From: Rubrivivax sp. A210
GTDB lineage: Bacteria > Pseudomonadota > Gammaproteobacteria > Burkholderiales > Burkholderiaceae_C
Reading direction: 5' to 3'
NCBI RefSeq assembly: GCF_904426505.1
Contig: NZ_CAJGBN010000034.1
Coordinates: 124,001 to 188,000, forward strand
Length of the DNA: 64,000 nucleotides
Part shown: positions 1-64,000 of the stretch, piece by piece
Numbering within the stretch: the first letter of the stretch is position 1
Layout: each line of letters opens with the position of its first letter
Position numbers and translations under genes: made by a program
The notes under the pieces: model-generated
Databases searched by the model: none
The model's input: the letters and a program-made list of their open reading frames with translations, nothing else
Told to the model about the DNA's origin: nothing

Positions 1-237
1 CATCGGGAAGGCCATCAGGAGCGCGTCCAGCACCTCGGCCGGCGTACAGCCTTCGCGCAGCGCCCGCCCCAGGTACTGGCGAAAGCCGCGTTCGGTCTGC
101 GCGTGGACCTTGCTGATGACCGAGATCAGGTTGCGCGTCTTGGGGTCGAGCTGGGTGCCGCAGGCCTTGAGGAAGGCGAAATAGTGGCCGACGGCGTCGG
201 GCCGCGCCTTGACGAGATAGCTCAGCGCATCGCTCAT
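1..237 (-). CDS. Carboxymuconolactone decarboxylase / AhpD-fold protein (partial)
   Basis: Only the first 79 residues are visible because the gene runs off the left edge. The core helix KTRNLISVISKV (about residues 33-44) and the helix REGCTPAEVLDALL near the visible end match the carboxymuconolactone decarboxylase/AhpD fold. The CxxC redox motif carried by many AhpD-like members is absent; the matching position reads HAQTERG, so a thiol peroxidase role is unlikely and the reaction is unknown. The ATG overlaps the stop of the universal stress gene upstream (ATGA), which points to translational coupling as the last visible gene of the run that starts with the MFS transporter. Confidence 0.8.
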   Translation of the reverse strand, partial: MSDALSYLVKARPDAVGHYFAFLKACGTQLDPKTRNLISVISKVHAQTERGFRQYLGRALREGCTPAEVLDALLMAFPM

Positions 238-1073
238 GGCGGGCTCGCTCCTTGTTTGTTGACATGGACCAGCACCGGGCACAGCGCATGCCCGATCACT
301 TCTTCGGCCACGCCGCCCAGGCGGCCGCGCTTAGGCCTGCCGCGCTCGCGCGCCAGCACCATCAGGTCGGCGCCGCAGGCCTGGGCCGCGGCCAGCAGCT
401 GCTCGTGCGGGCGGCCGATGCGCAGCTCGCCTTCGGCCTGGCCGCACAGCGCTTGCGCCTGCGCGACGGCGGCATCCAGCGCCACCTGAGCCGCCGCCCG
501 GGTGGATTCGGCGGCGGCCACGCACACCGCGCGCAGCGGCAGCCGGCAGGCGTCGGCCAGGGCCGCGGCCTGACGCAGCAGGGCGGCGTCGGGGGCGGTC
601 GGGTCCAAGCCCAGCAGCACGCGCCGCGACCACATCGTCGAACCTTGCGGCGTGACCAGCACGCTGCAGGGCGCATGGGCGACGACCTGGCTCACCATCT
701 CGCCCACCAGCAGCTGGGCCAGCAGGCCGCGACGGCCGCGGCGGCGGATGACCAGCAGATCGGCCCCGCGCTCGCGCGCCTCGGCCACGATCTCCTGGAA
801 GAGGCGTGCGCCGCGGCGCAGGCGCAGATCCAGCGCCACGCCGGCCTGGCTGGCGCGCGCCGCCAGGCTCTGGATGCGCGCCGCGGCCTCGGCCTCGGCC
901 TGGCGGGCGCGCTGCGGCGCCACCATCTCGAACTCGGGGTTGCTCAAGAGCGGCAGCACGCCGGCCAGTGGCAGCTGACAGTGGCTGGCCAGCGCAAAGG
1001 CCAGGGTCTCGGCGCCGCGGTCATGTTCGCTGTGCTCGGTGGCCAGCAGCAATCTCGAGTAGGGGGTGGTCAA
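234..1073 (-). CDS. Tandem-domain universal stress protein (UspA family)
   Basis: A 279-residue protein with two UspA domains (about 1-140 and 146-275). Each begins with a typical strand (SRLLLATEHSEHD; RRVLLGLDPTAPD) and ends with the family's glycine-rich nucleotide-binding region (RRRGRRGLLAQLLVGEM; RERGRPKRGRLGGVAEEVIG) followed by CSVLV/CPVLV. The usual GS after the glycine loop is GE in the first domain and GV in the second, so ATP binding is uncertain. The start is TTG, chosen because AAGGA lies 6 bases before it and no ATG fits. Tandem Usp proteins usually serve general stress survival in the cytoplasm; the partner membrane genes next to it suggest a link to transport stress, which is inference. 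Confidence 0.9.
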   Translation of the reverse strand: MTTPYSRLLLATEHSEHDRGAETLAFALASHCQLPLAGVLPLLSNPEFEMVAPQRARQAEAEAAARIQSLAARASQAGVALDLRLRRGARLFQEIVAEARERGADLLVIRRRGRRGLLAQLLVGEMVSQVVAHAPCSVLVTPQGSTMWSRRVLLGLDPTAPDAALLRQAAALADACRLPLRAVCVAAAESTRAAAQVALDAAVAQAQALCGQAEGELRIGRPHEQLLAAAQACGADLMVLARERGRPKRGRLGGVAEEVIGHALCPVLVHVNKQGASPP

Positions 1074-1083
1074 GGGGTGTCCT

Positions 1084-1506
1084 TCAGCCTGCCAGGCTTG
1101 CCAGCCAGCCCGAGGCGGCCAGCGCGATCAGCGCCACCTGGGCCAGGCAGAGCGCGGCATAGAGGCGCTCGCCGCGCCGCAGGTACAGCGGCAGCACGGC
1201 CAGCAGGGCGGCCAGCGAGCAACCGGCCAGCAGGGCGATGCCGGCCAGGCCGGCGCTGTCGCCGTGGGCCAGGTCACGAAGCCAGCCCCAGCCGGCCGTG
1301 GCGTGGGTCTGGCGCAGGTAGTCGGCCACCGGCAGGCCCCACAGCTCGGGCAGGCGCTGCAGCGCCACCTGGGGCGGCAGCAGGCCCGTGGCCAGGGCGG
1401 CAAAGCTGGCCACCAGCAGCACGAGGCCGGCGCGTGCGCCGGCCTCCAGCCAGCGTGCGTAGCGCAGTTGTTCGGGCGGCTGCGCAGCGCCGTCGGGCTG
1501 CGTCAT
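1084..1506 (-). CDS. Small membrane protein with three TM helices, next to TauE/SafE permease
   Basis: A protein of about 140 residues that I cannot assign to a named family with certainty. Hydrophobic helices are seen at about residues 26-46 (GLVLLVASFAALATGLL), 88-110 (GLAGIALLAGCSLAALLAVL) and 117-138 (ALCLAQVALIALAASGW). Small three-helix proteins of the DUF1634 type often sit next to TauE/SafE permeases, so an accessory subunit role is plausible. The ATG at 1506 overlaps the permease stop (ATGA); another in-frame ATG lies six bases upstream. The universal stress gene follows after ten bases. Confidence 0.65.
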   Translation of the reverse strand: MTQPDGAAQPPEQLRYARWLEAGARAGLVLLVASFAALATGLLPPQVALQRLPELWGLPVADYLRQTHATAGWGWLRDLAHGDSAGLAGIALLAGCSLAALLAVLPLYLRRGERLYAALCLAQVALIALAASGWLASLAG

Positions 1507-2444
1507 GGCCATGCCGTCACCGCCTGTTGCAGCGCGCGCAGCCCGGCCAGCAGCAGCAGCGCGATCACCAGCCGCCGCACCACCGTGCCGTCCAGCACGC
1601 CCAGCAGCCGCGCGCCAAGGCGTGCTCCCAGCATCATGCCCACCACCGAGGGCACGGCGATGACCGCCAGCACCGCGCCCTGGTCGAGGTAGACCCAGGC
1701 GGCGCTGGACGAGGCCAGCGACAACACCAGGCCCGAGGTGCCGGCTGCCACCTTGAGCGGTGCGCCCAGCAGCAGATTGAGCGCCGGCACATTGGCCCAA
1801 CCCGCGCCTATGCCCAGGATGCCGCCCAGCAGTCCGATGACGCCGAAGGCCGCCAGCCCGGGCAGCGTGCGATGTACCTGCCAGCGTACGCTGCGGCCGG
1901 TGGCGCCGTCGACAAAGACGCCGTGCAGGCCCAGCGCCCGCGCCAGCGCGTCGGGCGCGGCGACCTGCGGAAACTCGGACTTGGCGGACACCAGCATCAG
2001 GCCCACGATACACAGGACGGCGCCGGCCAGCAGCAGCTGCACGCCGTGGGCCGGCAGCGCCAGCCCGATCAGCGCGCCGGCCGTTGACGCCACCGAGGCC
2101 AGCAGGGCCAGTGGCAGCGCCAGGCGCAGGCTGGCCAGGCCGCCGCGCAGCAAGGTCGGCGCCGCGGCCAGTGCGCTGGCCAGCGCCACCAGCAGGCCGG
2201 CGCCGCGCACGAAATCGAGGTGGAAGGGAAAGAAGCTGCCAACGATGGGCACGAAGAGCACGCCGCCGCCGATGCCGGCCGGCACGGTGACGATGCCGAT
2301 CAGGAAACAGACGACGAAGAGCGCCAGCGGCCAGATCCACCAGGGCAGGGCGGTGCCGCCACCGGCGGCGGCCTGGGCCGAGACGGCGGCGAGCCCCAGC
2401 CCCAGGCCCACGGCCGCGACCCTGAAGCCGCCCGCATGGCTCAT
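1503..2444 (-). CDS. TauE/SafE-family anion permease
   Basis: A 313-residue inner-membrane protein with about eight hydrophobic helices arranged as two repeats. The glycine-rich GIVTVPAGIGGGVLFVPI in the first half and GGILGIGAGWANVPALNLL in the second are the paired signature of the TauE/SafE (sulfite exporter/TSUP) family, which moves sulfite, sulfoacetate or other small organic anions. A loop of about 60 residues separates the halves. An N-terminal stretch ending AAVSAQAAAGG may be a signal anchor. The ATG overlaps the MFS stop by four bases, and the next gene overlaps its own stop. The substrate cannot be told from sequence. Confidence 0.88.
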   Translation of the reverse strand: MSHAGGFRVAAVGLGLGLAAVSAQAAAGGGTALPWWIWPLALFVVCFLIGIVTVPAGIGGGVLFVPIVGSFFPFHLDFVRGAGLLVALASALAAAPTLLRGGLASLRLALPLALLASVASTAGALIGLALPAHGVQLLLAGAVLCIVGLMLVSAKSEFPQVAAPDALARALGLHGVFVDGATGRSVRWQVHRTLPGLAAFGVIGLLGGILGIGAGWANVPALNLLLGAPLKVAAGTSGLVLSLASSSAAWVYLDQGAVLAVIAVPSVVGMMLGARLGARLLGVLDGTVVRRLVIALLLLAGLRALQQAVTAWP

Positions 2445-3640
2445 GGCGCGGTCCGCACCGCCGGCGCGGCCGTGTGCGGGAGGACAGCCAGTGCCGCCAG
2501 CGCCAGCAGGGCCAGGGCGGCACCGGCGACGAAGGTCCAGCGCGCGCCCGCCAGATCCCAGATCAGGCCGGCCGCGGCGCTGGCCAGCAGCAGGGCCGCG
2601 CCGCTGGCGAGATTGAAGAAGCCATAGGCCGTGCCCAGCAGTGCGGGCGGCGCGGCGTCGGCCACCTGGGCCGCCAACAGGCCCTGGGTGAGGCCCAGGT
2701 GCAGGCCCCAGAGGGCGACGCCGGCCCACAGCCAGGGCCCCGCCTCGGCGCCCGCCAGCGCCAGGTCGGCCGCCACCAGCACCAACAGCCCGAGGGCCAG
2801 CAGCGTGCGCCGGTCCATGCGGTCGGCCAGGCGCCCGGCCGGGTAGGCGCTGGCGGCGTAGACCCCGTTGAGCGCGATCAGCACCAGCGGTACCCAGGCC
2901 AGGCCCAGCCCGCCCTGCTGCGCCCGCAGCAGCAGAAAGGCCTCGCTGAAGCGCGCCAGCGCGAAGAGGCTGCCCACCGCCACCAGCCGCCAATAGGCAG
3001 CCGGCAGTCGCGCCAGGCTGACGCGCGACAGCGGATTGACGGCCGGCGCCGTGGCGGCGCGCGGCGCCTCGCGCACGCCCAGCGCCAGCAGCAGCACCGC
3101 CAGCGCGCCGGGGATGGCGGCGACCCAGAACACGGCGCGCACGTCGTCAGACCAGGCCAGCATCAGCGCCACCGCCAGCAGCGGGCCCAGGAAGGCGCCC
3201 ACGGTGTCCAGCGCCTGCCGCAGGCCGAAGGCCTCGCCGCGCCGGCCGGCCGGCGCGTGCTCGGCCACGAGGGCGTCGCGCGGTGCGCCGCGCAGGCCCT
3301 TGCCGAAGCGGTCGAGCAGGCGCGCGCCCAGCACCAGGCCGGGCCCGCCGGCCAGTGCGAACAGCGGCTTGGAGGCCGCGCCGAGGCCGTAGCCCAGCAG
3401 GGCCAGCGGCTTGCGCCGGCCCCACCAGTCGGACAGCAGGCCCGAGAACACCCGCGTGGCCAGCGCCGTGGCCTCGGCCGCGCCGTCGATCAGGCCCACC
3501 ATCAGCGCGCTCACGCCCAGGGTGCCGACCAGGTACACCGGCAGCAGCGCGTGGACCATCTCCGAGGACAGGTCCATCAGCAGGCTCACGCAGCCCAGCA
3601 CCCAGATCGTCGCCGGCAGCGGGGGCGCGGCGCTTTTCAC
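2441..3640 (-). CDS. MFS transporter
   Basis: A 399-residue protein with twelve predicted helices and the MFS loop signature between helices 2 and 3 (GLLSDWWGRRKPLALLGYG), and a second copy in the C-terminal half (GRLADRMDRRTLLALG). LLDRFGKGLRGAPRDALVAEHAP after helix 4 resembles the UhpC/sugar-phosphate-like and multidrug MFS groups seen in soil betaproteobacteria, but the substrate is unknown. The start is GTG; no better ATG is near. It follows glutaryl-CoA dehydrogenase by 17 bases and begins a run of five overlapping genes (MFS, TauE/SafE, 3-TM, Usp, AhpD-fold), so co-expression with gcdH is likely. Confidence 0.88.
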   Translation of the reverse strand: MKSAAPPLPATIWVLGCVSLLMDLSSEMVHALLPVYLVGTLGVSALMVGLIDGAAEATALATRVFSGLLSDWWGRRKPLALLGYGLGAASKPLFALAGGPGLVLGARLLDRFGKGLRGAPRDALVAEHAPAGRRGEAFGLRQALDTVGAFLGPLLAVALMLAWSDDVRAVFWVAAIPGALAVLLLALGVREAPRAATAPAVNPLSRVSLARLPAAYWRLVAVGSLFALARFSEAFLLLRAQQGGLGLAWVPLVLIALNGVYAASAYPAGRLADRMDRRTLLALGLLVLVAADLALAGAEAGPWLWAGVALWGLHLGLTQGLLAAQVADAAPPALLGTAYGFFNLASGAALLLASAAAGLIWDLAGARWTFVAGAALALLALAALAVLPHTAAPAVRTAP

Positions 3641-3657
3641 GGCTGGGGCGGCTGGGG

Positions 3658-4839
3658 CTAGAAGGCGGCGATGCCGGTGATGGCGCGGCCCAGGATCAGC
3701 GCGTGGATGTCGTGCGTGCCCTCGTAGGTGTTGACGACCTCGAGGTTGACGAGGTGGCGGGCGACGCCGTACTCATCGCTGATGCCGTTGCCACCCATCA
3801 TGTCGCGCGCCAGGCGGGCGATGTCCAGCGCCTTGCCGCAGCTGTTGCGCTTCATGATGCTGGTGAGTTCGACCGCGGCCGTGCCCTCGTCCTTCATGCG
3901 GCCCAGGCGCAGGCAGCCCTGCAGGCCCAGGCTGATCTCGGTGACCATGTCCGACAGCTTCTTCTGGATCAGCTGGTTGGCGGCCAGCGGCTTGCCGAAC
4001 TGCTTGCGGTCGAGCACGTACTGGCGGGCCCGGCTGTAGCAGTCCTCGGCCGCGCCCATCGCGCCCCAGGCAATGCCGTAGCGGGCGCTGTTGAGGCAGG
4101 TGAAGGGGCCCTTCAGGCCGCGCACCTCTGGGAAGGCGTTTTCCTCGGGGCAAAACACGTCGTCCATCACGATCTCGCCGGTGATGCTGGCGCGCAGGCC
4201 CACCTTGCCGTGTACCGCAGGCGCCGAGAGGCCCTTCCAGCCCTTCTCGAGCACGAAGCCGCGGATGGCGCCTTCATCGTCCTTGGCCCAGACGACGAAG
4301 ACATCGGCGATGGGGCTGTTGCTGATCCACATCTTGGCGCCGCTCAGGCTGTAGCCTCCCGGCACCTTGCGCGCCCTCGTCACCATGCTGCCGGGGTCGG
4401 AGCCGTGGTCGGGCTCGGTCAGGCCGAAGCAACCTATCCACTCGCCGGTGGCAAGCCGGGGCAGGTACTTCTGCTTCGTGGCCTCGTTGCCGAACTCATT
4501 GATCGGCACCATCACCAGCGACGACTGCACGCTCATCATCGAGCGGTAGCCCGAGTCGACGCGCTCGACCTCGCGTGCGATCAGGCCGTAGCAGACGTAG
4601 TTGAGGTCGCTGCCGCCGTAGGCCTCGGGGATGGTGGGGCCCAGCAGGCCCAACTCGCCCATCTCGCGGAAGATGGCGGCATCGGTCTGCTCGTGGCGAA
4701 AGGCCTGCTGCACGCGCGGCAGCAGCTTGTCCTGGCAGTAGGCGCGCGCCGCGTCGGCGACGGCGCGCTCGTCGGCGCTCAGTTGCTGTTCCAGCTGCAG
4801 CGGATCGGCCCAGTCGAAAGAGGCACGGGTTGTGGCCAT
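3658..4839 (-). CDS. gcdH: Glutaryl-CoA dehydrogenase
   Basis: A 393-residue FAD flavoprotein of the acyl-CoA dehydrogenase family that oxidatively decarboxylates glutaryl-CoA to crotonyl-CoA in lysine, tryptophan and benzoate-type catabolism. Family length and landmarks fit: [15 protein letters not shown] (FAD/substrate loop, about 138-152), [34 protein letters not shown], the [18 protein letters not shown] helix and the catalytic base Glu373 in [12 protein letters not shown]. The [17 protein letters not shown] segment is typical of GcdH rather than short-chain dehydrogenases. No regulator or glutarate transporter gene is adjacent. Divergent from the DUF4197 gene, leaving an 84-base shared promoter region. 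Confidence 0.95.
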
Positions 4840-4923
4840 GAAGTAGCTCCTTGGATGCGGGTGCGGAGGATGGCTGGATTCTGCAATGCCTCAAGATCGC
4901 GGCTTGTTCACAAGGAGGCCCGC

Positions 4924-5601
4924 ATGCAAAGACGTTCGTTCAATCACGCCCTGGGCGCCACCCTGGCCGGCTCGGCCCTCTGGAGCCCGGCCTGGGCGCT
5001 GAGCGAGGGTGACGCCGCCCAGGGCATACGCCAGGCCCTGCAGCGCGGTGCCGAGGCGGCGCTGGCGCTGCTGGGCCGCAAGGACGGCTTTCTCGGCAAC
5101 CCCAACGTCAAGATTCCGCTGCCCGACCACCTGGAAGATGCCGCGAAGCTGCTGCGCTCGCTGGGCCAGGGCCGGCGCATCGACGAGCTGGTGACGGCGA
5201 TGAACCGCGCCGCCGAGGCCGCCGTGCCCGAGGCGCGCAGCCTGCTCGTCGCCGCGGTGCGCGGCATCAGCGTGCAGGACGGGCTCAGGCTCGTGCGCGG
5301 CGGCGACAGCGCCGTCACCGACTTCTTCGTCGACAAGACACGCGCGCCGCTGGGCGAAAAGTTCCTGCCCATCATCAGCACCGCCACCGAGCGCGTCGCG
5401 CTCGCCAAGAAGTACAACGGCGTCGCCGGCAAGGCCGCCGGACTGGGCCTGGTCAAGCCCGAGGACGCCACCATCGAGAAATACGTGACGCGCAAGTCGC
5501 TCGACGGCCTCTACTACGTGATTGGCGAGGAGGAGCGCAAGATTCGCCGCGACCCGGTGGCCACCGGCAGCGCCCTGCTGCGGCGCGTCTTCGGCGGCTG
5601 A
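4924..5601 (+). CDS. DUF4197 family protein, probably exported by Tat
   Basis: A 225-residue protein whose mature part matches the DUF4197 family (LSEGDAAQGIRQALQRGAE, VKIPLPDHLEDAAKLLRS, the VTDFFVDKTRAPLGEKFLPI block and the C-terminal YVTRKSLDGLYYVIGEEE). No biochemical role is known for the family. The N-terminus RRSFNHALGATLAGSALWS ending AWA is a twin-arginine-like signal peptide, so it likely acts in the periplasm. The start is secured by AAGGAGG seven bases before the ATG. It is divergent from gcdH and convergent with the small gene after it. Confidence 0.9.
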   Translation: MQRRSFNHALGATLAGSALWSPAWALSEGDAAQGIRQALQRGAEAALALLGRKDGFLGNPNVKIPLPDHLEDAAKLLRSLGQGRRIDELVTAMNRAAEAAVPEARSLLVAAVRGISVQDGLRLVRGGDSAVTDFFVDKTRAPLGEKFLPIISTATERVALAKKYNGVAGKAAGLGLVKPEDATIEKYVTRKSLDGLYYVIGEEERKIRRDPVATGSALLRRVFGG

Positions 5602-5607
5602 GGCCGC

Positions 5608-5859
5608 TCAGCGCTTCAGCGCCGCGCGGATGCGCGCGATGGTCTCGTCGACGCGGGCGTGCCTGGACACCTCCAGGCCCAGCCGGCGCGCGATGTCGTT
5701 GACGCGCGCCGGGTTGAGCGGTATGCCGCCGGCATCGACGGCGCGTATGAGGTCTTGCGCGCGCTGGCGGTCGGAAACCGGGACGGCCGGGCGGGCCGGC
5801 GGCGGCTGCCACCAGCGCATCAACCAGGTCCAGGGCTTGATCTCGGGGCGCTTGGTCAC
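5608..5859 (-). CDS. Hypothetical 83-residue protein
   Basis: A small reading frame between two clear genes, convergent with the DUF4197 gene. The C-terminal half (DRQRAQDLIRAVDAGGIPL, then NPARVNDIARRLGLEVS and DETIARIRAALKR) is amphipathic and helical with a typical coding bias, which argues that it is real. I do not recognise the family; the last 50 residues look like a small helical bundle, perhaps nucleic-acid or protein binding, but nothing catalytic is visible. Start taken as GTG at 5859; a longer start (MRRHHRPP) eight codons upstream is possible. Confidence 0.6.
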   Translation of the reverse strand: MTKRPEIKPWTWLMRWWQPPPARPAVPVSDRQRAQDLIRAVDAGGIPLNPARVNDIARRLGLEVSRHARVDETIARIRAALKR

Positions 5860-5880
5860 GGGGGGCCTATGATGCCGCCG

Positions 5881-5896
5881 CATCGCGTGTGCGATG
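5881..5896. promoter_or_regulatory. 6-bp perfect inverted repeat upstream of SPFH gene
   Basis: CATCGC-GTGT-GCGATG, 21 bases before the ATG of the SPFH gene and just before its GAGGAGGAG ribosome site. A TATGAT -10-like hexamer lies about 12 bases upstream (5868-5873), so the repeat would sit at the start of the transcript or act as an operator for the whole cluster. Function is inferred only from position and symmetry. Confidence 0.35.
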
Positions 5897-5916
5897 GGCG
5901 TGAGGAGGAGTCTGCC

Positions 5917-6939
5917 ATGGGCCTGATGGACTTCATCAAGAAGCAGTTCATCGATGTTCTCGAATGGACCGAATCCGGCGACGGCGTGCTCGCCTGGCGC
6001 TTTCCGATGGCGGGCAACGAGATCCAGTACGGCGCTTCGTTGACGGTGCGCGAATCGCAGGCCGCGCTCTTCGTCAACGAGGGCCAGGTGGCCGACCAGT
6101 TCGGCCCCGGCATGCACAAGCTGGTGACGCAGACCATTCCGGTGCTCACCTACCTGAAGAACTGGGACAAGCTGTTCGAGAGCCCGTTCAAGAGCGACCT
6201 CTACTTCTTCTCGACCCGCCTGCAGGTGGATCAGCGCTGGGGCACGCAGCAGCCGGTGACGCTGCGCGACAAGGATTTCGGCGCCGTGCGCCTGCGCGCC
6301 TTCGGCAACTACGCCTACCGCGTGGCCGACCCGAAGAAGTTCCACACCGAGATCTCGGGCACGCGCGACACCTACACCGTGGCCGATCTCGACGGCCAGC
6401 TGCGCGGGCTGATGCTGCAGCACATCAGCGACGCGGTGGCGGCCAGCGGCATCGCCTTTCTCGACCTCGCGGCCAACCAGATCGAGTTCGCGCACCAGCT
6501 CCAGCTGGCCACCGCGCCCAGCTTCGAGGCCCTGGGCCTCAAGCTCGAGAGCGTGACGCTGCAGAACATCTCGCTGCCCGACGAGTTGCAGAAGATCCTC
6601 GACCAGAAGATCGGCATGGGCATGGTCGGCAACGACATGGGCCGCTTCATGCAGTACCAGACCGCCCAGGCCCTGCCCGAGATGGCCAAGGGCGCGGCCG
6701 GTGGTGGCGGCGGCGGCATCGCCGGCGATGCCATGGGCTTGGGCGCCGGCATGGCGCTGGGCCAGGTGCTGGCGCAGAACCTGGCCCAGGGCCTGCAGCC
6801 GGCGGGGGCAGCCGCAGCAGCGGCCAAGCCCGACGAGATCATGGCCATGCTCGAGAAGCTGGGCGATCTCAAGGCCAAGGGCATCCTCACCGACGAGGAA
6901 TTCAGCGCCAAGAAGGCCGAGTTGCTGAAGAAGCTTTGA
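5917..6939 (+). CDS. SPFH (band 7) domain protein with C-terminal SHOCT domain
   Basis: A 340-residue protein. Residues about 1-230 match the SPFH/virion-core-like group (GLMDFIKKQFIDVLEW start, VNEGQVADQFGPGMHKL, GNYAYRVADPKKF, GIAFLDLAANQIEF and the final strand KLESVTLQNISLPDELQK). No transmembrane helix is present, so it is peripheral or soluble. A glycine/alanine linker (about 265-305) leads to a SHOCT module (DEIMAMLEKLGDLKAKGIL, TDEEFSAKKAELLKKL), a short oligomerisation domain common in membrane-stress proteins. Strong ribosome site GAGGAG before ATG. It heads the DUF4178-DUF350-SpeE-like-FAD cluster, suggesting a membrane-associated scaffold for that module. Confidence 0.88.
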   Translation: MGLMDFIKKQFIDVLEWTESGDGVLAWRFPMAGNEIQYGASLTVRESQAALFVNEGQVADQFGPGMHKLVTQTIPVLTYLKNWDKLFESPFKSDLYFFSTRLQVDQRWGTQQPVTLRDKDFGAVRLRAFGNYAYRVADPKKFHTEISGTRDTYTVADLDGQLRGLMLQHISDAVAASGIAFLDLAANQIEFAHQLQLATAPSFEALGLKLESVTLQNISLPDELQKILDQKIGMGMVGNDMGRFMQYQTAQALPEMAKGAAGGGGGGIAGDAMGLGAGMALGQVLAQNLAQGLQPAGAAAAAAKPDEIMAMLEKLGDLKAKGILTDEEFSAKKAELLKKL

Positions 6940-6949
6940 CGCGGCCGCG

Positions 6950-8542
6950 GTGGCGCCGCCCGCAACATCCCCCCAGCGCGCCTGGCGCGCCGCCTGCCCC
7001 AATTGCGGCGCGCCGGTCGAATTCGCCTCGGCCGCGTCGGCCAGCGCCGTCTGCGGCTATTGCCGCAGCACGCTGCTGCGCGATGGCGAGGCGCTGTCGC
7101 GCATCGGCGTCAGCGCCGAACTCTTCGACGACCACTCGCCGCTGCAGCTGGGTGCCAGCGGGCGCTGGCAGGGGCTGGATTTCACCCTCGTCGGGCGCCT
7201 GCAATACCGCTTTGATGGCGGCAGCTGGAACGAGTGGCACGCTCTCTTCGGCAATGGCCGCAGCGGCTGGCTGTCCGAGGACAACGGCGCCTATGTGCTG
7301 GCCTTCGACGCGCCGCTGCCGGCCGCGGCGCCGGCGCTGGATGAACTGGCTGCCGGCGAGCAAAGGCTGATCGCCGACCAGTCCTGGAGCGTGGCCTCGG
7401 TGCTGCGTGCCAGGCTGGCTGCGGCCCAGGGCGAGCTGCCGCGGCCACCGGCCCTGGGCGAGCGCGAGTTCATCGTCGCCGACCTGCGCAATGCCCAGGA
7501 CGAAGTGGCCACGCTGGACGGCGCCGACCCGGCGCGCCCGGCCTGGGCCGTGGGCCGCGCCGTGCGCCTGGACGAGTTGGCGATGCAAGGCCTGCGCGAG
7601 GCCGTGGCCAAGACCCTGTCCGGCCGCGCCCTGGCCTGCCCGAGCTGCGGCGCGGCGTTGGCGCCGACCTTGCAGACCACGCAGTCCATCGTCTGCGGCC
7701 AGTGCATGGCGGTGGTCGATGTCTCGCAGGGCGTGGGCGCCGAACTCGCCCACCACGCGCAGGCCAATGCCGGCCACGACGGCGCCATGCCGCGCATTCC
7801 GCTGGGCGCCAGCGGCCCGCTGGCGCTGGGCGGGCCGCTGCGGCCCTGGCAGGTGGTGGGCTATGTCGAGCGCTGCGACATTCCGGCCGCGGGCGACGAC
7901 GAGGAGACGGTCTACTGGCGCGAATACCTGCTTTACCACCGCACGGACGGCTTCGCCTTCCTGGTCGACGCCGAGGACGGCTGGAGCTGGATGCGCCCGC
8001 TCACCGGCGCGCCCCAGGCCAAGGGCGACCGCGTGCAGTGGCAGGGCCGCCGTTACCGTGCCAAATACAGCTATGCCGCGCGGGCGAGCTGGGTGTTGGG
8101 CGAGTTCTACTGGCGACTGGCGCTGGACGACCGCGCCCAGGTCACCGACTACATCGGCGAGGGCAAGGACAGCGACCGCCGCCTGGCGCGCGAAGCCGTG
8201 GCCGGCGAGGTGACCTGGAGCGAGGGTGCGGCGTTGAAGGCGCAGGTCGTCGAAGCGGCCTTCGGCCTTGCCGCCGGCCGCCTGGCCGAGGCCAGGCCGA
8301 CGCTGGGCACGCTGAACGCCGAGGCCGCCGGGCCGCTGGCCAAGGTGGCGCTGGTGGTGGTGGTGATCGCCTTGCTGTTCTTCATGTCCTGGCTGGAAAG
8401 CCGCGACGACTGCAGCGCGCTGCGCGACACCTACGGCGCCAGCAGCGCCGAATACCGGCAATGCACGGCTTCCTCGGGCAGCAGCGGCCGCATCGGCGGC
8501 GGCTCCTGGGGTGGCTATTCCAGCGGCGGCGGCCACAAGTAG
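6950..8542 (+). CDS. DUF4178 protein with two zinc ribbons and a C-terminal TM helix
   Basis: A 530-residue protein built as a duplication. A zinc ribbon (Cys16, 19, 35, 38) precedes a DUF4178 domain (about 60-125, VGRLQYRFDGGSWNEWHAL, GWLSEDNGAYVLAF). A second ribbon (about Cys230, 233, 249, 252) precedes another DUF4178 domain (about 300-400, YWREYLLYHRTDGFAFLV, DGWSWMRPLTG). A helix at about 463-480 (VALVVVVIALLFFMSWL) and a Gly/Ser-rich tail follow, so the protein is likely anchored by its C-terminus with the ribbons in the cytoplasm. GTG start ten bases after the SPFH stop; no ATG fits. DUF4178 has no known activity; linkage to SpeE-like genes suggests a structural or ligand-sensing role. 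Confidence 0.88.
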   Translation: MAPPATSPQRAWRAACPNCGAPVEFASAASASAVCGYCRSTLLRDGEALSRIGVSAELFDDHSPLQLGASGRWQGLDFTLVGRLQYRFDGGSWNEWHALFGNGRSGWLSEDNGAYVLAFDAPLPAAAPALDELAAGEQRLIADQSWSVASVLRARLAAAQGELPRPPALGEREFIVADLRNAQDEVATLDGADPARPAWAVGRAVRLDELAMQGLREAVAKTLSGRALACPSCGAALAPTLQTTQSIVCGQCMAVVDVSQGVGAELAHHAQANAGHDGAMPRIPLGASGPLALGGPLRPWQVVGYVERCDIPAAGDDEETVYWREYLLYHRTDGFAFLVDAEDGWSWMRPLTGAPQAKGDRVQWQGRRYRAKYSYAARASWVLGEFYWRLALDDRAQVTDYIGEGKDSDRRLAREAVAGEVTWSEGAALKAQVVEAAFGLAAGRLAEARPTLGTLNAEAAGPLAKVALVVVVIALLFFMSWLESRDDCSALRDTYGASSAEYRQCTASSGSSGRIGGGSWGGYSSGGGHK

Positions 8543-8582
8543 CGCCGCGCTGCCGACTGAAACCCAACTGGAGGACGCCCTC

Positions 8583-8804
8583 ATGGACCTGGACTGGCTC
8601 AAACCCGCCATCGTGCTGGGATCGGTGCTGTACGCGGTGATCGGCGTTGCCGTGCTGTGGCTCAGCTTCGTCGTCATCGACAAGCTCACGCCCTACAAGC
8701 TGTGGGAGGAGATCTGCGACCGCAAGAACGTCGCGCTGGCCATCGTGGTGGGCGCCATGTTCATCGCCATCGGGCAGATCGTCGCCGCCGCCATCCACGG
8801 GTGA
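8583..8804 (+). CDS. DUF350 family inner-membrane protein
   Basis: A 73-residue protein with two helices (IVLGSVLYAVIGVAVLWLSF and VALAIVVGAMFIAIGQIVAA) joined by the conserved DUF350 loop DKLTPYKLWEEICDRKN. DUF350 proteins (YjfL-like) normally have two or four repeats of this pair; this is the single-unit form. The gene has GGAGG before its ATG and its stop overlaps the GTG of the SpeE-like gene (GTGA), which indicates translational coupling to that membrane enzyme. Function of DUF350 is not established. Confidence 0.9.
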   Translation: MDLDWLKPAIVLGSVLYAVIGVAVLWLSFVVIDKLTPYKLWEEICDRKNVALAIVVGAMFIAIGQIVAAAIHG

Positions 8805-10378
8805 GCGCGCCGCCCCTTGCCGAGGCGCCGCCAGCCGCCGCGCGGGTGGCGCCGGCCGAACTGGCGCTGCTGGTCTCGGTCTTCGTCATCGCCGCCTGCG
8901 GCCTGGTCTACGAGCTGGCCGCGGGCGCGCTGGCCAGCTATCTGCTGGGCGATTCGGTGCTGCAGTTCTCTACCGTGATCGGCGTCTACCTGTTCGCGAT
9001 GGGCGTCGGCTCCTGGCTCAGCCGCTACATCGAGCGCGAGCTGCCGGCGCAATTCCTGCGCATCGAGCTGGCGGTGGGCCTGGTCGGCGGCCTCACGCCG
9101 GCCTTGCTGTTCACCGCCCACGGCCTGCTGCCGGCCAGCGGCGAGGCCGCCTTTCGCACCCTGCTGTACGCGCTGGTGCTGGCGGTGGGCGTGCTGGTGG
9201 GGCTGGAGATTCCGCTGGTGATGCGCATCCTCAAGCGCCAGTTCAGCGCCCGCTATGCGCTCAAGGATCTGGTGTCGCAGGTGCTGACCTTCGACTACCT
9301 GGGCGCGCTGGCGGTGTCGCTGGCCTTCCCGCTGCTGCTGGTGCCGCAGCTGGGCCTGGTGCGCACCGGCCTCTTCTTCGGCCTGCTGAACGCCACGGTG
9401 GCGCTGTGGGCCTGGTGGCTGTTCCGCGCCGAACTGCGCGCACGCCGGGCCCAGGGCTGGGCCTGCGTGGGGGTGATCGTGGCGCTTTCGGCGGCCCTGA
9501 TGGGCGCCGAGCGCCTCAGCAGCTGGGCCGAAGACCGCTTCTACGGCGACCGCATCGTGCTGCGCGAATCCAGTCCCTACCAGCGCGTCGTCGTCACCGC
9601 CGGGCCAGCCGGCACGCGGCTCTTCTTGAACGGCAATCTGCAGTTCCACACCCGCGACGAATACCGCTACCACGAGGCCCTGGTACACCCGGCGCTGGCC
9701 GCCCACGGCGCGGCGAAGCGCGTGCTGGTGCTGGGCGGCGGCGACGGCATGGCGGTGCGCGAAATCCTCAAGTACCCGGGCGTCGAGCAGGTCACGCTGG
9801 TGGAGCTGGACCCGCACATGCTGCGCCTCTTCGGCGGCCTGCCCCTGCTGCGCGCGCTCAACGGCGACGCGCTCAACTCGCCGCGCGTGCGCCAGGTGCA
9901 GGCCGACGCCTACACCTGGCTGGAGAGCCACGACGAGGTCTTCGACGTCATCGTGGTCGACTTCCCCGACCCCAGCAACTTCGCCCTCGGCAAGCTCTAC
10001 ACCACCAGCTTCTACGAGCGCCTGGACCGCCACCTCTCGGCCGGTGGCTATGCGGTGGTGCAGGCCACCTCGCCGCTGGTGGCGCGGCGCAGCTTCTGGA
10101 CCGTGGTGGCCACGCTGGAGGCCGTGGGTCTGGCTACCCAGCCCTACCACGCCCATGTGCCCAGCTTCGGCGAATGGGGCTTCGTGATCGCCTCGCGCCG
10201 GCCCTGGCGTCGCCCCACGGCCTTGCCTGCCGGCCTGCGCTTCCTGACGCTGGAGGGCCTGCCGGCACTGATGCAGTTCCCGCCCGACATGGCGCGAGTG
10301 GCGGCCGAGCCCAACCGGCTTTCGAACCAGGTGCTGGTGCAGACCTTCGAAGAGGAATGGGGCGCGGTGCAGCGATGA
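8801..10378 (+). CDS. Membrane-fused spermidine-synthase-like enzyme
   Basis: A 525-residue protein. The N-terminal half (about 20-245) has around seven helices (LALLVSVFVIAACGLVYEL, LRTLLYALVLAVGVLVGLEI and others). The C-terminal half is a spermidine synthase-like Rossmann domain: GGGDGMAVREILKYP at about 312-326, VTLVELDPHM, and VDFPDPSN at about 386-393 followed by GKLYTTSFY. The DFPDP pair supplies the acidic residues that bind the amine in polyamine aminopropyltransferases, so transfer of an aminopropyl group from decarboxylated S-adenosylmethionine is likely, but the acceptor is unknown. GTG start overlaps the DUF350 stop; the stop overlaps the next ATG. Confidence 0.9.
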   Translation: MSAPPLAEAPPAAARVAPAELALLVSVFVIAACGLVYELAAGALASYLLGDSVLQFSTVIGVYLFAMGVGSWLSRYIERELPAQFLRIELAVGLVGGLTPALLFTAHGLLPASGEAAFRTLLYALVLAVGVLVGLEIPLVMRILKRQFSARYALKDLVSQVLTFDYLGALAVSLAFPLLLVPQLGLVRTGLFFGLLNATVALWAWWLFRAELRARRAQGWACVGVIVALSAALMGAERLSSWAEDRFYGDRIVLRESSPYQRVVVTAGPAGTRLFLNGNLQFHTRDEYRYHEALVHPALAAHGAAKRVLVLGGGDGMAVREILKYPGVEQVTLVELDPHMLRLFGGLPLLRALNGDALNSPRVRQVQADAYTWLESHDEVFDVIVVDFPDPSNFALGKLYTTSFYERLDRHLSAGGYAVVQATSPLVARRSFWTVVATLEAVGLATQPYHAHVPSFGEWGFVIASRRPWRRPTALPAGLRFLTLEGLPALMQFPPDMARVAAEPNRLSNQVLVQTFEEEWGAVQR

Positions 10379-11985
10379 GGCCAGCCCGGCGCCAGGCCCT
10401 GCTGGCCACGGCCGCGCTGGCGCTGGCGGGCTGCGCGCGGCCGGGCCCGCCGCTGCAGGGCGGCTGGGTGGGCAGCGACCCTGCGCGCGGCCATGGCCTG
10501 CGCGCTGTGCCCCGCGACAAGCTGGCCACCGGCCCGGTGCAGCGCGCCGCGGCCCTGGTGGTCGGCGCCGGCGTCGCCGGGCTGGCCGCGGCGCGGGCGC
10601 TGATGCAGGCCGGCGTCGACGACATCCGCGTCTTCGAGCTCGAAGACCAGGCCGGTGGCAACAGCCGCGGCCATGTGGTGGACGGCATCGCCTGCCCGCT
10701 GGGCGCTCACTACCTTCCACTCCCGGGGCCCCAGGCGCATGAGGTGGCGGACTGGTTGCACGAGATCGGCCTGCTGCACACGGTGGCCGGCCGCACGGTG
10801 GCCGACGAGCGCCACCTGTGCCACAGCCCGCAGGAGAGGCTGTTCATCGATGGCGCCTGGCATGAAGGACTGCTGCCGCCGGCCGCATCGGGCTCGGCCA
10901 CCCGGGCCGAGTACCAGCGTTTCGCCGCGGCCGTGGCACGGGCCCAGCGCGAAGCCGGCTTTGCCATCCCCAGCCGCCGCGCGCCCTGGACCGACGCCCA
11001 CCGCCGCCTGGACGCCCAGACCTTTGCGCAGTGGCTGGATGGCCTGGGCCTGCGCGACGAGCGCCTGCGCTGGTATCTCGACTACGCCTGCCGCGACGAC
11101 TACGGTGCGCCGGCGGCCGAGGTTTCGGCCTGGGCCGGTCTGCATTACTTCGGCAGCCGCCACGGCTTTCACGCCCCCGGCGCCGAAGACGGCGAGCGCG
11201 AGGCGGTGCTGACCTGGCCCGAGGGCAATGCCTGGCTGGTGCGCCACCTGGCCGCGCCGTTGGGCGAGCGCCTGCTGGCGGCGCGCAGCGCGCGCCGGGT
11301 CAGCGTCGGCCGCCATGGCGTGGAGTTGACGGTGTGGAACGAAGGCCGTGGCACGGCCGAGACCTGGGCCGCGCCGGCCGTGATCCTGGCCGTGCCGATG
11401 CATGTGGCGGCACGAATCGTCGACGCGCCGCCGCCGGCGCTGGTGGTCGCCGCAGCGCTGATCACGCATGCTCCCTGGCTGGTGGCCCACCTGCGCCTGG
11501 ACGCGCCGCTGCTGGACCGCGGCGTCGGCGCGTCGGCGGCCTGGGACAACGTCTACTACGGCGGCGCCTCGCTGGGCTATGTCGACGCCGGCCACCAGCG
11601 CATGGACCCCACGCCCCGGCCCACCGTGCTGAGCGCCTACTGGGCGTTGGCGGCAGCCCAGCGCGCGGCGCTGGCCGCACCCGATTGGCGGCCCTGGGCG
11701 CAGCAGGTCATCGCCGAACTGCTGCCCTTGCACCCCGACCTGCCGCAGCGCCTGCAGCGCCTGGACCTGGCCCGCCACGGCCACGCGATGGCGGTGCCGC
11801 GGCCGGGCGTGCGCGGCCATGCGGCGCTGGTCGCACTGGCCGATGCGGGGCCGGCGACAAGGCTGCACTTCGCTCACGCCGATCTCTCGGGCTATTCCGT
11901 CTTCGAGGAGGCCTTCGGCCACGGCCACCGCGCCGGAATGGCGCTGGCGCGGCAGTGGCAGCGCGGCCTGTTTCGCCGCGCCTGA
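10375..11985 (+). CDS. FAD-dependent amine-oxidase-like lipoprotein
   Basis: A 536-residue protein. The N-terminus RPARRQALLATAALALAGC has an arginine pair and a lipobox (Cys20), fitting a Tat-exported lipoprotein, which makes sense for a protein that binds FAD before export. The dinucleotide-binding motif VVGAGVAGLAAARALMQAG starts near residue 61 and is followed by the acidic residue of the second strand (FELEDQAGGNSRG), as in NAD(P)-binding-8/amine oxidase families. The substrate is unknown; sitting directly behind a SpeE-like gene with an ATGA overlap suggests oxidation of a polyamine product. It could instead be a desaturase-like flavoprotein. Confidence 0.82.
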   Translation: MRPARRQALLATAALALAGCARPGPPLQGGWVGSDPARGHGLRAVPRDKLATGPVQRAAALVVGAGVAGLAAARALMQAGVDDIRVFELEDQAGGNSRGHVVDGIACPLGAHYLPLPGPQAHEVADWLHEIGLLHTVAGRTVADERHLCHSPQERLFIDGAWHEGLLPPAASGSATRAEYQRFAAAVARAQREAGFAIPSRRAPWTDAHRRLDAQTFAQWLDGLGLRDERLRWYLDYACRDDYGAPAAEVSAWAGLHYFGSRHGFHAPGAEDGEREAVLTWPEGNAWLVRHLAAPLGERLLAARSARRVSVGRHGVELTVWNEGRGTAETWAAPAVILAVPMHVAARIVDAPPPALVVAAALITHAPWLVAHLRLDAPLLDRGVGASAAWDNVYYGGASLGYVDAGHQRMDPTPRPTVLSAYWALAAAQRAALAAPDWRPWAQQVIAELLPLHPDLPQRLQRLDLARHGHAMAVPRPGVRGHAALVALADAGPATRLHFAHADLSGYSVFEEAFGHGHRAGMALARQWQRGLFRRA

Positions 11986-11990
11986 AGAGC

Positions 11991-12374
11991 CTACGGCGCG
12001 GCGCCGCGGCGCAGCCGGTTGCGCGTCACCGAGCGCGGCGCAAAGCCGCGCAGCAGGGCTTGCAGCAGCGCATCGGCGCGTTGCGAGTTGTCGGCGCCGA
12101 AATTGCAGACGTAGACATCCAGCGTCACCGCGCCCAGTTCGGGCCAGGTGTGGACGGCCAGGTGCGATTCGGCCAGCAGCACGACGCCGGTGACGCCACC
12201 CCCGCCACCGGCAGGGGCCGCGTCGCCGAAGCCGTGGAAAAGATCGCCCACCGCCTGCAGCCCGGCCGCGGCCACGGCCTGTACGCACAGTGCGCGCAGC
12301 GCGCTGGCGTCGCGCATCGCCGGCAGCGCCTCGTCGCAGCCGCGCAGATCGGCCGTGAGCTGCAGGCCTTCCAA
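11991..12374 (-). CDS. speD: S-adenosylmethionine decarboxylase proenzyme
   Basis: A 127-residue prokaryotic-type AdoMet decarboxylase that makes decarboxylated AdoMet, the aminopropyl donor for spermidine synthase. The self-cleavage site is LLAESHLAVHTWPE, with the pyruvoyl-forming Ser70, His75 and Cys90 in the same relative spacing as the short bacterial enzymes (5 and 20 residues). DLRGCD near the N-terminus is also conserved. No ATG fits; TTG at 12374 is chosen because AAGGGG lies five bases before it and the length is right. It follows xdhC by 17 bases and converges with the SpeE-like cluster, whose enzyme would consume its product. Confidence 0.9.
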   Translation of the reverse strand: MEGLQLTADLRGCDEALPAMRDASALRALCVQAVAAAGLQAVGDLFHGFGDAAPAGGGGGVTGVVLLAESHLAVHTWPELGAVTLDVYVCNFGADNSQRADALLQALLRGFAPRSVTRNRLRRGAAP

Positions 12375-12391
12375 GCCGGCCCCTTGACCGA

Positions 12392-13405
12392 TCAGCCCGT
12401 GGCGCAGGCCGAGCCTGCCGCCACCGCTGCTGCCGGCAGGGCCGAGCCGGCCTTTTTCTGCGCCAGCGTGACGCCGTTGCGAACGGCCACGATCTCGGCC
12501 GCGATGGACACCGCGATCTCGGCCGGCGTGCGCGCGCCCAGGTCCAGGCCCACCGGGCCGTGCAGGCGGGCGATTTCGTCGGCGCTGAGGTCGAAGAGCT
12601 TGAGCCTGTCCTTGCGCCGGGCGGTGTTGGCGCGCGAACCCAGGGCGCCCACGTAGAAGGCGGGCGACTTCAGCGCCTCGAGCAAGGCCAGGTCGTCGAG
12701 TTTGGGGTCGTGGGTCAACGCCACCACGGCGCTGTGCGGGTCGAGCTGCAGCTCCTGCACCAGGTCGTCGGGCATGGACTTGCTGAAGCGCGTGCCGGGC
12801 ACGTCCCAGGTCAGGTGGTACTCCTCGCGCGGGTCGCAGCAGATCAGCTCGAAATCCAGCGCCAGCGCCATGGGCGCCAGGGCGCGGCTGAGCTGGCCGG
12901 CGCCGATCACGACCAGACGCCAACGTGGGCCGTAGAGCGCGCGCAGCGTGTGGCCGTCGAAGACGAAGGCCTCGCCGCGCACGGCCGCCTCCACCGTGAC
13001 GGCGCCGCTGGCAAGATCTAGCCGCCGCGCCACCAGTTCATGGCGCGCGGTGCGGGCCAACACGTCGTCGATCCAGGCGGCGTCGGCCAGCGGCTCTTGC
13101 ACCAGCCGCAGCGTGCCACCGCAGGGCAGGCCGAAGCGGGCCGCCTCTTCCTTGCTGACGCCGTAGTTCACCAGCGCCGGTGCGCTGACGCGCTCGCCCT
13201 CGCGCACACGGGCGATGAGATCGTCCTCCACGCAGCCGCCGCTCACCGAGCCCACCACCAGGCCGTCATCGCGCAGCGCGAGCAGGGCGCCGGGCGGGCG
13301 CGGCGCCGAGCCCCAGGTCTCGATCACCGTCACCAGCCACACGCCGCGGCCGGCGCGTTGCCATTCGCGCGCCTGTTGCAGCACCTGCAGGTCCAGGCTG
13401 TCCAT
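12392..13405 (-). CDS. xdhC: XdhC/CoxI family molybdoenzyme maturation protein
   Basis: A 337-residue XdhC-like protein. The N-terminal XdhC/CoxI domain shows WLVTVIETWGSAPRPPGALL and SVSGGCVEDD; the C-terminal Rossmann domain shows LVVIGAGQLSRALAPMA, CDPREEYH, ALTHDPKLDD and YVGALGSR, then DLGARTPAEIAVSIAAEI. Family members bind the molybdenum cofactor and promote its sulfuration and insertion into xanthine dehydrogenase-type enzymes. No molybdoenzyme subunit gene is in this window, so the client is unknown. GGAGG is eight bases before ATG 13405; a GTG codon just before it is a less likely start. It probably co-transcribes with speD. Confidence 0.92.
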   Translation of the reverse strand: MDSLDLQVLQQAREWQRAGRGVWLVTVIETWGSAPRPPGALLALRDDGLVVGSVSGGCVEDDLIARVREGERVSAPALVNYGVSKEEAARFGLPCGGTLRLVQEPLADAAWIDDVLARTARHELVARRLDLASGAVTVEAAVRGEAFVFDGHTLRALYGPRWRLVVIGAGQLSRALAPMALALDFELICCDPREEYHLTWDVPGTRFSKSMPDDLVQELQLDPHSAVVALTHDPKLDDLALLEALKSPAFYVGALGSRANTARRKDRLKLFDLSADEIARLHGPVGLDLGARTPAEIAVSIAAEIVAVRNGVTLAQKKAGSALPAAAVAAGSACATG

Positions 13406-13487
13406 CACTATGCCCTCCGGAGGAAGGGCGAAGTATGCGGCCCGCCCGCGGCCGGCGCTGAGCGCGGGTGACGATCCCGCCCGCGTC

Positions 13488-13595
13488 TCAGGCCGGGATC
13501 ACCAGCACCGCGATAGACGCCACCGCCAGCACCGCAATGGCCGCCGTGCCCCAGGCCGAGCCCCAGATCCGTGCATCGAAGAAGTTGCGCCGCAT
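13488..13595 (-). CDS. Small single-helix membrane protein (35 residues)
   Basis: A 35-codon frame starting MRRNFFDARIWG and continuing with one hydrophobic helix (TAAIAVLAVASIAVLVIPA). A good ribosome site (AAGGGAG five bases before ATG) and the charged-then-hydrophobic layout support it being a real small protein. No family is recognised. It stands alone between xdhC and the hydrolase cassette. Confidence 0.5.
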   Translation of the reverse strand: MRRNFFDARIWGSAWGTAAIAVLAVASIAVLVIPA

Positions 13596-13993
13596 GAAAA
13601 CTCCCTTGGCATGCGGCTTTTGGCCGCCATGCGCAAAGGCCAGCACGCGGCGTGCCGGATCGAGGATGCCCCCCAGGATCGAGGGGGCCTTGCGCTGATG
13701 TCGGGCTGCATACACACCTGCATCGGCGTCCGCTCAGGCATGCTGTGATCTGTGTCGAGGTGCATGTCAAAGGCAAGATGGCCAGAGGCCATGAAGACGG
13801 CGCGCCGCTTCAACGGCAAGACAAGGAACTTACGGGGGAGCGCGCCGCCGTGCTTGAGGCTTCGAGGTCCGAGCGGGTCATCAACGGTAGTGATTTGCGG
13901 CCAGGGGGCGGCACCCAGAATGACTGCGTTTGATGGGCTCGCGGCCGTTCCATGGCCGCAGCTCCGATCAGATCAGGCCGGTCGGGAGGAAAC
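13596..13993. other. Gene-free stretch of about 400 bases
   Basis: No convincing gene, RNA or repeat was found here. Short frames exist (for example on the plus strand at 13652-13933) but their residue composition looks random and none has a ribosome site. By eye the stretch is less G+C-rich than its neighbours. It precedes the hydrolase cassette and may hold its promoter and one edge of an inserted segment. Confidence 0.5.
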
Positions 13994-15124
13994 ATGGGCG
14001 TGGCAAGACATTCAGCAGGGGTTGGGAGTCGCTTGTGGTGCAGGGCGACCGCGGTAGTCGCGGCCCTGGCGCTGACTGGCGGTGGCGGGCGGACGCTTGC
14101 GAACGAGGAGAATGCACCGCTGCCCTACGGCCTCATCCCTGAGTCCCGGTTGGCCGCCCGCTTCTCCGAGGAGATTGAGCCGCTCTGGTCCCAGCAGGTC
14201 CAGCGGGGGGAATTCACGGGCCTGGCCGGCGTCAAGTTGGCCTATGCCGCCGCGCTGGTCCCCGATGCGCGGGCCGCCGTCGTCATCGTCACCGGCCGGA
14301 CCGAGAACCTCTTGAAGTACCAGGAGGTGGTGGCCGACCTGGTGCGGCTGAAGTACTCCGTCTACGTCTACGATCACCGGGGCCAGGGCTTCTCCGGCCG
14401 GCTCCTGCCCGACGAGCCGCAGAAGGGCCACGTCGTGCAATTCGACGACTATGTCGAGGATCTGCAGGCCTTCATCCAGCAGGTGGTGGGGCAGAAGCCG
14501 CACAGGAAGCTGCTGCTCCTGGCTCACTCCATGGGTGGCGGGGTGGCCAGCCGCCACCTGCAGAAGTACCCCGGTGTCTTTGCGGCCGCGGCCCTGTCGT
14601 CGCCGATGCACGAACCTAACGCGAAGATCCTGATCTCCACAGATTCCAGCTGCTGGTACTTCAGGGCCACCGGATGGTTCCGCAGCGAGACCTGGGCCGG
14701 CTGGCTGCCGAAACCCTATGCCCACGGGCCCTATGACGAGAAGTCCAACGACTACACGCATTCGCCCGCCCGCTGGGCGCAGGTATTGCGGGTCGAGATG
14801 CGTTACCCCGAGGTTCGCCTGGGTGGGCCGACCCGGGGCTGGGCCGCCGAAGCCTGCGCGGCATCGAGCACCCTGTTGTCCAACACTGCCCAGATCGTCA
14901 CGCCCGTGCTGGTGCTTCAGGCCGGCGAAGACACGGCGGTCATGCCGGAAGGCCAGAACGAATTTTGTGCCGCGCTGTCCAGGAACACAGGCCGCGCATG
15001 CGACGGTGGCGGGCCGCAAAAGATCGAAGGTGCGCGGCACGAGTTGCTGATCGAGGCGGACCGCTACCGCGTCCCCGCAATGGCCAAGATTCTTGACTTC
15101 TTCGACCGCAGCCAAGCCCGCTGA
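13994..15124 (+). CDS. Exported alpha/beta hydrolase, lysophospholipase/monoacylglycerol lipase-like
   Basis: A 376-residue serine hydrolase. A signal-peptide-like N-terminus (ATAVVAALALTGGGG, possible cleavage after TLA) suggests export. The fold is that of PldB/monoacylglycerol lipase (Hydrolase_4): VIVTGRTENLLKYQEV, YDHRGQGFSGR, the nucleophile elbow AHSMGGG with Ser179, Asp313 in QAGEDTAV and His349 in GARHELLIE. It would cleave lyso-phospholipids or monoacyl lipids. GGAGG is five bases before the ATG. Two further genes follow with short gaps and form a cassette that ends beside tRNA-Arg. Confidence 0.85.
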   Translation: MGVARHSAGVGSRLWCRATAVVAALALTGGGGRTLANEENAPLPYGLIPESRLAARFSEEIEPLWSQQVQRGEFTGLAGVKLAYAAALVPDARAAVVIVTGRTENLLKYQEVVADLVRLKYSVYVYDHRGQGFSGRLLPDEPQKGHVVQFDDYVEDLQAFIQQVVGQKPHRKLLLLAHSMGGGVASRHLQKYPGVFAAAALSSPMHEPNAKILISTDSSCWYFRATGWFRSETWAGWLPKPYAHGPYDEKSNDYTHSPARWAQVLRVEMRYPEVRLGGPTRGWAAEACAASSTLLSNTAQIVTPVLVLQAGEDTAVMPEGQNEFCAALSRNTGRACDGGGPQKIEGARHELLIEADRYRVPAMAKILDFFDRSQAR

Positions 15125-15142
15125 AAACTTAGGGAGCGACAA

Positions 15143-16153
15143 ATGCGCAAGTTTCAACTCACAGCGGCCCTGGTGCTGGCCTTGTTCTCGGCAACCGCCA
15201 TGGCGGAAACCCAGGAGCCGGGCTCGGCCGCGCAGGCCCTGAAGAACATCACGGAAGCCCTTGGCACCTATGTGGCCGTTCTGGCCGGCACAGGCGGTCT
15301 CGTCGTGGCGCTGCTGGAGGCCTACAAGAAACTGTTCTCCATCCGCGGCAAATACCACCGGACTGCGGTCATACGCTGGCTTTCGCAGGACTCGGCAAAG
15401 ATCCCCGCAGCGCTGATGCTTGCCAAGCCCGGACTCTTGTCGTCGTTGGCGCTGGGCGGCGGAAGCCACTATGACGTGCCAGGCAACCGCGCGGCCACCG
15501 CAGCGGGTGCCCAAGGCACCGCTTATGACGCCGCACAGGCCTATGCCGAGTTCTTTCATCTGACCTCGGGTCAGGCTCAGCCTCCTCAAGCCCATCCTTC
15601 GCACGCGGTACTCAGGTGGCGAGGCGTCGACCGCGCCGTCTTCGAGCTCGAGACGGCGCGGATGATGTCTCAAATACAGGACGCGGCAGACGCGGTGCTG
15701 AACAACCCGGATCTCTATCCGCACTTCTACGCCTTCCTGACCCGTGGCTCGGGTGCCGACGCGACACTGTGGAGAAGCTACCTGGCAGCGCCGCCGGCCG
15801 CGGGTCCGACCAAGCAGGACTCGGATCGCTATGGCCGCGTGCGAATGCTGGTGCGCAGGCAGCTCGACGCGTTTCAGACGGTGACCACCCGCCGCTGGGA
15901 GGATCTGAACCAGTGGTGGGCGATGCTGCTGGGCGCGCTGATCCTGTTCGTCGCCTTCGTGATGGCCGCCGATCCAGGCTTTGCCGGCGAGGCTTTCGAC
16001 CCATGGCGGTCCTGGACGAAGGGCTGGGGTGCGCTGGGCAAGGAGCCCGGCACATACCTTGGAGTCCTCCTGAAGGCCGCGCTGGGGGGGGCACTGGCAC
16101 CGATCGCCAAGGATCTTCTGAGCAGCCTGTCGTCCATCAAGTTCACGAAGTGA
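15143..16153 (+). CDS. Unknown membrane protein of the hydrolase cassette
   Basis: A 336-residue protein of no family I recognise. It starts with a signal-like helix ending ATAMA (residues 1-21), then a helix at about 43-62 (TYVAVLAGTGGLVVALLEAY), a long polar region of about 190 residues with several Arg/Glu-rich helices (VDRAVFELETARMMSQIQDA, RYGRVRMLVRRQLDAFQT), a clear helix at about 258-276 (AMLLGALILFVAFVMAA) and a weaker hydrophobic segment near 304-326. Ribosome site AGGGAGC precedes the ATG. Lying between two serine hydrolases, it may anchor or regulate them; this is inference. Confidence 0.75.
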   Translation: MRKFQLTAALVLALFSATAMAETQEPGSAAQALKNITEALGTYVAVLAGTGGLVVALLEAYKKLFSIRGKYHRTAVIRWLSQDSAKIPAALMLAKPGLLSSLALGGGSHYDVPGNRAATAAGAQGTAYDAAQAYAEFFHLTSGQAQPPQAHPSHAVLRWRGVDRAVFELETARMMSQIQDAADAVLNNPDLYPHFYAFLTRGSGADATLWRSYLAAPPAAGPTKQDSDRYGRVRMLVRRQLDAFQTVTTRRWEDLNQWWAMLLGALILFVAFVMAADPGFAGEAFDPWRSWTKGWGALGKEPGTYLGVLLKAALGGALAPIAKDLLSSLSSIKFTK

Positions 16154-16165
16154 GCCGGGGCCAAC

Positions 16166-17092
16166 GTGTCGCGCCACGACGAGGATTTCCCCGGCTACGT
16201 TGCGGGCCTGCAATTGGACATGCGCGAGCAGCCCGAGGGTGGGAGCGTCCACGTCCCGTGCCAGCCAATATGGGCCTTCGGGCAGGTGCGCTCGCAACAG
16301 GATCTCCTGGTGCTGGTCCATGGCTTCAACAACAACCGGCGCGAGGCCCAGGAGGCCTATGCGGCTTTCCGCAAGCGGCAGGCGGGCCTGCTCGAGGCGC
16401 GCCACTTGGGGGCGTTCGAGGACATGCTCGGCGACGCGTTCTGGCCGGGCGACGCCAACTTCGCCGGCCCGCTGGACATGCTCGATTTTCTCGTCTACCC
16501 CGCCACCATTGCGACCGCCAAGCTGGCGGCGGCACAGCTGAGCACCTATCTGCTGAGTCGCCGCGACGTGCTGAACCTGTACTTCGTTGGTCACTCCATG
16601 GGCTGCAGGGTGATCCTGGAGACCCTGCGGCTGCTCAAGGCGAACCCGAGCTTTCGGACGCCAGTCCGCAAGGTCTGTCTTCTGGCCGCTGCGGTGCGTA
16701 CCTCGGCCGTCTTCCCCGGCGGAGCCCTCGAAGAGGCCTTCCGGGCTGCCGAGCAGGTGGAGGTGCTGCACTCCAGTGCAGACACCGTGCTGTCCCTGGC
16801 CTTTCCCATCGGGCAGACAGCGGCGGGCGATGGATTCTTCCCCACGGCCATAGGGCGACACGGCGATGTGCCGCGCAACCCGGGACAGGTGGAAATCAGG
16901 CCGGTGGACGGCGCCGGCCACGGCGACTACTGGGGCTGGAGGCCGACCGATCAGAGCGCCGTCGCCGCCGAGCACATCAGCCGTTTTCTCGGCCTCGGCC
17001 AAGCGAACCGCGACCTACCGACAGCCACCATCCCCCAGTGCCTCGGCCCTCAGCCCAGGGAGGACATCAAGTGCCGACAGTTCGGAGACTGA
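16166..17092 (+). CDS. Alpha/beta hydrolase (DUF900/esterase-like)
   Basis: A 308-residue protein without a signal peptide. LLVLVHGFNNNRREAQEAY forms the oxyanion-side strand, FVGHSMGCRV carries the nucleophile Ser144, SADTVL offers Asp206 and GAGHGDYW offers His252, a full triad. The HGFN(N) start and the compact lid resemble the DUF900 hydrolases rather than lipases with a large cap. Substrate unknown. The start is GTG, 12 bases after the membrane protein stop. The last about 40 residues (LPTATIPQCLGPQPRED) are polar and may be disordered. Third gene of the cassette. Confidence 0.8.
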   Translation: MSRHDEDFPGYVAGLQLDMREQPEGGSVHVPCQPIWAFGQVRSQQDLLVLVHGFNNNRREAQEAYAAFRKRQAGLLEARHLGAFEDMLGDAFWPGDANFAGPLDMLDFLVYPATIATAKLAAAQLSTYLLSRRDVLNLYFVGHSMGCRVILETLRLLKANPSFRTPVRKVCLLAAAVRTSAVFPGGALEEAFRAAEQVEVLHSSADTVLSLAFPIGQTAAGDGFFPTAIGRHGDVPRNPGQVEIRPVDGAGHGDYWGWRPTDQSAVAAEHISRFLGLGQANRDLPTATIPQCLGPQPREDIKCRQFGD

Positions 17093-17175
17093 GCGGCCTG
17101 GCCATGGCACGATCCAGGTAAGTGATTGATTTTCCTGGGACTGGGGCTTTTGTGGGTCGAGGCGATGCGTTCAAC

Positions 17176-17252
17176 TGGCCTGCCCGGCAGGACTCGAACC
17201 TGCGACCCCCAGCTTAGAAGGCTGGTGCTCTATCCAGTTGAGCTACGGGCAG
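17176..17252 (-). tRNA. tRNA-Arg (anticodon TCT)
   Basis: A 77-base cloverleaf on the minus strand. The acceptor arms CTGCCCG and CGGGCAG pair, the discriminator is G and CCA is encoded. The anticodon loop is CTTCTAA between CCAGC and GCTGG, giving TCT; GGTTCGAGTCC forms the T arm. Its 3-prime end points toward the hydrolase cassette, the side that integrases normally use. Confidence 0.96.
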
Positions 17253-17286
17253 CGTGGCGCGGATTCTAGGAGGCGGGCGGCTCCGC

Positions 17287-17979
17287 TCAGCGCGCCGTGT
17301 ACTGCGTCTTGCCGAACAGCACCTCGCGCGCCTGGTCATCCACCAGGGGCTTGCGGCGGTCGGCCAGCACCTCGACGCCGCGCCGCACCGCCGGGCGCGC
17401 CGCGATCTCGTCGAACCAGCCCTTGAGGTGGGGGTGATCCGCCCAGTCTATGCCCTGGTTCTTCCAACTGCGCAGCCAGGGAAAGGTGGCGATGTCGGCA
17501 ATGCCGTAGTCGGCACCGCCCAGGTAGCGGCTTTTGGCCAGGCGCTTGTTCATCACGCCGTAGAGGCGATGGGCCTCGTTGGTGTAGCGCTCGACCGCGT
17601 ACGGGATCTTCTCGGGCGCGTAGATTCGGAAATGGTGAGCCTGGCCCAGCATGGGGCCGATGCCGCCCATCTGGAACATCAGCCATTGCAGGGCCTCGAA
17701 GCGCCCGCGCAGGTCTTCGGGCAGGAAGCGGCCGGTCTTGCCGGCCAGGTAGACCAGGATGGCGCCCGATTCGAACAGCGAGATCGCCTTTCCGTCGGGG
17801 CCGTCGGGGTCGACGATGGCCGGGATCTTGTTGTTGGGGCTGATGGCCAGGAATTCGGGCCTGAACTGGTCGCCGGCGCCGATGTCCACCGCATGCACGC
17901 GGTACGGAATACCGCATTCCTCGAGCATGATGTGAACCTTGTGGCCGTTGGGCGTAGCCCACGAATACACTTCGATCAT
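17287..17979 (-). CDS. YfcG-like glutathione S-transferase / disulfide-bond oxidoreductase
   Basis: A 230-residue cytosolic glutathione transferase of the nu/YfcG group. The thioredoxin-like N-domain contains the group's signature TPNGHKVHIMLEECG and QFRPEFLAISPNNKIPAIVD, then FESGAILVYLAGKTG for glutathione binding. The helical C-domain has YTNEAHRLYGVMNKRL and YGIADIATFPWLRSW. YfcG-type enzymes act as glutathione-dependent disulfide reductases rather than detoxifying transferases. The ATG is chosen at MIEVYSW, matching the family N-terminus. Divergent from the unknown gene next door. Confidence 0.9.
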   Translation of the reverse strand: MIEVYSWATPNGHKVHIMLEECGIPYRVHAVDIGAGDQFRPEFLAISPNNKIPAIVDPDGPDGKAISLFESGAILVYLAGKTGRFLPEDLRGRFEALQWLMFQMGGIGPMLGQAHHFRIYAPEKIPYAVERYTNEAHRLYGVMNKRLAKSRYLGGADYGIADIATFPWLRSWKNQGIDWADHPHLKGWFDEIAARPAVRRGVEVLADRRKPLVDDQAREVLFGKTQYTAR

Positions 17980-18035
17980 CGGTGTTCTCCGCGGCCCTGG
18001 CGGCGCGGCCCGGCCCATCCAACGGACTCTAAACC

Positions 18036-18773
18036 ATGCTCGACGGATTGAAGCGTTTGTTCGCGGGGCCGGTGGCCGGTGCTGCCAAGGACTGGGACGG
18101 CGTGCTGCCCTGGTCCGACGCCAAGAGCTACACCTTCCGCGAAGTGGGCGACGCCGGCTTCGTCATCGACGGCAACACCGCTGGTGCGGCCTGGCGGCTG
18201 GAATGGGGCCCTTCGCAGCGGCCTTACATCAAGGGCCATGAGTTGCGCCTGCGTGCCGAACTGGGCTTGCATGCCGAACTGCAGTTGGTGCTGCTCAACC
18301 GGCAGTTGCAGGAGCAGATGGAGAAGACAGTCTTCGACCAGTACGTCGAGGGCGTGCAGACCCGCATCGATAACCAGACTCCGCCCGAGATGCGCTGGCT
18401 GGTGATGTTCCCCAAGCTGGGTGCTCCCGAGATGGGCGCGCTGAAGGACCGTTATGTGGCGCTGGGCAGCGTCAAGACCTGGCTGGCCAAGTGGCTGGAG
18501 GGACCGCTGGCGCAGTCGCTGCTGGCGCTGCGCGTGGCCGATGACACGCCGGTCGTGCTGATGATCGGCCGCGGCCGCCTGATGCTGCGCACCGCCATGC
18601 CCGACCCGGTGGTGGCGCAGTTGCAGGCCTGGCTGCGTGTCTTCGAGACCGCCATCCGCGAGGCCCGGCGCATGGCCAACGAGAGCACCGACACCGTTTC
18701 GCCCAGCACCCACGGCAGCAGCCTGTGGTCGGCCAGCGCGCTGCCCGGCGACGAGCGCGACGGCACGAAGTAG
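18036..18773 (+). CDS. Conserved hypothetical protein
   Basis: A 245-residue soluble protein without signal peptide or membrane helices. I do not recognise a named family, though it looks like a typical conserved Burkholderiales protein. Visible segments: WRLEWGPSQRPYIKGHELRL (a strand-rich part near 52-71), EKTVFDQYVEGVQTRIDN, and a C-terminal half predicted helical. The last 25 residues are Ser/Thr-rich and probably disordered. Upstream, CTCTAAACC directly before the ATG leaves no room for a ribosome site. Two hairpins follow its stop. Confidence 0.65.
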   Translation: MLDGLKRLFAGPVAGAAKDWDGVLPWSDAKSYTFREVGDAGFVIDGNTAGAAWRLEWGPSQRPYIKGHELRLRAELGLHAELQLVLLNRQLQEQMEKTVFDQYVEGVQTRIDNQTPPEMRWLVMFPKLGAPEMGALKDRYVALGSVKTWLAKWLEGPLAQSLLALRVADDTPVVLMIGRGRLMLRTAMPDPVVAQLQAWLRVFETAIREARRMANESTDTVSPSTHGSSLWSASALPGDERDGTK

Positions 18774-18795
18774 GCCAAGCCCGCCGCGCTCATGC

Positions 18796-18815
18796 CTGCG
18801 CACGCAAGTGCGCAG
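18796..18815 (+). terminator. Hairpin, likely terminator of the upstream gene
   Basis: CTGCGCAC-GCAA-GTGCGCAG is a perfect 8-bp stem with a GCAA loop, followed by TCTTT. It lies 23 bases after the stop of the plus-strand unknown gene, in a gap between convergent genes. The short T-rich tail makes an intrinsic terminator plausible. Confidence 0.6.
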
Positions 18816-18829
18816 TCTTTCGCCAGGCA

Positions 18830-18855
18830 CACGACAGTCCGCGGGGACTGTCGTG
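18830..18855. terminator. Long perfect hairpin between convergent genes
   Basis: CACGACAGTCC and GGACTGTCGTG form a perfect 11-bp stem around a GCGG loop. It lies ten bases before the end of the acyl-CoA dehydrogenase gene, so it would end or protect transcripts from either side. There is no long T-run on the plus strand. Confidence 0.5.
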
Positions 18856-18864
18856 CATCCGGGC

Positions 18865-20076
<1,212 letters not shown>

Positions 20077-20113
20077 GGCGGTCTCCTGTTTGGATGGGGT
20101 TGGATGGCCGTGT

Positions 20114-21202
20114 TCAGCGCGCGGCGTGGGCCTGGGCGAAGCGCCACGCCAGCTCGGCCAGCTGCCGCGTCGCGGCGCCGGTGGCACGGGCCTGGGCGCT
20201 GGCGGCCGTGCCGTCGACCACGCGCTTGGCGATGCCCTGGGTGATGGCGGCGATGCGGAACAGGTTGTAGGCGAGGTAGAAGTTCCAGTCGGCGCGCAGC
20301 GCCTCGGCGTCGGCGCGGCCGGTGCGCTCGCAATAGCGGCGCAGGTAGTCCTGCTCGGCGGGAATGCCCAGCGTCGCCAGGTCGAGCCCGCCTATGCCGC
20401 GGAAGACGCCGGGCGGGATGTGCCAGGCCATGCCGTGGTAGCTGAAATCGGCCAGCGGATGGCCCAGCGTGCTCAGCTCCCAGTCGAGCACGGCAATGAC
20501 GCGCGGCTCGTCGCGGTGGAACACCAGGTTGTCCATACGAAAGTCGCCATGCACCACCGCCACCTGGCTCGGGTCCTGCGCCGCCGCAGGCAGGTGGCCC
20601 GGCAGCCAGGCGATGAGCCTGTCCATTTCGGCGATGGGCTCGGTGATCGAGGCCTGGTACTGCTTGCTCCAGCGCGCGATCTGGCGCTCGAAGTAATTGC
20701 CCGGGCGGCCGAAGTCGGCCAGGCCCGCGGCCACCGCATCGACCTTGTGCAGCGCCGCGATGACGCGGTTCATCTCGTCGTAGATGGCGCCGCGCCCGGC
20801 CGGCGTCATGCCGGGCAGCGACTGGTCCCACAGCACGCGGCCGTCCATGAATTCCATCAGGTAGAAGGCGCGGCCGATGACGGCCTCGTCCTCGCACAGC
20901 AGGTGCATCTTCGCCACCGGCACCTCGCTGTCGGCCAGACCGCGCATGACGCGGAACTCGCGCTCGATGGCGTGGGCCGAGGGCAGCAGCCGGGCGGCCG
21001 GGCCGGGCTTGCTGCGCATCACATAGGCGCAGCCCGGCGTCACCAGCTTGTAGGTCGGGTTGCTCTGGCCGCCCTTGAACTGCTCCACCGTCAGCGGGCC
21101 GGCAAAGCCCGCCAATTCGCGCTCGAGATAGGCCTGCAGCGCGGCGGTGTCGAAGGCGTGGCTGGCCGCCATGGCCCGCGTGCCGACGTAGGCGTCGTTC
21201 AT
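20114..21202 (-). CDS. APH-fold phosphotransferase, LvaA/ACAD11-N-like kinase
   Basis: A 362-residue kinase-like protein of the aminoglycoside phosphotransferase fold. It has the nucleotide-site strand [12 protein letters not shown], the catalytic loop HGDFRMDN (His218-Asp220) and the metal-binding Asp240 in [15 protein letters not shown]. The group homologous to the N-terminal half of ACAD11 phosphorylates 4-hydroxyacyl-CoA so that its dehydrogenase partner can remove phosphate. The partner sits 37 bases downstream. The small LvaB-type subunit of the Pseudomonas system is not visible here. Antibiotic resistance is unlikely. Confidence 0.9.
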
Positions 21203-21218
21203 CGTGTGGATTCCCGGT

Positions 21219-21923
21219 TCAACGTTCGGCGGCGGCCATCAGCTTGTCGCGCGACAGCACCACCAGGCGCGTCGGCTCGACGCGCACCGCGCCGTCGCGC
21301 TCGAAAGCCTTGAGTTCCTGGTTGACGCGTTGGCGCGAGGCGCCCAGCAGCTGGGCCAGGTCTTCCTGGGCCAGCGCCAGGCCGATGCGCACCTCGGTGC
21401 CCTCGGCCACGCCATAGCTGCGCGCCAGCAGCAGGATTTGCCGCGCCAGGCGCGCCTGCAGAGGCCGCGTGGCCAGGTCTTCGATCTGGTCGAACATCAG
21501 CCGCAGGCGGCGGCAGTTCAGGCGCAGCAGCGCGTCGTAGAGCTCCACATGCGCCGCCAGCAAGGCCTTGAAGTCGGGCTTGCGCACCACCAGCAGCGTG
21601 GTCTCGCCGTGGGCGTCGGCATCGTGGGTGCGCGGCAGGCCATCGAAGAGTGCGATGTCGCCGAACCAGGTGCCGGGCTCGGCGTAGGTGAGCGTGACCT
21701 GCTTGCCCGCCAGCGACACCGTGCCTATGCGCACCGCGCCGCGCGCCACGCCGCACCACTCCTGCGCCGGTGTGCCGCGCGTCGCGAGCGCCGCGCCATC
21801 GGCCAGCCGGCGCACCACGCCGCGTGACAGGATCGCGCCCTGCAGCGCGGGTGAGAGCTTGCTGAACCACGCGCCCGTCTCGATGTTCTGGAGTTCGTCG
21901 ATTGTAAGAACCGGGCTGCTCAT
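21219..21923 (-). CDS. Crp/Fnr family transcriptional regulator
   Basis: A 234-residue regulator with an N-terminal cyclic-nucleotide-like domain (GTWFGDIALFDGLPRTH, about 90-106) and a C-terminal winged helix (LALAQEDLAQLLGASRQRVNQEL). Cysteines for an FNR iron-sulfur cluster are absent, so it is not an oxygen sensor of the FNR type. It lies 16 bases before the kinase-dehydrogenase pair on the same strand and probably controls it. ATG 21923 is chosen because the MSSPVLTIDEL start fits the family; a longer start 20 codons upstream exists. Confidence 0.9.
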   Translation of the reverse strand: MSSPVLTIDELQNIETGAWFSKLSPALQGAILSRGVVRRLADGAALATRGTPAQEWCGVARGAVRIGTVSLAGKQVTLTYAEPGTWFGDIALFDGLPRTHDADAHGETTLLVVRKPDFKALLAAHVELYDALLRLNCRRLRLMFDQIEDLATRPLQARLARQILLLARSYGVAEGTEVRIGLALAQEDLAQLLGASRQRVNQELKAFERDGAVRVEPTRLVVLSRDKLMAAAER

Positions 21924-22082
21924 GGCTTGTCTCGGGCGTGACAGGGGCGGGCCGGCATTGTGGTCCCGCGTGTGATGGGCCACATCTGCACCCCAGCTCG
22001 GGCGTTTGAGCCGCGATGCTTCGTGCTAGAGTGGTTTTCACCGGTCCATCGCGGCGTTATCGCCGCATTTCTCCTGTATCGC

Positions 22083-24110
22083 ATGCACACGTTGCGGCCC
22101 TGGCTGTCGTCCATCGTCATCGGCGCGGCCTCCACCACTGCCGCGGCGACCGGCTTGGGTGCAGGTGGCGCATCAGCCGTGCTGGGCCAGCCGCTGGATT
22201 TCGTCGTGCAGGTGCGGCTCGATGCCGCCGACGAGCAAGCCCTGAACTGCATCAACGCCGAAGTCACGGTCGGTGACCGCAGATTGCCTGCACCCTGGGT
22301 GCGGGCCACGGTCGAGGGACGGAGCCCGGATGCCGCGCGCATCCGCGTCAGCACCACGGTGAGCATCGACGAGCCGGTGGTTACCATCGGGCTCAGCGCC
22401 GGCTGCGCCTCGCGCGTGGCGCGCCGCTATGTCGTGCTGGCCGATCCGCCGGCGCTGCCGCCGCCCGTGCCGGCTGCCTTGCCGCTGGCCGAGGCGGTGG
22501 CCCCTGCGCCAGCCAGTCCTTCACCCCCCGCCATGGTGGGTGTGCCGGCACCGGTGCAGCAGCCGGTGGTGCTGGCCGAGCGCGAGGCCTCGCCGGCCGC
22601 GGCGCCGCCCGGCCGCGCCGAGCGCAGCACCGCGAAGCGGGCCGAGCGCACTTCCGAACGCAAGGCCGAGCGCCAGCGTCCTGCGCCCCGCAAGGCGGTG
22701 GCAAAGGCGGCGCGCCGCGCCGCCGAGGCGGGGCCGCGGCTGCAGCTCGAAGCCCTGGCGCCGGCTCCGGTGCCCACGCCTGCGGCCAGCGCCGAGCGCG
22801 CCACGGTCGAGGAAGCCCTGGTCGCTGTCGCTGATGCGGCCAGCGCCACGCGCGCCGCTCAGGCGGCGGCCTCGGCCCAGGCCGAGCGGCTTGCCAGCAT
22901 GGAGCGCGTGGTCGAGCAGTTGCGCACCGAGGCGCGCTCCAACCGCGAGCTCGCGGCCCAGTTGCGCGAGAAGCTGCAGGAATCCGACCAGACCGGCCAC
23001 TGGACACTGCCGCTCCTGGTGCTGGCCCTGATGATGGGTGCGCTGGCCGCCTGGCTGGCCTGGCGCCTGTCGGTGGTGCAGCGCGTGCGCCAGCAGGACT
23101 GGCAGGCCGCCGCCGTGGCGCCGCCCGACCCGGCGGCAGGGCAGGGCGCAGATCCGGCAGGCCCGGGCCAGCCCCAGTTGACGGCGCCGGCGCCCTTCGT
23201 CACCTCCACCCAGGTCATGCCCGCGCCCATGACCCCGCGCCCACGTCCGCGTCCTGGCCCGGCCTGGCCGCCGCCGGCACCGGCCGAGAACTGGGCGCCG
23301 GTGTCGACCCAGGCGCCGCCGCTGGCGACGGTGCAGATGCCACCCCGGGCCAAGCCGCTGCCGCCGCCGGACGAGCCCGAACTCCTGACCCAGCGCACCG
23401 AGGTGCTGGCGCCGGTGGCCCAGGATTCGACGTTGCGCGATGTCTCGATCGAGGAACTGATCGATCTCGAGCAGCAGGCCGAGTTCTTCGTCGTGCTGGG
23501 CCAGGACGGTGCCGCGGTCGATCTGCTCAATGAGCATCTGCGCAGCAGCGGCGGCATCAGCCCGCTGCCCTATCTGAAGCTGCTTGAGATCCATCACCGG
23601 CGCGGCGAGCGCAAGGCCTACGAGGCCATACGCACGCGCTTCAACCAGCAGTTCAATGCCTATGCGCCCGAGTGGGGTGCAGACCCGGCCCATGGCCGCA
23701 CGTTGGCCGACTACAGCGGCGTGCTGCCGCGTCTGCAGCAGGTGTGGCCGAGGCCGCTGGACGCGATGGCCGAACTCGAGGCGCTGCTGTTCCGCAAGTC
23801 GCGCGGCGATCTCTTCGAACTGCCGGCCTACCGCGAGGTGCTGTTCCTGTATGCGCTGGCGCGCGACCTGATGGACCGCGAGGCCGCCACCACGGGCGAG
23901 GTCGACCTGCTGCTGCCGATGTCGGACGGCGGCGAGTTCGGCAGCACGGCGCCGACGCCCTTCCTGGGCCTGGAGCCGCGCCATGGCCGCGAAGAGGCCG
24001 ATCCGCACCCGACGCTGCCGCTGGACTTCGACCTCACCGCGGCCGACCGCCCGGCCAGCCTTTTTGCCCCACTGAGCGACCCGCTGACCGAGCCGCCGCT
24101 GCGCCGCTGA
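22083..24110 (+). CDS. FimV-like cell-pole/type IV pilus protein
   Basis: A 675-residue protein resembling FimV, which organises type IV pili and polar peptidoglycan. The N-terminal part (LGQPLDFVVQVRLDAADEQA onward, about 35-120) fits the FimV N-terminal beta domain. The LysM peptidoglycan-binding domain is not visible. An extended Ala/Pro-rich linker and coiled-coil-like stretch (about 120-300) leads to one TM helix (about 306-326, LPLLVLALMMGALAAWLAW). The cytoplasmic part has IEELIDLEQQAEFFVVLGQDGAAVDLLNEHL, typical of FimV tetratricopeptide regions. ATG choice is uncertain because no ribosome site is seen. Confidence 0.7.
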   Translation: MHTLRPWLSSIVIGAASTTAAATGLGAGGASAVLGQPLDFVVQVRLDAADEQALNCINAEVTVGDRRLPAPWVRATVEGRSPDAARIRVSTTVSIDEPVVTIGLSAGCASRVARRYVVLADPPALPPPVPAALPLAEAVAPAPASPSPPAMVGVPAPVQQPVVLAEREASPAAAPPGRAERSTAKRAERTSERKAERQRPAPRKAVAKAARRAAEAGPRLQLEALAPAPVPTPAASAERATVEEALVAVADAASATRAAQAAASAQAERLASMERVVEQLRTEARSNRELAAQLREKLQESDQTGHWTLPLLVLALMMGALAAWLAWRLSVVQRVRQQDWQAAAVAPPDPAAGQGADPAGPGQPQLTAPAPFVTSTQVMPAPMTPRPRPRPGPAWPPPAPAENWAPVSTQAPPLATVQMPPRAKPLPPPDEPELLTQRTEVLAPVAQDSTLRDVSIEELIDLEQQAEFFVVLGQDGAAVDLLNEHLRSSGGISPLPYLKLLEIHHRRGERKAYEAIRTRFNQQFNAYAPEWGADPAHGRTLADYSGVLPRLQQVWPRPLDAMAELEALLFRKSRGDLFELPAYREVLFLYALARDLMDREAATTGEVDLLLPMSDGGEFGSTAPTPFLGLEPRHGREEADPHPTLPLDFDLTAADRPASLFAPLSDPLTEPPLRR

Positions 24111-24128
24111 AGGTGCGGCTTGCCGTGG

Positions 24129-25283
24129 CTACAGCCGCGCCAAGCGTGCCAGCGCGGCCTGCAGCGTCTCGTCCTTCTTGGCAAAGCACAGCCGCGCCAG
24201 GCCCTGCTCGAAGCCACCTTCGTAGAACACCGCGAGCGGGATCGCCGCGACACCGATCTCGCGTGTCAGCCACTGGCAGAACTCGGCCTCGGGCAGGCTG
24301 CTCACCGCGCTGTAGTCGACGAGCTGGAAATAGCTGCCCTCGCTGGGCAGCAGGCGCAGGCGGGTGGCCGCCAGGCCGGTGCGGAAGAGATCGCGCTTGC
24401 GCTGGTAGAAGGCGGGCAGGCCGAGATAGGGCGCCGGGTCGGCCATGTGGCGGGCCAGCGCGTGCTGCACCGGGGTGTTGACGGTGAAGACATTGAACTG
24501 GTGAACCTTGCGGAACTCGGCCGTCAGCGCCGCCGGCGCCGCCACGGTACCCACCTTCCAGCCGGTGACGTGGTAGGTCTTGCCAAAGCTGGAGACGACG
24601 AAGGCGCGCGAGGCCAGTGCCGGAATCGACGACGCACTGACGTGGGCCGCGCCGTCGAACACCATGTGCTCGTAGACCTCGTCCGACAACAGCAGCACGT
24701 CGGTGGGCGCCAGCAACCCGGCCAGGCGCTGCATCTCGGCCGCGGTCCAGACGGTGGCGCTGGGGTTGTGCGGACTGTTGATCATCAAGAGCCGCGTGCG
24801 CGAAGTGATGGCCGCGGCGATGCGTTCGAAATCGGGCCGGAAGCGGCCCGGCGTCAGCGGCACGCGGACGACTTTGCCGCCCGCCAGCTCGATGGCCGGG
24901 CCATAGCTGTCGTAGCAGGGCTCGAGCACGATGACCTCGTCGCCTGGGTGTACGCAGCACAGCACGGCGGTCAGGATGGCCTGGGTGGCGCCGGCGGTGA
25001 TGGTGATCTCGCTGGTGGCGTCGTAGCGACGGCCGTAGAGAGCCTCGATCTTGGCCGCATAGCGCTCGCGCAGCTGCGGCACGCCGGTCATGGGCGGGTA
25101 CTGGTTCAGGCCCTCGCGCATGGCGGCGCTCACATGGTCCACCAGGGCCGGGTCGCAGTTGAAATCCGGGAAGCCCTGGCCCAGGTTGACGGCGCCGCAT
25201 TCCTGCGCCAGCGCCGACATCACGGTGAAGATGGTGGTGCCGACCTGGGGCAGGCGGCTCTGGATCGCGGGGGTCGTGCTCAT
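24129..25283 (-). CDS. ybdL: PLP-dependent methionine aminotransferase-like (YbdL family)
   Basis: A 384-residue class I/II aminotransferase. Landmarks: NLGQGFPDFNCDPAL, TAGATQAILTAVLC, SPHNPSATVW, LLSDEVYEHMVFD and the PLP lysine Lys235 in SSFGKTYHVTGWKVG, all close to E. coli YbdL, which transaminates methionine and aromatic amino acids. Upstream is a CysB-type regulator 12 bases away, so a link to sulfur amino-acid metabolism is plausible. Kynurenine aminotransferases are related and cannot be excluded. Confidence 0.9.
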   Translation of the reverse strand: MSTTPAIQSRLPQVGTTIFTVMSALAQECGAVNLGQGFPDFNCDPALVDHVSAAMREGLNQYPPMTGVPQLRERYAAKIEALYGRRYDATSEITITAGATQAILTAVLCCVHPGDEVIVLEPCYDSYGPAIELAGGKVVRVPLTPGRFRPDFERIAAAITSRTRLLMINSPHNPSATVWTAAEMQRLAGLLAPTDVLLLSDEVYEHMVFDGAAHVSASSIPALASRAFVVSSFGKTYHVTGWKVGTVAAPAALTAEFRKVHQFNVFTVNTPVQHALARHMADPAPYLGLPAFYQRKRDLFRTGLAATRLRLLPSEGSYFQLVDYSAVSSLPEAEFCQWLTREIGVAAIPLAVFYEGGFEQGLARLCFAKKDETLQAALARLARL

Positions 25284-25295
25284 CGTTTGCGGTGC

Positions 25296-26240
25296 TCAGA
25301 GTTCATAGTCGCTGCCCTGGCCGGCCATCGCCTGCGCGATCAGCGCCGGCGTCAGATGGGGCGAGAGCAGCTCGGCAAAGGCGGTGACGAACTGGCGCAG
25401 GTAGGCGCCGCGCTTGAAGGCCACGCGCGTGACGTTGGCGCCGAAGAGATGGCCCAGCGGCCGCCAGGCGAGATCGGCTTCGGCCGGCTCGGTGCGCATG
25501 GCCAGCTCGGTGACGATGCCCACGCCCAGGCCCAGGCGCACATAGGTCTTGATGACGTCGGAGTCGATGGCCTCGAGTGCCACCATGGGCTTGAGGCGGG
25601 CGCGCGCAAAGGCCTGGTCGATGCGCGTGCGGCCGGTCACGGTGGGCTGGTACATCACCAGCGGATGGGCCGCCAGCTGCTCCAGCGTCGGCCGTTCGAC
25701 CGTGGCCAGCGGGTGGCTCACCGGCACCACCAGCACATGCTGCCATTCGTGGCAGGGCAGGGTGATCAGCTCATCGTGGGCCGACAGCGCCTCGGTGGCG
25801 AGGCCGATCTCGGCCACGTCGTCCCTCAGCATGCGTGCCACGTCCTCGGGCATGCCCTGGTGCAGCACCACCTGCACCTTGGGGTAGCGGCGGCGCAGCT
25901 CGGCAATGGGCACGGGCAGGAAATAGCGTGCCTGGGTGTGGGTGGTGGCGATGGACAGCGTGCCGGCGTCCTGCTTCGAATATTCCTCGCCGATGCGCTT
26001 GAGATTGGCCACCTCGCGCATCACGATCTCGATCGAGCGCAGCACCTGCTGGCCCGGCTCGGTGACGCGCTTCAGCCGCTTGCCATGGCGGGCGAAGATG
26101 TCGACGCCCAGCTCTTCCTCCAGTTCGAGGATGGCCTTGCTGATGCCGGGCTGCGAGGTGAACAGCGCCTTGGCGGTCTCGGTGAGGTTGAGGTTGCGGC
26201 GCACGGCCTCCTGCACGAAGCGGAACTGGTGCAGATTCAT
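25296..26240 (-). CDS. cysB: CysB-family LysR regulator
   Basis: A 314-residue LysR-type regulator. The helix-turn-helix NLNLTETAKALFTSQPGISKAILELEEELG and FARHGKRLKRVTEPGQQVL are diagnostic for the CysB/Cbl group. The effector domain keeps ATTHTQARYFLPVPIAELRRR and the glycine-rich turn RLGLGVGIVTELAM. CysB activates sulfate-assimilation genes in response to N-acetylserine. Its ATG overlaps the stop of the CbiX-like gene (ATGA), and the aminotransferase follows closely, so these are likely co-transcribed. Confidence 0.93.
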   Translation of the reverse strand: MNLHQFRFVQEAVRRNLNLTETAKALFTSQPGISKAILELEEELGVDIFARHGKRLKRVTEPGQQVLRSIEIVMREVANLKRIGEEYSKQDAGTLSIATTHTQARYFLPVPIAELRRRYPKVQVVLHQGMPEDVARMLRDDVAEIGLATEALSAHDELITLPCHEWQHVLVVPVSHPLATVERPTLEQLAAHPLVMYQPTVTGRTRIDQAFARARLKPMVALEAIDSDVIKTYVRLGLGVGIVTELAMRTEPAEADLAWRPLGHLFGANVTRVAFKRGAYLRQFVTAFAELLSPHLTPALIAQAMAGQGSDYEL

Positions 26241-26641
26241 GCGCCCGGGCCCTCGATCTCTTGCTCGGGCTCCAGTGTGGCCAGCGCCGCGGCGGCCATC
26301 GCGGTGACGACGCCGGCTATCTCGCCCACCGCCGGGTGCAGCCGCAGCTGCAGCGCCGGGTGGGCCGCCTGCAGCGCCGCCAGCAGCAGCGGCAGGTCGC
26401 GCCGCACATGGCCGCCGGCGCCCAGGAACAGGGGCAGGATCTCGATGCGGCCACAGCCGGCGCGCGCCAGCTCGGCGCCGGCCTCGGGCAGGCTGGGTGA
26501 CATGATCTCCAGGAAGGCCAGGCGCACCGCCACGCCGGGGCGCAGCGCACGCACACGCTCGGCCACGGCCTCGAAGGGCGCGGCCCAGCGCGGATCGCGT
26601 GCGCCGTGGGCGAAGAGGATGAGGCCGCTGCTCGTCGTCAT
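26237..26641 (-). CDS. Short CbiX/SirB-type chelatase
   Basis: A 134-residue single-domain protein of the sirohydrochlorin chelatase family. It starts LILFAHGARDPRW, the metal-binding histidine strand, and has VRLAFLEIMSPSLPEA and PLFLGAGGHVRRDLP with the second histidine. The family inserts cobalt or ferrous iron in cobalamin or siroheme biosynthesis. Next to cysB the siroheme role for sulfite reductase is the better guess. ATG 26641 matches the family start; a longer start is less likely. Between lptG and cysB. Confidence 0.88.
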   Translation of the reverse strand: MTTSSGLILFAHGARDPRWAAPFEAVAERVRALRPGVAVRLAFLEIMSPSLPEAGAELARAGCGRIEILPLFLGAGGHVRRDLPLLLAALQAAHPALQLRLHPAVGEIAGVVTAMAAAALATLEPEQEIEGPGA

Positions 26642-26645
26642 GGCC

Positions 26646-27758
26646 TCAACGGTAACGCACGAGCCAGGCAAAGGCCGCCATCGACAACAGCAGGTACAGG
26701 CCGCTGGGCGCCGCCGCCGCGATCCAGGGCGTCCAGGCGCGCAGCGTGGCGATATGGCCCGAGAGGTTGTTGAGCAGCACGAAGCTGATGCCGAGCAGGA
26801 TGCCGCCGAAGACCTTGAGGCTGACGCTGCCGCCGCGTGCGTGCAGGTAGGCGAAGGGCAGGGCCAGCGCCACCATCACCAGGCAGGCCAGCGGGTACAG
26901 CGCCTTGCGCCAGAAGCGCACCAGATGGCTCTGCGCCGCCTGCTCCTGGTCACTCAGGTGGGCGCTGTAGCGCCACAGCTCCAGCGTCGTCATGCTGCCC
27001 ACCGGCAGCACCGCGGCGGCCACGACATCGGCGTCCAGCGTGCTAGGCCAGTGCAGCAGCGGCACGCGCTCGATCAACACCCGTGTTTCGCCGGCGGCGC
27101 GTGGCAGCGGCCAGCGCGCCACCAGGGCGTCGATCAGGGTCCAGGTGCCGTCCTTGTCGACGCGGCCCTCGACGGCGTCGATGCGCGTGAGCAGGCGGCC
27201 GTCGCCGTCGAACTCGAACACGCGGATGCCGGCCAGGGCGCCGGTGGCGGTGGCGCCAGCGACATTTACCGAGATGCTGCGCTCGCCGCCCGGCGCGCCG
27301 CGCCGCTCCTTCAGCCAGGCGCCGTTGGCGCCCAGGCGGATGCCGCCGCTGGCGCGCGCCTGCAGCAGCGCCGCCTGGCGCTCGGCTGCCGGCGCCACAT
27401 AGTCGCCGACGACGAAGGTCAGCACGCCGAAGGCCAGGCCCAGGGTGGCGAGCAGGCGCAGCGCACGCCCGGGGCCGAGACCGCCGGTGCGCAGGATGGT
27501 GAATTCCGAGGACTGCGCCATGCGCGCCAGCGAGAAGATGGTGCCTATCAGCACGGCAATGGGAAACAGCTCGTAGAAGTGCCCAGGCAGTTGCAGCGCC
27601 GCCGTCTGCAGCGCCAGGCTCACGTCGCGGCCGCTGCGGCCCACGCTGTCCAGCGCCTCGACCAGGTCGATGAAGAAGAACAGCGACAGGAAGGCCAGGG
27701 CGACGAACATCACCGAAGCGACGATGTCGCGGTAGAGCAGGCGGCGTATGGTCTTCAT
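26646..27758 (-). CDS. lptG: LPS export permease LptG
   Basis: A 370-residue inner-membrane subunit of the LptBFG transporter that extracts lipopolysaccharide for transport to the outer membrane. The helix arrangement (three near the N-terminus, three near the C-terminus) brackets a large periplasmic beta domain of about residues 130-250. Visible family landmarks are FFIDLVEALDSVGR, PGHFYELFPIAVLIGTIFSL, MAQSSEFTILRTGG and the C-terminal VRFWRKALYPLACLVMVALALPFAY. The ATG overlaps the lptF stop (ATGA). Confidence 0.93.
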   Translation of the reverse strand: MKTIRRLLYRDIVASVMFVALAFLSLFFFIDLVEALDSVGRSGRDVSLALQTAALQLPGHFYELFPIAVLIGTIFSLARMAQSSEFTILRTGGLGPGRALRLLATLGLAFGVLTFVVGDYVAPAAERQAALLQARASGGIRLGANGAWLKERRGAPGGERSISVNVAGATATGALAGIRVFEFDGDGRLLTRIDAVEGRVDKDGTWTLIDALVARWPLPRAAGETRVLIERVPLLHWPSTLDADVVAAAVLPVGSMTTLELWRYSAHLSDQEQAAQSHLVRFWRKALYPLACLVMVALALPFAYLHARGGSVSLKVFGGILLGISFVLLNNLSGHIATLRAWTPWIAAAAPSGLYLLLSMAAFAWLVRYR

Positions 27759-28846
27759 GCGCGGCTGCTCCCCAGCCGCCAGCGCAGCACCGCAGCGTGG
27801 TCGCGCCACCACAGCAGGGCCAGCGCCAGCGCGAAGGCGGCGCCGTGTACGCCGCTCAGCGCCAAGCCCATGCCCAGCCGCCCGCTGCCCACCCAGGCCT
27901 GGCTGAGATTGACGATGTTGTAGTAGACGATGAAGGCCAGCAGCGCGAACAGCAGGTTCCAGTTGCTGGCGCGGCGCGGATTGGCCGCCGACAACGCAAT
28001 GCCCAGCAGCAGCAGGTTGGCCGGCGCCAGCACCAGGCCCAGGCGCCAGGTGAGCTCGCCCTGGTGGCGTGCCGTGGGGTCGCCGATCAGTTCCAGCGTG
28101 GGCACCGTCTTGGGCGGCCGTTTCGCGTCGGCGCCCGAGGCCCGCTCGCCGGCCAACACGCGGTAGCCCTCGAAGCTGGCCAGCGTGCGCTCCCCGCCCT
28201 TGAACTCGACCTCGTTGCGCTGGCCGCGTTCGAGCACCAGGAAGCGCTGGTCACCCTCGGTCTCCAGCCGGCCGGCGCGCGCTGAAGTGACCGACTCCGT
28301 CAACTCCTCGCGTGCCAGGATGAAGACATTGCGCGCGTTGATGCCGTCAGCACTTTCGCGCTCGACGAAGAAGACACGGTGGCCGTTGGCCGAGGCCTGG
28401 AAGACGCCGGGGGTGACGCGGGCCAGATCCGAGCGCTGCTGGTAGCGATCGCGCAGATCCTGGCTGCTGCCGTTGCCCCAGGGCCAGGCGAAGAGCGCGA
28501 GTACCGCCACCACGATGAGCACCGGCCAGCAGGTGCGCAGCACCGGGCGCACGAAGCGCGCCAGGCTCACGCCGCTGGCGAACCAGATCACCATCTCGCT
28601 GTCGCGGTACATGCGGCCCAGGCCGATGACGATGGCCACGAACATCGACAGCGAGAGCATGGTCGGCAGCTGGCCCAGCGCCACATAGCCCAGCAGCAGC
28701 ACCACGTCCTGCGCCGCGACGGCACCGCTGGCGGCCTGGCCAATGGTGCGGATCAGCAGCATCGTCAGCATGATGGTCAGGATCACCACCAGGGTCGCGC
28801 CGAAGCCTCGGGCCAGCTCACGGCGCACAGTTGAATCGAATAACAT
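27755..28846 (-). CDS. lptF: LPS export permease LptF
   Basis: A 363-residue partner of LptG in the lipopolysaccharide exporter. It begins MLFDSTVRRELARGFGATL, typical of LptF, and has VALGQLPTMLSLSMFVAIVIGL with the cytoplasmic coupling helix MYRDSEMVIWFASG, then a periplasmic domain and three C-terminal helices. The gene starts only 28 bases from the divergent pepA ATG, so the promoters must lie inside the opposing coding regions. First gene of the run lptF-lptG-CbiX-cysB-aminotransferase. Confidence 0.94.
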   Translation of the reverse strand: MLFDSTVRRELARGFGATLVVILTIMLTMLLIRTIGQAASGAVAAQDVVLLLGYVALGQLPTMLSLSMFVAIVIGLGRMYRDSEMVIWFASGVSLARFVRPVLRTCWPVLIVVAVLALFAWPWGNGSSQDLRDRYQQRSDLARVTPGVFQASANGHRVFFVERESADGINARNVFILAREELTESVTSARAGRLETEGDQRFLVLERGQRNEVEFKGGERTLASFEGYRVLAGERASGADAKRPPKTVPTLELIGDPTARHQGELTWRLGLVLAPANLLLLGIALSAANPRRASNWNLLFALLAFIVYYNIVNLSQAWVGSGRLGMGLALSGVHGAAFALALALLWWRDHAAVLRWRLGSSRA

Positions 28847-28874
28847 CCGCCGCTTTCCCAGGTTGGAACGAATT

Positions 28875-30338
28875 ATGGACTTCAAGACCCTGGCGACCCC
28901 GGCCGGCGGGCTGGCCGGCGTCAATGCCGACGCCCTGCTCGTGGTGCTGGCCGGCGGCTCGGCGGCGGCCGGGCTCGATGCCCCGCTGGCCACAGCGGTG
29001 GAGGCCGCCATCAAGTCCGGAGACTTCGACGCCAAGGCCGGCGCCACCCTCTATCTGCATGGCCTGGCCGGCATCAAGGCGCTGCGCGTCGTGCTGGCCG
29101 CTGCCGGCGACGGCTCGATCAAGGCCATCAGGAAGGCTGTGGCCGCGGGCCTGGGCGCCGTCAAGGCCGGTGGCAGCCAGCACCTGGCGGTGGCTGTGGT
29201 CGGCGCCGAACTGACGGCCGACCACGCTGCGGCCCTGGTGGCGGCGGTGGCCGAGAGTCTTTACGTCTACCGCCAGACCAAGCCCAGCGCGCCGGCCGCA
29301 TCCAGGCTGCAGAAGATCAGCCTGGTCTGCGCCAAAGACGGTGCCGCGGCGCTGGCTGAGGGCTTGCGCCTGGGCGAGCACCTGGCCGCCGGCACAGAGC
29401 TGGCGCGCGAGCTGGCCAATCTGCCGGCCAACCACTGCACGCCGCGCCACCTGGCCGACACCGCCCGCCGGTTGGGCAAGGAGCACGGCCTCAAGGTCGA
29501 GATCCTCGAGCGCGCCGACTGCGAAAAGCTCGGCATGGGCTCCTTCCTCGCCGTCGCCCAGGGCTCGGCCGAGGCGCCGAAATTCATCGTCGCGCGCTAC
29601 CAGGGCGCGGGCAAGGCCGAGGCGCCGGTGGTGCTAGTGGGCAAGGGCATCACCTTCGACACCGGCGGCATCTCCATCAAGCCGTCGGCCGAGATGGACG
29701 AGATGAAGTTCGACATGGGTGGGGCCGCCAGCGTGCTGGGCACGCTGCGCGCCGTGGCCGGGCTCAAGGCCAAGGTCAACCTTGTCGGCATCATCCCGGC
29801 GTGCGAGAACATGCCCAGCAGCCGCGCGGTGAAGCCGGGTGACGTCGTCACCAGCCTGTCGGGCCAGACGATAGAAATCCTCAACACCGATGCCGAAGGC
29901 CGCCTCATCCTGTGCGACGCGCTGAGCTATGCCGAGCGCCTGAAGCCGGCGGTGGTGGTCGACATCGCCACCCTCACCGGCGCCTGCGTGATCGCGCTCG
30001 GCCACCACCGCAGCGGCCTGTTCAGCGGCGACGACCCGCTGGCGGCCGAACTGCTGGCCGCCGGCGAGCAGGCGCTGGACCCGGCCTGGCGCATGCCGCT
30101 GGACGAGGAGTACGACGAGGCGCTGAAGAGCAATTTCGCCGACATGGGCAACGTCGGCCCGCGCGCCGGCGGCGCCATCACGGCGGCGATGTTCCTCAAG
30201 CGCTTCACCGCCAAGCTGCGTTGGGCGCACCTGGACATCGCTGGCACGGCCTGGAAGTCGGGCGCGGCCAAGGGCGCGACCGGGCGGCCCGTGCCCCTGC
30301 TCACCCATTTCGTGCTGGCACGCGCCAAGCGCAAGTGA
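28875..30338 (+). CDS. pepA: Leucyl aminopeptidase PepA
   Basis: A 487-residue cytosolic M17 aminopeptidase that removes N-terminal residues such as leucine and, in some bacteria, also binds DNA. The catalytic domain carries the M17 signature NTDAEGRLIL, the metal-binding VGKGITFDTGGISIKPS and MKFDMGGAASVLGT. The N-terminal domain is poorly conserved, as usual. ATG 28875 gives MDFKTLATPAGG; upstream in-frame codons run into lptF and are rejected. Divergent with lptF. Confidence 0.96.
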   Translation: MDFKTLATPAGGLAGVNADALLVVLAGGSAAAGLDAPLATAVEAAIKSGDFDAKAGATLYLHGLAGIKALRVVLAAAGDGSIKAIRKAVAAGLGAVKAGGSQHLAVAVVGAELTADHAAALVAAVAESLYVYRQTKPSAPAASRLQKISLVCAKDGAAALAEGLRLGEHLAAGTELARELANLPANHCTPRHLADTARRLGKEHGLKVEILERADCEKLGMGSFLAVAQGSAEAPKFIVARYQGAGKAEAPVVLVGKGITFDTGGISIKPSAEMDEMKFDMGGAASVLGTLRAVAGLKAKVNLVGIIPACENMPSSRAVKPGDVVTSLSGQTIEILNTDAEGRLILCDALSYAERLKPAVVVDIATLTGACVIALGHHRSGLFSGDDPLAAELLAAGEQALDPAWRMPLDEEYDEALKSNFADMGNVGPRAGGAITAAMFLKRFTAKLRWAHLDIAGTAWKSGAAKGATGRPVPLLTHFVLARAKRK

Positions 30339-30364
30339 GAGCGGGCCGGCGCGGCGCCGTGGCG

Positions 30365-30370
30365 CAAAAT
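30365..30370 (+). promoter_or_regulatory. -10-like CAAAAT directly before holC
   Basis: CAAAAT ends eight bases before the holC ATG, with GCCGGCCG between and no ribosome site. The spacing would place transcription start at or next to the start codon. One of six similar cases in the window. Confidence 0.45.
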
Positions 30371-30378
30371 GCCGGCCG

Positions 30379-30831
30379 ATGAGCGTCATGCCCGAGGTCG
30401 AGTTCCACACCGGCGTGCAGGATCCGCTGGGGTTTGCGTGCCGCCTGCTGCGCAAGGCCTGCCGCCAGGGCGCACGCGTGCTGGTCACGGCGCCGTCGGA
30501 CACGCTGACCGCCCTCGACCGCAGCCTGTGGACCTTCGAGGAGTGCGACTTCCTGCCCCATGTGCGCCTGCCTGGCGCGGCGCCGGCGACGGCCGCGCTG
30601 ACGCCAATCTGGCTGGCCGCCAGCGCCACCGTCGCGCAGGCTCTGGCGCCGCGCCCCGGCGTGCTGGTCAATCTGGGCGCGGCCGCCCCGCCCGAGCCGG
30701 CGCAGTGGCCGCGCCTGATCGAGATCGTCGGCGCCGAGGCCGATGCGGCGGCCGGCGGCCGCGAACGCTGGCGCGCCTACAAGGCCGCCGGCCTCAGCAT
30801 CGTCCACCATGCAGCCAGCGCCCGTGATTGA
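30379..30831 (+). CDS. holC: DNA polymerase III subunit chi
   Basis: A 150-residue chi subunit, part of the clamp-loader complex that links the replisome to single-strand-binding protein. It shows VEFHTGVQDPLGFACRLLRK, ARVLVTAPSDTLTALDRSLW, DFLPHVRL and a final WRAYKAAGLSIVHH, matching HolC. It lies 40 bases after pepA, the usual pepA-holC pairing in proteobacteria, and the next gene overlaps its end by 23 bases. Confidence 0.92.
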   Translation: MSVMPEVEFHTGVQDPLGFACRLLRKACRQGARVLVTAPSDTLTALDRSLWTFEECDFLPHVRLPGAAPATAALTPIWLAASATVAQALAPRPGVLVNLGAAAPPEPAQWPRLIEIVGAEADAAAGGRERWRAYKAAGLSIVHHAASARD

Positions 30832-31294
30832 CGAGTCGCTGCCGGCGCCAGGCCCCGTCGCCGTGGACGGGTTGCAGGCGCCGGTCGACCTGGTGGCAAT
30901 GCCGTCGGGATCCGAGCCGCAACAGGACGAGCCCCTCCAGGTCGAGCCGTCCAGGCCCGGCCGCCCTCCGCCCGGCGCCGACCGCCTGCCCACGCTGACC
31001 GAGGTGATCGAGTTCGGCCCCGACGCCGTCGCCCTGCCCACGGCCCACGAGTTGCTGTCTTCCGCGGTGGCCGTGCCGGCCGTCGACGAGGCCGCGCTGG
31101 TGCAGCGCGTGCTGGCAGAACTGGGGCCCCGCATCGATGCCATGCTCGAGGCGCGCCTGCGTGAAGCCCTGGCGCCGGCGCTGGCGCGCGCCGCCGATGG
31201 CCTGATCCGCGATGCGCGCGCTGAACTGCTGCCGGCCCTGGGCGAGATCGTCGGCGAGGCGGTCTCACGCGCGCTCGAGGTGCCGCCGCGCTGA
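30809..31294 (+). CDS. Proline-rich conserved hypothetical protein downstream of holC
   Basis: A 161-residue protein with a Pro-rich disordered first half and a helical second half (EAALVQRVLAELGPRIDAML, LREALAPALARAADGLI). It contains PTLTEVIE near the middle. Similar small proteins follow holC in other Burkholderiales (DUF2486 group), which is my best guess but unverified. No signal peptide or membrane helix. The 23-base overlap with holC implies coupled translation. Confidence 0.6.
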   Translation: MQPAPVIDESLPAPGPVAVDGLQAPVDLVAMPSGSEPQQDEPLQVEPSRPGRPPPGADRLPTLTEVIEFGPDAVALPTAHELLSSAVAVPAVDEAALVQRVLAELGPRIDAMLEARLREALAPALARAADGLIRDARAELLPALGEIVGEAVSRALEVPPR

Positions 31295-31439
31295 GGCCAC
31301 CCACGGCCGCCCTGCGCCCCTTTCAACGGAGCATGCCTCTGTCGGAATGTGACAGTTTTGCGCTATCGTCGCGGCCTTGCTCTCTCATTCGATGTCTGCC
31401 GATCAACGGCAGCTGTCATCCACAACCGGAGGTATTTGC

Positions 31440-32581
31440 ATGCAAGTCAAGCTGAACCTGATCATCGGCGCCGTCGCCGTCCTGCTGACCGGCCCGTCGT
31501 TCGCTCAGGACGTCGTCAAGATCGGCCATGTCGGCCCCACCAGCGGGCAGATCGCCCACCTGGGCAAGGACAACGAGAACGGCGCCCGCATGGCCATCGA
31601 CGAGCTCAACGCCAAGGGCGTGACCATCGGCGGCAAGAAGGTCAAGTTCGAACTGCTGGCCGAAGACGACGCAGCCGATCCCAAGCAGGGCACGGCGGCG
31701 GCGCAGAAGCTGGTCGACAGCAAGGTCCAGGGCATCGTCGGCCACCTGAACTCGGGCACCACCATCCCGGCCTCCAAGATCTACAGCGACGCCGGCATCC
31801 CCCAGATCAGCCCCTCGGCCACCAACCCCAAGTACACCCGCCAGGGCTACAAGACCACCTTCCGCGTCGTCGCCGATGACGTACACCTGGGTGGCACTCT
31901 GGGCCGCTACGCGGTGAAGGAACTCAAGGGCAAGAGCATCGCCGTCATCGACGACCGCACCGCTTACGGCCAGGGTGTCGCCGACGAGTTCGAGAAGGGC
32001 GTCAAGGGCGCGGGCGGCAAGACCGTGGGCCGCGAGTTCACCAACGACAAGGCCACCGACTTCACCGCCATCCTGACCAGCCTGAAGGCCAAGAAGCCTG
32101 ACGTGGTGTTCTTCGGCGGCATGGACGCGGTGGCCGGCCCGATGATGCGCCAGATGAAGCAGCTGGGCATCGAGGCCAAGTTCGTCGGTGGTGACGGCAT
32201 CTGCTCGAGCGAGCTGCCCAAGCTGGCGGCCGGCACGATGGGCGACGGCCAGGTCGTGTGTGCCGAGGCCGGTGGCGTCGAGGGCGCGGCCAAGAAGTCG
32301 ATGGACGACTTCAACGCCGCCTTCAAGAAGAAGTTCAACGCCGACGTGCAGGTCTATGCCCCCTACGTCTACGACGCCGTCAATGTGATGGTGGCGGCGA
32401 TGGTCAAGGCCGGCTCGTCCGACCCCGCCAAGTACCTGCCGGTGCTGGCCAAGACCGACGGCTACAAGGGCGTCACCGGCACCATCGGCTTCGATGCCAA
32501 GGGCGATATCAAGAACGGCGCCCTCACGCGCTCTACACCTACAAGGGCGGCAAGCGCGAGCAGATCGCGGTGGTTCGCTGA
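31440..32581 (+). CDS. livK: Branched-chain amino-acid binding protein LivK, frameshifted near the end
   Basis: A periplasmic binding protein of the leucine/isoleucine/valine type, about 379 residues if read with a correction. Signal peptide residues 1-22 (LLTGPSFA), then VVKIGHVGPTSGQIAHLGKD, ARMAIDELNAKGVTIGG and the hinge segments typical of LivK. GGAGG is seven bases before the ATG. The frame breaks near 32527-32534: before it the protein reads GDIKNGALT, after it a different frame supplies YTYKGGKREQIAVVR and a stop at 32579, exactly the expected C-terminus. Two extra bases (a CG doubling in CACGCGCTC) or one missing base explain it. Without correction it would run through its own terminator. 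Confidence 0.88.
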
Positions 32582-32608
32582 TCGAGAACCGCTTTCGCGG
32601 TCTCATCG

Positions 32609-32634
32609 AAAGGGGCTCTTCGGAGCCCCTTTTT
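32609..32634 (+). terminator. Intrinsic terminator of livK
   Basis: AAAGGGGCTC-TTCG-GAGCCCCTTT is a perfect 10-bp stem with a UUCG-type loop followed by further Ts, 28 bases after the corrected livK stop. It is a textbook Rho-independent terminator. Confidence 0.9.
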
Positions 32635-32660
32635 CTTGGGCGCAGTCGGCGCCAGACAAC

Positions 32661-32687
32661 AAAAAAACCCGCCTCGGCGGGTTTTTT
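32661..32687. terminator. Bidirectional terminator between livK and rpmG
   Basis: AAAAAAACCCGCC-TCGG-CGGGTTTTTT: the CCCGCC/GGCGGG stem is flanked by A7 on one side and T6 on the other, so it can stop transcripts from both directions. It lies 30 bases beyond the rpmG stop and after the livK terminator. Confidence 0.88.
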
Positions 32688-32718
32688 GTCGGGCAAGGCC
32701 AGGGTGGCCTTGCGGGCC

Positions 32719-32889
32719 TTACTTGAGCTTGATCTCTTTGTAGAGCACGTGCTTGCGTGCCTTGGGATCGAACTTCAGGAATTCGAGCTTTTCGGGCGTC
32801 GTCTTCTTGTTCTTGCTCGTGGTGTAGAAGTGCCCGGTGCCCGCCGTGGACTCCAGCTTGATCTTCTCGCGTCCGCCTTTGCTGGCCAT
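32719..32889 (-). CDS. rpmG: 50S ribosomal protein L33
   Basis: A 56-residue ribosomal protein ([19 protein letters not shown] then [20 protein letters not shown], ending LYKEIKLK). The four cysteines of the zinc-binding form are missing, so it is the zinc-independent C-minus type. It sits 17 bases after rpmB in the common rpmB-rpmG pair and ends before a bidirectional terminator. Confidence 0.96.
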
Positions 32890-32906
32890 GCTGCTCTCCT
32901 AGGGGT

Positions 32907-33140
32907 TCAGATTTCGCCGCGGGCGCGCAGGTCGGTGACGACCTGTTCGATGCCCACCTTGTCGATCAGGCGCAGGGCGGCGTTGCTCACGCGCAGGCGC
33001 ACCCAGCGGTTCTCGCTCTCGACCCAGAAGCGCCGGTACTGCAGGTTGGGCAGGAAGCGGCGCTTGGTCTTGTTGTTCGCGTGCGAAACATTGTTGCCCA
33101 CCATCGGGCGCTTGCCGGTGACTTGACAGACGCGTGCCAT
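32907..33140 (-). CDS. rpmB: 50S ribosomal protein L28
   Basis: A 77-residue ribosomal protein ([38 protein letters not shown], then [14 protein letters not shown]). The start is the ATG at MARVCQ; longer frames upstream are leader. GGAGAG lies before it. First gene of the rpmB-rpmG operon, with a leader of about 120 bases after the TACAAT promoter element. Confidence 0.96.
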
Positions 33141-33163
33141 GACGCTCTCCAGGATGTTCCCGA

Positions 33164-33179
33164 ATCCGGTGTGCCGGAT
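33164..33179 (-). promoter_or_regulatory. Small inverted repeat in the rpmB leader
   Basis: ATCCGG-TGTG-CCGGAT, a perfect 6-bp stem 24 bases before the rpmB ATG, inside the transcribed leader. Ribosomal protein leaders often carry autoregulatory structures, so a regulatory hairpin is possible but unproven. Confidence 0.35.
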
Positions 33180-33260
33180 ACGGTGTGTTGTGACCGCTGC
33201 CGCTCGGTATCGCCCGGGATTGCTCCCAACCAAGGCATACCACGCTCAGCAAAGCCCGCT

Positions 33261-33266
33261 ATTGTA
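33261..33266 (-). promoter_or_regulatory. -10 element TACAAT of rpmB-rpmG
   Basis: Read on the minus strand, TACAAT matches the sigma-70 -10 box at five of six positions and lies about 120 bases before rpmB in the gap after trxB. The -35 region is poorly matched. Confidence 0.55.
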
Positions 33267-33278
33267 GCGTGAATTCAA

Positions 33279-35077
<1,799 letters not shown>

Positions 35078-35131
35078 GCCCGGCGCCGGGCCGGGGCCGC
35101 GCCGCCGCCAGGGCGGCGCAGGCCCTTGGTC

Positions 35132-35137
35132 CACAAT
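35132..35137 (+). promoter_or_regulatory. -10-like CACAAT directly before ftsK
   Basis: CACAAT ends seven bases before the ATG at 35145, with only GCCGGCC between. It argues for the 35145 start, because the upstream ATG at 35136 would lie inside the promoter element. Confidence 0.45.
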
Positions 35138-35144
35138 GCCGGCC

Positions 35145-37466
35145 ATGAGTTTCCCCCTCGGATCGATGGGCGGCGAGGCAGTGCCCGGCGCCACCGCCAA
35201 TGCGGCCTCCGGCGCGCCGCTGTGGCGCCGCCAGGCCCTGGTGCTCGCCGGAGGCCTGGCCTGGCTGCTCTTCCTGCTGGCCATGCTCACGCACAGCGCG
35301 GCCGACCCGGCCTTCAGCACCTCGGGCACGGGCGAGGCCTTGCGCAACCGCGCCGGCATGCTGGGCGCGCGGGTCTCCGACCTGGCGCTCTTCCTGTTCG
35401 GTTACTCCGCCTGGTGGCTGGTGCCGGTGGCGCTGCGCGCCTGGCTGTCGGCACTGGCCGGCGTGCTGCGCAACCAGCCCGCGCAGGCGCAGCCGCCGCG
35501 CTGGATGTTCTGGGCCGGGCTGGCGCTGCTGCTGGCGGCCAGCTGCGCCCTCGAATGGACGCGCCTGTACCGCTGGGAAGCGCTGCTGCCCGGCCACGCC
35601 GGCGGCGTGCTGGGCTGGCTGCTGGGGCCGCTGTCGATGCGCTGGTTGGGCTTTGCCGGCTCGGGCGTGTTGTGGATCGCGCTCTTCGTCACCGGCCTGG
35701 CGCTGGCGCTGCGCTTCTCGTGGCTGCGCCTGGCCGAGGCCATTGGCGAGCGCTTCGACGCGCTGCGCGAGCGCCGCATGGGCCGGCGCGAACTGCAGGA
35801 AGACCTGCGCCTGGGCGAGCTGGCGGCGCAGGAGCGCGAGCAGGTGGTCGAGGTGCAGCGGCAGGAGGAGCAGGTCCACCAGCCGCTGGTCATCGTGCCC
35901 ACGGCGCCCGAGATCGCGCCTTCTCAGCGCGTGGCCAAGGAAAGGCAGAAGCCGCTCTTCGCCGAGCTGGCCGATACGCGCCTGCCGCAGGTGGACCTGC
36001 TCGATGGCGTCGGCAGTTCGCGGCTGGAGGCGGCCACACCCGAATCGCTGGAGATGACCAGCCGCCTGATCGAGAAAAAGCTCAAGGACTTCGGCGTCGA
36101 GGTGCAGGTGGTGGCGGCATCGCCCGGCCCGGTGATCACGCGCTACGAGATCGAGCCGGCCACCGGCGTCAAGGGCGCGCAGATCGTGGGCCTGGCGCGC
36201 GACCTGGCGCGCTCGCTGTCGCTGGTGAGCATCCGCGTCGTCGAGGTTATCGCCGGGCGCAACACGATGGCGCTGGAGCTGCCCAATGCACGCCGTCAGA
36301 CCATCAAGCTGTCGGAGATCCTGGGCTCCGAGGTCTACAACAGCTCGGCCTCGCTGCTGACCCTGGGCCTGGGCAAGGACATCGTCGGCAAGCCCGTGGT
36401 GGCCGACCTGGCCAAGATGCCGCACTGCCTGGTGGCCGGCACCACCGGCTCGGGCAAGAGCGTGGGCATCAACGCCATGATCCTGAGCCTGCTCTACAAG
36501 GCCGAGGCGCGCGATGTGCGGCTGATCCTGATCGATCCCAAGATGCTCGAGATGAGCGTCTACGAGGGCATTCCTCACCTGCTGGCGCCGGTGGTCACCG
36601 ACATGAAGCAGGCTGCCAACGCGCTCAACTGGTGCGTGGGCGAGATGGAGCGGCGCTACAAGCTGCTCAGCAAGCTGGGCGTGCGCAATCTTGCCGGCTA
36701 CAACAAGAAGATCGCCGAGGCGGCTGCAGCTGGGCAGAAGCTGCCCAACCCCTTCAGCCTCACGCCGGAGGCGCCCGAGCCGCTGGAGCGCCTGCCGCAT
36801 GTGGTGGTGGTGATCGACGAGCTCGCCGACCTGATGATGGTGGTGGGCAAGAAGATCGAGGAGCTGATCGCCCGCCTGGCGCAAAAGGCGCGCGCTGCCG
36901 GCATCCACCTCATCCTGGCGACGCAGCGGCCCAGCGTCGACGTCATCACCGGCCTCATCAAGGCCAATATCCCGACGCGCCTGAGCTTCCAGGTCAGCAG
37001 CAAGATCGACAGCCGCACCATCCTCGACCAGATGGGCGCCGAAGCCTTGCTGGGCCAGGGCGACATGCTCTACCTCACGCCCGGCGGCGGCCTGCCGGTG
37101 CGCGTACACGGCGCCTTCGTCAGCGATGACGAGGTGCATCGCGTCGTCACCTACCTCAAGACCCAGGGCGAGCCGGACTACGTGGAGGGCATCCTCGAAG
37201 GTGGCGTGCTCGAGGGCGAGGGCGGCGAGGGCGGGCCCGGTGGTGCGGCCGGCGGCGCCAGCGGCGAGGCCGACCCGATGTACGACCAGGCCGTGGCCGT
37301 GGTGCTGCAGCAGCGCCGCGCCTCGATCTCGCTGGTGCAGCGCCACCTGCGCATCGGCTACAACCGCGCCGCCCGCCTGCTCGAGCAGATGGAGCAGGCC
37401 GGCATCGTCTCGGCCATGGGGCATGCGGGCAACCGCGACCTCCTCGTTCCGAAAAGGGAAGAGTGA
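35145..37466 (+). CDS. ftsK: DNA translocase FtsK/SpoIIIE
   Basis: A 773-residue motor that pumps chromosome ends through the closing septum and activates dimer resolution. Four N-terminal helices (about 25-180) anchor it; a charged linker follows; the ATPase has Walker [11 protein letters not shown] (about 432-441), [13 protein letters not shown] as Walker B and [15 protein letters not shown]. The C-terminal gamma domain ([38 protein letters not shown]) reads KOPS sequences. The linker is short, as in SpoIIIE-like forms. An ATG nine bases upstream is possible. The stop shares a base with the lolA ATG (TGATG). Confidence 0.95.
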
Positions 37467-38083
37467 TGCGCAACGCCTTGCTGACCTGCGTCCTGGGCCT
37501 TGTGGCCGCGCTGCCGCTGGCGGTGCGTGCCGACGCCGTCGACACGCTGCGCGACTTCGTGCGCGAGGTGAAATCGGGCCGTGCCAGCTTCACCCAGACC
37601 GTCACCGCGGCCGAGGGCTCGCGCAGCAAGACCAGCAGCGGCGAGTTCGAGTTCACGCGGCCCAACCGCTTCCGCTTCGCCTACAGCAAGCCCTACCAGC
37701 AGCTCATCGTGGCCGATGGCCAGAAGGTCTGGCTCTACGACCCCGAGTTGAACCAGGCCAGTTCGCGCCGCATCGACCAGGCCCTGGGCGCCACGCCGGC
37801 GGCGCTGCTGGCGGGCGCCAGCCTGGAGCCCGAGTTCACGCTGTCGCCGCTGCCTTCGAAGGACGGCGTCGACTGGGCCCAGGCCGTGCCGCGCGCCAAG
37901 GACGGTGCCTTCCAGTCGCTGCGCGTGGGCTTTCGTGGCCGTGCCCTGGTGGCGGTGGAGGTGACCGACGCCTTCGGCCAGCGCTCGCGGCTCGACTTCG
38001 GCGCCTTCGCGCCCAATGCCGCGGTGGCGGCCGAGCGTTTCCGCTTCACGCCGCCAGCGGGCGCCGACGTGATCGAGCAGTAG
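37466..38083 (+). CDS. lolA: Outer-membrane lipoprotein carrier LolA
   Basis: A 205-residue periplasmic chaperone that carries lipoproteins from LolCDE to LolB. A signal peptide ending AVRA (about residues 1-22) precedes the mature AVDTLRDFVREVKSGRASF. GEFEFTRPNRFRFAYSKPY and QLIVADGQKVWLYDPELNQ are diagnostic LolA strands. AAGGGAAGAG precedes the ATG, which overlaps the ftsK stop; ftsK-lolA-rarA order is widely conserved in proteobacteria. Confidence 0.95.
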   Translation: MRNALLTCVLGLVAALPLAVRADAVDTLRDFVREVKSGRASFTQTVTAAEGSRSKTSSGEFEFTRPNRFRFAYSKPYQQLIVADGQKVWLYDPELNQASSRRIDQALGATPAALLAGASLEPEFTLSPLPSKDGVDWAQAVPRAKDGAFQSLRVGFRGRALVAVEVTDAFGQRSRLDFGAFAPNAAVAAERFRFTPPAGADVIEQ

Positions 38084-38117
38084 CGGCGCCGGCGTTCGCA
38101 GCGCGCACTGCGCGCCT

Positions 38118-38810
38118 TCAGAACACCAGCTTCAGCCCCAGGCCCAGGGCCTTGACGCGGGGTCGTTCGAGTTCGACCGCATAGCTCAGGTTGGCGCTGA
38201 CGCCGCCGCCGAAGGTCCAGCCCGCGCCGGCCGAGACCGTGGGCCTGCCGCGGTCTTCGCCGTAAATGTCGGCGGCCAGCACCAGGTCGCCAGCGGTCTC
38301 CAGGCCCAGCGACCACTGTGCGCGCGTCTTGCGGTCGACGCGGTTGTAGGTCAGGCCCAGGTTGGCGTGGCCCAGCAGGCCCGGGGCCAGCTCGCGCGTG
38401 GCCAGGGCCGCCAGACCCAGCGTCTCCAGGCGCAGGCTGCGGCCCGGCGCCTCGGCGGCATCCAGTCCGTAGGCGACGCCCCAGCCGGTGCGGCCGTCCT
38501 CTGGTGCCACCAGATTGGTCTTGCCGCCCAGGCTCAGCGCCTGCAGCGTCTGGCCTTCGCTGCGTGCGCGGGCGTAGCCAGCGCCAAGCTGGGTGTCGTG
38601 GCCTATGCCGCAGGCCACCACCGTTTCCCACAGGCGCAGCGAGGGTGCGTCGCGCTCGCTCACGCGGGTGAGCGAGGTCTCGGCGTCGCAGGCGCCGGCG
38701 GCATTGGCGTCGGCAGTCTCGGTCACCAGGGGGCGGCCGGCCTGGGCGGCGCCAGTGGCGAGCAGCGCGCACAGCGCCAGCGTGGTCGACAGCAAGGTGA
38801 GGTTTCTCAT
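38118..38810 (-). CDS. Hypothetical exported protein, barrel-like
   Basis: A 230-residue protein with a signal peptide (LLSTTLALCALLATGAAQAG). The mature part alternates hydrophobic and polar residues over many short strands (VAYGLDAAEAPGRSLRLETLG, NLGLTYNRVDRKTRAQWSLG, VSAGAGWTFGGGVSANLSYA) and ends LGLKLVF with a C-terminal Phe, as outer-membrane barrels do. No named family is recognised. It is inserted, on the opposite strand, between lolA and rarA, which are usually adjacent. Confidence 0.7.
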   Translation of the reverse strand: MRNLTLLSTTLALCALLATGAAQAGRPLVTETADANAAGACDAETSLTRVSERDAPSLRLWETVVACGIGHDTQLGAGYARARSEGQTLQALSLGGKTNLVAPEDGRTGWGVAYGLDAAEAPGRSLRLETLGLAALATRELAPGLLGHANLGLTYNRVDRKTRAQWSLGLETAGDLVLAADIYGEDRGRPTVSAGAGWTFGGGVSANLSYAVELERPRVKALGLGLKLVF

Positions 38811-38956
38811 GGGGCTCCTGTGCAGCGTGGTTCAGCCCGGCGGGGGCACTCCCACCCCCTATCGACCGCCTGAGAGCCGGCTCAAGCATTCTGCCGGCCC
38901 ATCCGTGACAAAGCCGGCAAGGTCGGTGCCTCGCGCCGGGCCTTTGACGGCGCGGC

Positions 38957-38962
38957 GACAAT
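38957..38962 (+). promoter_or_regulatory. -10-like GACAAT directly before rarA
   Basis: GACAAT ends eight bases before the rarA ATG, with CGCCGGCC between and no ribosome site. Same layout as ftsK, holC, tusA, uvrD and polA. Confidence 0.45.
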
Positions 38963-38970
38963 CGCCGGCC

Positions 38971-40320
38971 ATGCCTGCCCAGGATCCGCTCTTCGCCGAC
39001 CCGCCCGCGGCCGCCGCGCCGGGCGCGCCGCTGGCCGAGCGCCTGCGGCCGGCGACGCTGGACGAGGTCGTCGGCCAGCGCCACCTGCTGGCTGCCGGCA
39101 GGCCGTTGCGCGTGGCCTTCGAGGCCGGGCGGCTGCCCTCGATGATCCTCTGGGGCCCGCCTGGCGTGGGCAAGACGACGCTGGCGCGCTTGCTGGCGGC
39201 GGCCACGGGCGCCCATTTCATCGTGCTTTCGGCGGTGCTGGCCGGCGTCAAGGACATCCGCGAGGCGGTCGAGCAGGCCGAGGCGCTGCGGCGCGCCGGC
39301 CGCGCCACCGTGCTCTTCGTCGACGAGGTGCACCGCTTCAACAAGGCGCAGCAGGACGCCTTCCTGCCCCATGTCGAGGCGGGGCTGTTCAGCTTCATCG
39401 GCGCCACCACCGAGAACCCTTCGTTCGAGGTCAATGCGGCGTTGCTTTCGCGCGCCACCGTGCATGTGCTGCAGCCGCTGGACGATGGCGACCTGGCGGC
39501 GCTGCTGGCGCGCGCCCAGGCGGCGCTGCCGGGGCCGCCGGTGGAGCCAGCGGCGCAGGAGCGCCTGATCGCCTTTGCCGACGGCGATGGCCGCCGCCTC
39601 ATCAATGCCTGGGAAAGCGTGGTCGCTTCGCACCGGCGCGCCGAGTCCATCACGCCCGAGCGGCTGGAATCGGCGCTGGGCCGCCTGCTGCGCCGCGGCG
39701 ACAAGGGCGGCGATGTCTTCTACGACACCATCTCGGCGCTGCACAAATCGGTGCGCGGCTCCAACCCCGATGCGGCGCTGTACTGGCTGGCCCGCCTGCT
39801 CGACGCCGGCATGGACCCGCGCTACGCGGCACGGCGCATCGTGCGCATGGCCAGCGAGGAAGTGGGCCTGGCCGACCCGCGAGCGTTGCGCCTGGCGCTG
39901 GACGCGGCCGAGGTCTACGAGCGCCTGGGTTCGCCCGAGGGCGAGCTGGCGCTGGCCGAGGCCGTGACCTTCCTCGCCATGGCGCCCAAGTCGAACGCGG
40001 TCTACAAGGCCTGGGGCGAGGTCCAGGCCCTGGTGCGCCAAGAGGGCACCCGGCCGGTGCCACTGCACCTGCGCAATGCGCCGACGCGCCTGATGAAGGA
40101 CATCGGCCACGGGGCCGGCTACCGCTACGCCCACGACGAGGCCGACGCCTACGCCGCCGGCGAGCACTACCTGCCCGAGGGCCTGCAGGACCGGCGCTTC
40201 TACCACCCGGTGCCGCGCGGGCTCGAGTTGCGCATTGGCGAGAGGCTGGACGAACTGCGGCGGCTCGACCTCCAGGCCCGCCAGCAGGCGAGGGATGAAG
40301 GGGCGAAGAAGAATCGGTGA
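38971..40320 (+). CDS. rarA: Replication-associated recombination protein RarA (MgsA)
   Basis: A 449-residue AAA+ ATPase related to clamp loaders, acting at stalled forks. PLAERLRPATLDEVVGQRHLL starts the family domain; Walker A is GPPGVGKT (62-69), Walker B TVLFVDEVHRFNKAQQD, and IGATTENPSFEVNAALLSR is sensor 1 with the arginine finger. The C-terminal tetramerisation part has AALYWLARLLDAGMDPRYAA and ending GYRYAHDEADAY. Downstream of lolA after one inserted gene. Confidence 0.96.
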   Translation: MPAQDPLFADPPAAAAPGAPLAERLRPATLDEVVGQRHLLAAGRPLRVAFEAGRLPSMILWGPPGVGKTTLARLLAAATGAHFIVLSAVLAGVKDIREAVEQAEALRRAGRATVLFVDEVHRFNKAQQDAFLPHVEAGLFSFIGATTENPSFEVNAALLSRATVHVLQPLDDGDLAALLARAQAALPGPPVEPAAQERLIAFADGDGRRLINAWESVVASHRRAESITPERLESALGRLLRRGDKGGDVFYDTISALHKSVRGSNPDAALYWLARLLDAGMDPRYAARRIVRMASEEVGLADPRALRLALDAAEVYERLGSPEGELALAEAVTFLAMAPKSNAVYKAWGEVQALVRQEGTRPVPLHLRNAPTRLMKDIGHGAGYRYAHDEADAYAAGEHYLPEGLQDRRFYHPVPRGLELRIGERLDELRRLDLQARQQARDEGAKKNR

Positions 40321-40504
40321 ATCGCCGGATCAATGGTGAATCCTCCGGGGTGCCAGGGGGAAAGCCCCGCCCATTTCTCGGCGGCAGGCCACCTAGAATC
40401 CTGGCGCACTGCGGGGCCTCGGGCTTCGGCAAGCCACGCAAGGCCGGTTTCTTGCATGCGCTGGGCCGGGCCGCGCGCCGCGCGGCAACCGGAGCTCCCC
40501 CTCG

Positions 40505-41428
40505 ATGGAAACCTTCATCCAGCAGATCATCAACGGCCTCGTGCTCGGCAGCATGTATGCGCTGGTGGCCCTGGGCTACACGATGGTCTACGGCATCATC
40601 AACCTCATCAACTTCGCCCACGGCGAGGTGCTGATGTTCGGCGCCCTCACCAGCTGGACCGTGGTCACGGCACTGGCCGACAGCGGCCTGCCGGGCTGGG
40701 CGCTGATGCTGATCTCGCTGCTGTGCGCCATCGTGGTCTGCGCCGGGCTCAACTTCAGCATCGAGAAGCTCGCCTACCGGCCGCTGCGCACGGCGCCGCG
40801 GCTGGCGCCGCTGATCACCGCCATGGGCATGAGCCTGCTGCTGCAGACGGTGGCGATGATCCTGTGGAAGCCCAACCCCAAGCCCTATCCGGCGCTGCTG
40901 CCGGCCGACCCCATCAACCTGGGCGGGCCGGTCATCAGCGTGACCCAGATCCTGATCCTGGGCCTCACGGCGGTGATCCTGGCCGGGCTGATGTACCTGG
41001 TCAACAAGACCAAGCTCGGCCGCGCCATGCGCGCCACGGCCGAGAACCCGCGCGTGGCGGCACTGATGGGCGTCAAGCCCGACATGGTGATCTCGGCCAC
41101 CTTCATCATCGGCGCCGTGCTCGCGGCCGTGGCCGGCGTGATGTGGGCCGCCAACTACGGCACCGTGCAGCACACGATGGGCTTCCTCCCCGGCCTCAAG
41201 GCCTTTACCGCGGCGGTGCTGGGCGGCATCGGCAACCTCAGCGGCGCGGTGGTCGGCGGCATCCTGCTCGGCCTGGTCGAGGCGCTGGGAGCCGGCTACC
41301 TGGGCGAGCTCACCGGCGGCGTGCTGGGCAGCCAGTACGCCGACATCTTCGCCTTCCTGGCGCTGATCCTGGTACTGACCATGAGGCCCCAGGGCCTGCT
41401 GGGCGAGCGCGTTGCCGACCGGGCCTGA
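40505..41428 (+). CDS. livH: Branched-chain amino-acid permease LivH
   Basis: A 307-residue inner-membrane subunit of the leucine/isoleucine/valine ABC importer. Typical LivH segments: IINGLVLGSMYALVALGYTM, GIINLINFAHGEVLMFGAL, LAPLITAMGMSLLLQTVAMI and FLPGLKAFTAAVLGGIGNLSGA, about eight helices. A TAGAAT element at 40394-40399 may be the operon promoter, giving a leader of about 100 bases. First of livH-M-G-F. The binding protein LivK is encoded 8 kb upstream. Confidence 0.95.
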   Translation: METFIQQIINGLVLGSMYALVALGYTMVYGIINLINFAHGEVLMFGALTSWTVVTALADSGLPGWALMLISLLCAIVVCAGLNFSIEKLAYRPLRTAPRLAPLITAMGMSLLLQTVAMILWKPNPKPYPALLPADPINLGGPVISVTQILILGLTAVILAGLMYLVNKTKLGRAMRATAENPRVAALMGVKPDMVISATFIIGAVLAAVAGVMWAANYGTVQHTMGFLPGLKAFTAAVLGGIGNLSGAVVGGILLGLVEALGAGYLGELTGGVLGSQYADIFAFLALILVLTMRPQGLLGERVADRA

Positions 41429-41443
41429 TCGAGAGGGGACCGC

Positions 41444-42532
41444 ATGAACAAGAAGATCGTCACCTTCATCGCCTGCGCGCTGCTGCTCGTGGCCCTGCCG
41501 CTGTTCGCGCAGCAGTTCGGCCAGGGCTGGGTGCGCATCATGGCGTTGGCCCTGCTCTATGTGCTGCTGGCGCTGGGCCTGAACATCGTGGTCGGCTACG
41601 CCGGCCTGCTGGACCTGGGCTATGTCGCCTTCTACGCCGTCGGCGCCTACATGTACGCGCTGCTGGCCAGCCCGCACCTGATGGAGAACTTTCCCTGGAT
41701 CGCCGAGAACTTCCCGGGCGGCATGCACACGCCGGTGTGGGCGGTGATACCGCTGGCGGCCGGCTTGGCAGCGCTGGCCGGCGTGCTGCTGGGCACGCCG
41801 GTGCTCAAGCTGCGCGGTGACTACCTGGCCATCGTGACGCTGGGCTTCGGCGAGATCATCCGCGTCTTCATGAACAACCTTGAGCAGCCCATCAACATCA
41901 CCAACGGGCCGCGCGGACTTGACCGCATCGACTCGATGAACTTCCTCGGCCTCGATTTCGGCAAGAAGCTCATGATCGGCGACTTCATGGTGCCCTCGGT
42001 GACGCTGTACTACTACCTGTTCCTGATCCTGGTGGTGGGCAGCGTGGTGATCTGCCACCGCCTCGAAAATTCACGCATAGGCCGGGCCTGGATGGCCATC
42101 CGCGAAGACGAGATCGCGGCCAAGGCCATGGGCATCAACACCCGCAACATGAAGCTGCTGGCCTTCGGCATGGGCGCCACCTTCGGCGGCGTCTCGGGCT
42201 CGATGTTCGCGGCCTTCCAGGGCTTCGTGTCGCCCGAGTCCTTCAGCCTGATGGAGAGCGTGATGATCGTCGCCATGGTGGTGCTGGGCGGCATGGGCCA
42301 TCTTCCCGGCGTCATCCTGGGCGCGGTGATGCTGGCCGCGCTGCCCGAGGTGTTGCGCTACGTGGCCGGGCCGCTGCAGCAGATGACCGGCGGGCGGCTC
42401 GATGCCTCCATCCTGCGCCAGCTGCTCATCGCGCTGGCCATGATCATCATCATGCTGCTGCGCCCGCGCGGGCTGTGGCCCTCGTCCGAACACGGCAAGG
42501 GTGCGCCGGTGCCGGTCACCCCTGTGGCCTGA
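41444..42532 (+). CDS. livM: Branched-chain amino-acid permease LivM
   Basis: A 362-residue second permease subunit. Landmarks are ALGLNIVVGYAGLLDLGYVAF, VLKLRGDYLAIVTLGFGEII, GRAWMAIREDEIAAKAMGIN (the EAA-type loop that contacts the ATPases) and VVLGGMGHLPGVILGAVML. GAGGGG precedes the ATG, 15 bases after livH. The extra periplasmic loop near residues 75-90 (MENFPWIAENFPGGMHTP) is common in Burkholderiales LivM. Confidence 0.95.
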   Translation: MNKKIVTFIACALLLVALPLFAQQFGQGWVRIMALALLYVLLALGLNIVVGYAGLLDLGYVAFYAVGAYMYALLASPHLMENFPWIAENFPGGMHTPVWAVIPLAAGLAALAGVLLGTPVLKLRGDYLAIVTLGFGEIIRVFMNNLEQPINITNGPRGLDRIDSMNFLGLDFGKKLMIGDFMVPSVTLYYYLFLILVVGSVVICHRLENSRIGRAWMAIREDEIAAKAMGINTRNMKLLAFGMGATFGGVSGSMFAAFQGFVSPESFSLMESVMIVAMVVLGGMGHLPGVILGAVMLAALPEVLRYVAGPLQQMTGGRLDASILRQLLIALAMIIIMLLRPRGLWPSSEHGKGAPVPVTPVA

Positions 42533-42542
42533 GGGGGCGGAC

Positions 42543-43313
42543 ATGGCAGAAACCGTTCTCCAGGTACAGGGTGTCAGCAAGCGCTTCGGCGGCCTGCAGG
42601 CGCTGTCCGACGTGGGCATCACCATCCAGCGCGGCCAGGTCTACGGGCTCATAGGCCCCAACGGCGCCGGCAAGACCACCTTCTTCAACGTCATCACCGG
42701 CCTCTACACGCCCGACAGCGGCAGCTTCGAGCTCGGCGGCGCGCCCTACAAGCCCAGCGCGGTGCATGAGGTGGCCAAGCAGGGCATCGCGCGCACCTTC
42801 CAGAACATCCGTCTCTTTCCCGAGATGACGGCGCTCGAGAACGTGATGGTCGGCCGCCATGTGCGCACCCATTCGGGCCTCATCGGCGCCGTCTTTCGCA
42901 CCGCCAGCTTCAAGGCCGAGGAGGCCGCCATCGCCCAGCGCGCGCAGGAACTGCTCGACTACGTGGGCATCGGCCGCTACGCCGAGTTCCGCGCCCGCAC
43001 GCTGAGCTACGGTGACCAGCGCCGGCTCGAGATCGCACGCGCGCTGGCCACCGATCCCAAGCTGATCGCGCTCGACGAGCCGGCCGCCGGCATGAACGCC
43101 ACCGAGAAGGTGGTGCTGCGCGAGTTGATCGACCGCATCCGCAAGGACGGCCGCACCATCCTGCTCATCGAGCACGACGTGAAGCTGGTGATGGGCCTGT
43201 GCGACCGCGTCACCGTGCTCGACTACGGCAAGCAGATCGCCGAAGGCAATCCGGCCGAGGTGCAGAAGAACGAGAAGGTGATCGAGGCCTACCTCGGCGC
43301 CGGACACAAGTGA
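42543..43313 (+). CDS. livG: Branched-chain amino-acid ABC ATPase LivG
   Basis: A 256-residue ABC ATPase. Walker A GPNGAGKTT, the LivG-type AKQGIARTFQNIRLFPEMT, the signature LSYGDQRRLEIARAL and Walker B LIALDEPAAGMNATE are all present; LIEHDVKLVMGLCDRVTVLD contains the switch His. Start taken at MAETVLQVQGVSKRF, ten bases after livM; upstream in-frame codons lie inside livM. Confidence 0.96.
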   Translation: MAETVLQVQGVSKRFGGLQALSDVGITIQRGQVYGLIGPNGAGKTTFFNVITGLYTPDSGSFELGGAPYKPSAVHEVAKQGIARTFQNIRLFPEMTALENVMVGRHVRTHSGLIGAVFRTASFKAEEAAIAQRAQELLDYVGIGRYAEFRARTLSYGDQRRLEIARALATDPKLIALDEPAAGMNATEKVVLRELIDRIRKDGRTILLIEHDVKLVMGLCDRVTVLDYGKQIAEGNPAEVQKNEKVIEAYLGAGHK

Positions 43314-43326
43314 GGGCGGCACCGCG

Positions 43327-44043
43327 ATGAGCACGACAATGCTGAAAGTCAGCGGCCTCAAGGTCGCCTACGGCGGCATCCAGGCCGTCAAGGGCGTGAG
43401 CTTCGAGGTCCAGCAGGGCGAACTCGTCAGCCTGATCGGCGCCAACGGCGCCGGCAAGACGACCACGCTCAAGGCCATCACCGGCACCCAGGCGGTGGCC
43501 GAGGGCCAGATCGAGTTCATGGGCCGGCCCATCAAGGGGCAGGGCGCCTGGAATCTGGTCAAGCAGGGCCTGGTGATGGTGCCCGAGGGTCGCGGCACCT
43601 TCACGCGCATGACCATCACCGAAAACCTGCAGATGGGCGCCTTCGTGCGCGACGACAAGCCCGAGATCGAAGCCGACATCGAGAAGGTCTTCGCCATCTT
43701 CCCGCGCCTGAAGGAGCGCGCCAACCAGCTGGCCGGCACCATGAGCGGTGGCGAGCAGCAGATGCTGGCCATGGGCCGCGCGCTGATGGCCCGGCCCAAG
43801 GTGCTGCTGCTCGACGAGCCCAGCATGGGCCTGAGCCCCATCATGGTCGACAAGATCTTCGAGGTCGTGGCCGACATCCACAGCCGTGGCACGACGGTGC
43901 TGCTGGTCGAGCAGAACGCCAGCCGTGCGCTGGGCCTGGCCAACCGCGGCTATGTGATGGACTCGGGCGAGATCACCATGAGCGGCGAGGCCAAGGCCTT
44001 GCTCGACGACCCCAAGGTGCGCGCCGCCTACCTGGGCGAGTAG
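43327..44043 (+). CDS. livF: Branched-chain amino-acid ABC ATPase LivF
   Basis: A 238-residue ABC ATPase, partner of LivG. Walker A GANGAGKTT, GLVMVPEGRGTFTRMTITEN, signature SGGEQQMLAMGRALM and Walker B LLLDEPSMGLSP, then LLVEQNASRALGLANRGYV. Last gene of the liv operon; it faces the convergent Bug-type gene with 29 bases between and no clear terminator. Confidence 0.96.
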   Translation: MSTTMLKVSGLKVAYGGIQAVKGVSFEVQQGELVSLIGANGAGKTTTLKAITGTQAVAEGQIEFMGRPIKGQGAWNLVKQGLVMVPEGRGTFTRMTITENLQMGAFVRDDKPEIEADIEKVFAIFPRLKERANQLAGTMSGGEQQMLAMGRALMARPKVLLLDEPSMGLSPIMVDKIFEVVADIHSRGTTVLLVEQNASRALGLANRGYVMDSGEITMSGEAKALLDDPKVRAAYLGE

Positions 44044-44072
44044 GTCGACCCTCTCGCTCTATTTCGCTCGCT

Positions 44073-45074
44073 TCAGTCGGCCTTCGCGCCCGAGTTCTCC
44101 ACCAGCGGCTTGTACTTCAGCCGCTCGGCCTGGCCGAAGGCCGAGAACTCGGCCGGCGTCAGAGGCGCCGGCTCGGCCATCAGCGTCGCCATCCGGGCCT
44201 TGAAGTCGGCCGAGGCCAGTGCCTCGGCAAAGCCGCGGTGCAGCCGGGCCGTGGTCTCGGCCGGCAGGCCGGCCGGGCCGTAGAGGCCGAACCAGGTGGA
44301 AATATCGAAGCTCGCCAGGCCCAGCCGGGCGCCGGCCTCCGCCACCGTGGGCAGGTCGGGCAGGGCGCTGGCCCGCGTGGAGGTGGTCACGGCCAGGGCC
44401 TTGAGCCTGCCGCCGCGGATATTGGCCGAGGCCGCGGCCAGGTTGTCGAAATTGAAGTCGACCTGGCCGCTGACCAGGGCCAACTGGGCGGGCGGTGCGC
44501 CGGCATAGGGAATGTGTACCGCGAAAATGCCGGCCTGGGCCTTGAACAGCTCGCCCGCCAGGTGTCCGGCGCTGCCGTTGCCGCCGCTGCCGTAGTTCAG
44601 CCGCCCCGGGTTGCGCTTGGCATGGGCCACGAGATCGGCCAGCGTGGCGATGTTCAGCCGCGCCGCCACCTCGGCATTCATCACCAGCACATTGGGCACC
44701 ACGGCCACGCGCGTGATGGGCGTGAAGTCGCGCTGGGCGTCGTAGGGCATGCGGCTGTAGAGCCAGGGGTTGATGGCGTGGGTGGCCACCGCGCCCATCA
44801 CCAGGGTGAGGCCGTCGGGCGCGGCCTTGGCAACAAGATCGGCGCCCAGGTTGCCGCCGGCGCCCGGCCTGTTCTCGACCACCACCGCGCCCAGGCTGTC
44901 CTTTACGCGCTCCGCCAGCGCGCGAGCCGCGATGTCCAGCGGACCGCCGGGCGGGTAGGGCACGATCAAGCGTATCGGCGCCTTGCCCTGGGCGACGGCA
45001 GGCCCCGCCAAAGCGGTGGTGGCCAGGGCGATGAGGGCCTTGCGACGGCTGCACACAGGCTCAGAGCGGGCCAT
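44073..45074 (-). CDS. Tripartite tricarboxylate transporter binding protein (Bug/TctC family)
   Basis: A 333-residue periplasmic binding protein of the Bug family, very expanded in Burkholderiales. Signal peptide RRKALIALATTALAGPAVAQ, possibly Tat type, then IRLIVPYPPGGPLDIAARAL, VENRPGAGGNLGADLVA, and LDIATL/INPWL strands, ending with SALPDLPTVAEAG. The ligand is a small carboxylate or aromatic acid but unknown; the TctA/TctB membrane genes are not nearby, so it is an orphan. The start at MARSEP overlaps the upstream reductase by 14 bases. Confidence 0.92.
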   Translation of the reverse strand: MARSEPVCSRRKALIALATTALAGPAVAQGKAPIRLIVPYPPGGPLDIAARALAERVKDSLGAVVVENRPGAGGNLGADLVAKAAPDGLTLVMGAVATHAINPWLYSRMPYDAQRDFTPITRVAVVPNVLVMNAEVAARLNIATLADLVAHAKRNPGRLNYGSGGNGSAGHLAGELFKAQAGIFAVHIPYAGAPPAQLALVSGQVDFNFDNLAAASANIRGGRLKALAVTTSTRASALPDLPTVAEAGARLGLASFDISTWFGLYGPAGLPAETTARLHRGFAEALASADFKARMATLMAEPAPLTPAEFSAFGQAERLKYKPLVENSGAKAD

Positions 45075-46101
45075 GCTTGTCGGCCTCGGAGGTGAAGGCA
45101 TCGGCGTGGAACTCCTCGGCCGGCAGGCCGCATTGAGCCGTGAAATCGGTGCGCGCCGCATCCACCATCACCGGCACGCCGCAGGCATAGACCTGGTGGC
45201 CCGAGAGATCGGGAAAATCGGCCATCACGGCGCGGTGGACGAAGCCGCTGCGGCCGCTCCAGCCATCGTCGGGCGCCGCTTCCGAGAGCACCGGCACATA
45301 GCGCAGCCAGGGCGTGGCCGCGGCCTGGGCCTCGCACCACGCGTGCTGGTAGAGATCGGCCCGGCGGCGGCCACCCCAGTAGAGCGTGGCCGGCCGCGTG
45401 CTGCCCAGGTGCTGCAACTGCTCGATCAAGGCCTTGATGGGGGCGAAGCCGGTGCCGCTGGCCAGCAGCACGATGGGCTTGGTGGAGGCCTCGTCGAGGA
45501 AGAAGCTGCCGAAGGGCCCTTCCATGCGCAGGATGTCCTTCTCTTTCAGCGCCGTGAACACATGGTCGGTGAACTTGCCGCCCGGCATGTGGCGCAGGTG
45601 CAGTTCGATCGCCGGCGGGCTGCCGATGAGGTGCGGTGCATTGGCCATGCTGTAGCTGCGCCGCGCGCCGTCGCGCAGGATGAATTCGACATACTGGCCG
45701 GCGCGGTAGCGCAGGTTCTGGTTGGCCGGCAGCTGCAGGCGCAGCACGGCCACGTCGGGCGAGGGGCGCTCGATGGCGAGCACGCGGCTCGGCAGCTTCA
45801 GCACCGGGTACTGGCCGGCGCCGGGCACGCTGCGCGCCTCGACCGTGCAATCGGTCTGCGGCACGGCGCAGCAGGTGAGGATCAGGCCGGCCGCTTCTTC
45901 CTCGGCCGACAGCGCCTTGGCCTGGTGCGGCCCGTGTACCACGCGGCCTTCGAGCAGGCGGCTCTTGCAGGAGCCGCAGGCGCCGTCGCGGCAGCCATAG
46001 GGCAGGCCTATGCCCTGGCGGATGGCCGCGGGCAGCAGGGCCTCGTCGGCGTCGACCTCGAAGCGGATGTCGGCAGGCTGGATGTGGACGCTGAAGCTCA
46101 T
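45061..46101 (-). CDS. 2Fe-2S flavin reductase (CDP-6-deoxy-delta-3,4-glucoseen reductase-like)
   Basis: A 346-residue electron-transfer protein. The plant-type ferredoxin domain at the N-terminus has GLPYGCRDGACGSCKSRLLEG plus a later Cys (LTCCAVP); the FAD domain has RSYSMANAPH and the NAD(P)H domain LLASGTGFAPIKALIEQL, ending with YACGVPVMVDAARTDF. This order is that of AscD/RfbI and of oxygenase reductases. No dideoxysugar gene or oxygenase partner is in the window, so the partner is unknown. Divergent from the SDR gene. Confidence 0.9.
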   Translation of the reverse strand: MSFSVHIQPADIRFEVDADEALLPAAIRQGIGLPYGCRDGACGSCKSRLLEGRVVHGPHQAKALSAEEEAAGLILTCCAVPQTDCTVEARSVPGAGQYPVLKLPSRVLAIERPSPDVAVLRLQLPANQNLRYRAGQYVEFILRDGARRSYSMANAPHLIGSPPAIELHLRHMPGGKFTDHVFTALKEKDILRMEGPFGSFFLDEASTKPIVLLASGTGFAPIKALIEQLQHLGSTRPATLYWGGRRRADLYQHAWCEAQAAATPWLRYVPVLSEAAPDDGWSGRSGFVHRAVMADFPDLSGHQVYACGVPVMVDAARTDFTAQCGLPAEEFHADAFTSEADKHGPL

Positions 46102-46182
46102 GGAGTGGGGCGGGCACTTAAACTCGTCCGCGATTGTGCCCGGCACCTGCTGTGGCCTGTCGTCCCTTGCCGCAGCCCATCG

Positions 46183-47073
46183 ATGACGATTTCACCGCCG
46201 CCTCGTTCGCGCCGCAGCCGCCTGCTCATCATCGGCTGCGGTGACGTTGGCCTGCGCGTGCTGCGCCTGCTGGCCGGGCGCTGGCAGCTCACGGCACTGA
46301 CCTCCGACCCGGCGCGCGTGCCGGCCCTGCGCGCCGCCGGTGCAAGGCCGCTGCTGGGCGATCTCGACGATGCCGCCACGCTGGGCCGGTTGGGCGGCCT
46401 GGCCGAGGCCGTGCTGCACCTGGCGCCGCCGCCGGGCGAGGGCGCGCAGGACTCGCGCTCGCGTGCCTTGATCGAGGCCCTGGCGCGCGGCGGCTGCGTG
46501 CGGCGCCTGGTCTACGCCAGCACCAGCGGCGTCTATGGCGACTGCGCCGGCGCCCGTTTCGATGAGACACGCGCCGTCGCACCCACCACCGACCGCGCCC
46601 GCCGCCGCGTCGATGCCGAGAGGCAACTGCGCCGCTTCGGCTGCCGCGCCGGCGTGGCGGTGTCCATCCTGCGCATCCCCGGCATTTATGCCGCCGACCG
46701 CGCGGGCGGCCATCCGCGCGAACGCCTGGCGCGCGGCACGCCGGTGCTGCGCGACGAGGACGATGTCTACACCAACCACATCCACGCCGACGACCTGGCT
46801 CGCGCCTGCGTGGCGGCCCTGCTGCGCGGCGCGCCGCAGCGCATTTACCACGCCAGCGACGACAGCGAGCTGAAGATGGGCGCCTACTTCGACCTCGCGG
46901 CCGACCTGGCCGGCCTGCCACGGCCGCCGCGCGTCGCACGCGCCGAGGCGGCTGCGCGCCTGGGGCCGATGCTGATGAGCTTCATGAGCGAATCTCGCCG
47001 GCTGGACAACCGGCGCCTCAAGGCCGAGCTGCGGCTGGCCTTGCGCTACCCGACGGTGGCCGAGGGCCTCTAG
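46183..47073 (+). CDS. NAD-dependent epimerase/dehydratase (SDR) family protein
   Basis: A 296-residue atypical extended SDR. RLLIIGCGDVGLRVLRLLAG is a GxGxxG NAD(P) site near residues 12-30. Next to it LVYASTSGVYGDCAGA holds a YGDCAG motif instead of the classical YxxxK pair, so catalytic activity is uncertain. VSILRIPGIYAADR and NHIHADDLARACVAALL are typical of the YeeZ-type group. ATG 46183 gives MTISPPP. Substrate unknown. Confidence 0.85.
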   Translation: MTISPPPRSRRSRLLIIGCGDVGLRVLRLLAGRWQLTALTSDPARVPALRAAGARPLLGDLDDAATLGRLGGLAEAVLHLAPPPGEGAQDSRSRALIEALARGGCVRRLVYASTSGVYGDCAGARFDETRAVAPTTDRARRRVDAERQLRRFGCRAGVAVSILRIPGIYAADRAGGHPRERLARGTPVLRDEDDVYTNHIHADDLARACVAALLRGAPQRIYHASDDSELKMGAYFDLAADLAGLPRPPRVARAEAAARLGPMLMSFMSESRRLDNRRLKAELRLALRYPTVAEGL

Positions 47074-47083
47074 CGGTATCCGA

Positions 47084-47680
47084 TCAGCGCCGACGGCGGC
47101 CGAAGGGCGGCATGCGGCGCCAGTAGCGGATCATGATCCAGCCCCCCACCATGCCGCCCAGGTGGGCGAAGTGGGCCACGCCGCCGCTCGGGCCGGTGAT
47201 GCCCAGGGCCAGCTCGATGGCGCCGAACACCATCACGAAGGTGCGGGCCTTCATCGGGATGGGCGGGAACAGCGGCATGATGACGCGGTCGGGGAACCAC
47301 ATGCCGAAGGCCAGCAGCAGCGCGAACAGCCCGCCCGAGGCGCCCACGGTGGGCGTGTAGGAGCCGGTCAGCGCCGTCACCAGCAGCTGTGCCACGGCCG
47401 CAGCCAGCACGCCGGCGAGCAGGAACTGGGCGTAGCGCTTCTGGCCCCACAGGCGTTCGAGCTCGGAGCCGAACATCCACAGGCCCAGCATGTTGAAGAA
47501 CAGATGGGTCATGCCGCCGTGCAGGAAGGCATAGCTCACCAGCTGCCAGGGCAGGAAGGCACCGCTGGCCAGCGGCCACAGCGCCAGGAAGCGCTCGAGG
47601 AAAGGAAGCACCTGCTGCAGGCAGAACACGGCCGTGCAGGCCAGCATCAGGTACTTTGTATAGGGCGGGATGGGCGGCAT
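47084..47680 (-). CDS. Rhomboid intramembrane serine protease
   Basis: A 198-residue membrane protease. The catalytic dyad is Ser115 in VGASGGLFALL and His173 in VAHFAHLGGMVGGW; HGGMTHLFFNMLGLWMFGSEL is the family's second signature. Six helices are predicted, the basic bacterial form. Substrate unknown. The start is set at MPPIPPYTKY; the frame upstream runs into the tRNA-Leu gene. Ends 10 bases from the convergent SDR gene. Confidence 0.93.
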   Translation of the reverse strand: MPPIPPYTKYLMLACTAVFCLQQVLPFLERFLALWPLASGAFLPWQLVSYAFLHGGMTHLFFNMLGLWMFGSELERLWGQKRYAQFLLAGVLAAAVAQLLVTALTGSYTPTVGASGGLFALLLAFGMWFPDRVIMPLFPPIPMKARTFVMVFGAIELALGITGPSGGVAHFAHLGGMVGGWIMIRYWRRMPPFGRRRR

Positions 47681-47722
47681 GAAGTTGTCGCGGAGGCGGT
47701 AGCGGCCCGGCAGATGTCCCCT

Positions 47723-47807
47723 TGGTGCCCCCGGCCAGACTCGAACTGGCACGCCTTGCGGCGGCGGATTTTGAATCCGCTACGTCTACCGATTTCGTCA
47801 CGGGGGC
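47723..47807 (-). tRNA. tRNA-Leu (anticodon CAA)
   Basis: An 85-base class II tRNA on the minus strand. Acceptor GCCCCCG pairs with CGGGGGC, the discriminator is A and CCA is encoded. The anticodon stem GCGGA/TCCGC encloses TTCAAAA, anticodon CAA, and a long variable arm precedes GGTTCGAGTC-type T arm. It reads UUG codons. Confidence 0.96.
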
Positions 47808-47926
47808 GAGGGTGCTCCAGGGCAGGGCGGAGCGCGGCGGATTATCACACGCGGCTACTCGATCCTTGCCGCCGGCGGCTGCAGGCGCGGACTGCGACAA
47901 TCCGCAGCCTGCAAGAGGAGTGAACA

Positions 47927-48841
47927 ATGCCCCAGGCCCCCGCCTACAAGACCCTCGAGGATGTGATCGGCAGCACCCCCCTGGTGCGCCTGCAGCGCGT
48001 GCCCGGCGATGCCGGCGCGCTGCGCGGCAATGTCATCCTCGGCAAGCTCGAAGGCAACAACCCGGCCGGCAGCGTGAAGGACCGCCCGGCCATCAGCATG
48101 ATCGCGCGGGCCGAGCAGCGCGGCGAGATCCGCCCCGGCGACACCCTGATCGAGGCCACCTCGGGCAATACCGGCATCGCGCTGGCGATGGCCGCAGCGA
48201 TCCGCGGCTACCGCATGCTGCTGATCATGCCGGAGGACTTGTCGATAGAGCGTGCGCAGACGATGAAGGCCTTCGGCGCCGAACTCGTGCTGACGCCGCG
48301 TTCGGGCGGCATGGAGTACGCACGCGACCTGGCCGAGCAGATGCAGCGCGACGGCAAGGGCCGCGTGCTCGACCAGTTTGCCAATGCCGACAACCCGCGC
48401 GTCCACGAAGAGACCACCGGGCCCGAGATCTGGGCCGACACCGGCGGCCGCATCACCCACTTCGTCAGCGCCATGGGCACGACCGGCACCATCACCGGCG
48501 TCTCGCGCTACCTCAAGCGCCAGAATCCGGCCGTGCGCATCGTGGGCGCCCAGCCCAAGGACGGCTCGCGCATCCCCGGCATCCGCAAGTGGCCCGAGGC
48601 CTATCTGCCCAAGATTTACGAACCGGCTGGTGTCGACGAACTGGTGCTGGTGGGCCAGCCCGAGGCCGAGGACATGGCGCGGCGCCTGGCGCGCGAAGAG
48701 GGCCTCTTTGCCGGCATCTCGGCCGCCGGCGCCTGCTGGGTGGCGCTGCAGATCGCCAGGCAGGTCGAGAACGCGACCATCGTCTTCGTCGTCTGCGACC
48801 GCGGCGACCGCTACCTCTCCACCGGGGTGTTTCCGGCGTGA
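47927..48841 (+). CDS. cysM: Cysteine synthase B (O-acetylserine sulfhydrylase)
   Basis: A 304-residue PLP enzyme making cysteine (or S-sulfocysteine) from O-acetylserine. PLP lysine Lys51 is in NPAGSVKDRPA, the substrate loop is EATSGNTGIALAMAAAI, and SAMGTTGTITGVSRYL is the phosphate-binding loop. SIERAQTMKAFGAEL and IPGIRKWPEAYLPKIYEP are specific to CysM. A GACAAT element at 47897-47902 and AAGAGGAG ribosome site precede it. The stop overlaps the next GTG. A PLP enzyme of sulfur assimilation like the neighbours cysB and tusA, though cysB is 21 kb away. Confidence 0.95.
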   Translation: MPQAPAYKTLEDVIGSTPLVRLQRVPGDAGALRGNVILGKLEGNNPAGSVKDRPAISMIARAEQRGEIRPGDTLIEATSGNTGIALAMAAAIRGYRMLLIMPEDLSIERAQTMKAFGAELVLTPRSGGMEYARDLAEQMQRDGKGRVLDQFANADNPRVHEETTGPEIWADTGGRITHFVSAMGTTGTITGVSRYLKRQNPAVRIVGAQPKDGSRIPGIRKWPEAYLPKIYEPAGVDELVLVGQPEAEDMARRLAREEGLFAGISAAGACWVALQIARQVENATIVFVVCDRGDRYLSTGVFPA

Positions 48842-49377
48842 CCGAGGGCGCGCGTTTCTGCCTGCAATGCGGCGGCGCGCTGGCGCTGCTGGCGCTGCAG
48901 GAAGACGGTGGCGAGCGCACGCGGCTGCGCTGCCCGGCCTGCGGCTGGACGCACTGGAACAACCCCACGCCGGTGCTGGCCGCGGTGATCGAATGCAGCG
49001 ACCAGGGAGGCCGCGTGCTGCTGGCGCGCAACGCCGCCTGGACCGGCCGCATGTTCGCCCTCATCACCGGCTTCATGGAGGCGGGCGAGACGCCGCAAGA
49101 GGGCATTGCGCGCGAGATCGCCGAGGAGACTGCGCTCGAGGTCGAGAGCCTGGATCTGATCGGCGTCTATGACTTCCAGCGCATGAACCAGGTCATCATT
49201 GCCTACCACGCGGTGGCGCATGGCGAGGTGCGGTTGTCGCCCGAGTTGGTGGAGCACCGGATGTTCGACCTGCCTGATCTGCGCTGCTGGCGGGCCGGCA
49301 CCGGCTATGCGCTGGCTGACTGGCTGAAGAGCCGCGGGTACGAGCCGCAGTTCATCGAACTGCCGCCACGGCCCTAG
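48838..49377 (+). CDS. NUDIX hydrolase with N-terminal zinc ribbon
   Basis: A 179-residue protein. A zinc ribbon (CLQCGG near residue 8, CPACGW near residue 32) precedes the Nudix fold: WTGRMFALITGFMEAGETPQ, then the Nudix box GEM-like EAGETPQEGIAREIAEETAL. It resembles the NudC/ADP-ribose group with a zinc ribbon, but only the domain is seen and the substrate is uncertain. GTG start overlaps the cysM stop (GTGA), so the two are coupled. Confidence 0.9.
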   Translation: MTEGARFCLQCGGALALLALQEDGGERTRLRCPACGWTHWNNPTPVLAAVIECSDQGGRVLLARNAAWTGRMFALITGFMEAGETPQEGIAREIAEETALEVESLDLIGVYDFQRMNQVIIAYHAVAHGEVRLSPELVEHRMFDLPDLRCWRAGTGYALADWLKSRGYEPQFIELPPRP

Positions 49378-49380
49378 AAT
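49375..49380 (+). promoter_or_regulatory. -10-like TAGAAT directly before tusA
   Basis: TAGAAT (five of six matches to TATAAT) ends seven bases before the tusA ATG and overlaps the last codon of the Nudix gene. CGCGGCC fills the gap; no ribosome site is seen. Confidence 0.45.
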
Positions 49381-49387
49381 CGCGGCC

Positions 49388-49618
49388 ATGTCGACGAGCA
49401 CCAAGGAACTGGATACGCGCGGGCTCAACTGCCCGTTGCCCATCCTCAAGGCCAAGAAGGCCCTGGCCGAGATGGCCAGCGGCGAGCTGCTGCGGGTGGT
49501 TTCCACCGACCCCGGCTCGATGCGCGACTTCCAGGCCTTCGCGCGTCAGACCGGCAACGAGCTGGTCGAGCAGAGCAGCGCCGGCGCCGACTTCGTGCAC
49601 GTGCTGCGGCGGCGTTAG
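49388..49618 (+). CDS. tusA: Sulfur carrier protein TusA (SirA family)
   Basis: A 76-residue TusA-like protein. The catalytic Cys15 lies in the signature RGLNCPLPILKAKKAL. TusA accepts persulfide sulfur from cysteine desulfurase and passes it to tRNA thiolation or other sulfur pathways. Short gap to the nudix gene; the -10-like TAGAAT before it suggests its own transcript. Convergent with galU. Confidence 0.93.
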   Translation: MSTSTKELDTRGLNCPLPILKAKKALAEMASGELLRVVSTDPGSMRDFQAFARQTGNELVEQSSAGADFVHVLRRR

Positions 49619-49652
49619 CCGCACGCAGTCGGGTGCAGCCGGGTGCAGCCGT

Positions 49653-50519
49653 CTAGAGCTTCAGCCCGGTGAGGAACTGCCGGAAGCCCGGCCCGAGTTG
49701 CGGGTGGGCCAGCGCCAGCTCGACATTGGCCTCGAGAAAGCCTTCCTTGCTGCCGCAGTCGTAGCGCTTGCCTTCGTAGCGGAAGGCAAAGACCTTCTCG
49801 CGCCGCAGCAGCGAGGCGATGCCGTCGGTGAGCTGGATCTCGCCGCCCACGCCGCGTGGCTGGGTCTCGATCTCATGGAAGACGCCGGGCGTCAGGATGT
49901 AGCGGCCGGCCACGCCCAGGCGCGATGGCGCGACCTCGGGCGCCGGCTTCTCGACGATGCGGGAGACGTCGATCACGCGGTCATTGACTTCAGTGCCGGC
50001 GACGATGCCGTAGCGCCGGGTCTGCTCGGCCGGCACTTCCTGCACCGCCAGGATGGAGGCGCGCCACTCGCGGAACTGCTCGACCATCTGGGCCAGCACC
50101 GGCGGCTTGCCGACCATCAGGTCGTCGGCCAGCAGCACGGCGAAGGGCTGGTTGCCCACCAGGCGCTTGCCGCACAGCACGGCGTGCCCCAGGCCCAGGG
50201 CCTGGGCCTGGCGCACGTAGATGCACTCCATGTCGTCGGGCTTGACGCTGCGCACCACCGACAGCAGTTCTTCCTTGCCGGCCTGCTCGAGCGCGACCTC
50301 GAGCTCGAAGGTCATGTCGAAGTGGTCTTCGATGGGGCGCTTGTGGCGGCCGGTGACAAAGATCATCTCGCGCACGCCGGCGGCATAGGCCTCCTCCACC
50401 GCGTACTGGATCAGCGGCTTGTCCACCACCGGCAGCATCTCCTTGGGCTGGGCCTTGGTGGCCGGCAGGAAGCGGGTGCCGAGGCCGGCGACCGGGAATA
50501 TTGCCTTCTGAACAAGCAT
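49653..50519 (-). CDS. galU: UTP-glucose-1-phosphate uridylyltransferase
   Basis: A 288-residue nucleotidyltransferase making UDP-glucose for surface polysaccharides and LPS. KAIFPVAGLGTRFLPATKAQPKEMLPVVDKPLIQ is covered in parts: GLGTRFLPATKAQPKEMLP is the nucleotide-binding signature and VDKPLIQYAVEEAYAAG follows. The middle has VLLADDLMVGKPPVLAQM and GVGGEIQLTDGIASLL, the metal and sugar sites. The ATG is at MLVQKAIFP. A CACAAT element lies 31 bases upstream. Confidence 0.96.
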   Translation of the reverse strand: MLVQKAIFPVAGLGTRFLPATKAQPKEMLPVVDKPLIQYAVEEAYAAGVREMIFVTGRHKRPIEDHFDMTFELEVALEQAGKEELLSVVRSVKPDDMECIYVRQAQALGLGHAVLCGKRLVGNQPFAVLLADDLMVGKPPVLAQMVEQFREWRASILAVQEVPAEQTRRYGIVAGTEVNDRVIDVSRIVEKPAPEVAPSRLGVAGRYILTPGVFHEIETQPRGVGGEIQLTDGIASLLRREKVFAFRYEGKRYDCGSKEGFLEANVELALAHPQLGPGFRQFLTGLKL

Positions 50520-50603
50520 TTGAGCGGTGCGTGGGAGTGAGCGTCGGTTGATTGTGTCATCTGGACTTGGCGCTCCCCCTGGCAGCGCCGAGACTTCTTC
50601 CCC

Positions 50604-51575
50604 ATGGACGTCCTGATCGTTGACACGGTCGATGCCGACGTGCTGGGCTGGCTGGGTTCCCGCCATGAACTGCATGTGGCGCCGCAACTCGCTGCCGATG
50701 CGTTCGCGCTGCGCGCGGCGCTGGAGACCGTGCGCGCGCTCGTGATTCCGCCCGGCGTGGCGCTGGATGCGGCCACGCTGCGCGACGCGCCGCGGCTGAA
50801 GGTGGTCGGGCGCGTCAATGCGGCAGCCGAGAACATCGACCTCGACGCCTGCGTGCGCGCCGGCATCGAGGTCGTGCGCCCGGCCGCGGCCCACGCGGCG
50901 GCCGAAGCCGAGTTCGTTGTCGGTGCGCTGCTGCAACTGCTGCGCCGCGTGCCCATCATCAATGCCGAGGGCCTGCATGTGGGGCGCGAACTGGGCGGCG
51001 CGGTGGTCGGCCTGGTCGGCATCACGCCCAGCTTCAAGCCGCTGGCGCGCCTGCTCACCGCCTTCGGCGCCACCGTGAAGGGCTACGACCCCGGCGTACA
51101 CGCCAGCGACGGGCTGTGGTCGCGCGTCGATGTCGAACCTTCGGGCCTGCAGGCCCTGGTGCGCGGCAGCGACGCGCTGTGCCTGCTGCTGACCTGCCAC
51201 ACGCGCTACCACGGGCTGTTCGGCGAACGCCTGCTGACCGAGGCCAAGATGAACCAGGTCGTCGTGAGCCTGTCGCACGCCCGCCTCTTCGACGAGGTGG
51301 CGCTGGCCCACGCCCTCACCGAGGGGCCGCTGGCCGCGGCCTGGCTGGACGCCGTGGAGCCCGATCTGCTGGCTCCGGGCCGGCCCTTGCATGGCGTGAC
51401 CACGCTGCAGACCACGCCTCGCGTGGCCGCAAGCACCCACGAGTCGCGCATACGCGGCGCCTGGGCCGTGGCGCGGCGCATCGACGAGGTGCTGCTCGCC
51501 GCGCCGCGCGGCGATTTCAGGACGACACGGCCAGCCGCGCTTGCTGGTCTTGCAATCGGCCCAACGCCTGCCTGA
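50604..51575 (+). CDS. Degenerate D-2-hydroxyacid dehydrogenase family protein
   Basis: A 323-residue protein with the fold order of NAD-dependent D-2-hydroxyacid dehydrogenases. The catalytic Arg227 (SHARLFDE) and Glu252 (DAVEPD) are in place, but the usual catalytic His is Arg273 (TTPRVAAST). The dinucleotide motif is also altered, [16 protein letters not shown], losing the last glycine of GxGxxG. It may bind a ligand without normal dehydrogenase activity. Its last 59 bases overlap the convergent valS gene. Confidence 0.82.
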
Positions 51576-54366
51576 AATCGGCCATTCGCGCACGCTCCTG
51601 CTCGACCACCGCGGCCGGCGCACGCGCGACGAAGCTCTCATTGCCCAGCTTGGCCTCGGCCTTGGTGATCTCGCCCTGCAGGCGGGCAATCTCCTTGGCC
51701 AGTCGCGCCTGCTCGGCCACAAGGTCGATCTGCACATGCAGGGCCAGGCGCAAGGTGCCGGCCAGGGCCACCGGCGCGTTCTGCGTCGCGGCGGCGAAGG
51801 CGGCCTCGTCGGCCAGCGGGCGCACCTCGGCCAGGCGGGCCAGGGCCTGCAGCAGCGGCGCGGCGCTGGTGACGAAGTCCTCGTCGCCCAGGGTCAAGAG
51901 CGGCACGCGCTCGCCCGGTGAGAGCGACATCTCGCTGCGCAGGCGCCGGCACTCGGCCGCCACCTGCTTGAGCCGCGCCACCCACTGGTCGGCCACCGGG
52001 TCGATCTTCTCCAGCTGCGCCTGCGGGTAGGCGGCGGTGACGATGCTCGCGGTCTTCTTCATGCCGGCCACCGGGGCCACGGCTTCCCACAGCTCGGCGG
52101 TGATGAAGGGCGCCAGCGGGTGCAGCAGGCGCAGCACGGTCTCGAGCACGCGGATCAGGGTGCGGCGCGTGGCGCGCTGCTCGGCCTCGCTGCCTGATTT
52201 CGTGGCTTCGGCGATCTGCACCTTGGCGATCTCGAGGTACCAGTCGCAGTACTCATCCCAGACGAAGGCGTAGATGGCGTTGGCGACGTTGTCGAGCCGG
52301 TAGTCGGCAAAGCCCTGGGCCACCGCGGCCTCGACGCGCTGCAGTTCGCCGGCGATCCAGCGGTCGGCCATGGAAAAGCGCATATAGCCGTGGAAGGCGC
52401 CGCCGGGCTCGCAGTCGGCCTTGGTGTGTTCCTTGAGGCCGCAGTCCTGGCCCTCGCAATTCATCAGCACAAAGCGGGTCGCGTTCCAGAGCTTGTTGCA
52501 GAAGTTGCGGTAGCCCTCGCAGCGCTTGCTGTCGAAATTGATGTTGCGCCCCAGCGTGGCATAGCTGGCCATCGTGAAGCGCAGTGCGTCGGCGCCGAAG
52601 GCCGGAATGCCCTGGGGGAATTCCTTCTCGGTCTGCTTGCGCACGCGCGGCGCGGTCTCGGGCTTGCGCAGGCCGGTGGTGCGCTTGTCGAGCAGGGGGG
52701 CTAGCTCGATGCCGTCGATGAGGTCGACCGGGTCGAGCACATTGCCCTCGCTCTTGCTCATCTTCTGGCCCTGGGCGTCGCGCACCAGGCCGTGGATGTA
52801 GACGTCGCGGAAGGGCACGCGGCCGGTGAAGTGGGTCGTCATCATGATCATCCGGGCGACCCAGAAGAAGATGATGTCGAAGCCGGTGACGAGCACGGTG
52901 CTGGGCAGGAAGAGTTCCTGCTCGACGGTCTTGTCGGGCCAGCCCAGTGTCGAGAAGGGCACGAGGGCCGAGGAATACCAGGTGTCGAGCACGTCCTCGT
53001 CGCGCGTGAGCGCACCCTGGTAGCCGGCCGCCACGGCGCGCTGGCGGGCTTCACTCTCGTTGCGCGCGACGAAGAGTTCGCCGCCCGTGCCATACCAGGC
53101 CGGAATCTGGTGGCCCCACCAGAGCTGGCGGCTGATGCACCAGTCCTGCAGGTTGTCCATCCAGTGGTTGTAGGTGTTGACCCACTGCTCGGGCACGAAG
53201 CGCACCTGGCCGCTGGACACGGCCTGGCGCGCTTTCTCGGCGATGCTGCTGCCATCCTGGCCGGCCTTGTTGACGGCGACGAACCACTGGTCGGTGAGCA
53301 TGGGTTCGACGACCTGGCCGGTGCGCGCGCAGCGCGGCACGGTGAGGCGGTGCTTCTTGGTCTCGACCAGCAGGCCCAGCGCATCCAGATCGGCGACGAC
53401 CTTCTTGCGCGCAACAAAACGGTCCAGCCCGCGGTAGGCGGCCGGCGCCTGGTCGTTGATCTTGGCGTCGAGGTCGAGCACGCCGATCATCGGCAGGCCG
53501 TGGCGCTGGCCCACGGCATAGTCGTTGGCGTCGTGGGCCGGCGTCACCTTGACGACGCCGGTGCCGAACTCGCGGTCGACATAGGCATCGGCGATCACCG
53601 GAATCTCGCGCCCGGCCAGCGGCAGCAGCACCGTCTTGCCCACCAGCGCGGTGTAGCGCTCGTCCTCCGGGTGCACCATCACCGCGGTGTCGCCCAGCAT
53701 GGTCTCGGGCCGCGTCGTCGCCACCACGAGCGAGCCCGAACCATCGGCGAGCGGGTAGCGGATGTGCCAGAGGAAGCCGTCTTCCTCTTCGCTCTCGACC
53801 TCGAGGTCGGACACCGCGCTCTTGAGCGCCGGGTCCCAGCTCACCAGGCGCTTGCCGCGGTAGATCAGGCCCTCGTCGAAGAGGCGCACAAAGGTCTCGG
53901 TGACGATGGTCGAGAGCTTCTCGTCCATCGTGAAGTACTCGCGCGACCAGTCCACGCTGTCGCCCAGGCGGCGCATCTGGTTGGTGATGGTGGCGCCGGA
54001 GCTGGCCTTCCAGTCCCAGACCTGGGCGACGAAGTTCTTGCGCCCGAGGTCGTGGCGCGAGACGCCGCGGTCCTGCAGCTGGCGCTCGACGACGATCTGC
54101 GTGGCGATGCCGGCGTGGTCGGTGCCCGGCAGCCACAGCGTGTTGTGGCCGCGCATGCGGTGGAAGCGCGTCAGCGCGTCCATGATGGTCTGGTTGAACG
54201 CATGCCCCATGTGCAGCGTGCCGGTGACATTGGGCGGCGGCAGCTGGATGGCGAAGCTGGCGCGCGCCGGGTCCAGCGTGGGCTGGTGGGCCTCGGCCGC
54301 GGCCCAGCGCGGGCCCCACAGGGCTTCGATGGCGGCAGGTTCGAACGACTTGGCGAGTTCGGTCAT
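51517..54366 (-). CDS. valS: Valyl-tRNA synthetase
   Basis: A 949-residue class I synthetase. The class signatures [12 protein letters not shown] (HIGH) and [13 protein letters not shown] (KMSKS) frame the catalytic core; the editing domain has [20 protein letters not shown] and [17 protein letters not shown]. The anticodon domain and a C-terminal coiled coil ([20 protein letters not shown]) are present, all as in bacterial ValS. ATG 54366 gives [10 protein letters not shown], the expected start. An ordinary housekeeping gene. Confidence 0.97.
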
Positions 54367-54544
54367 GATGGGGGCAAGCGGCCGTCGCCGCGGGCCCGGT
54401 GCCCGCTGCCGCACGGCAGGACAAAGCGACACAAAACGGCCGCCCTGGCCTGTCAACGAAAGCCGGGCGGGAAGAGTTTCGATTGTAGGTGGCGGCCTGT
54501 GCGGCGCCGTGGGCCCGGCCGCGGGCGCGAAGACGGAGGCTCCC

Positions 54545-55912
54545 ATGTTCGAAATCCCCTTGTTCAGGCGCTGGCGCGCACCGCTGGCCGCCAGCCTGGC
54601 GCTGCTGCTGGCGGCCTGCGGTGGCGGTGGCGACGATGCCGGCGGCGGCTCGCAACCGGCGAGCTGCAACCTGGTCGACCAGAAGGACTGGCTGGGCAGC
54701 TACATGAACGACGCCTACTTCTGGTACCGCCTGTCACCGCAGCCCGATCCCAGGCCCTATGCCAGCACAGCCACCTATTTCGACGCGCTGCTCTACACCG
54801 GCACCGACCCGGTCTTTCCGGCCGACCGCTGGAGCCGCATCGAATCGACCGAGAGCTTCAACCTCTTCTTCGGCAACGGCGCCACGCTGGGCTATGGGGT
54901 TTCGGTGGCCGGCAGCGAGCTCGATGGCGATGGCACGCGACCCCTGTACGTGCGCTATGTCGAGCCCAACTCGCCCGCCGCCCTGGCCGGTGTCTCGCGC
55001 GGCGACCAGGTGCTCACGGCCAACGGCCAGAACCCGGCGCAGCTGATCGCCAACGGCTTCTCGGCGCTCTCGGCCAGCCAGCGTGGCGAGACCCTGAGCT
55101 TGCGGCTGCGCCGCGCCGGCGTCGACCGCACGGTGACGCTGACCGCCGCGGACTTCAATCTCAGCCCGGTGACCGGCGCCACCTGGTTGCTCACCACGGG
55201 CGGGCGCCTGATCGGCTATCTCAACGTCAAGGACATGATCAGCCAGGCCGGCGCGCCGCTGGAGACCGCCTTCGCGCAGTTCAAGGCTGCCCGCATCGAC
55301 GACCTCGCGCTCGACCTGCGCTACAACGGCGGCGGCCTGGTCTCCACCGGCGGTGTGCTGGCGTCCTACATCGCCGGCCTGCGCGGCACCGGCCGCAGTT
55401 ACGCCAAGCTGCTCTACAACGACAAGAACGCGGCGCGCAACACGGCCTTCGCCTTCAGCAACCCGACGTCGTCGCTGGGCCTGCCGCGAGTCTTTGTGCT
55501 GATGGGCCGGCGCACCTGCTCTGCCAGCGAACAGGTGATCAACGGCCTGCGGGGACTCCGTGACCAGGGCTTTGAGGTCATCGCCATCGGCGAGACGAGC
55601 TGCGGCAAGCCGGTCGGCTTCAACCCCGTCAGCGCGTGCGGCAACACCTTCAACGTGGTCAACTTCGAGAGTGTCAACGACCGCAATGAGGGCCGCTATT
55701 TCGACGGCTTCGGGCCCACCTGCCCGGTGGCCGAGGACTTCACCGTGGTGCAGGGCAGCTGGGACGATCCGCTGATGGACGCCGCCGGCCGCTATGCCGA
55801 CAACGGCGCCTGCCCGGTGGCTTCAACGCGTGCCCAGCCACTGGCCGTGCGCGCGGCGCGTCGCAGCGCGATCCTGGAGCCCGGCGAGCGCCAGGGCATG
55901 TTGGGTCGCTGA
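54545..55912 (+). CDS. S41-family (carboxy-terminal processing-like) protease, lipoprotein
   Basis: A 455-residue protein. The signal peptide ends in a lipobox LLLAAC (Cys near residue 21) followed by Gly/Asp spacer residues, so it is probably a lipoprotein facing the periplasm or cell surface. A PDZ domain ([24 protein letters not shown]) precedes an S41 protease domain: [14 protein letters not shown], the nucleophile Ser in GRRTCSASE, and the general base Lys in [11 protein letters not shown]. The role may be processing of exported proteins; CtpA-type members differ by the N-terminal domain. Convergent with guaC. Confidence 0.88.
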
Positions 55913-55913
55913 G

Positions 55914-55931
55914 GCCCGGCCGCGGCCGGGC
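55914..55931. terminator. GC-rich hairpin between convergent genes
   Basis: GCCCGGCC-GC-GGCCGGGC is a perfect 8-bp stem with a 2-base loop, sitting in the 21-base gap between the S41 protease stop and the guaC stop. No T-run follows, so termination would need help; it may protect both transcript ends. Confidence 0.4.
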
Positions 55932-55933
55932 AC

Positions 55934-56911
55934 CTACATGAACAGGTGCTCGCCCGCGTTCTCGCCGCCCAGCACGACGTAGTTGACCTTCTTCAGGTCC
56001 ATCAGCACGCGGCCACCGGCATAGCTGATGCTGCTCTGCAGGTCTTCGCGCATCTCGCGCAGCGTGTCGGCCAGGCGGCCCTTCACCGGCTCGAGGATGC
56101 GCTTGCCCTCGACGTGCTTGTACTCGCCCTTGTTGAAGTCGCTGGCGCTGCCGTAGTACTCCTTGTAGAGCCGGCCATCGACCTCGACGGTGGCGCCGGG
56201 CGATTCCTCGTGACCGGCAAAGAGCGAGCCCACCATCACCATCGCGGCGCCGAAGCGCACGCTCTTGGCGATGTCGCCATGGTGGCGGATGCCCCCGTCG
56301 GCGATGGTGGGCTTGGTGGCCACGCGGGCACACCACTTCAGCGCGCTGAGCTGCCAGCCGCCGGTGCCGAAGCCGGTCTTGAGCTTGGTGATGCACACCT
56401 TGCCCGGGCCCACGCCCACCTTGGTGGCATCGGCGCCCCAGTTCTCGAGGTCGATCACCGCCTCGGGCGTGGCCACGTTGCCGGCGATCACGAAGGCGGC
56501 CGGCAGGCGCGCCTTGATGTGCTCGATGGCCTTGCGCACGCTGTCGGCATGGCCGTGGGCGATGTCGATGGTGATGTAGTCGGCGCCCACGCCCTCGGCG
56601 GCCAGGCGGTCGACGACCTCGAAGTCGGCCGCCTTCACGCCCAGGCTCAGGCTCACATAGAGGCCGCGCTCGCGCATGCGCTTGGCATAGGCCACGCTGT
56701 CGAGATCGAAGCGGTGCATCACGTAGAAGTGGCCGCCGGTGGCCAGCAGCACGCTGATGGGCTCGTCGACCACGGTCTTCATGTTGGACGGCACCACCGG
56801 CAGCGCGAAGCGGCGGCCGCCGAACTCCACCGAGGCATCGCATTCGCTGCGGCTCTCGACGCGGCACTTGCGCGGCAGCAGCAGGATGTTGTCGTAGTCG
56901 AAAATTTCCAT
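55934..56911 (-). CDS. guaC: GMP reductase
   Basis: A 325-residue enzyme converting GMP to IMP with NADPH in purine salvage. It shares the IMPDH-type barrel; the catalytic Cys173 is in [15 protein letters not shown] with GGWQLSA after it, and [19 protein letters not shown] forms the phosphate site. The absence of CBS domains and the length fit the short GuaC type. ATG 56911 gives [15 protein letters not shown]. Divergent from uvrD. Confidence 0.95.
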
Positions 56912-56991
56912 GCTCGTGGTCCGCGGTGGCGACGGCGTCTGCGCTGTCCGGCGGATGTTAGCGCGCGCCCTTGCGCGCTTCCTCCGTGCCC

Positions 56992-56997
56992 GACAAT
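56992..56997 (+). promoter_or_regulatory. -10-like GACAAT directly before uvrD
   Basis: GACAAT ends six bases before the uvrD ATG (GCCGCC between). No ribosome site is seen. Transcription would start at about the start codon. Confidence 0.45.
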
Positions 56998-57003
56998 GCC
57001 GCC

Positions 57004-59335
<2,332 letters not shown>

Positions 59336-59352
<17 letters not shown>

Positions 59353-60160
59353 TCTCGGGGTCGGCGGCGGCCGTCGCGCCGCCGAAGCTGTCATTGAAGG
59401 TGAAGAGCAGCGAGATGTAGAACACGGCCGAGAACACCAGCCCGCCTGGCACGCCCAGGATGCCGGCCAGTTGCGGCAGGCCCAGAAGGCCGAAGACGAA
59501 CGCGGTGACGAAGCCGAAGACCAGCACCACGCCCACCCAGCCCAGCATGTAGCCGAAGAAGGCGCCGCGTGCGCGCCACACCGCCAGCGTGCTGGAAAAC
59601 AGGGCCTGGCCCGCGCTCTGGCCGCCCCAGTACACCAGGGCTGGCGCATGCCAGTAGGGCACGGAGAGCGCCGTGCCCAGCGTGCCGGCCAGCAGCAGCG
59701 CCGCGCTGACGCCGGGCTCGGCGAGCAGGGCGTCGATCTCGGCCTGGGCTTCCTGGCCGCGTGCCATCAGCGTCTGCAGCCGGCCCCAGGCGCTGTTGGA
59801 CACCGCATCGGCCAGCAGCAGGATGAACAGGGCTGCCACGCCGTAGCCCACGCACAGCAGCAGCAGCGCGCGCCGCCGCGCCGGGTCGGCCTGCAGCGGT
59901 TCGATGAACTGGCGCGGGCTTACAGGGCCGCCCTCGAGCGCCGAACGTGCGGCGACCATGAAGCCCAGCGAAAGCAGCGGCAGCGCCATCATCTGGACCA
60001 GGGCGCCCAGCACCGGCACCAGGCTGACCAGCAACGCCGCGCCCAGGAAGACCGCGAACAGCGAGGTGAAGGCCATGGGCCGGCGCGCGAACAGACGGAA
60101 GGCATCGCCTATCCAGCGCGGGCCGCGTGCGGCGGCAACGGTCTTGAGCAGCAGCGCCAT
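59336..60160 (-). CDS. BPSS1780-type inner-membrane protein
   Basis: A 274-residue membrane protein with about six helices. Opening VAAARGPRWIGDAFRLFARRP and the helix pair SLGFMVAARSALEGGPVSP match the BPSS1780 family conserved in Burkholderiales. Function unknown. It starts two bases before thrB ends, so it is co-transcribed with thrB and the DUF2782-like gene, and its end overlaps uvrD. Confidence 0.85.
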
Positions 60161-60161
60161 G

Positions 60162-61130
60162 TCAGTGCGGCGGGTGCCAGGGGTTGGCGATGCGTGAGCG
60201 CAGCACGCGCTCGAAATGCGTCGGATCTTTGGGCTGCAGCAGGGCCGCGTCGCGCGGCAGATGCCAGTCCCACAGGCGCGAGATCCAGAAGCGCAGCGCT
60301 GCTGCGCGCAGCAGGGCCGGCAACGCGCGCACCTCGCCGTGGCTGAGCGGACGCTGCCGACCGTAGGCGGCCATGAAGGCGCCTGCCAGGGTCTCGTCGA
60401 GGGCGCCGCTGGTGGCGTCGCTGCACCAGTCGTTGAGGCAGACCGCGACGTCGAAGAGCAGGGTGTCGGTGCCGGCGAAGTAGAAATCGAAGAAGCCGCA
60501 CAGGCGGTCGTCGCCGGCGGTGTCGTCGAACATCACGTTGTCGCGGAAGAGGTCGGCGTGGATGGGCCCGCGCGGCAGGGCCTGGCCGGCCGGCGAAGCC
60601 GCCAGGTGTTGCTGGTAGGCGATCTCGTCGCGCAGCAGCGCCGCTTGCCCGGCGTCCAGGTGCGGCAGCACCAGGGGCGCGGTTTCCACCCACCAATCCA
60701 GGCCGCGCAGATGCGGCTGCTGCGGCGTGAAATCGACGCCTGCCAGGTGCATCTTGGCCAGCATCGCGCCCACTTGGGTGACGTGGACGAGCGCCGGCCG
60801 CAGGCGGTGGCTGCCGGGCAGGCGGGTCACCACCGCGGCCGGCTTGCCGCCGGCGCTGTGTACCAGCCGGCCCTGGGCGTCGGGCTGGGGCGCGGGCACC
60901 GGCACGCCATGGGCCGACAGATGCTGCATCAGCTCCAGGTAATAGGGCAGTTGCTCGGCCGGCAGGCGCTCGAACAGCGTCAGCACCCATTGGCCGCGCG
61001 TGGTGGTGGCGTAGTAGTTGGTGTTTTCTATGCCCGAGCGTATGCCCTGCAGATCGGTCAGCCCGCCCAGGCCCAGGGCGCCGAGCAGGGCCTCGGCCTC
61101 GGCAAAGCCGACTTCGGTATAGACCGCCAT
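60162..61130 (-). CDS. thrB: Homoserine kinase, type II (ThrB, APH fold)
   Basis: A 322-residue kinase phosphorylating homoserine in threonine synthesis. It has the APH-like fold used by many proteobacteria: GIRSGIENTNYYATTTRG-type opening, the catalytic loop HADLFRDNVMFD and the metal site FFDFYFAGTDTLLFD. MAVYTEVGFAEAEALL is the expected start. The polA-DUF2782-thrB neighbourhood is conserved in betaproteobacteria and supports the call over other APH kinases. Confidence 0.93.
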   Translation of the reverse strand: MAVYTEVGFAEAEALLGALGLGGLTDLQGIRSGIENTNYYATTTRGQWVLTLFERLPAEQLPYYLELMQHLSAHGVPVPAPQPDAQGRLVHSAGGKPAAVVTRLPGSHRLRPALVHVTQVGAMLAKMHLAGVDFTPQQPHLRGLDWWVETAPLVLPHLDAGQAALLRDEIAYQQHLAASPAGQALPRGPIHADLFRDNVMFDDTAGDDRLCGFFDFYFAGTDTLLFDVAVCLNDWCSDATSGALDETLAGAFMAAYGRQRPLSHGEVRALPALLRAAALRFWISRLWDWHLPRDAALLQPKDPTHFERVLRSRIANPWHPPH

Positions 61131-61138
61131 CGCGGCCG

Positions 61139-61456
61139 TCAGAAGCTCAGCACCGACCAGGCGGTCTGGCCGGTGGCGCCGCGCTGCTGCGCCGCGTCGC
61201 GTCCGTTGGGGCCCACGATGATTTCGTAGGGCGCCACGGGCAGCAGCTTGCTCTGCACGACGATGCGCTGCGGCGCGCCGCGCAGGCGCGTTTCCTCGAT
61301 GCGCGCGCCCTCATCCTCGATCACGGTGCGGCGGGCCACGGCCTCGGCGGGGGCGGAGGCCGCGCGTGGCGCCGGCGCGGGCGGCTCGGCGGCCATGGCG
61401 GCCAGCACCGGCAGCAGGAAAAGGGGGCCGGCAGCAAGGCGGGCGATCAGGCTCAT
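61139..61456 (-). CDS. DUF2782-like small exported protein
   Basis: A 105-residue protein with a signal peptide (GPLFLLPVLAAMAAE) and a Pro/Ala-rich mature start. The rest (VIEDEGARIEETRLRGAPQ, VAPYEIIVGPNGRD) looks like the DUF2782 family, which lies between polA and thrB in related bacteria. Function unknown; probably periplasmic. Ends eight bases before thrB starts. Confidence 0.75.
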   Translation of the reverse strand: MSLIARLAAGPLFLLPVLAAMAAEPPAPAPRAASAPAEAVARRTVIEDEGARIEETRLRGAPQRIVVQSKLLPVAPYEIIVGPNGRDAAQQRGATGQTAWSVLSF

Positions 61457-61497
61457 GGGGCGATTCTACGCAGCGGGCTCGGGCCACCGGGGCGCGT

Positions 61498-61503
61498 CAC
61501 AAT
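61498..61503 (+). promoter_or_regulatory. -10-like CACAAT directly before polA
   Basis: CACAAT ends six bases before the polA ATG (GACCGC between). No ribosome site. Sixth example of this layout in the window. Confidence 0.45.
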
Positions 61504-61509
61504 GACCGC

Positions 61510-64000
61510 ATGAGCGAAAGAATCATGCTGCTGGTCGACGGTTCGAGCTATCTCTACCGCGCCTTCCATGCCATGCCCGACCTGCGCGCCGGCGACGGCT
61601 TTCCCACCGGCGCGGTACACGGCATGGTGGCAATGATGAAGCGGCTGCGCGAGCAGATTCCGGCCGAGCACGCGGTCTGCGTCTTCGACGCCAAGGGCCC
61701 GACCTTCCGCGACGGCTGGTACCCCGAGTACAAGGCCAACCGCGCGCCCATGCCCGAGGCCCTGGTGCAGCAGATCGCGCCCATCCACGAGGTCGTGCGC
61801 CTGCTCGGCTGGCCGGTGCTGGAAGTGCCCGGCATCGAGGCCGACGATGCCATCGGCACCCTGGCCCGCGTGGCCGCGGCCAGCGGCCACCAGGTCATCG
61901 TCTCCACCGGCGACAAGGACCTGGCGCAACTGGTGACGGAGCAGGTGACACTGATCAACACCATGAGCAACGAGCGCCTGGACATCGCGGGCGTACAGGC
62001 CAAGTTCGGCGTGTCGCCCGAGCGCATCGTCGACTACCTCACCCTGGTAGGCGACACCGTGGACAACGTGCCCGGGGTCGAGAAGGTGGGCCCCAAGACG
62101 GCTGTGAAGTGGATCGCCGACCACGGCAGCCTGGACGGCGTGATCGCCGCTGCCGACAGCATCAAGGGCGTGGCCGGCGACAACCTGCGCAAGGCGCTGG
62201 ATTGGCTGCCGATGGGGCGCAAGCTGGTGACGGTGGTGACCGACTGCGACCTTGCCGGCCACATCGAGGGCTGGCCGGCGCTGGAGGCGCTGGCGCTGCG
62301 CCCGGTGGACCAGGCCGGCTTGCTGTCTTTTTATGAGCGCTACGACTTCCGCAGCTTCCGCAAGGAGCTCGAAGCGGCGCTGGGCAGCACGCCGAGCACT
62401 GCGGGCGCGGTCCTGGAAGCCGACGCGCCGCCGCGCACGGCCGCCGCCGATCTGGCGCGCGACTACGAGACCATCACGAACTGGGAGCGCCTGGAGCACT
62501 GGATGGCCCTGCTGCAGGCGGCCGAGCTGGTGGCGCTGGACACCGAGACCGATTCGCTGGACGCGATGCGCGCCCGCATCGTCGGCATCAGCTTTGCCGT
62601 CGAGCCCGGGCGCGCCGCCTATGTGCCGCTGGCCCACAACTACCCCGACGCGCCCGAACAGCTGCCCATCGACGAGGTGCTGGCGCGCCTCAAGCCCTGG
62701 CTGGAAGACGCATCGCGCGCCAAGCTGGGCCAGAACATCAAGTACGACCTGCATGTCTTCGCCAATGCCGGCATCGCGGTGCGCGGCTACGCGCACGACA
62801 CCCTGCTGCAGAGCTATGTGCTTGAGGCCCACAAGACCCACGGACTGGAGGCGCTGGCCGAGCGCCACCTCGGCCGCAAGGGCCTGAGCTACGAAGACCT
62901 GTGCGGCAAGGGTGCGAACCAGATTTCCTTTGCCCAGGTCGACGTGGCCCGCGCCGCGCAGTACAGCGGCGAGGACAGCGAGATGACGTTGCAGGTGCAC
63001 CAGACGCTGTGGCCTCTCGTTGCCGCAGACGGGGATGAAGAGCGCGGCCTGCGGCTGGTCTACGAGCGCATCGAGATGCCGGTGGCGCAGCTGCTGTGCC
63101 GCATCGAGCGCCACGGCGTGCTCATCGACGCCGCGGTACTGGCGCGCCAGAGCCAGGAGCTGGCCGAGCGCATGGTGGCGCTGGAGCAGGAGGCCTATGC
63201 CATCGCCGGCCAGCCCTTCAACCTGGGCAGCCCCAAGCAGATCGGCGAGATCCTGTTCGTCAAGCTGGGCCTGCCGGTGAAGAAGAAGACCGCCAGCGGC
63301 GCGCCGTCCACGGATGAAGAGGTGCTGCAGGAATTGGCTGCCGACTACCCGCTGCCGGCGCGCATCCTCGATCACCGGGGCCTGGCCAAGCTCAAGGGCA
63401 CCTACACCGACAAGCTGCCGCTGATGGTGAACCCGGCCACCGGCCGCGTACACACCAACTACGCGCAGGCGGTGGCGGTGACGGGGCGGCTGTCGAGCAA
63501 CGACCCCAACCTGCAGAACATCCCCATCCGCACGCCCGAGGGCCGGCGCGTGCGCGAGGCCTTCATTGCGCCGCCAGGCCATGTGCTGATGAGCGCCGAC
63601 TACAGCCAGATCGAGCTGCGCATCATGGCCCACATCAGCCAGGACCCGGCCCTGCTGCGCGCGTTTGCCGAGGGCGTGGACGTACACCGCGCCACCGCCA
63701 GCGAGGTCTTCGGCGTGCCGGTGGCCGATGTCAGCAGCGAGCAGCGCCGCTACGCCAAGGTCATCAACTTCGGCCTCATCTACGGCATGGGCGCCTTCGG
63801 CCTGGCTTCCAACCTGGGCATCGAGCAGAAGGCGGCCAAGGACTACATCGACCGCTATTTCGCGCGATTTGCCGGCGTCAAGCGCTACATGGACGAAACG
63901 CGGCTGGAAGCCAAGGCCCGGGGCTATGTGCAGACCGTCTTCGGCCGCCGCCTCTGGCTGCCCGAAATCAACAGCGGCAACGGCCCGCGCAAGGCCGGCG
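61510..64000 (+). CDS. polA: DNA polymerase I (partial at right edge)
   Basis: The first 830 codons of DNA polymerase I; the C-terminal end lies beyond the window. The 5-prime nuclease domain has MLLVDGSSYLYRAFHA, VVSTGDKDLAQLV-type strand and LVGDTVDNVPGVEKVGPKT. The 3-to-5 exonuclease domain keeps the acidic pair in VALDTETDSLDAM. The polymerase domain shows GRLSSNDPNLQNIPIRT, MSADYSQIELRIMAH (motif A) and YAKVINFGLIYGMGAFGL (motif B). Proofreading is thus probably active. ATG gives MSERIMLL. The order polA-DUF2782-thrB is typical for betaproteobacteria. Confidence 0.96.
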   Translation, partial: MSERIMLLVDGSSYLYRAFHAMPDLRAGDGFPTGAVHGMVAMMKRLREQIPAEHAVCVFDAKGPTFRDGWYPEYKANRAPMPEALVQQIAPIHEVVRLLGWPVLEVPGIEADDAIGTLARVAAASGHQVIVSTGDKDLAQLVTEQVTLINTMSNERLDIAGVQAKFGVSPERIVDYLTLVGDTVDNVPGVEKVGPKTAVKWIADHGSLDGVIAAADSIKGVAGDNLRKALDWLPMGRKLVTVVTDCDLAGHIEGWPALEALALRPVDQAGLLSFYERYDFRSFRKELEAALGSTPSTAGAVLEADAPPRTAAADLARDYETITNWERLEHWMALLQAAELVALDTETDSLDAMRARIVGISFAVEPGRAAYVPLAHNYPDAPEQLPIDEVLARLKPWLEDASRAKLGQNIKYDLHVFANAGIAVRGYAHDTLLQSYVLEAHKTHGLEALAERHLGRKGLSYEDLCGKGANQISFAQVDVARAAQYSGEDSEMTLQVHQTLWPLVAADGDEERGLRLVYERIEMPVAQLLCRIERHGVLIDAAVLARQSQELAERMVALEQEAYAIAGQPFNLGSPKQIGEILFVKLGLPVKKKTASGAPSTDEEVLQELAADYPLPARILDHRGLAKLKGTYTDKLPLMVNPATGRVHTNYAQAVAVTGRLSSNDPNLQNIPIRTPEGRRVREAFIAPPGHVLMSADYSQIELRIMAHISQDPALLRAFAEGVDVHRATASEVFGVPVADVSSEQRRYAKVINFGLIYGMGAFGLASNLGIEQKAAKDYIDRYFARFAGVKRYMDETRLEAKARGYVQTVFGRRLWLPEINSGNGPRKAG

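Follow-up and report, generated by a model that had tools for sequence, protein, structure and literature searches.

A cluster of five plus-strand genes facing a convergent speD was identified in the window, that is, the whole 64,000-nucleotide stretch of DNA from Rubrivivax sp. A210 analysed here. The ORF positions and matches in Pfam and NCBIfam confirmed the coordinates and protein families given in the initial annotation, which are as follows:

5917..6939, plus strand: SPFH (band-7) protein with a C-terminal SHOCT domain, 340 aa (Pfam Band_7_1, 251 bits; SHOCT, 36 bits)
6950..8542, plus strand: zinc-ribbon-like/DUF4178 protein, 530 aa (Pfam DUF4178, two stretches)
8583..8804, plus strand: DUF350 protein, a single two-helix unit, 73 aa (Pfam DUF350, 54.8 bits)
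8801..10378, plus strand: 7TM-SpeE, 525 aa (NCBIfam NF002956, 678 bits against a cut-off of 472)
10375..11985, plus strand: flavin amine-oxidase-family (FAD) protein, putative lipoprotein with twin-arginine signal and lipobox, 536 aa (Pfam Amino_oxidase, PF01593, 71.8 bits)
11991..12374, minus strand: speD, predicted class 1b AdoMet decarboxylase, 127 aa, TTG start (AdoMet_dc, 86 bits)

The SPFH and DUF4178 genes are separated by 10 bases and the DUF4178 and DUF350 genes by 40 bases, whereas the DUF350 and 7TM-SpeE genes overlap by GTGA and the 7TM-SpeE and FAD genes by ATGA. The FAD gene and speD are convergent, with their stop ends 5 bases apart. In some relatives, extra genes are inserted within the cluster.

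Co-occurrence and gene order

Among 200 genomes of the window's order, counted for 7TM-SpeE, DUF4178, DUF350, SpeD and the FAD protein, 7TM-SpeE was present in 32, and DUF4178 was detected in precisely these 32 module genomes. SpeD was found in 31 of the 32, and the FAD protein in 31 of them and in one of the 168 genomes without 7TM-SpeE. For SpeE and FAD, up to seven candidates per genome were scored, so that a weak SpeE might be missed. Free assortment of the module genes is ruled out for this order by the co-occurrence, which supports the proposal that they form one functional unit. The expectation that the SpeE-like protein and DUF350 always occur together held for 31 of the 32 module genomes, but DUF350 was also detected above its cut-off in 18 of the 168 genomes without 7TM-SpeE.

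The FAD and SpeE genes are same-strand neighbours in 27 of the 30 usable module-genome loci (of 32) and in 45 of the 56 usable loci of a wider set of 80; in the remaining loci the sequence to one side of SpeE is shorter than 7 kb or SpeE is uncalled, and the 80 are the best of at least 583, which biases them to near relatives. The SPFH gene adjoins the DUF4178 gene in layouts A and B, and speD, when in the locus, occurs in three arrangements. A survey of distant loci comprised 22 loci, including four from the window's own family and two, L161 and L162, whose contigs measure 7.2 and 4.3 kb. Outside the window's family, the FAD gene was present in 2 of 18 loci and SPFH in 3 of 18, so neither belongs to a universal core.

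Predicted enzymes of the cluster

SpeD scored 75.9 bits with TIGR03330, barely over the cut-off of 75.65. Its residues S69, H74 and C89 have the spacing of S63, H68 and C83 of T. maritima (pyruvoyl Ser, processing His and catalytic Cys, respectively) and are at least 95% conserved among 40 aligned module SpeDs including that of the window; by these key residues the protein is a putative class 1b AdoMet decarboxylase. In the whole genome PF02675 matched the window's speD alone. Neither of the two other SpeE-like proteins found in this genome keeps the donor motif intact; they read GVGAG and GLGTG, and the aminopropyltransferase donor motif needs D or E in GxG(D/E)G (PMC10349129). A second SpeE as the reason for speD is ruled out in this genome, yet a short SpeE is held by 4 of the 31 SpeD-bearing module genomes. 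When 69 genomes with SpeD were searched for SpeE-type proteins at E 1e-20, 27 contained 7TM-SpeE only, 36 short SpeE only, 4 both and 2 neither. The suggestion that SpeD feeds a SpeE-type enzyme at the membrane is supported.

7TM-SpeE consists of seven TM helices and a C-terminal aminopropyltransferase domain at about residues 250-470. Its AF2 model (pLDDT 87.7, pTM 0.65) contains seven helices, in agreement with the approximate number proposed initially, and matched 1uir with a Foldseek E value of 4.6e-17. The donor motif GGGDG, which satisfies GxG(D/E)G, and DxxDP are both present; G312, G313, G314, D315, D387, D390 and P391 are invariant and G316 is at least 90% conserved in 74 aligned 7TM-SpeE sequences (the alignment took in 73 of 79 listed relatives). 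The model matched, the broader NF002956, is named 'polyamine aminopropyltransferase', and TIGR00417 gave only 133.8 bits, under its cut-off of 249.55. Several SpeE residues are conserved in the acceptor pocket, so an ordinary diamine may be the acceptor.

The mean numbers of K+R in loops 2-3, 4-5 and 6-7 of 111 7TM-SpeE sequences were 2.14, 3.93 and 2.90, respectively, against 0.00, 0.01 and 0.19 in loops 1-2, 3-4 and 5-6, and a like asymmetry was seen in 18 distant 7TM-SpeE sequences. An N-out topology was rejected, because the positively charged loops would then face outside. The SpeE domain contains 0.09 Cys per 100 residues, compared with 0.98 in the TM part and 1.11 in 20 short SpeE proteins of the order (41 genomes had a short SpeE match, and 20 of them were compared); after thinning to 15 sequences below 70% identity, the values per SpeE domain were 0.47 versus 2.45. 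From the seven helices, the loop charges and the Cys depletion, the SpeE domain is predicted to be periplasmic; the positive-inside and Cys-content signals on which the side of the domain rests are statistical and come from related sequences. Together, the helices and these signals argue against a canonical soluble cytosolic spermidine synthase. A 13-residue helix (236-248) lies between TM7 and the SpeE domain in the model.

The FAD protein contains a Rossmann motif (NAD_binding_8, 46.8 bits) in addition to PF01593. The top PDB sequence matches of its profile are MAO-B and putrescine oxidase, and no NCBIfam model matched at its cut-off; the family alignment took in 46 of 65 listed proteins. 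A twin-arginine signal, RRx[FLWVMA][LIVMAFG], was found in 91 of 96 FAD-family N-termini, the window's included, and 85 of these additionally have a lipobox-like Cys (L085 and FAD matches under 400 bits were left out of this count). By these signals the lipoprotein is predicted to be Tat-exported.

Membrane proteins and relation to described systems

The 6950-8542 protein contains two sets of CxxC-type zinc-ribbon-like motifs and two DUF4178 domains, and towards its C-terminus it has a single TM helix and a Gly/Ser tail. Its Pfam zinc-ribbon matches fall under their cut-offs; its eight zinc-ribbon Cys show little or no variation across 48 sequences (the alignment took in 47 of 66 listed proteins). 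The AF2 model (pLDDT 85.5) has two beta-rich repeats and a helix at 462-482; in a search for fold relatives with the full-length model, Foldseek found none at E <=0.001, and none of 976 chains aligned by VIA-align reached a Z of 5. The SPFH protein is likely a scaffold on the cytoplasmic face.

Operons of a 7TM spermine synthase, DUF350 and DUF4178 were described by Ravi et al. 2024 (PMC11237479), including a band-7/SHOCT variant that also encodes AdoMet decarboxylase and a polyamine oxidase but lacks the CesT-PspA dyad. The window's cluster resembles this variant in its band-7 protein with SHOCT, DUF350, AdoMet decarboxylase and polyamine-oxidase-like protein, and the CesT-PspA dyad is absent here too (PspA was sought genome-wide). 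The FAD lipoprotein had been regarded as a less described member of such clusters, which does not hold, as a 'polyamine oxidase' is named in that variant (PMC11237479). In the published variant two TM helices lie between band-7 and SHOCT; in the window's SPFH protein a Gly/Ala-rich stretch is found at this position. Ravi et al. class the variant under their third, ATP-grasp group; no ATP-grasp glutathionylspermidine-synthetase-like ligase was found by Pfam among the eight genes scanned here. They predict DUF4178 to be intracellular, and in the available part of the paper neither strict co-occurrence nor Tat export nor a SpeE domain in the periplasm is mentioned. The cluster type and its polyamine oxidase member are already known; the predicted periplasmic SpeE topology was not found in print. 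No report of a periplasmic aminopropyltransferase was found in the open-access literature, most subscription papers lying outside that search. Clusters of SpeD, an MFS-SpdSyn fusion and DUF350 were reportedly found by Li et al. 2019, with SpeD said to accompany a membrane fusion as the only aminopropyltransferase, beside DUF350, like the window's module.

The fungal enzyme NHMT has an N-terminal 7TM part, which it needs and which is described as fungi-only, and a C-terminal SpdS-like domain; it resides in the ER and modifies secreted proteins (PMC10349129). By likeness in architecture, NHMT may be a precedent for a 7TM and SpdS-like protein acting on secreted targets. It transfers methyl, being a methyltransferase by virtue of Ile at the acidic position of GxG(D/E)G (PMC10349129), whereas 7TM-SpeE keeps D315. 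The genes PA4773-PA4774 (SpeD2-SpeE2) of P. aeruginosa likewise combine a class 1b SpeD with a second aminopropyltransferase, but SpeE2 is a thermospermine synthase of 349 aa (PMC11107197), in contrast to the 525-aa 7TM fusion. In the PspA-YdjG-YdjH-YdjI system of Bacillus subtilis, the SPFH protein YdjI is required for PspA to reach the membrane and, as proposed here, cooperates with integral membrane proteins (PMC8581546); in YdjG a TM segment is combined with two zinc ribbons (PMC11237479). That system contains PspA, absent here, whereas polyamine enzymes are present here, and no YdjH-type TPM-domain protein is among the Pfam matches of the window's module genes.

Proposed envelope aminopropylation and competing explanations

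The best reading of the gene set, held with about even confidence, is an envelope aminopropylation module, which probably modifies an envelope component and not an ordinary internal polyamine. It draws on the computed gene linkage, donor-site and SpeD residues and absence of PspA; for donor transport, acceptor, reaction order and scaffold role we infer the following. SpeD would produce decarboxylated AdoMet in the cytosol. 7TM-SpeE would have its N-terminus inside and its aminopropyltransferase domain at the periplasmic side of the membrane, and decarboxylated AdoMet would cross the inner membrane, perhaps via the 7TM part; we know of no periplasmic pool of this compound or carrier for it. The aminopropyl group would be transferred to an envelope acceptor, with a lipid headgroup, protein or exported amine likelier than cytoplasmic putrescine, and the Tat-exported flavin lipoprotein would then oxidise either the aminopropylated product itself or a coupled amine. 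A membrane scaffold would be built from DUF350, the zinc-ribbon/DUF4178 protein with its membrane anchor, and the SPFH protein, which in the initial annotation was proposed to hold the cluster's products together.

With the SpeE domain and the flavoenzyme both predicted outside the cytoplasm, the activity would be in the envelope, away from the cytoplasmic pool, and the tie to an exported flavoenzyme and the predicted periplasmic active site point the search for the acceptor to the envelope. If true, a polyamine-type cofactor would be used outside the cytoplasm for covalent envelope modification, a new class of such modification, shared by many Burkholderiales and with weaker relatives elsewhere in the phylum. 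Counting against an envelope module, the FAD gene and SpeE lie on different contigs in two module genomes (G032 and G077), speD belongs to the locus itself in no more than 18 of the 30 usable module-genome loci and 20 of the 56 of the wider set, and speD adjoins the short SpeE in the 4 genomes that have both SpeE types. The full extracytoplasmic pathway, with dcAdoMet exported through or beside the 7TM part, a lipid or protein aminopropylated and the new amine oxidised by the Tat-exported flavoprotein, is put forward tentatively.

The initial annotation had proposed that the cluster makes and then oxidises a polyamine. This is only partly supported: the genome has no other SpeE-like protein whose donor motif is complete, and Ravi et al. 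(PMC11237479), citing Li et al. 2019, permit aminopropylation of other substrates. Synthesis of a free polyamine (spermidine, norspermidine or aminopropyl-2-hydroxyputrescine) at the membrane, with the flavoprotein as polyamine oxidase, is somewhat unlikely. The aminopropyltransferase motifs of 7TM-SpeE are intact, the FAD profile matches MAO-B and putrescine oxidase, operons of this type are described with a polyamine oxidase (PMC11237479), and a diamine is likely on hand, since PF01276 matched an ornithine/lysine/arginine-type decarboxylase of this genome with 495.7 bits. The topology signals, however, place both enzymes outside the cytoplasm. Fusions of this kind, as Li et al. 2019 are said to have found, cannot stand in for spermidine synthase. 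Putrescine and 2-hydroxyputrescine were reported in the beta-proteobacterium Ralstonia pickettii (PMC7857480), which also speaks against this model.

A cytoplasmic SpeE domain, with one helix not crossing the membrane, an inner-leaflet lipid, DUF350 or another module protein as target and the FAD protein alone outside, is improbable; the donor is produced in the cytoplasm and helix 236-248 would suit this arrangement, but the seven clear helices, the charge asymmetry (111 and 18 sequences) and the Cys depletion point the opposite way.

The suggested link to PspA-type stress systems stands insofar as related genes occur in PspA-type operons (PMC11237479). Among the distant relatives, locus L154 has CesT, PspA and DUF4178 beside DUF350 and SpeE, and L160 has PspA at the locus; this Pfam search for PspA covered selected proteins from four loci. 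PspA above cut-off is also commoner where the module is present, in 8 of the 32 genomes as compared with 7 of the 168 others. The window's genome, 99.73% complete, gave no match to PF04012 (PspA/IM30), and no PspA above cut-off was found in 24 of the 32 genomes with the module, so that dependence on PspA in this organism was rejected. A PspA-type membrane-stress system, in which the polyamine enzymes would sense or modulate and SPFH would recruit PspA as YdjI brings it to the membrane (PMC8581546), is thus highly improbable; in the 8 module genomes with PspA, its gene is either over 0.6 Mb from that of 7TM-SpeE or on a different contig.

Gene content and co-occurrence in the order

A coordinate check of the window bore out the gene positions of the initial annotation, five on the plus strand and speD convergent with them, and the gaps and overlaps given there. 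Their Pfam and NCBIfam names are Band_7_1 with SHOCT (SPFH), twin DUF4178, DUF350, PRK03612-type polyamine aminopropyltransferase (7TM-SpeE), Amino_oxidase flavoprotein (FAD protein) and AdoMet decarboxylase (SpeD), respectively. The zinc-ribbon Pfam matches of the DUF4178 protein fall below cut-off; its cysteines are nonetheless fully or almost fully conserved across 48 sequences. The speD start, a TTG at 12374, agrees with the one common to relatives. Two features of the window are:

8583-8804, DUF350 gene, one unit of about 73 aa
12392-13408, minus strand, XdhC-family gene, downstream end 17 bases from the start of speD, which lies on that strand too

In the Rubrivivax sp. A210 genome, speD may be carried on the xdhC transcript. 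When relatives' loci were clustered, XdhC did not emerge as a conserved neighbour.

Five queries (7TM-SpeE, DUF4178, FAD protein, SpeD and DUF350) were each searched against the same 200 Burkholderiales genomes. Full-length 7TM-SpeE was found in 32 of the 200 (E <=1.6e-163; next match 7.3e-39). DUF4178 was present in all 32 of these genomes and in 0 of the 168 others, the FAD protein in 31 and 1, and SpeD in 31 and 38, respectively. DUF350 was found in 31 of the 32 and, above cut-off, in 18 of the 168 (21 counting weak matches). The FAD exceptions are G195, an 86% complete draft containing the FAD gene without 7TM-SpeE, and G159, a draft of the same genus in 680 contigs, in which FAD is missing. 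As the genomes are related, p-values of the Fisher tests on these tallies overstate independence. The initial annotation treated the genes as one polyamine-membrane module; independent distribution was not seen in this order, but DUF350 also serves other clusters; in G083, G175 and G152, for example, it adjoins a short SpeE and SpeD.

Two main layouts occur among the 31 fetched order loci and the window. Layout A is DUF4178-DUF350-SpeE-FAD, with or without SPFH, and its DUF350 is a single unit of about 73 aa. In layout B, DUF4178, SPFH and a two-unit DUF350 (about 133 aa), often with SpeD, are divergent from SpeE-FAD. A third DUF350 size, 281 aa, is encoded in a PspA-type cluster from outside the window's family (L154:11639-12481). 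The three sizes suggest that several copies of the short form would come together in an oligomer.

Neighbours of 7TM-SpeE in two samples of loci (order sample, 30 usable; named sample, 56 usable among the best 80 of at least 583 loci, leaning to near relatives)
FAD: order 27, named 55
DUF350: order 28, named 54
DUF4178: order 28, named 53
SPFH: order 19, named 49
SpeD: order 18, named 20

The named sample includes Roseateles, Rhizobacter, Variovorax, Acidovorax, Hydrogenophaga and other genera. All 20 in-locus speD genes of this sample (best 80 of at least 583) lie downstream in convergent orientation; in the order sample 1 does so, 5 are co-directional downstream and 12 lie upstream on the other strand. 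Since several arrangements occur, the linkage of speD is independent of any single inherited arrangement. Looser loci were found in G171 (L033), where SpeE is separated from DUF350 and DUF4178 by about 10 kb and from speD by about 25 kb, in G111 (L044), with DUF350, DUF4178 and FAD about 20 kb from SpeE and speD on a separate contig, and in G032 and G077 (FAD and SpeE on different contigs). Large genes lie between SpeE and FAD in certain relatives, one with a response-regulator-like start (L088:11639-16332; clusters c58/c78 in loci L106, L123 and L137), and in further relatives other genes intervene between DUF350 and SpeE.

Probable donor use and predicted topology of 7TM-SpeE

The SpeE domain contains GGGD, D387/D390 and Y290 in 74 of 74 sequences, and its predicted structure resembles solved aminopropyltransferases (best sequence match 1uir). 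According to the study of NHMT, a fungal 7TM methyltransferase, decarboxylated SAM can be bound only if GxG(D/E)G carries an acidic residue (PMC10349129). This residue is kept in 7TM-SpeE but missing in both other SpeE-like proteins of the genome (L065, contig C3; L066, contig C7), which also lack the DxxDP motif and may be methyltransferases; the L066 protein is a longer membrane fusion of 848 aa. The genome contains one speD and one PF01276 basic amino-acid decarboxylase. Of the order's 69 genomes with SpeD, 67 also encode SpeE in its short or 7TM form, and in 27 of these the 7TM form stands alone; in the four genomes with both types, speD adjoins the short SpeE. From the kept donor motif, the sole speD and these tallies, 7TM-SpeE very probably uses decarboxylated AdoMet in genomes like that of Rubrivivax sp. 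A210. AdoMet decarboxylase-aminopropyltransferase fusions also seem to occur in this order, because adjoining short-SpeE and SpeD matches fall in open frames of equal length (410 to 652 aa) in G015, G038, G050, G059 and G102.

The AF2 model places helices at 18-49, 53-76, 81-109, 115-148, 154-184, 186-207 and 215-234, followed by a short helix (236-248) and the catalytic domain. In 111 close and 18 distant sequences, Lys/Arg average 2 to 4 in loops 2-3, 4-5 and 6-7 and are practically zero in loops 1-2, 3-4 and 5-6. By the positive-inside rule, this asymmetry predicts a cytoplasmic N-terminus and a SpeE domain outside the cytoplasm. No cysteine is present in the SpeE domain in 88 of the 111 sequences and one in 23; the 18 distant domains contain none (15), one (2) or two (1). 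After thinning to <70% identity, 15 sequences averaged 0.47 cysteines versus 2.45 for 20 short SpeE proteins from the order (P 3e-6), one of which is also cysteine-free. The protein's own membrane part contains 0.98 cysteine per 100 residues. Such a cysteine-poor composition fits a domain that may reside in an oxidising compartment.

Predicted export of the FAD protein and proposed mechanism

A twin-arginine motif was found in 91 of 96 FAD-protein N-termini, 85 of which also have a lipobox-like cysteine. Three of the five others have RR with the next residue off pattern, and in the remaining two (L127, L132) the stretch taken probably starts too late. A flavoprotein that folds around its cofactor inside the cell is suited to Tat export. 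GHxxR after the lipobox (residues 39-43 in the window protein) is near-invariant, and H112, C149, C239, H453, H470 and H501 are invariant in 47 sequences. Directly upstream of the module, a DUF4197 protein (4924-5601, plus strand) with the N-terminus MQRRSF may be a candidate for Tat export too.

The evidence on donor use, predicted topology and export favours a mechanism in which 7TM-SpeE would transfer aminopropyl groups at the periplasmic face and the exported flavoenzyme would act next in line. Acceptors could be phosphatidylethanolamine, LPS, lipoprotein amines or an exported diamine. The weak point is donor supply across the membrane. The same question applies to NHMT, described in passages of its report as an ER 7TM and SpdS-like protein able to modify secreted proteins; the authors suggest that scarcity of SAM in the ER could be limiting there, and these passages do not state which side the domain faces (PMC10349129).

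Earlier descriptions and related loci across the phylum

Ravi et al. 2024 (PMC11237479) already described the operon families and a band-7/SHOCT variant that includes AdoMet decarboxylase and a polyamine oxidase. Elsewhere the paper raises polyamine monitoring, or aminopropylation of other substrates, as possible roles of such systems, citing Li et al. 2019 for the latter. The parts list is thus already known. The present analysis adds the strict co-occurrence of the genes in the order, the lack of a PspA match in this genome, the predicted Tat export of the lipoprotein and an active site predicted to be periplasmic.

Of 398 genomes sampled across the phylum, 29 contain a 7TM-SpeE match at E <=1e-60, and 22 loci were fetched from these (4 from the window's family, 18 outside). 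Sixteen of the 18 outside loci have a DUF350 match (one weak), the remaining two being short contigs, whereas FAD was found in 2 and SPFH in 3. The core is therefore SpeE with DUF350, and SPFH and FAD are mainly this order's form. In locus L154, CesT and PspA instead adjoin SpeD, DUF4178 and the longer DUF350, and PspA is present in L160 as well; operons of this type are those described by Ravi et al. (PMC11237479).
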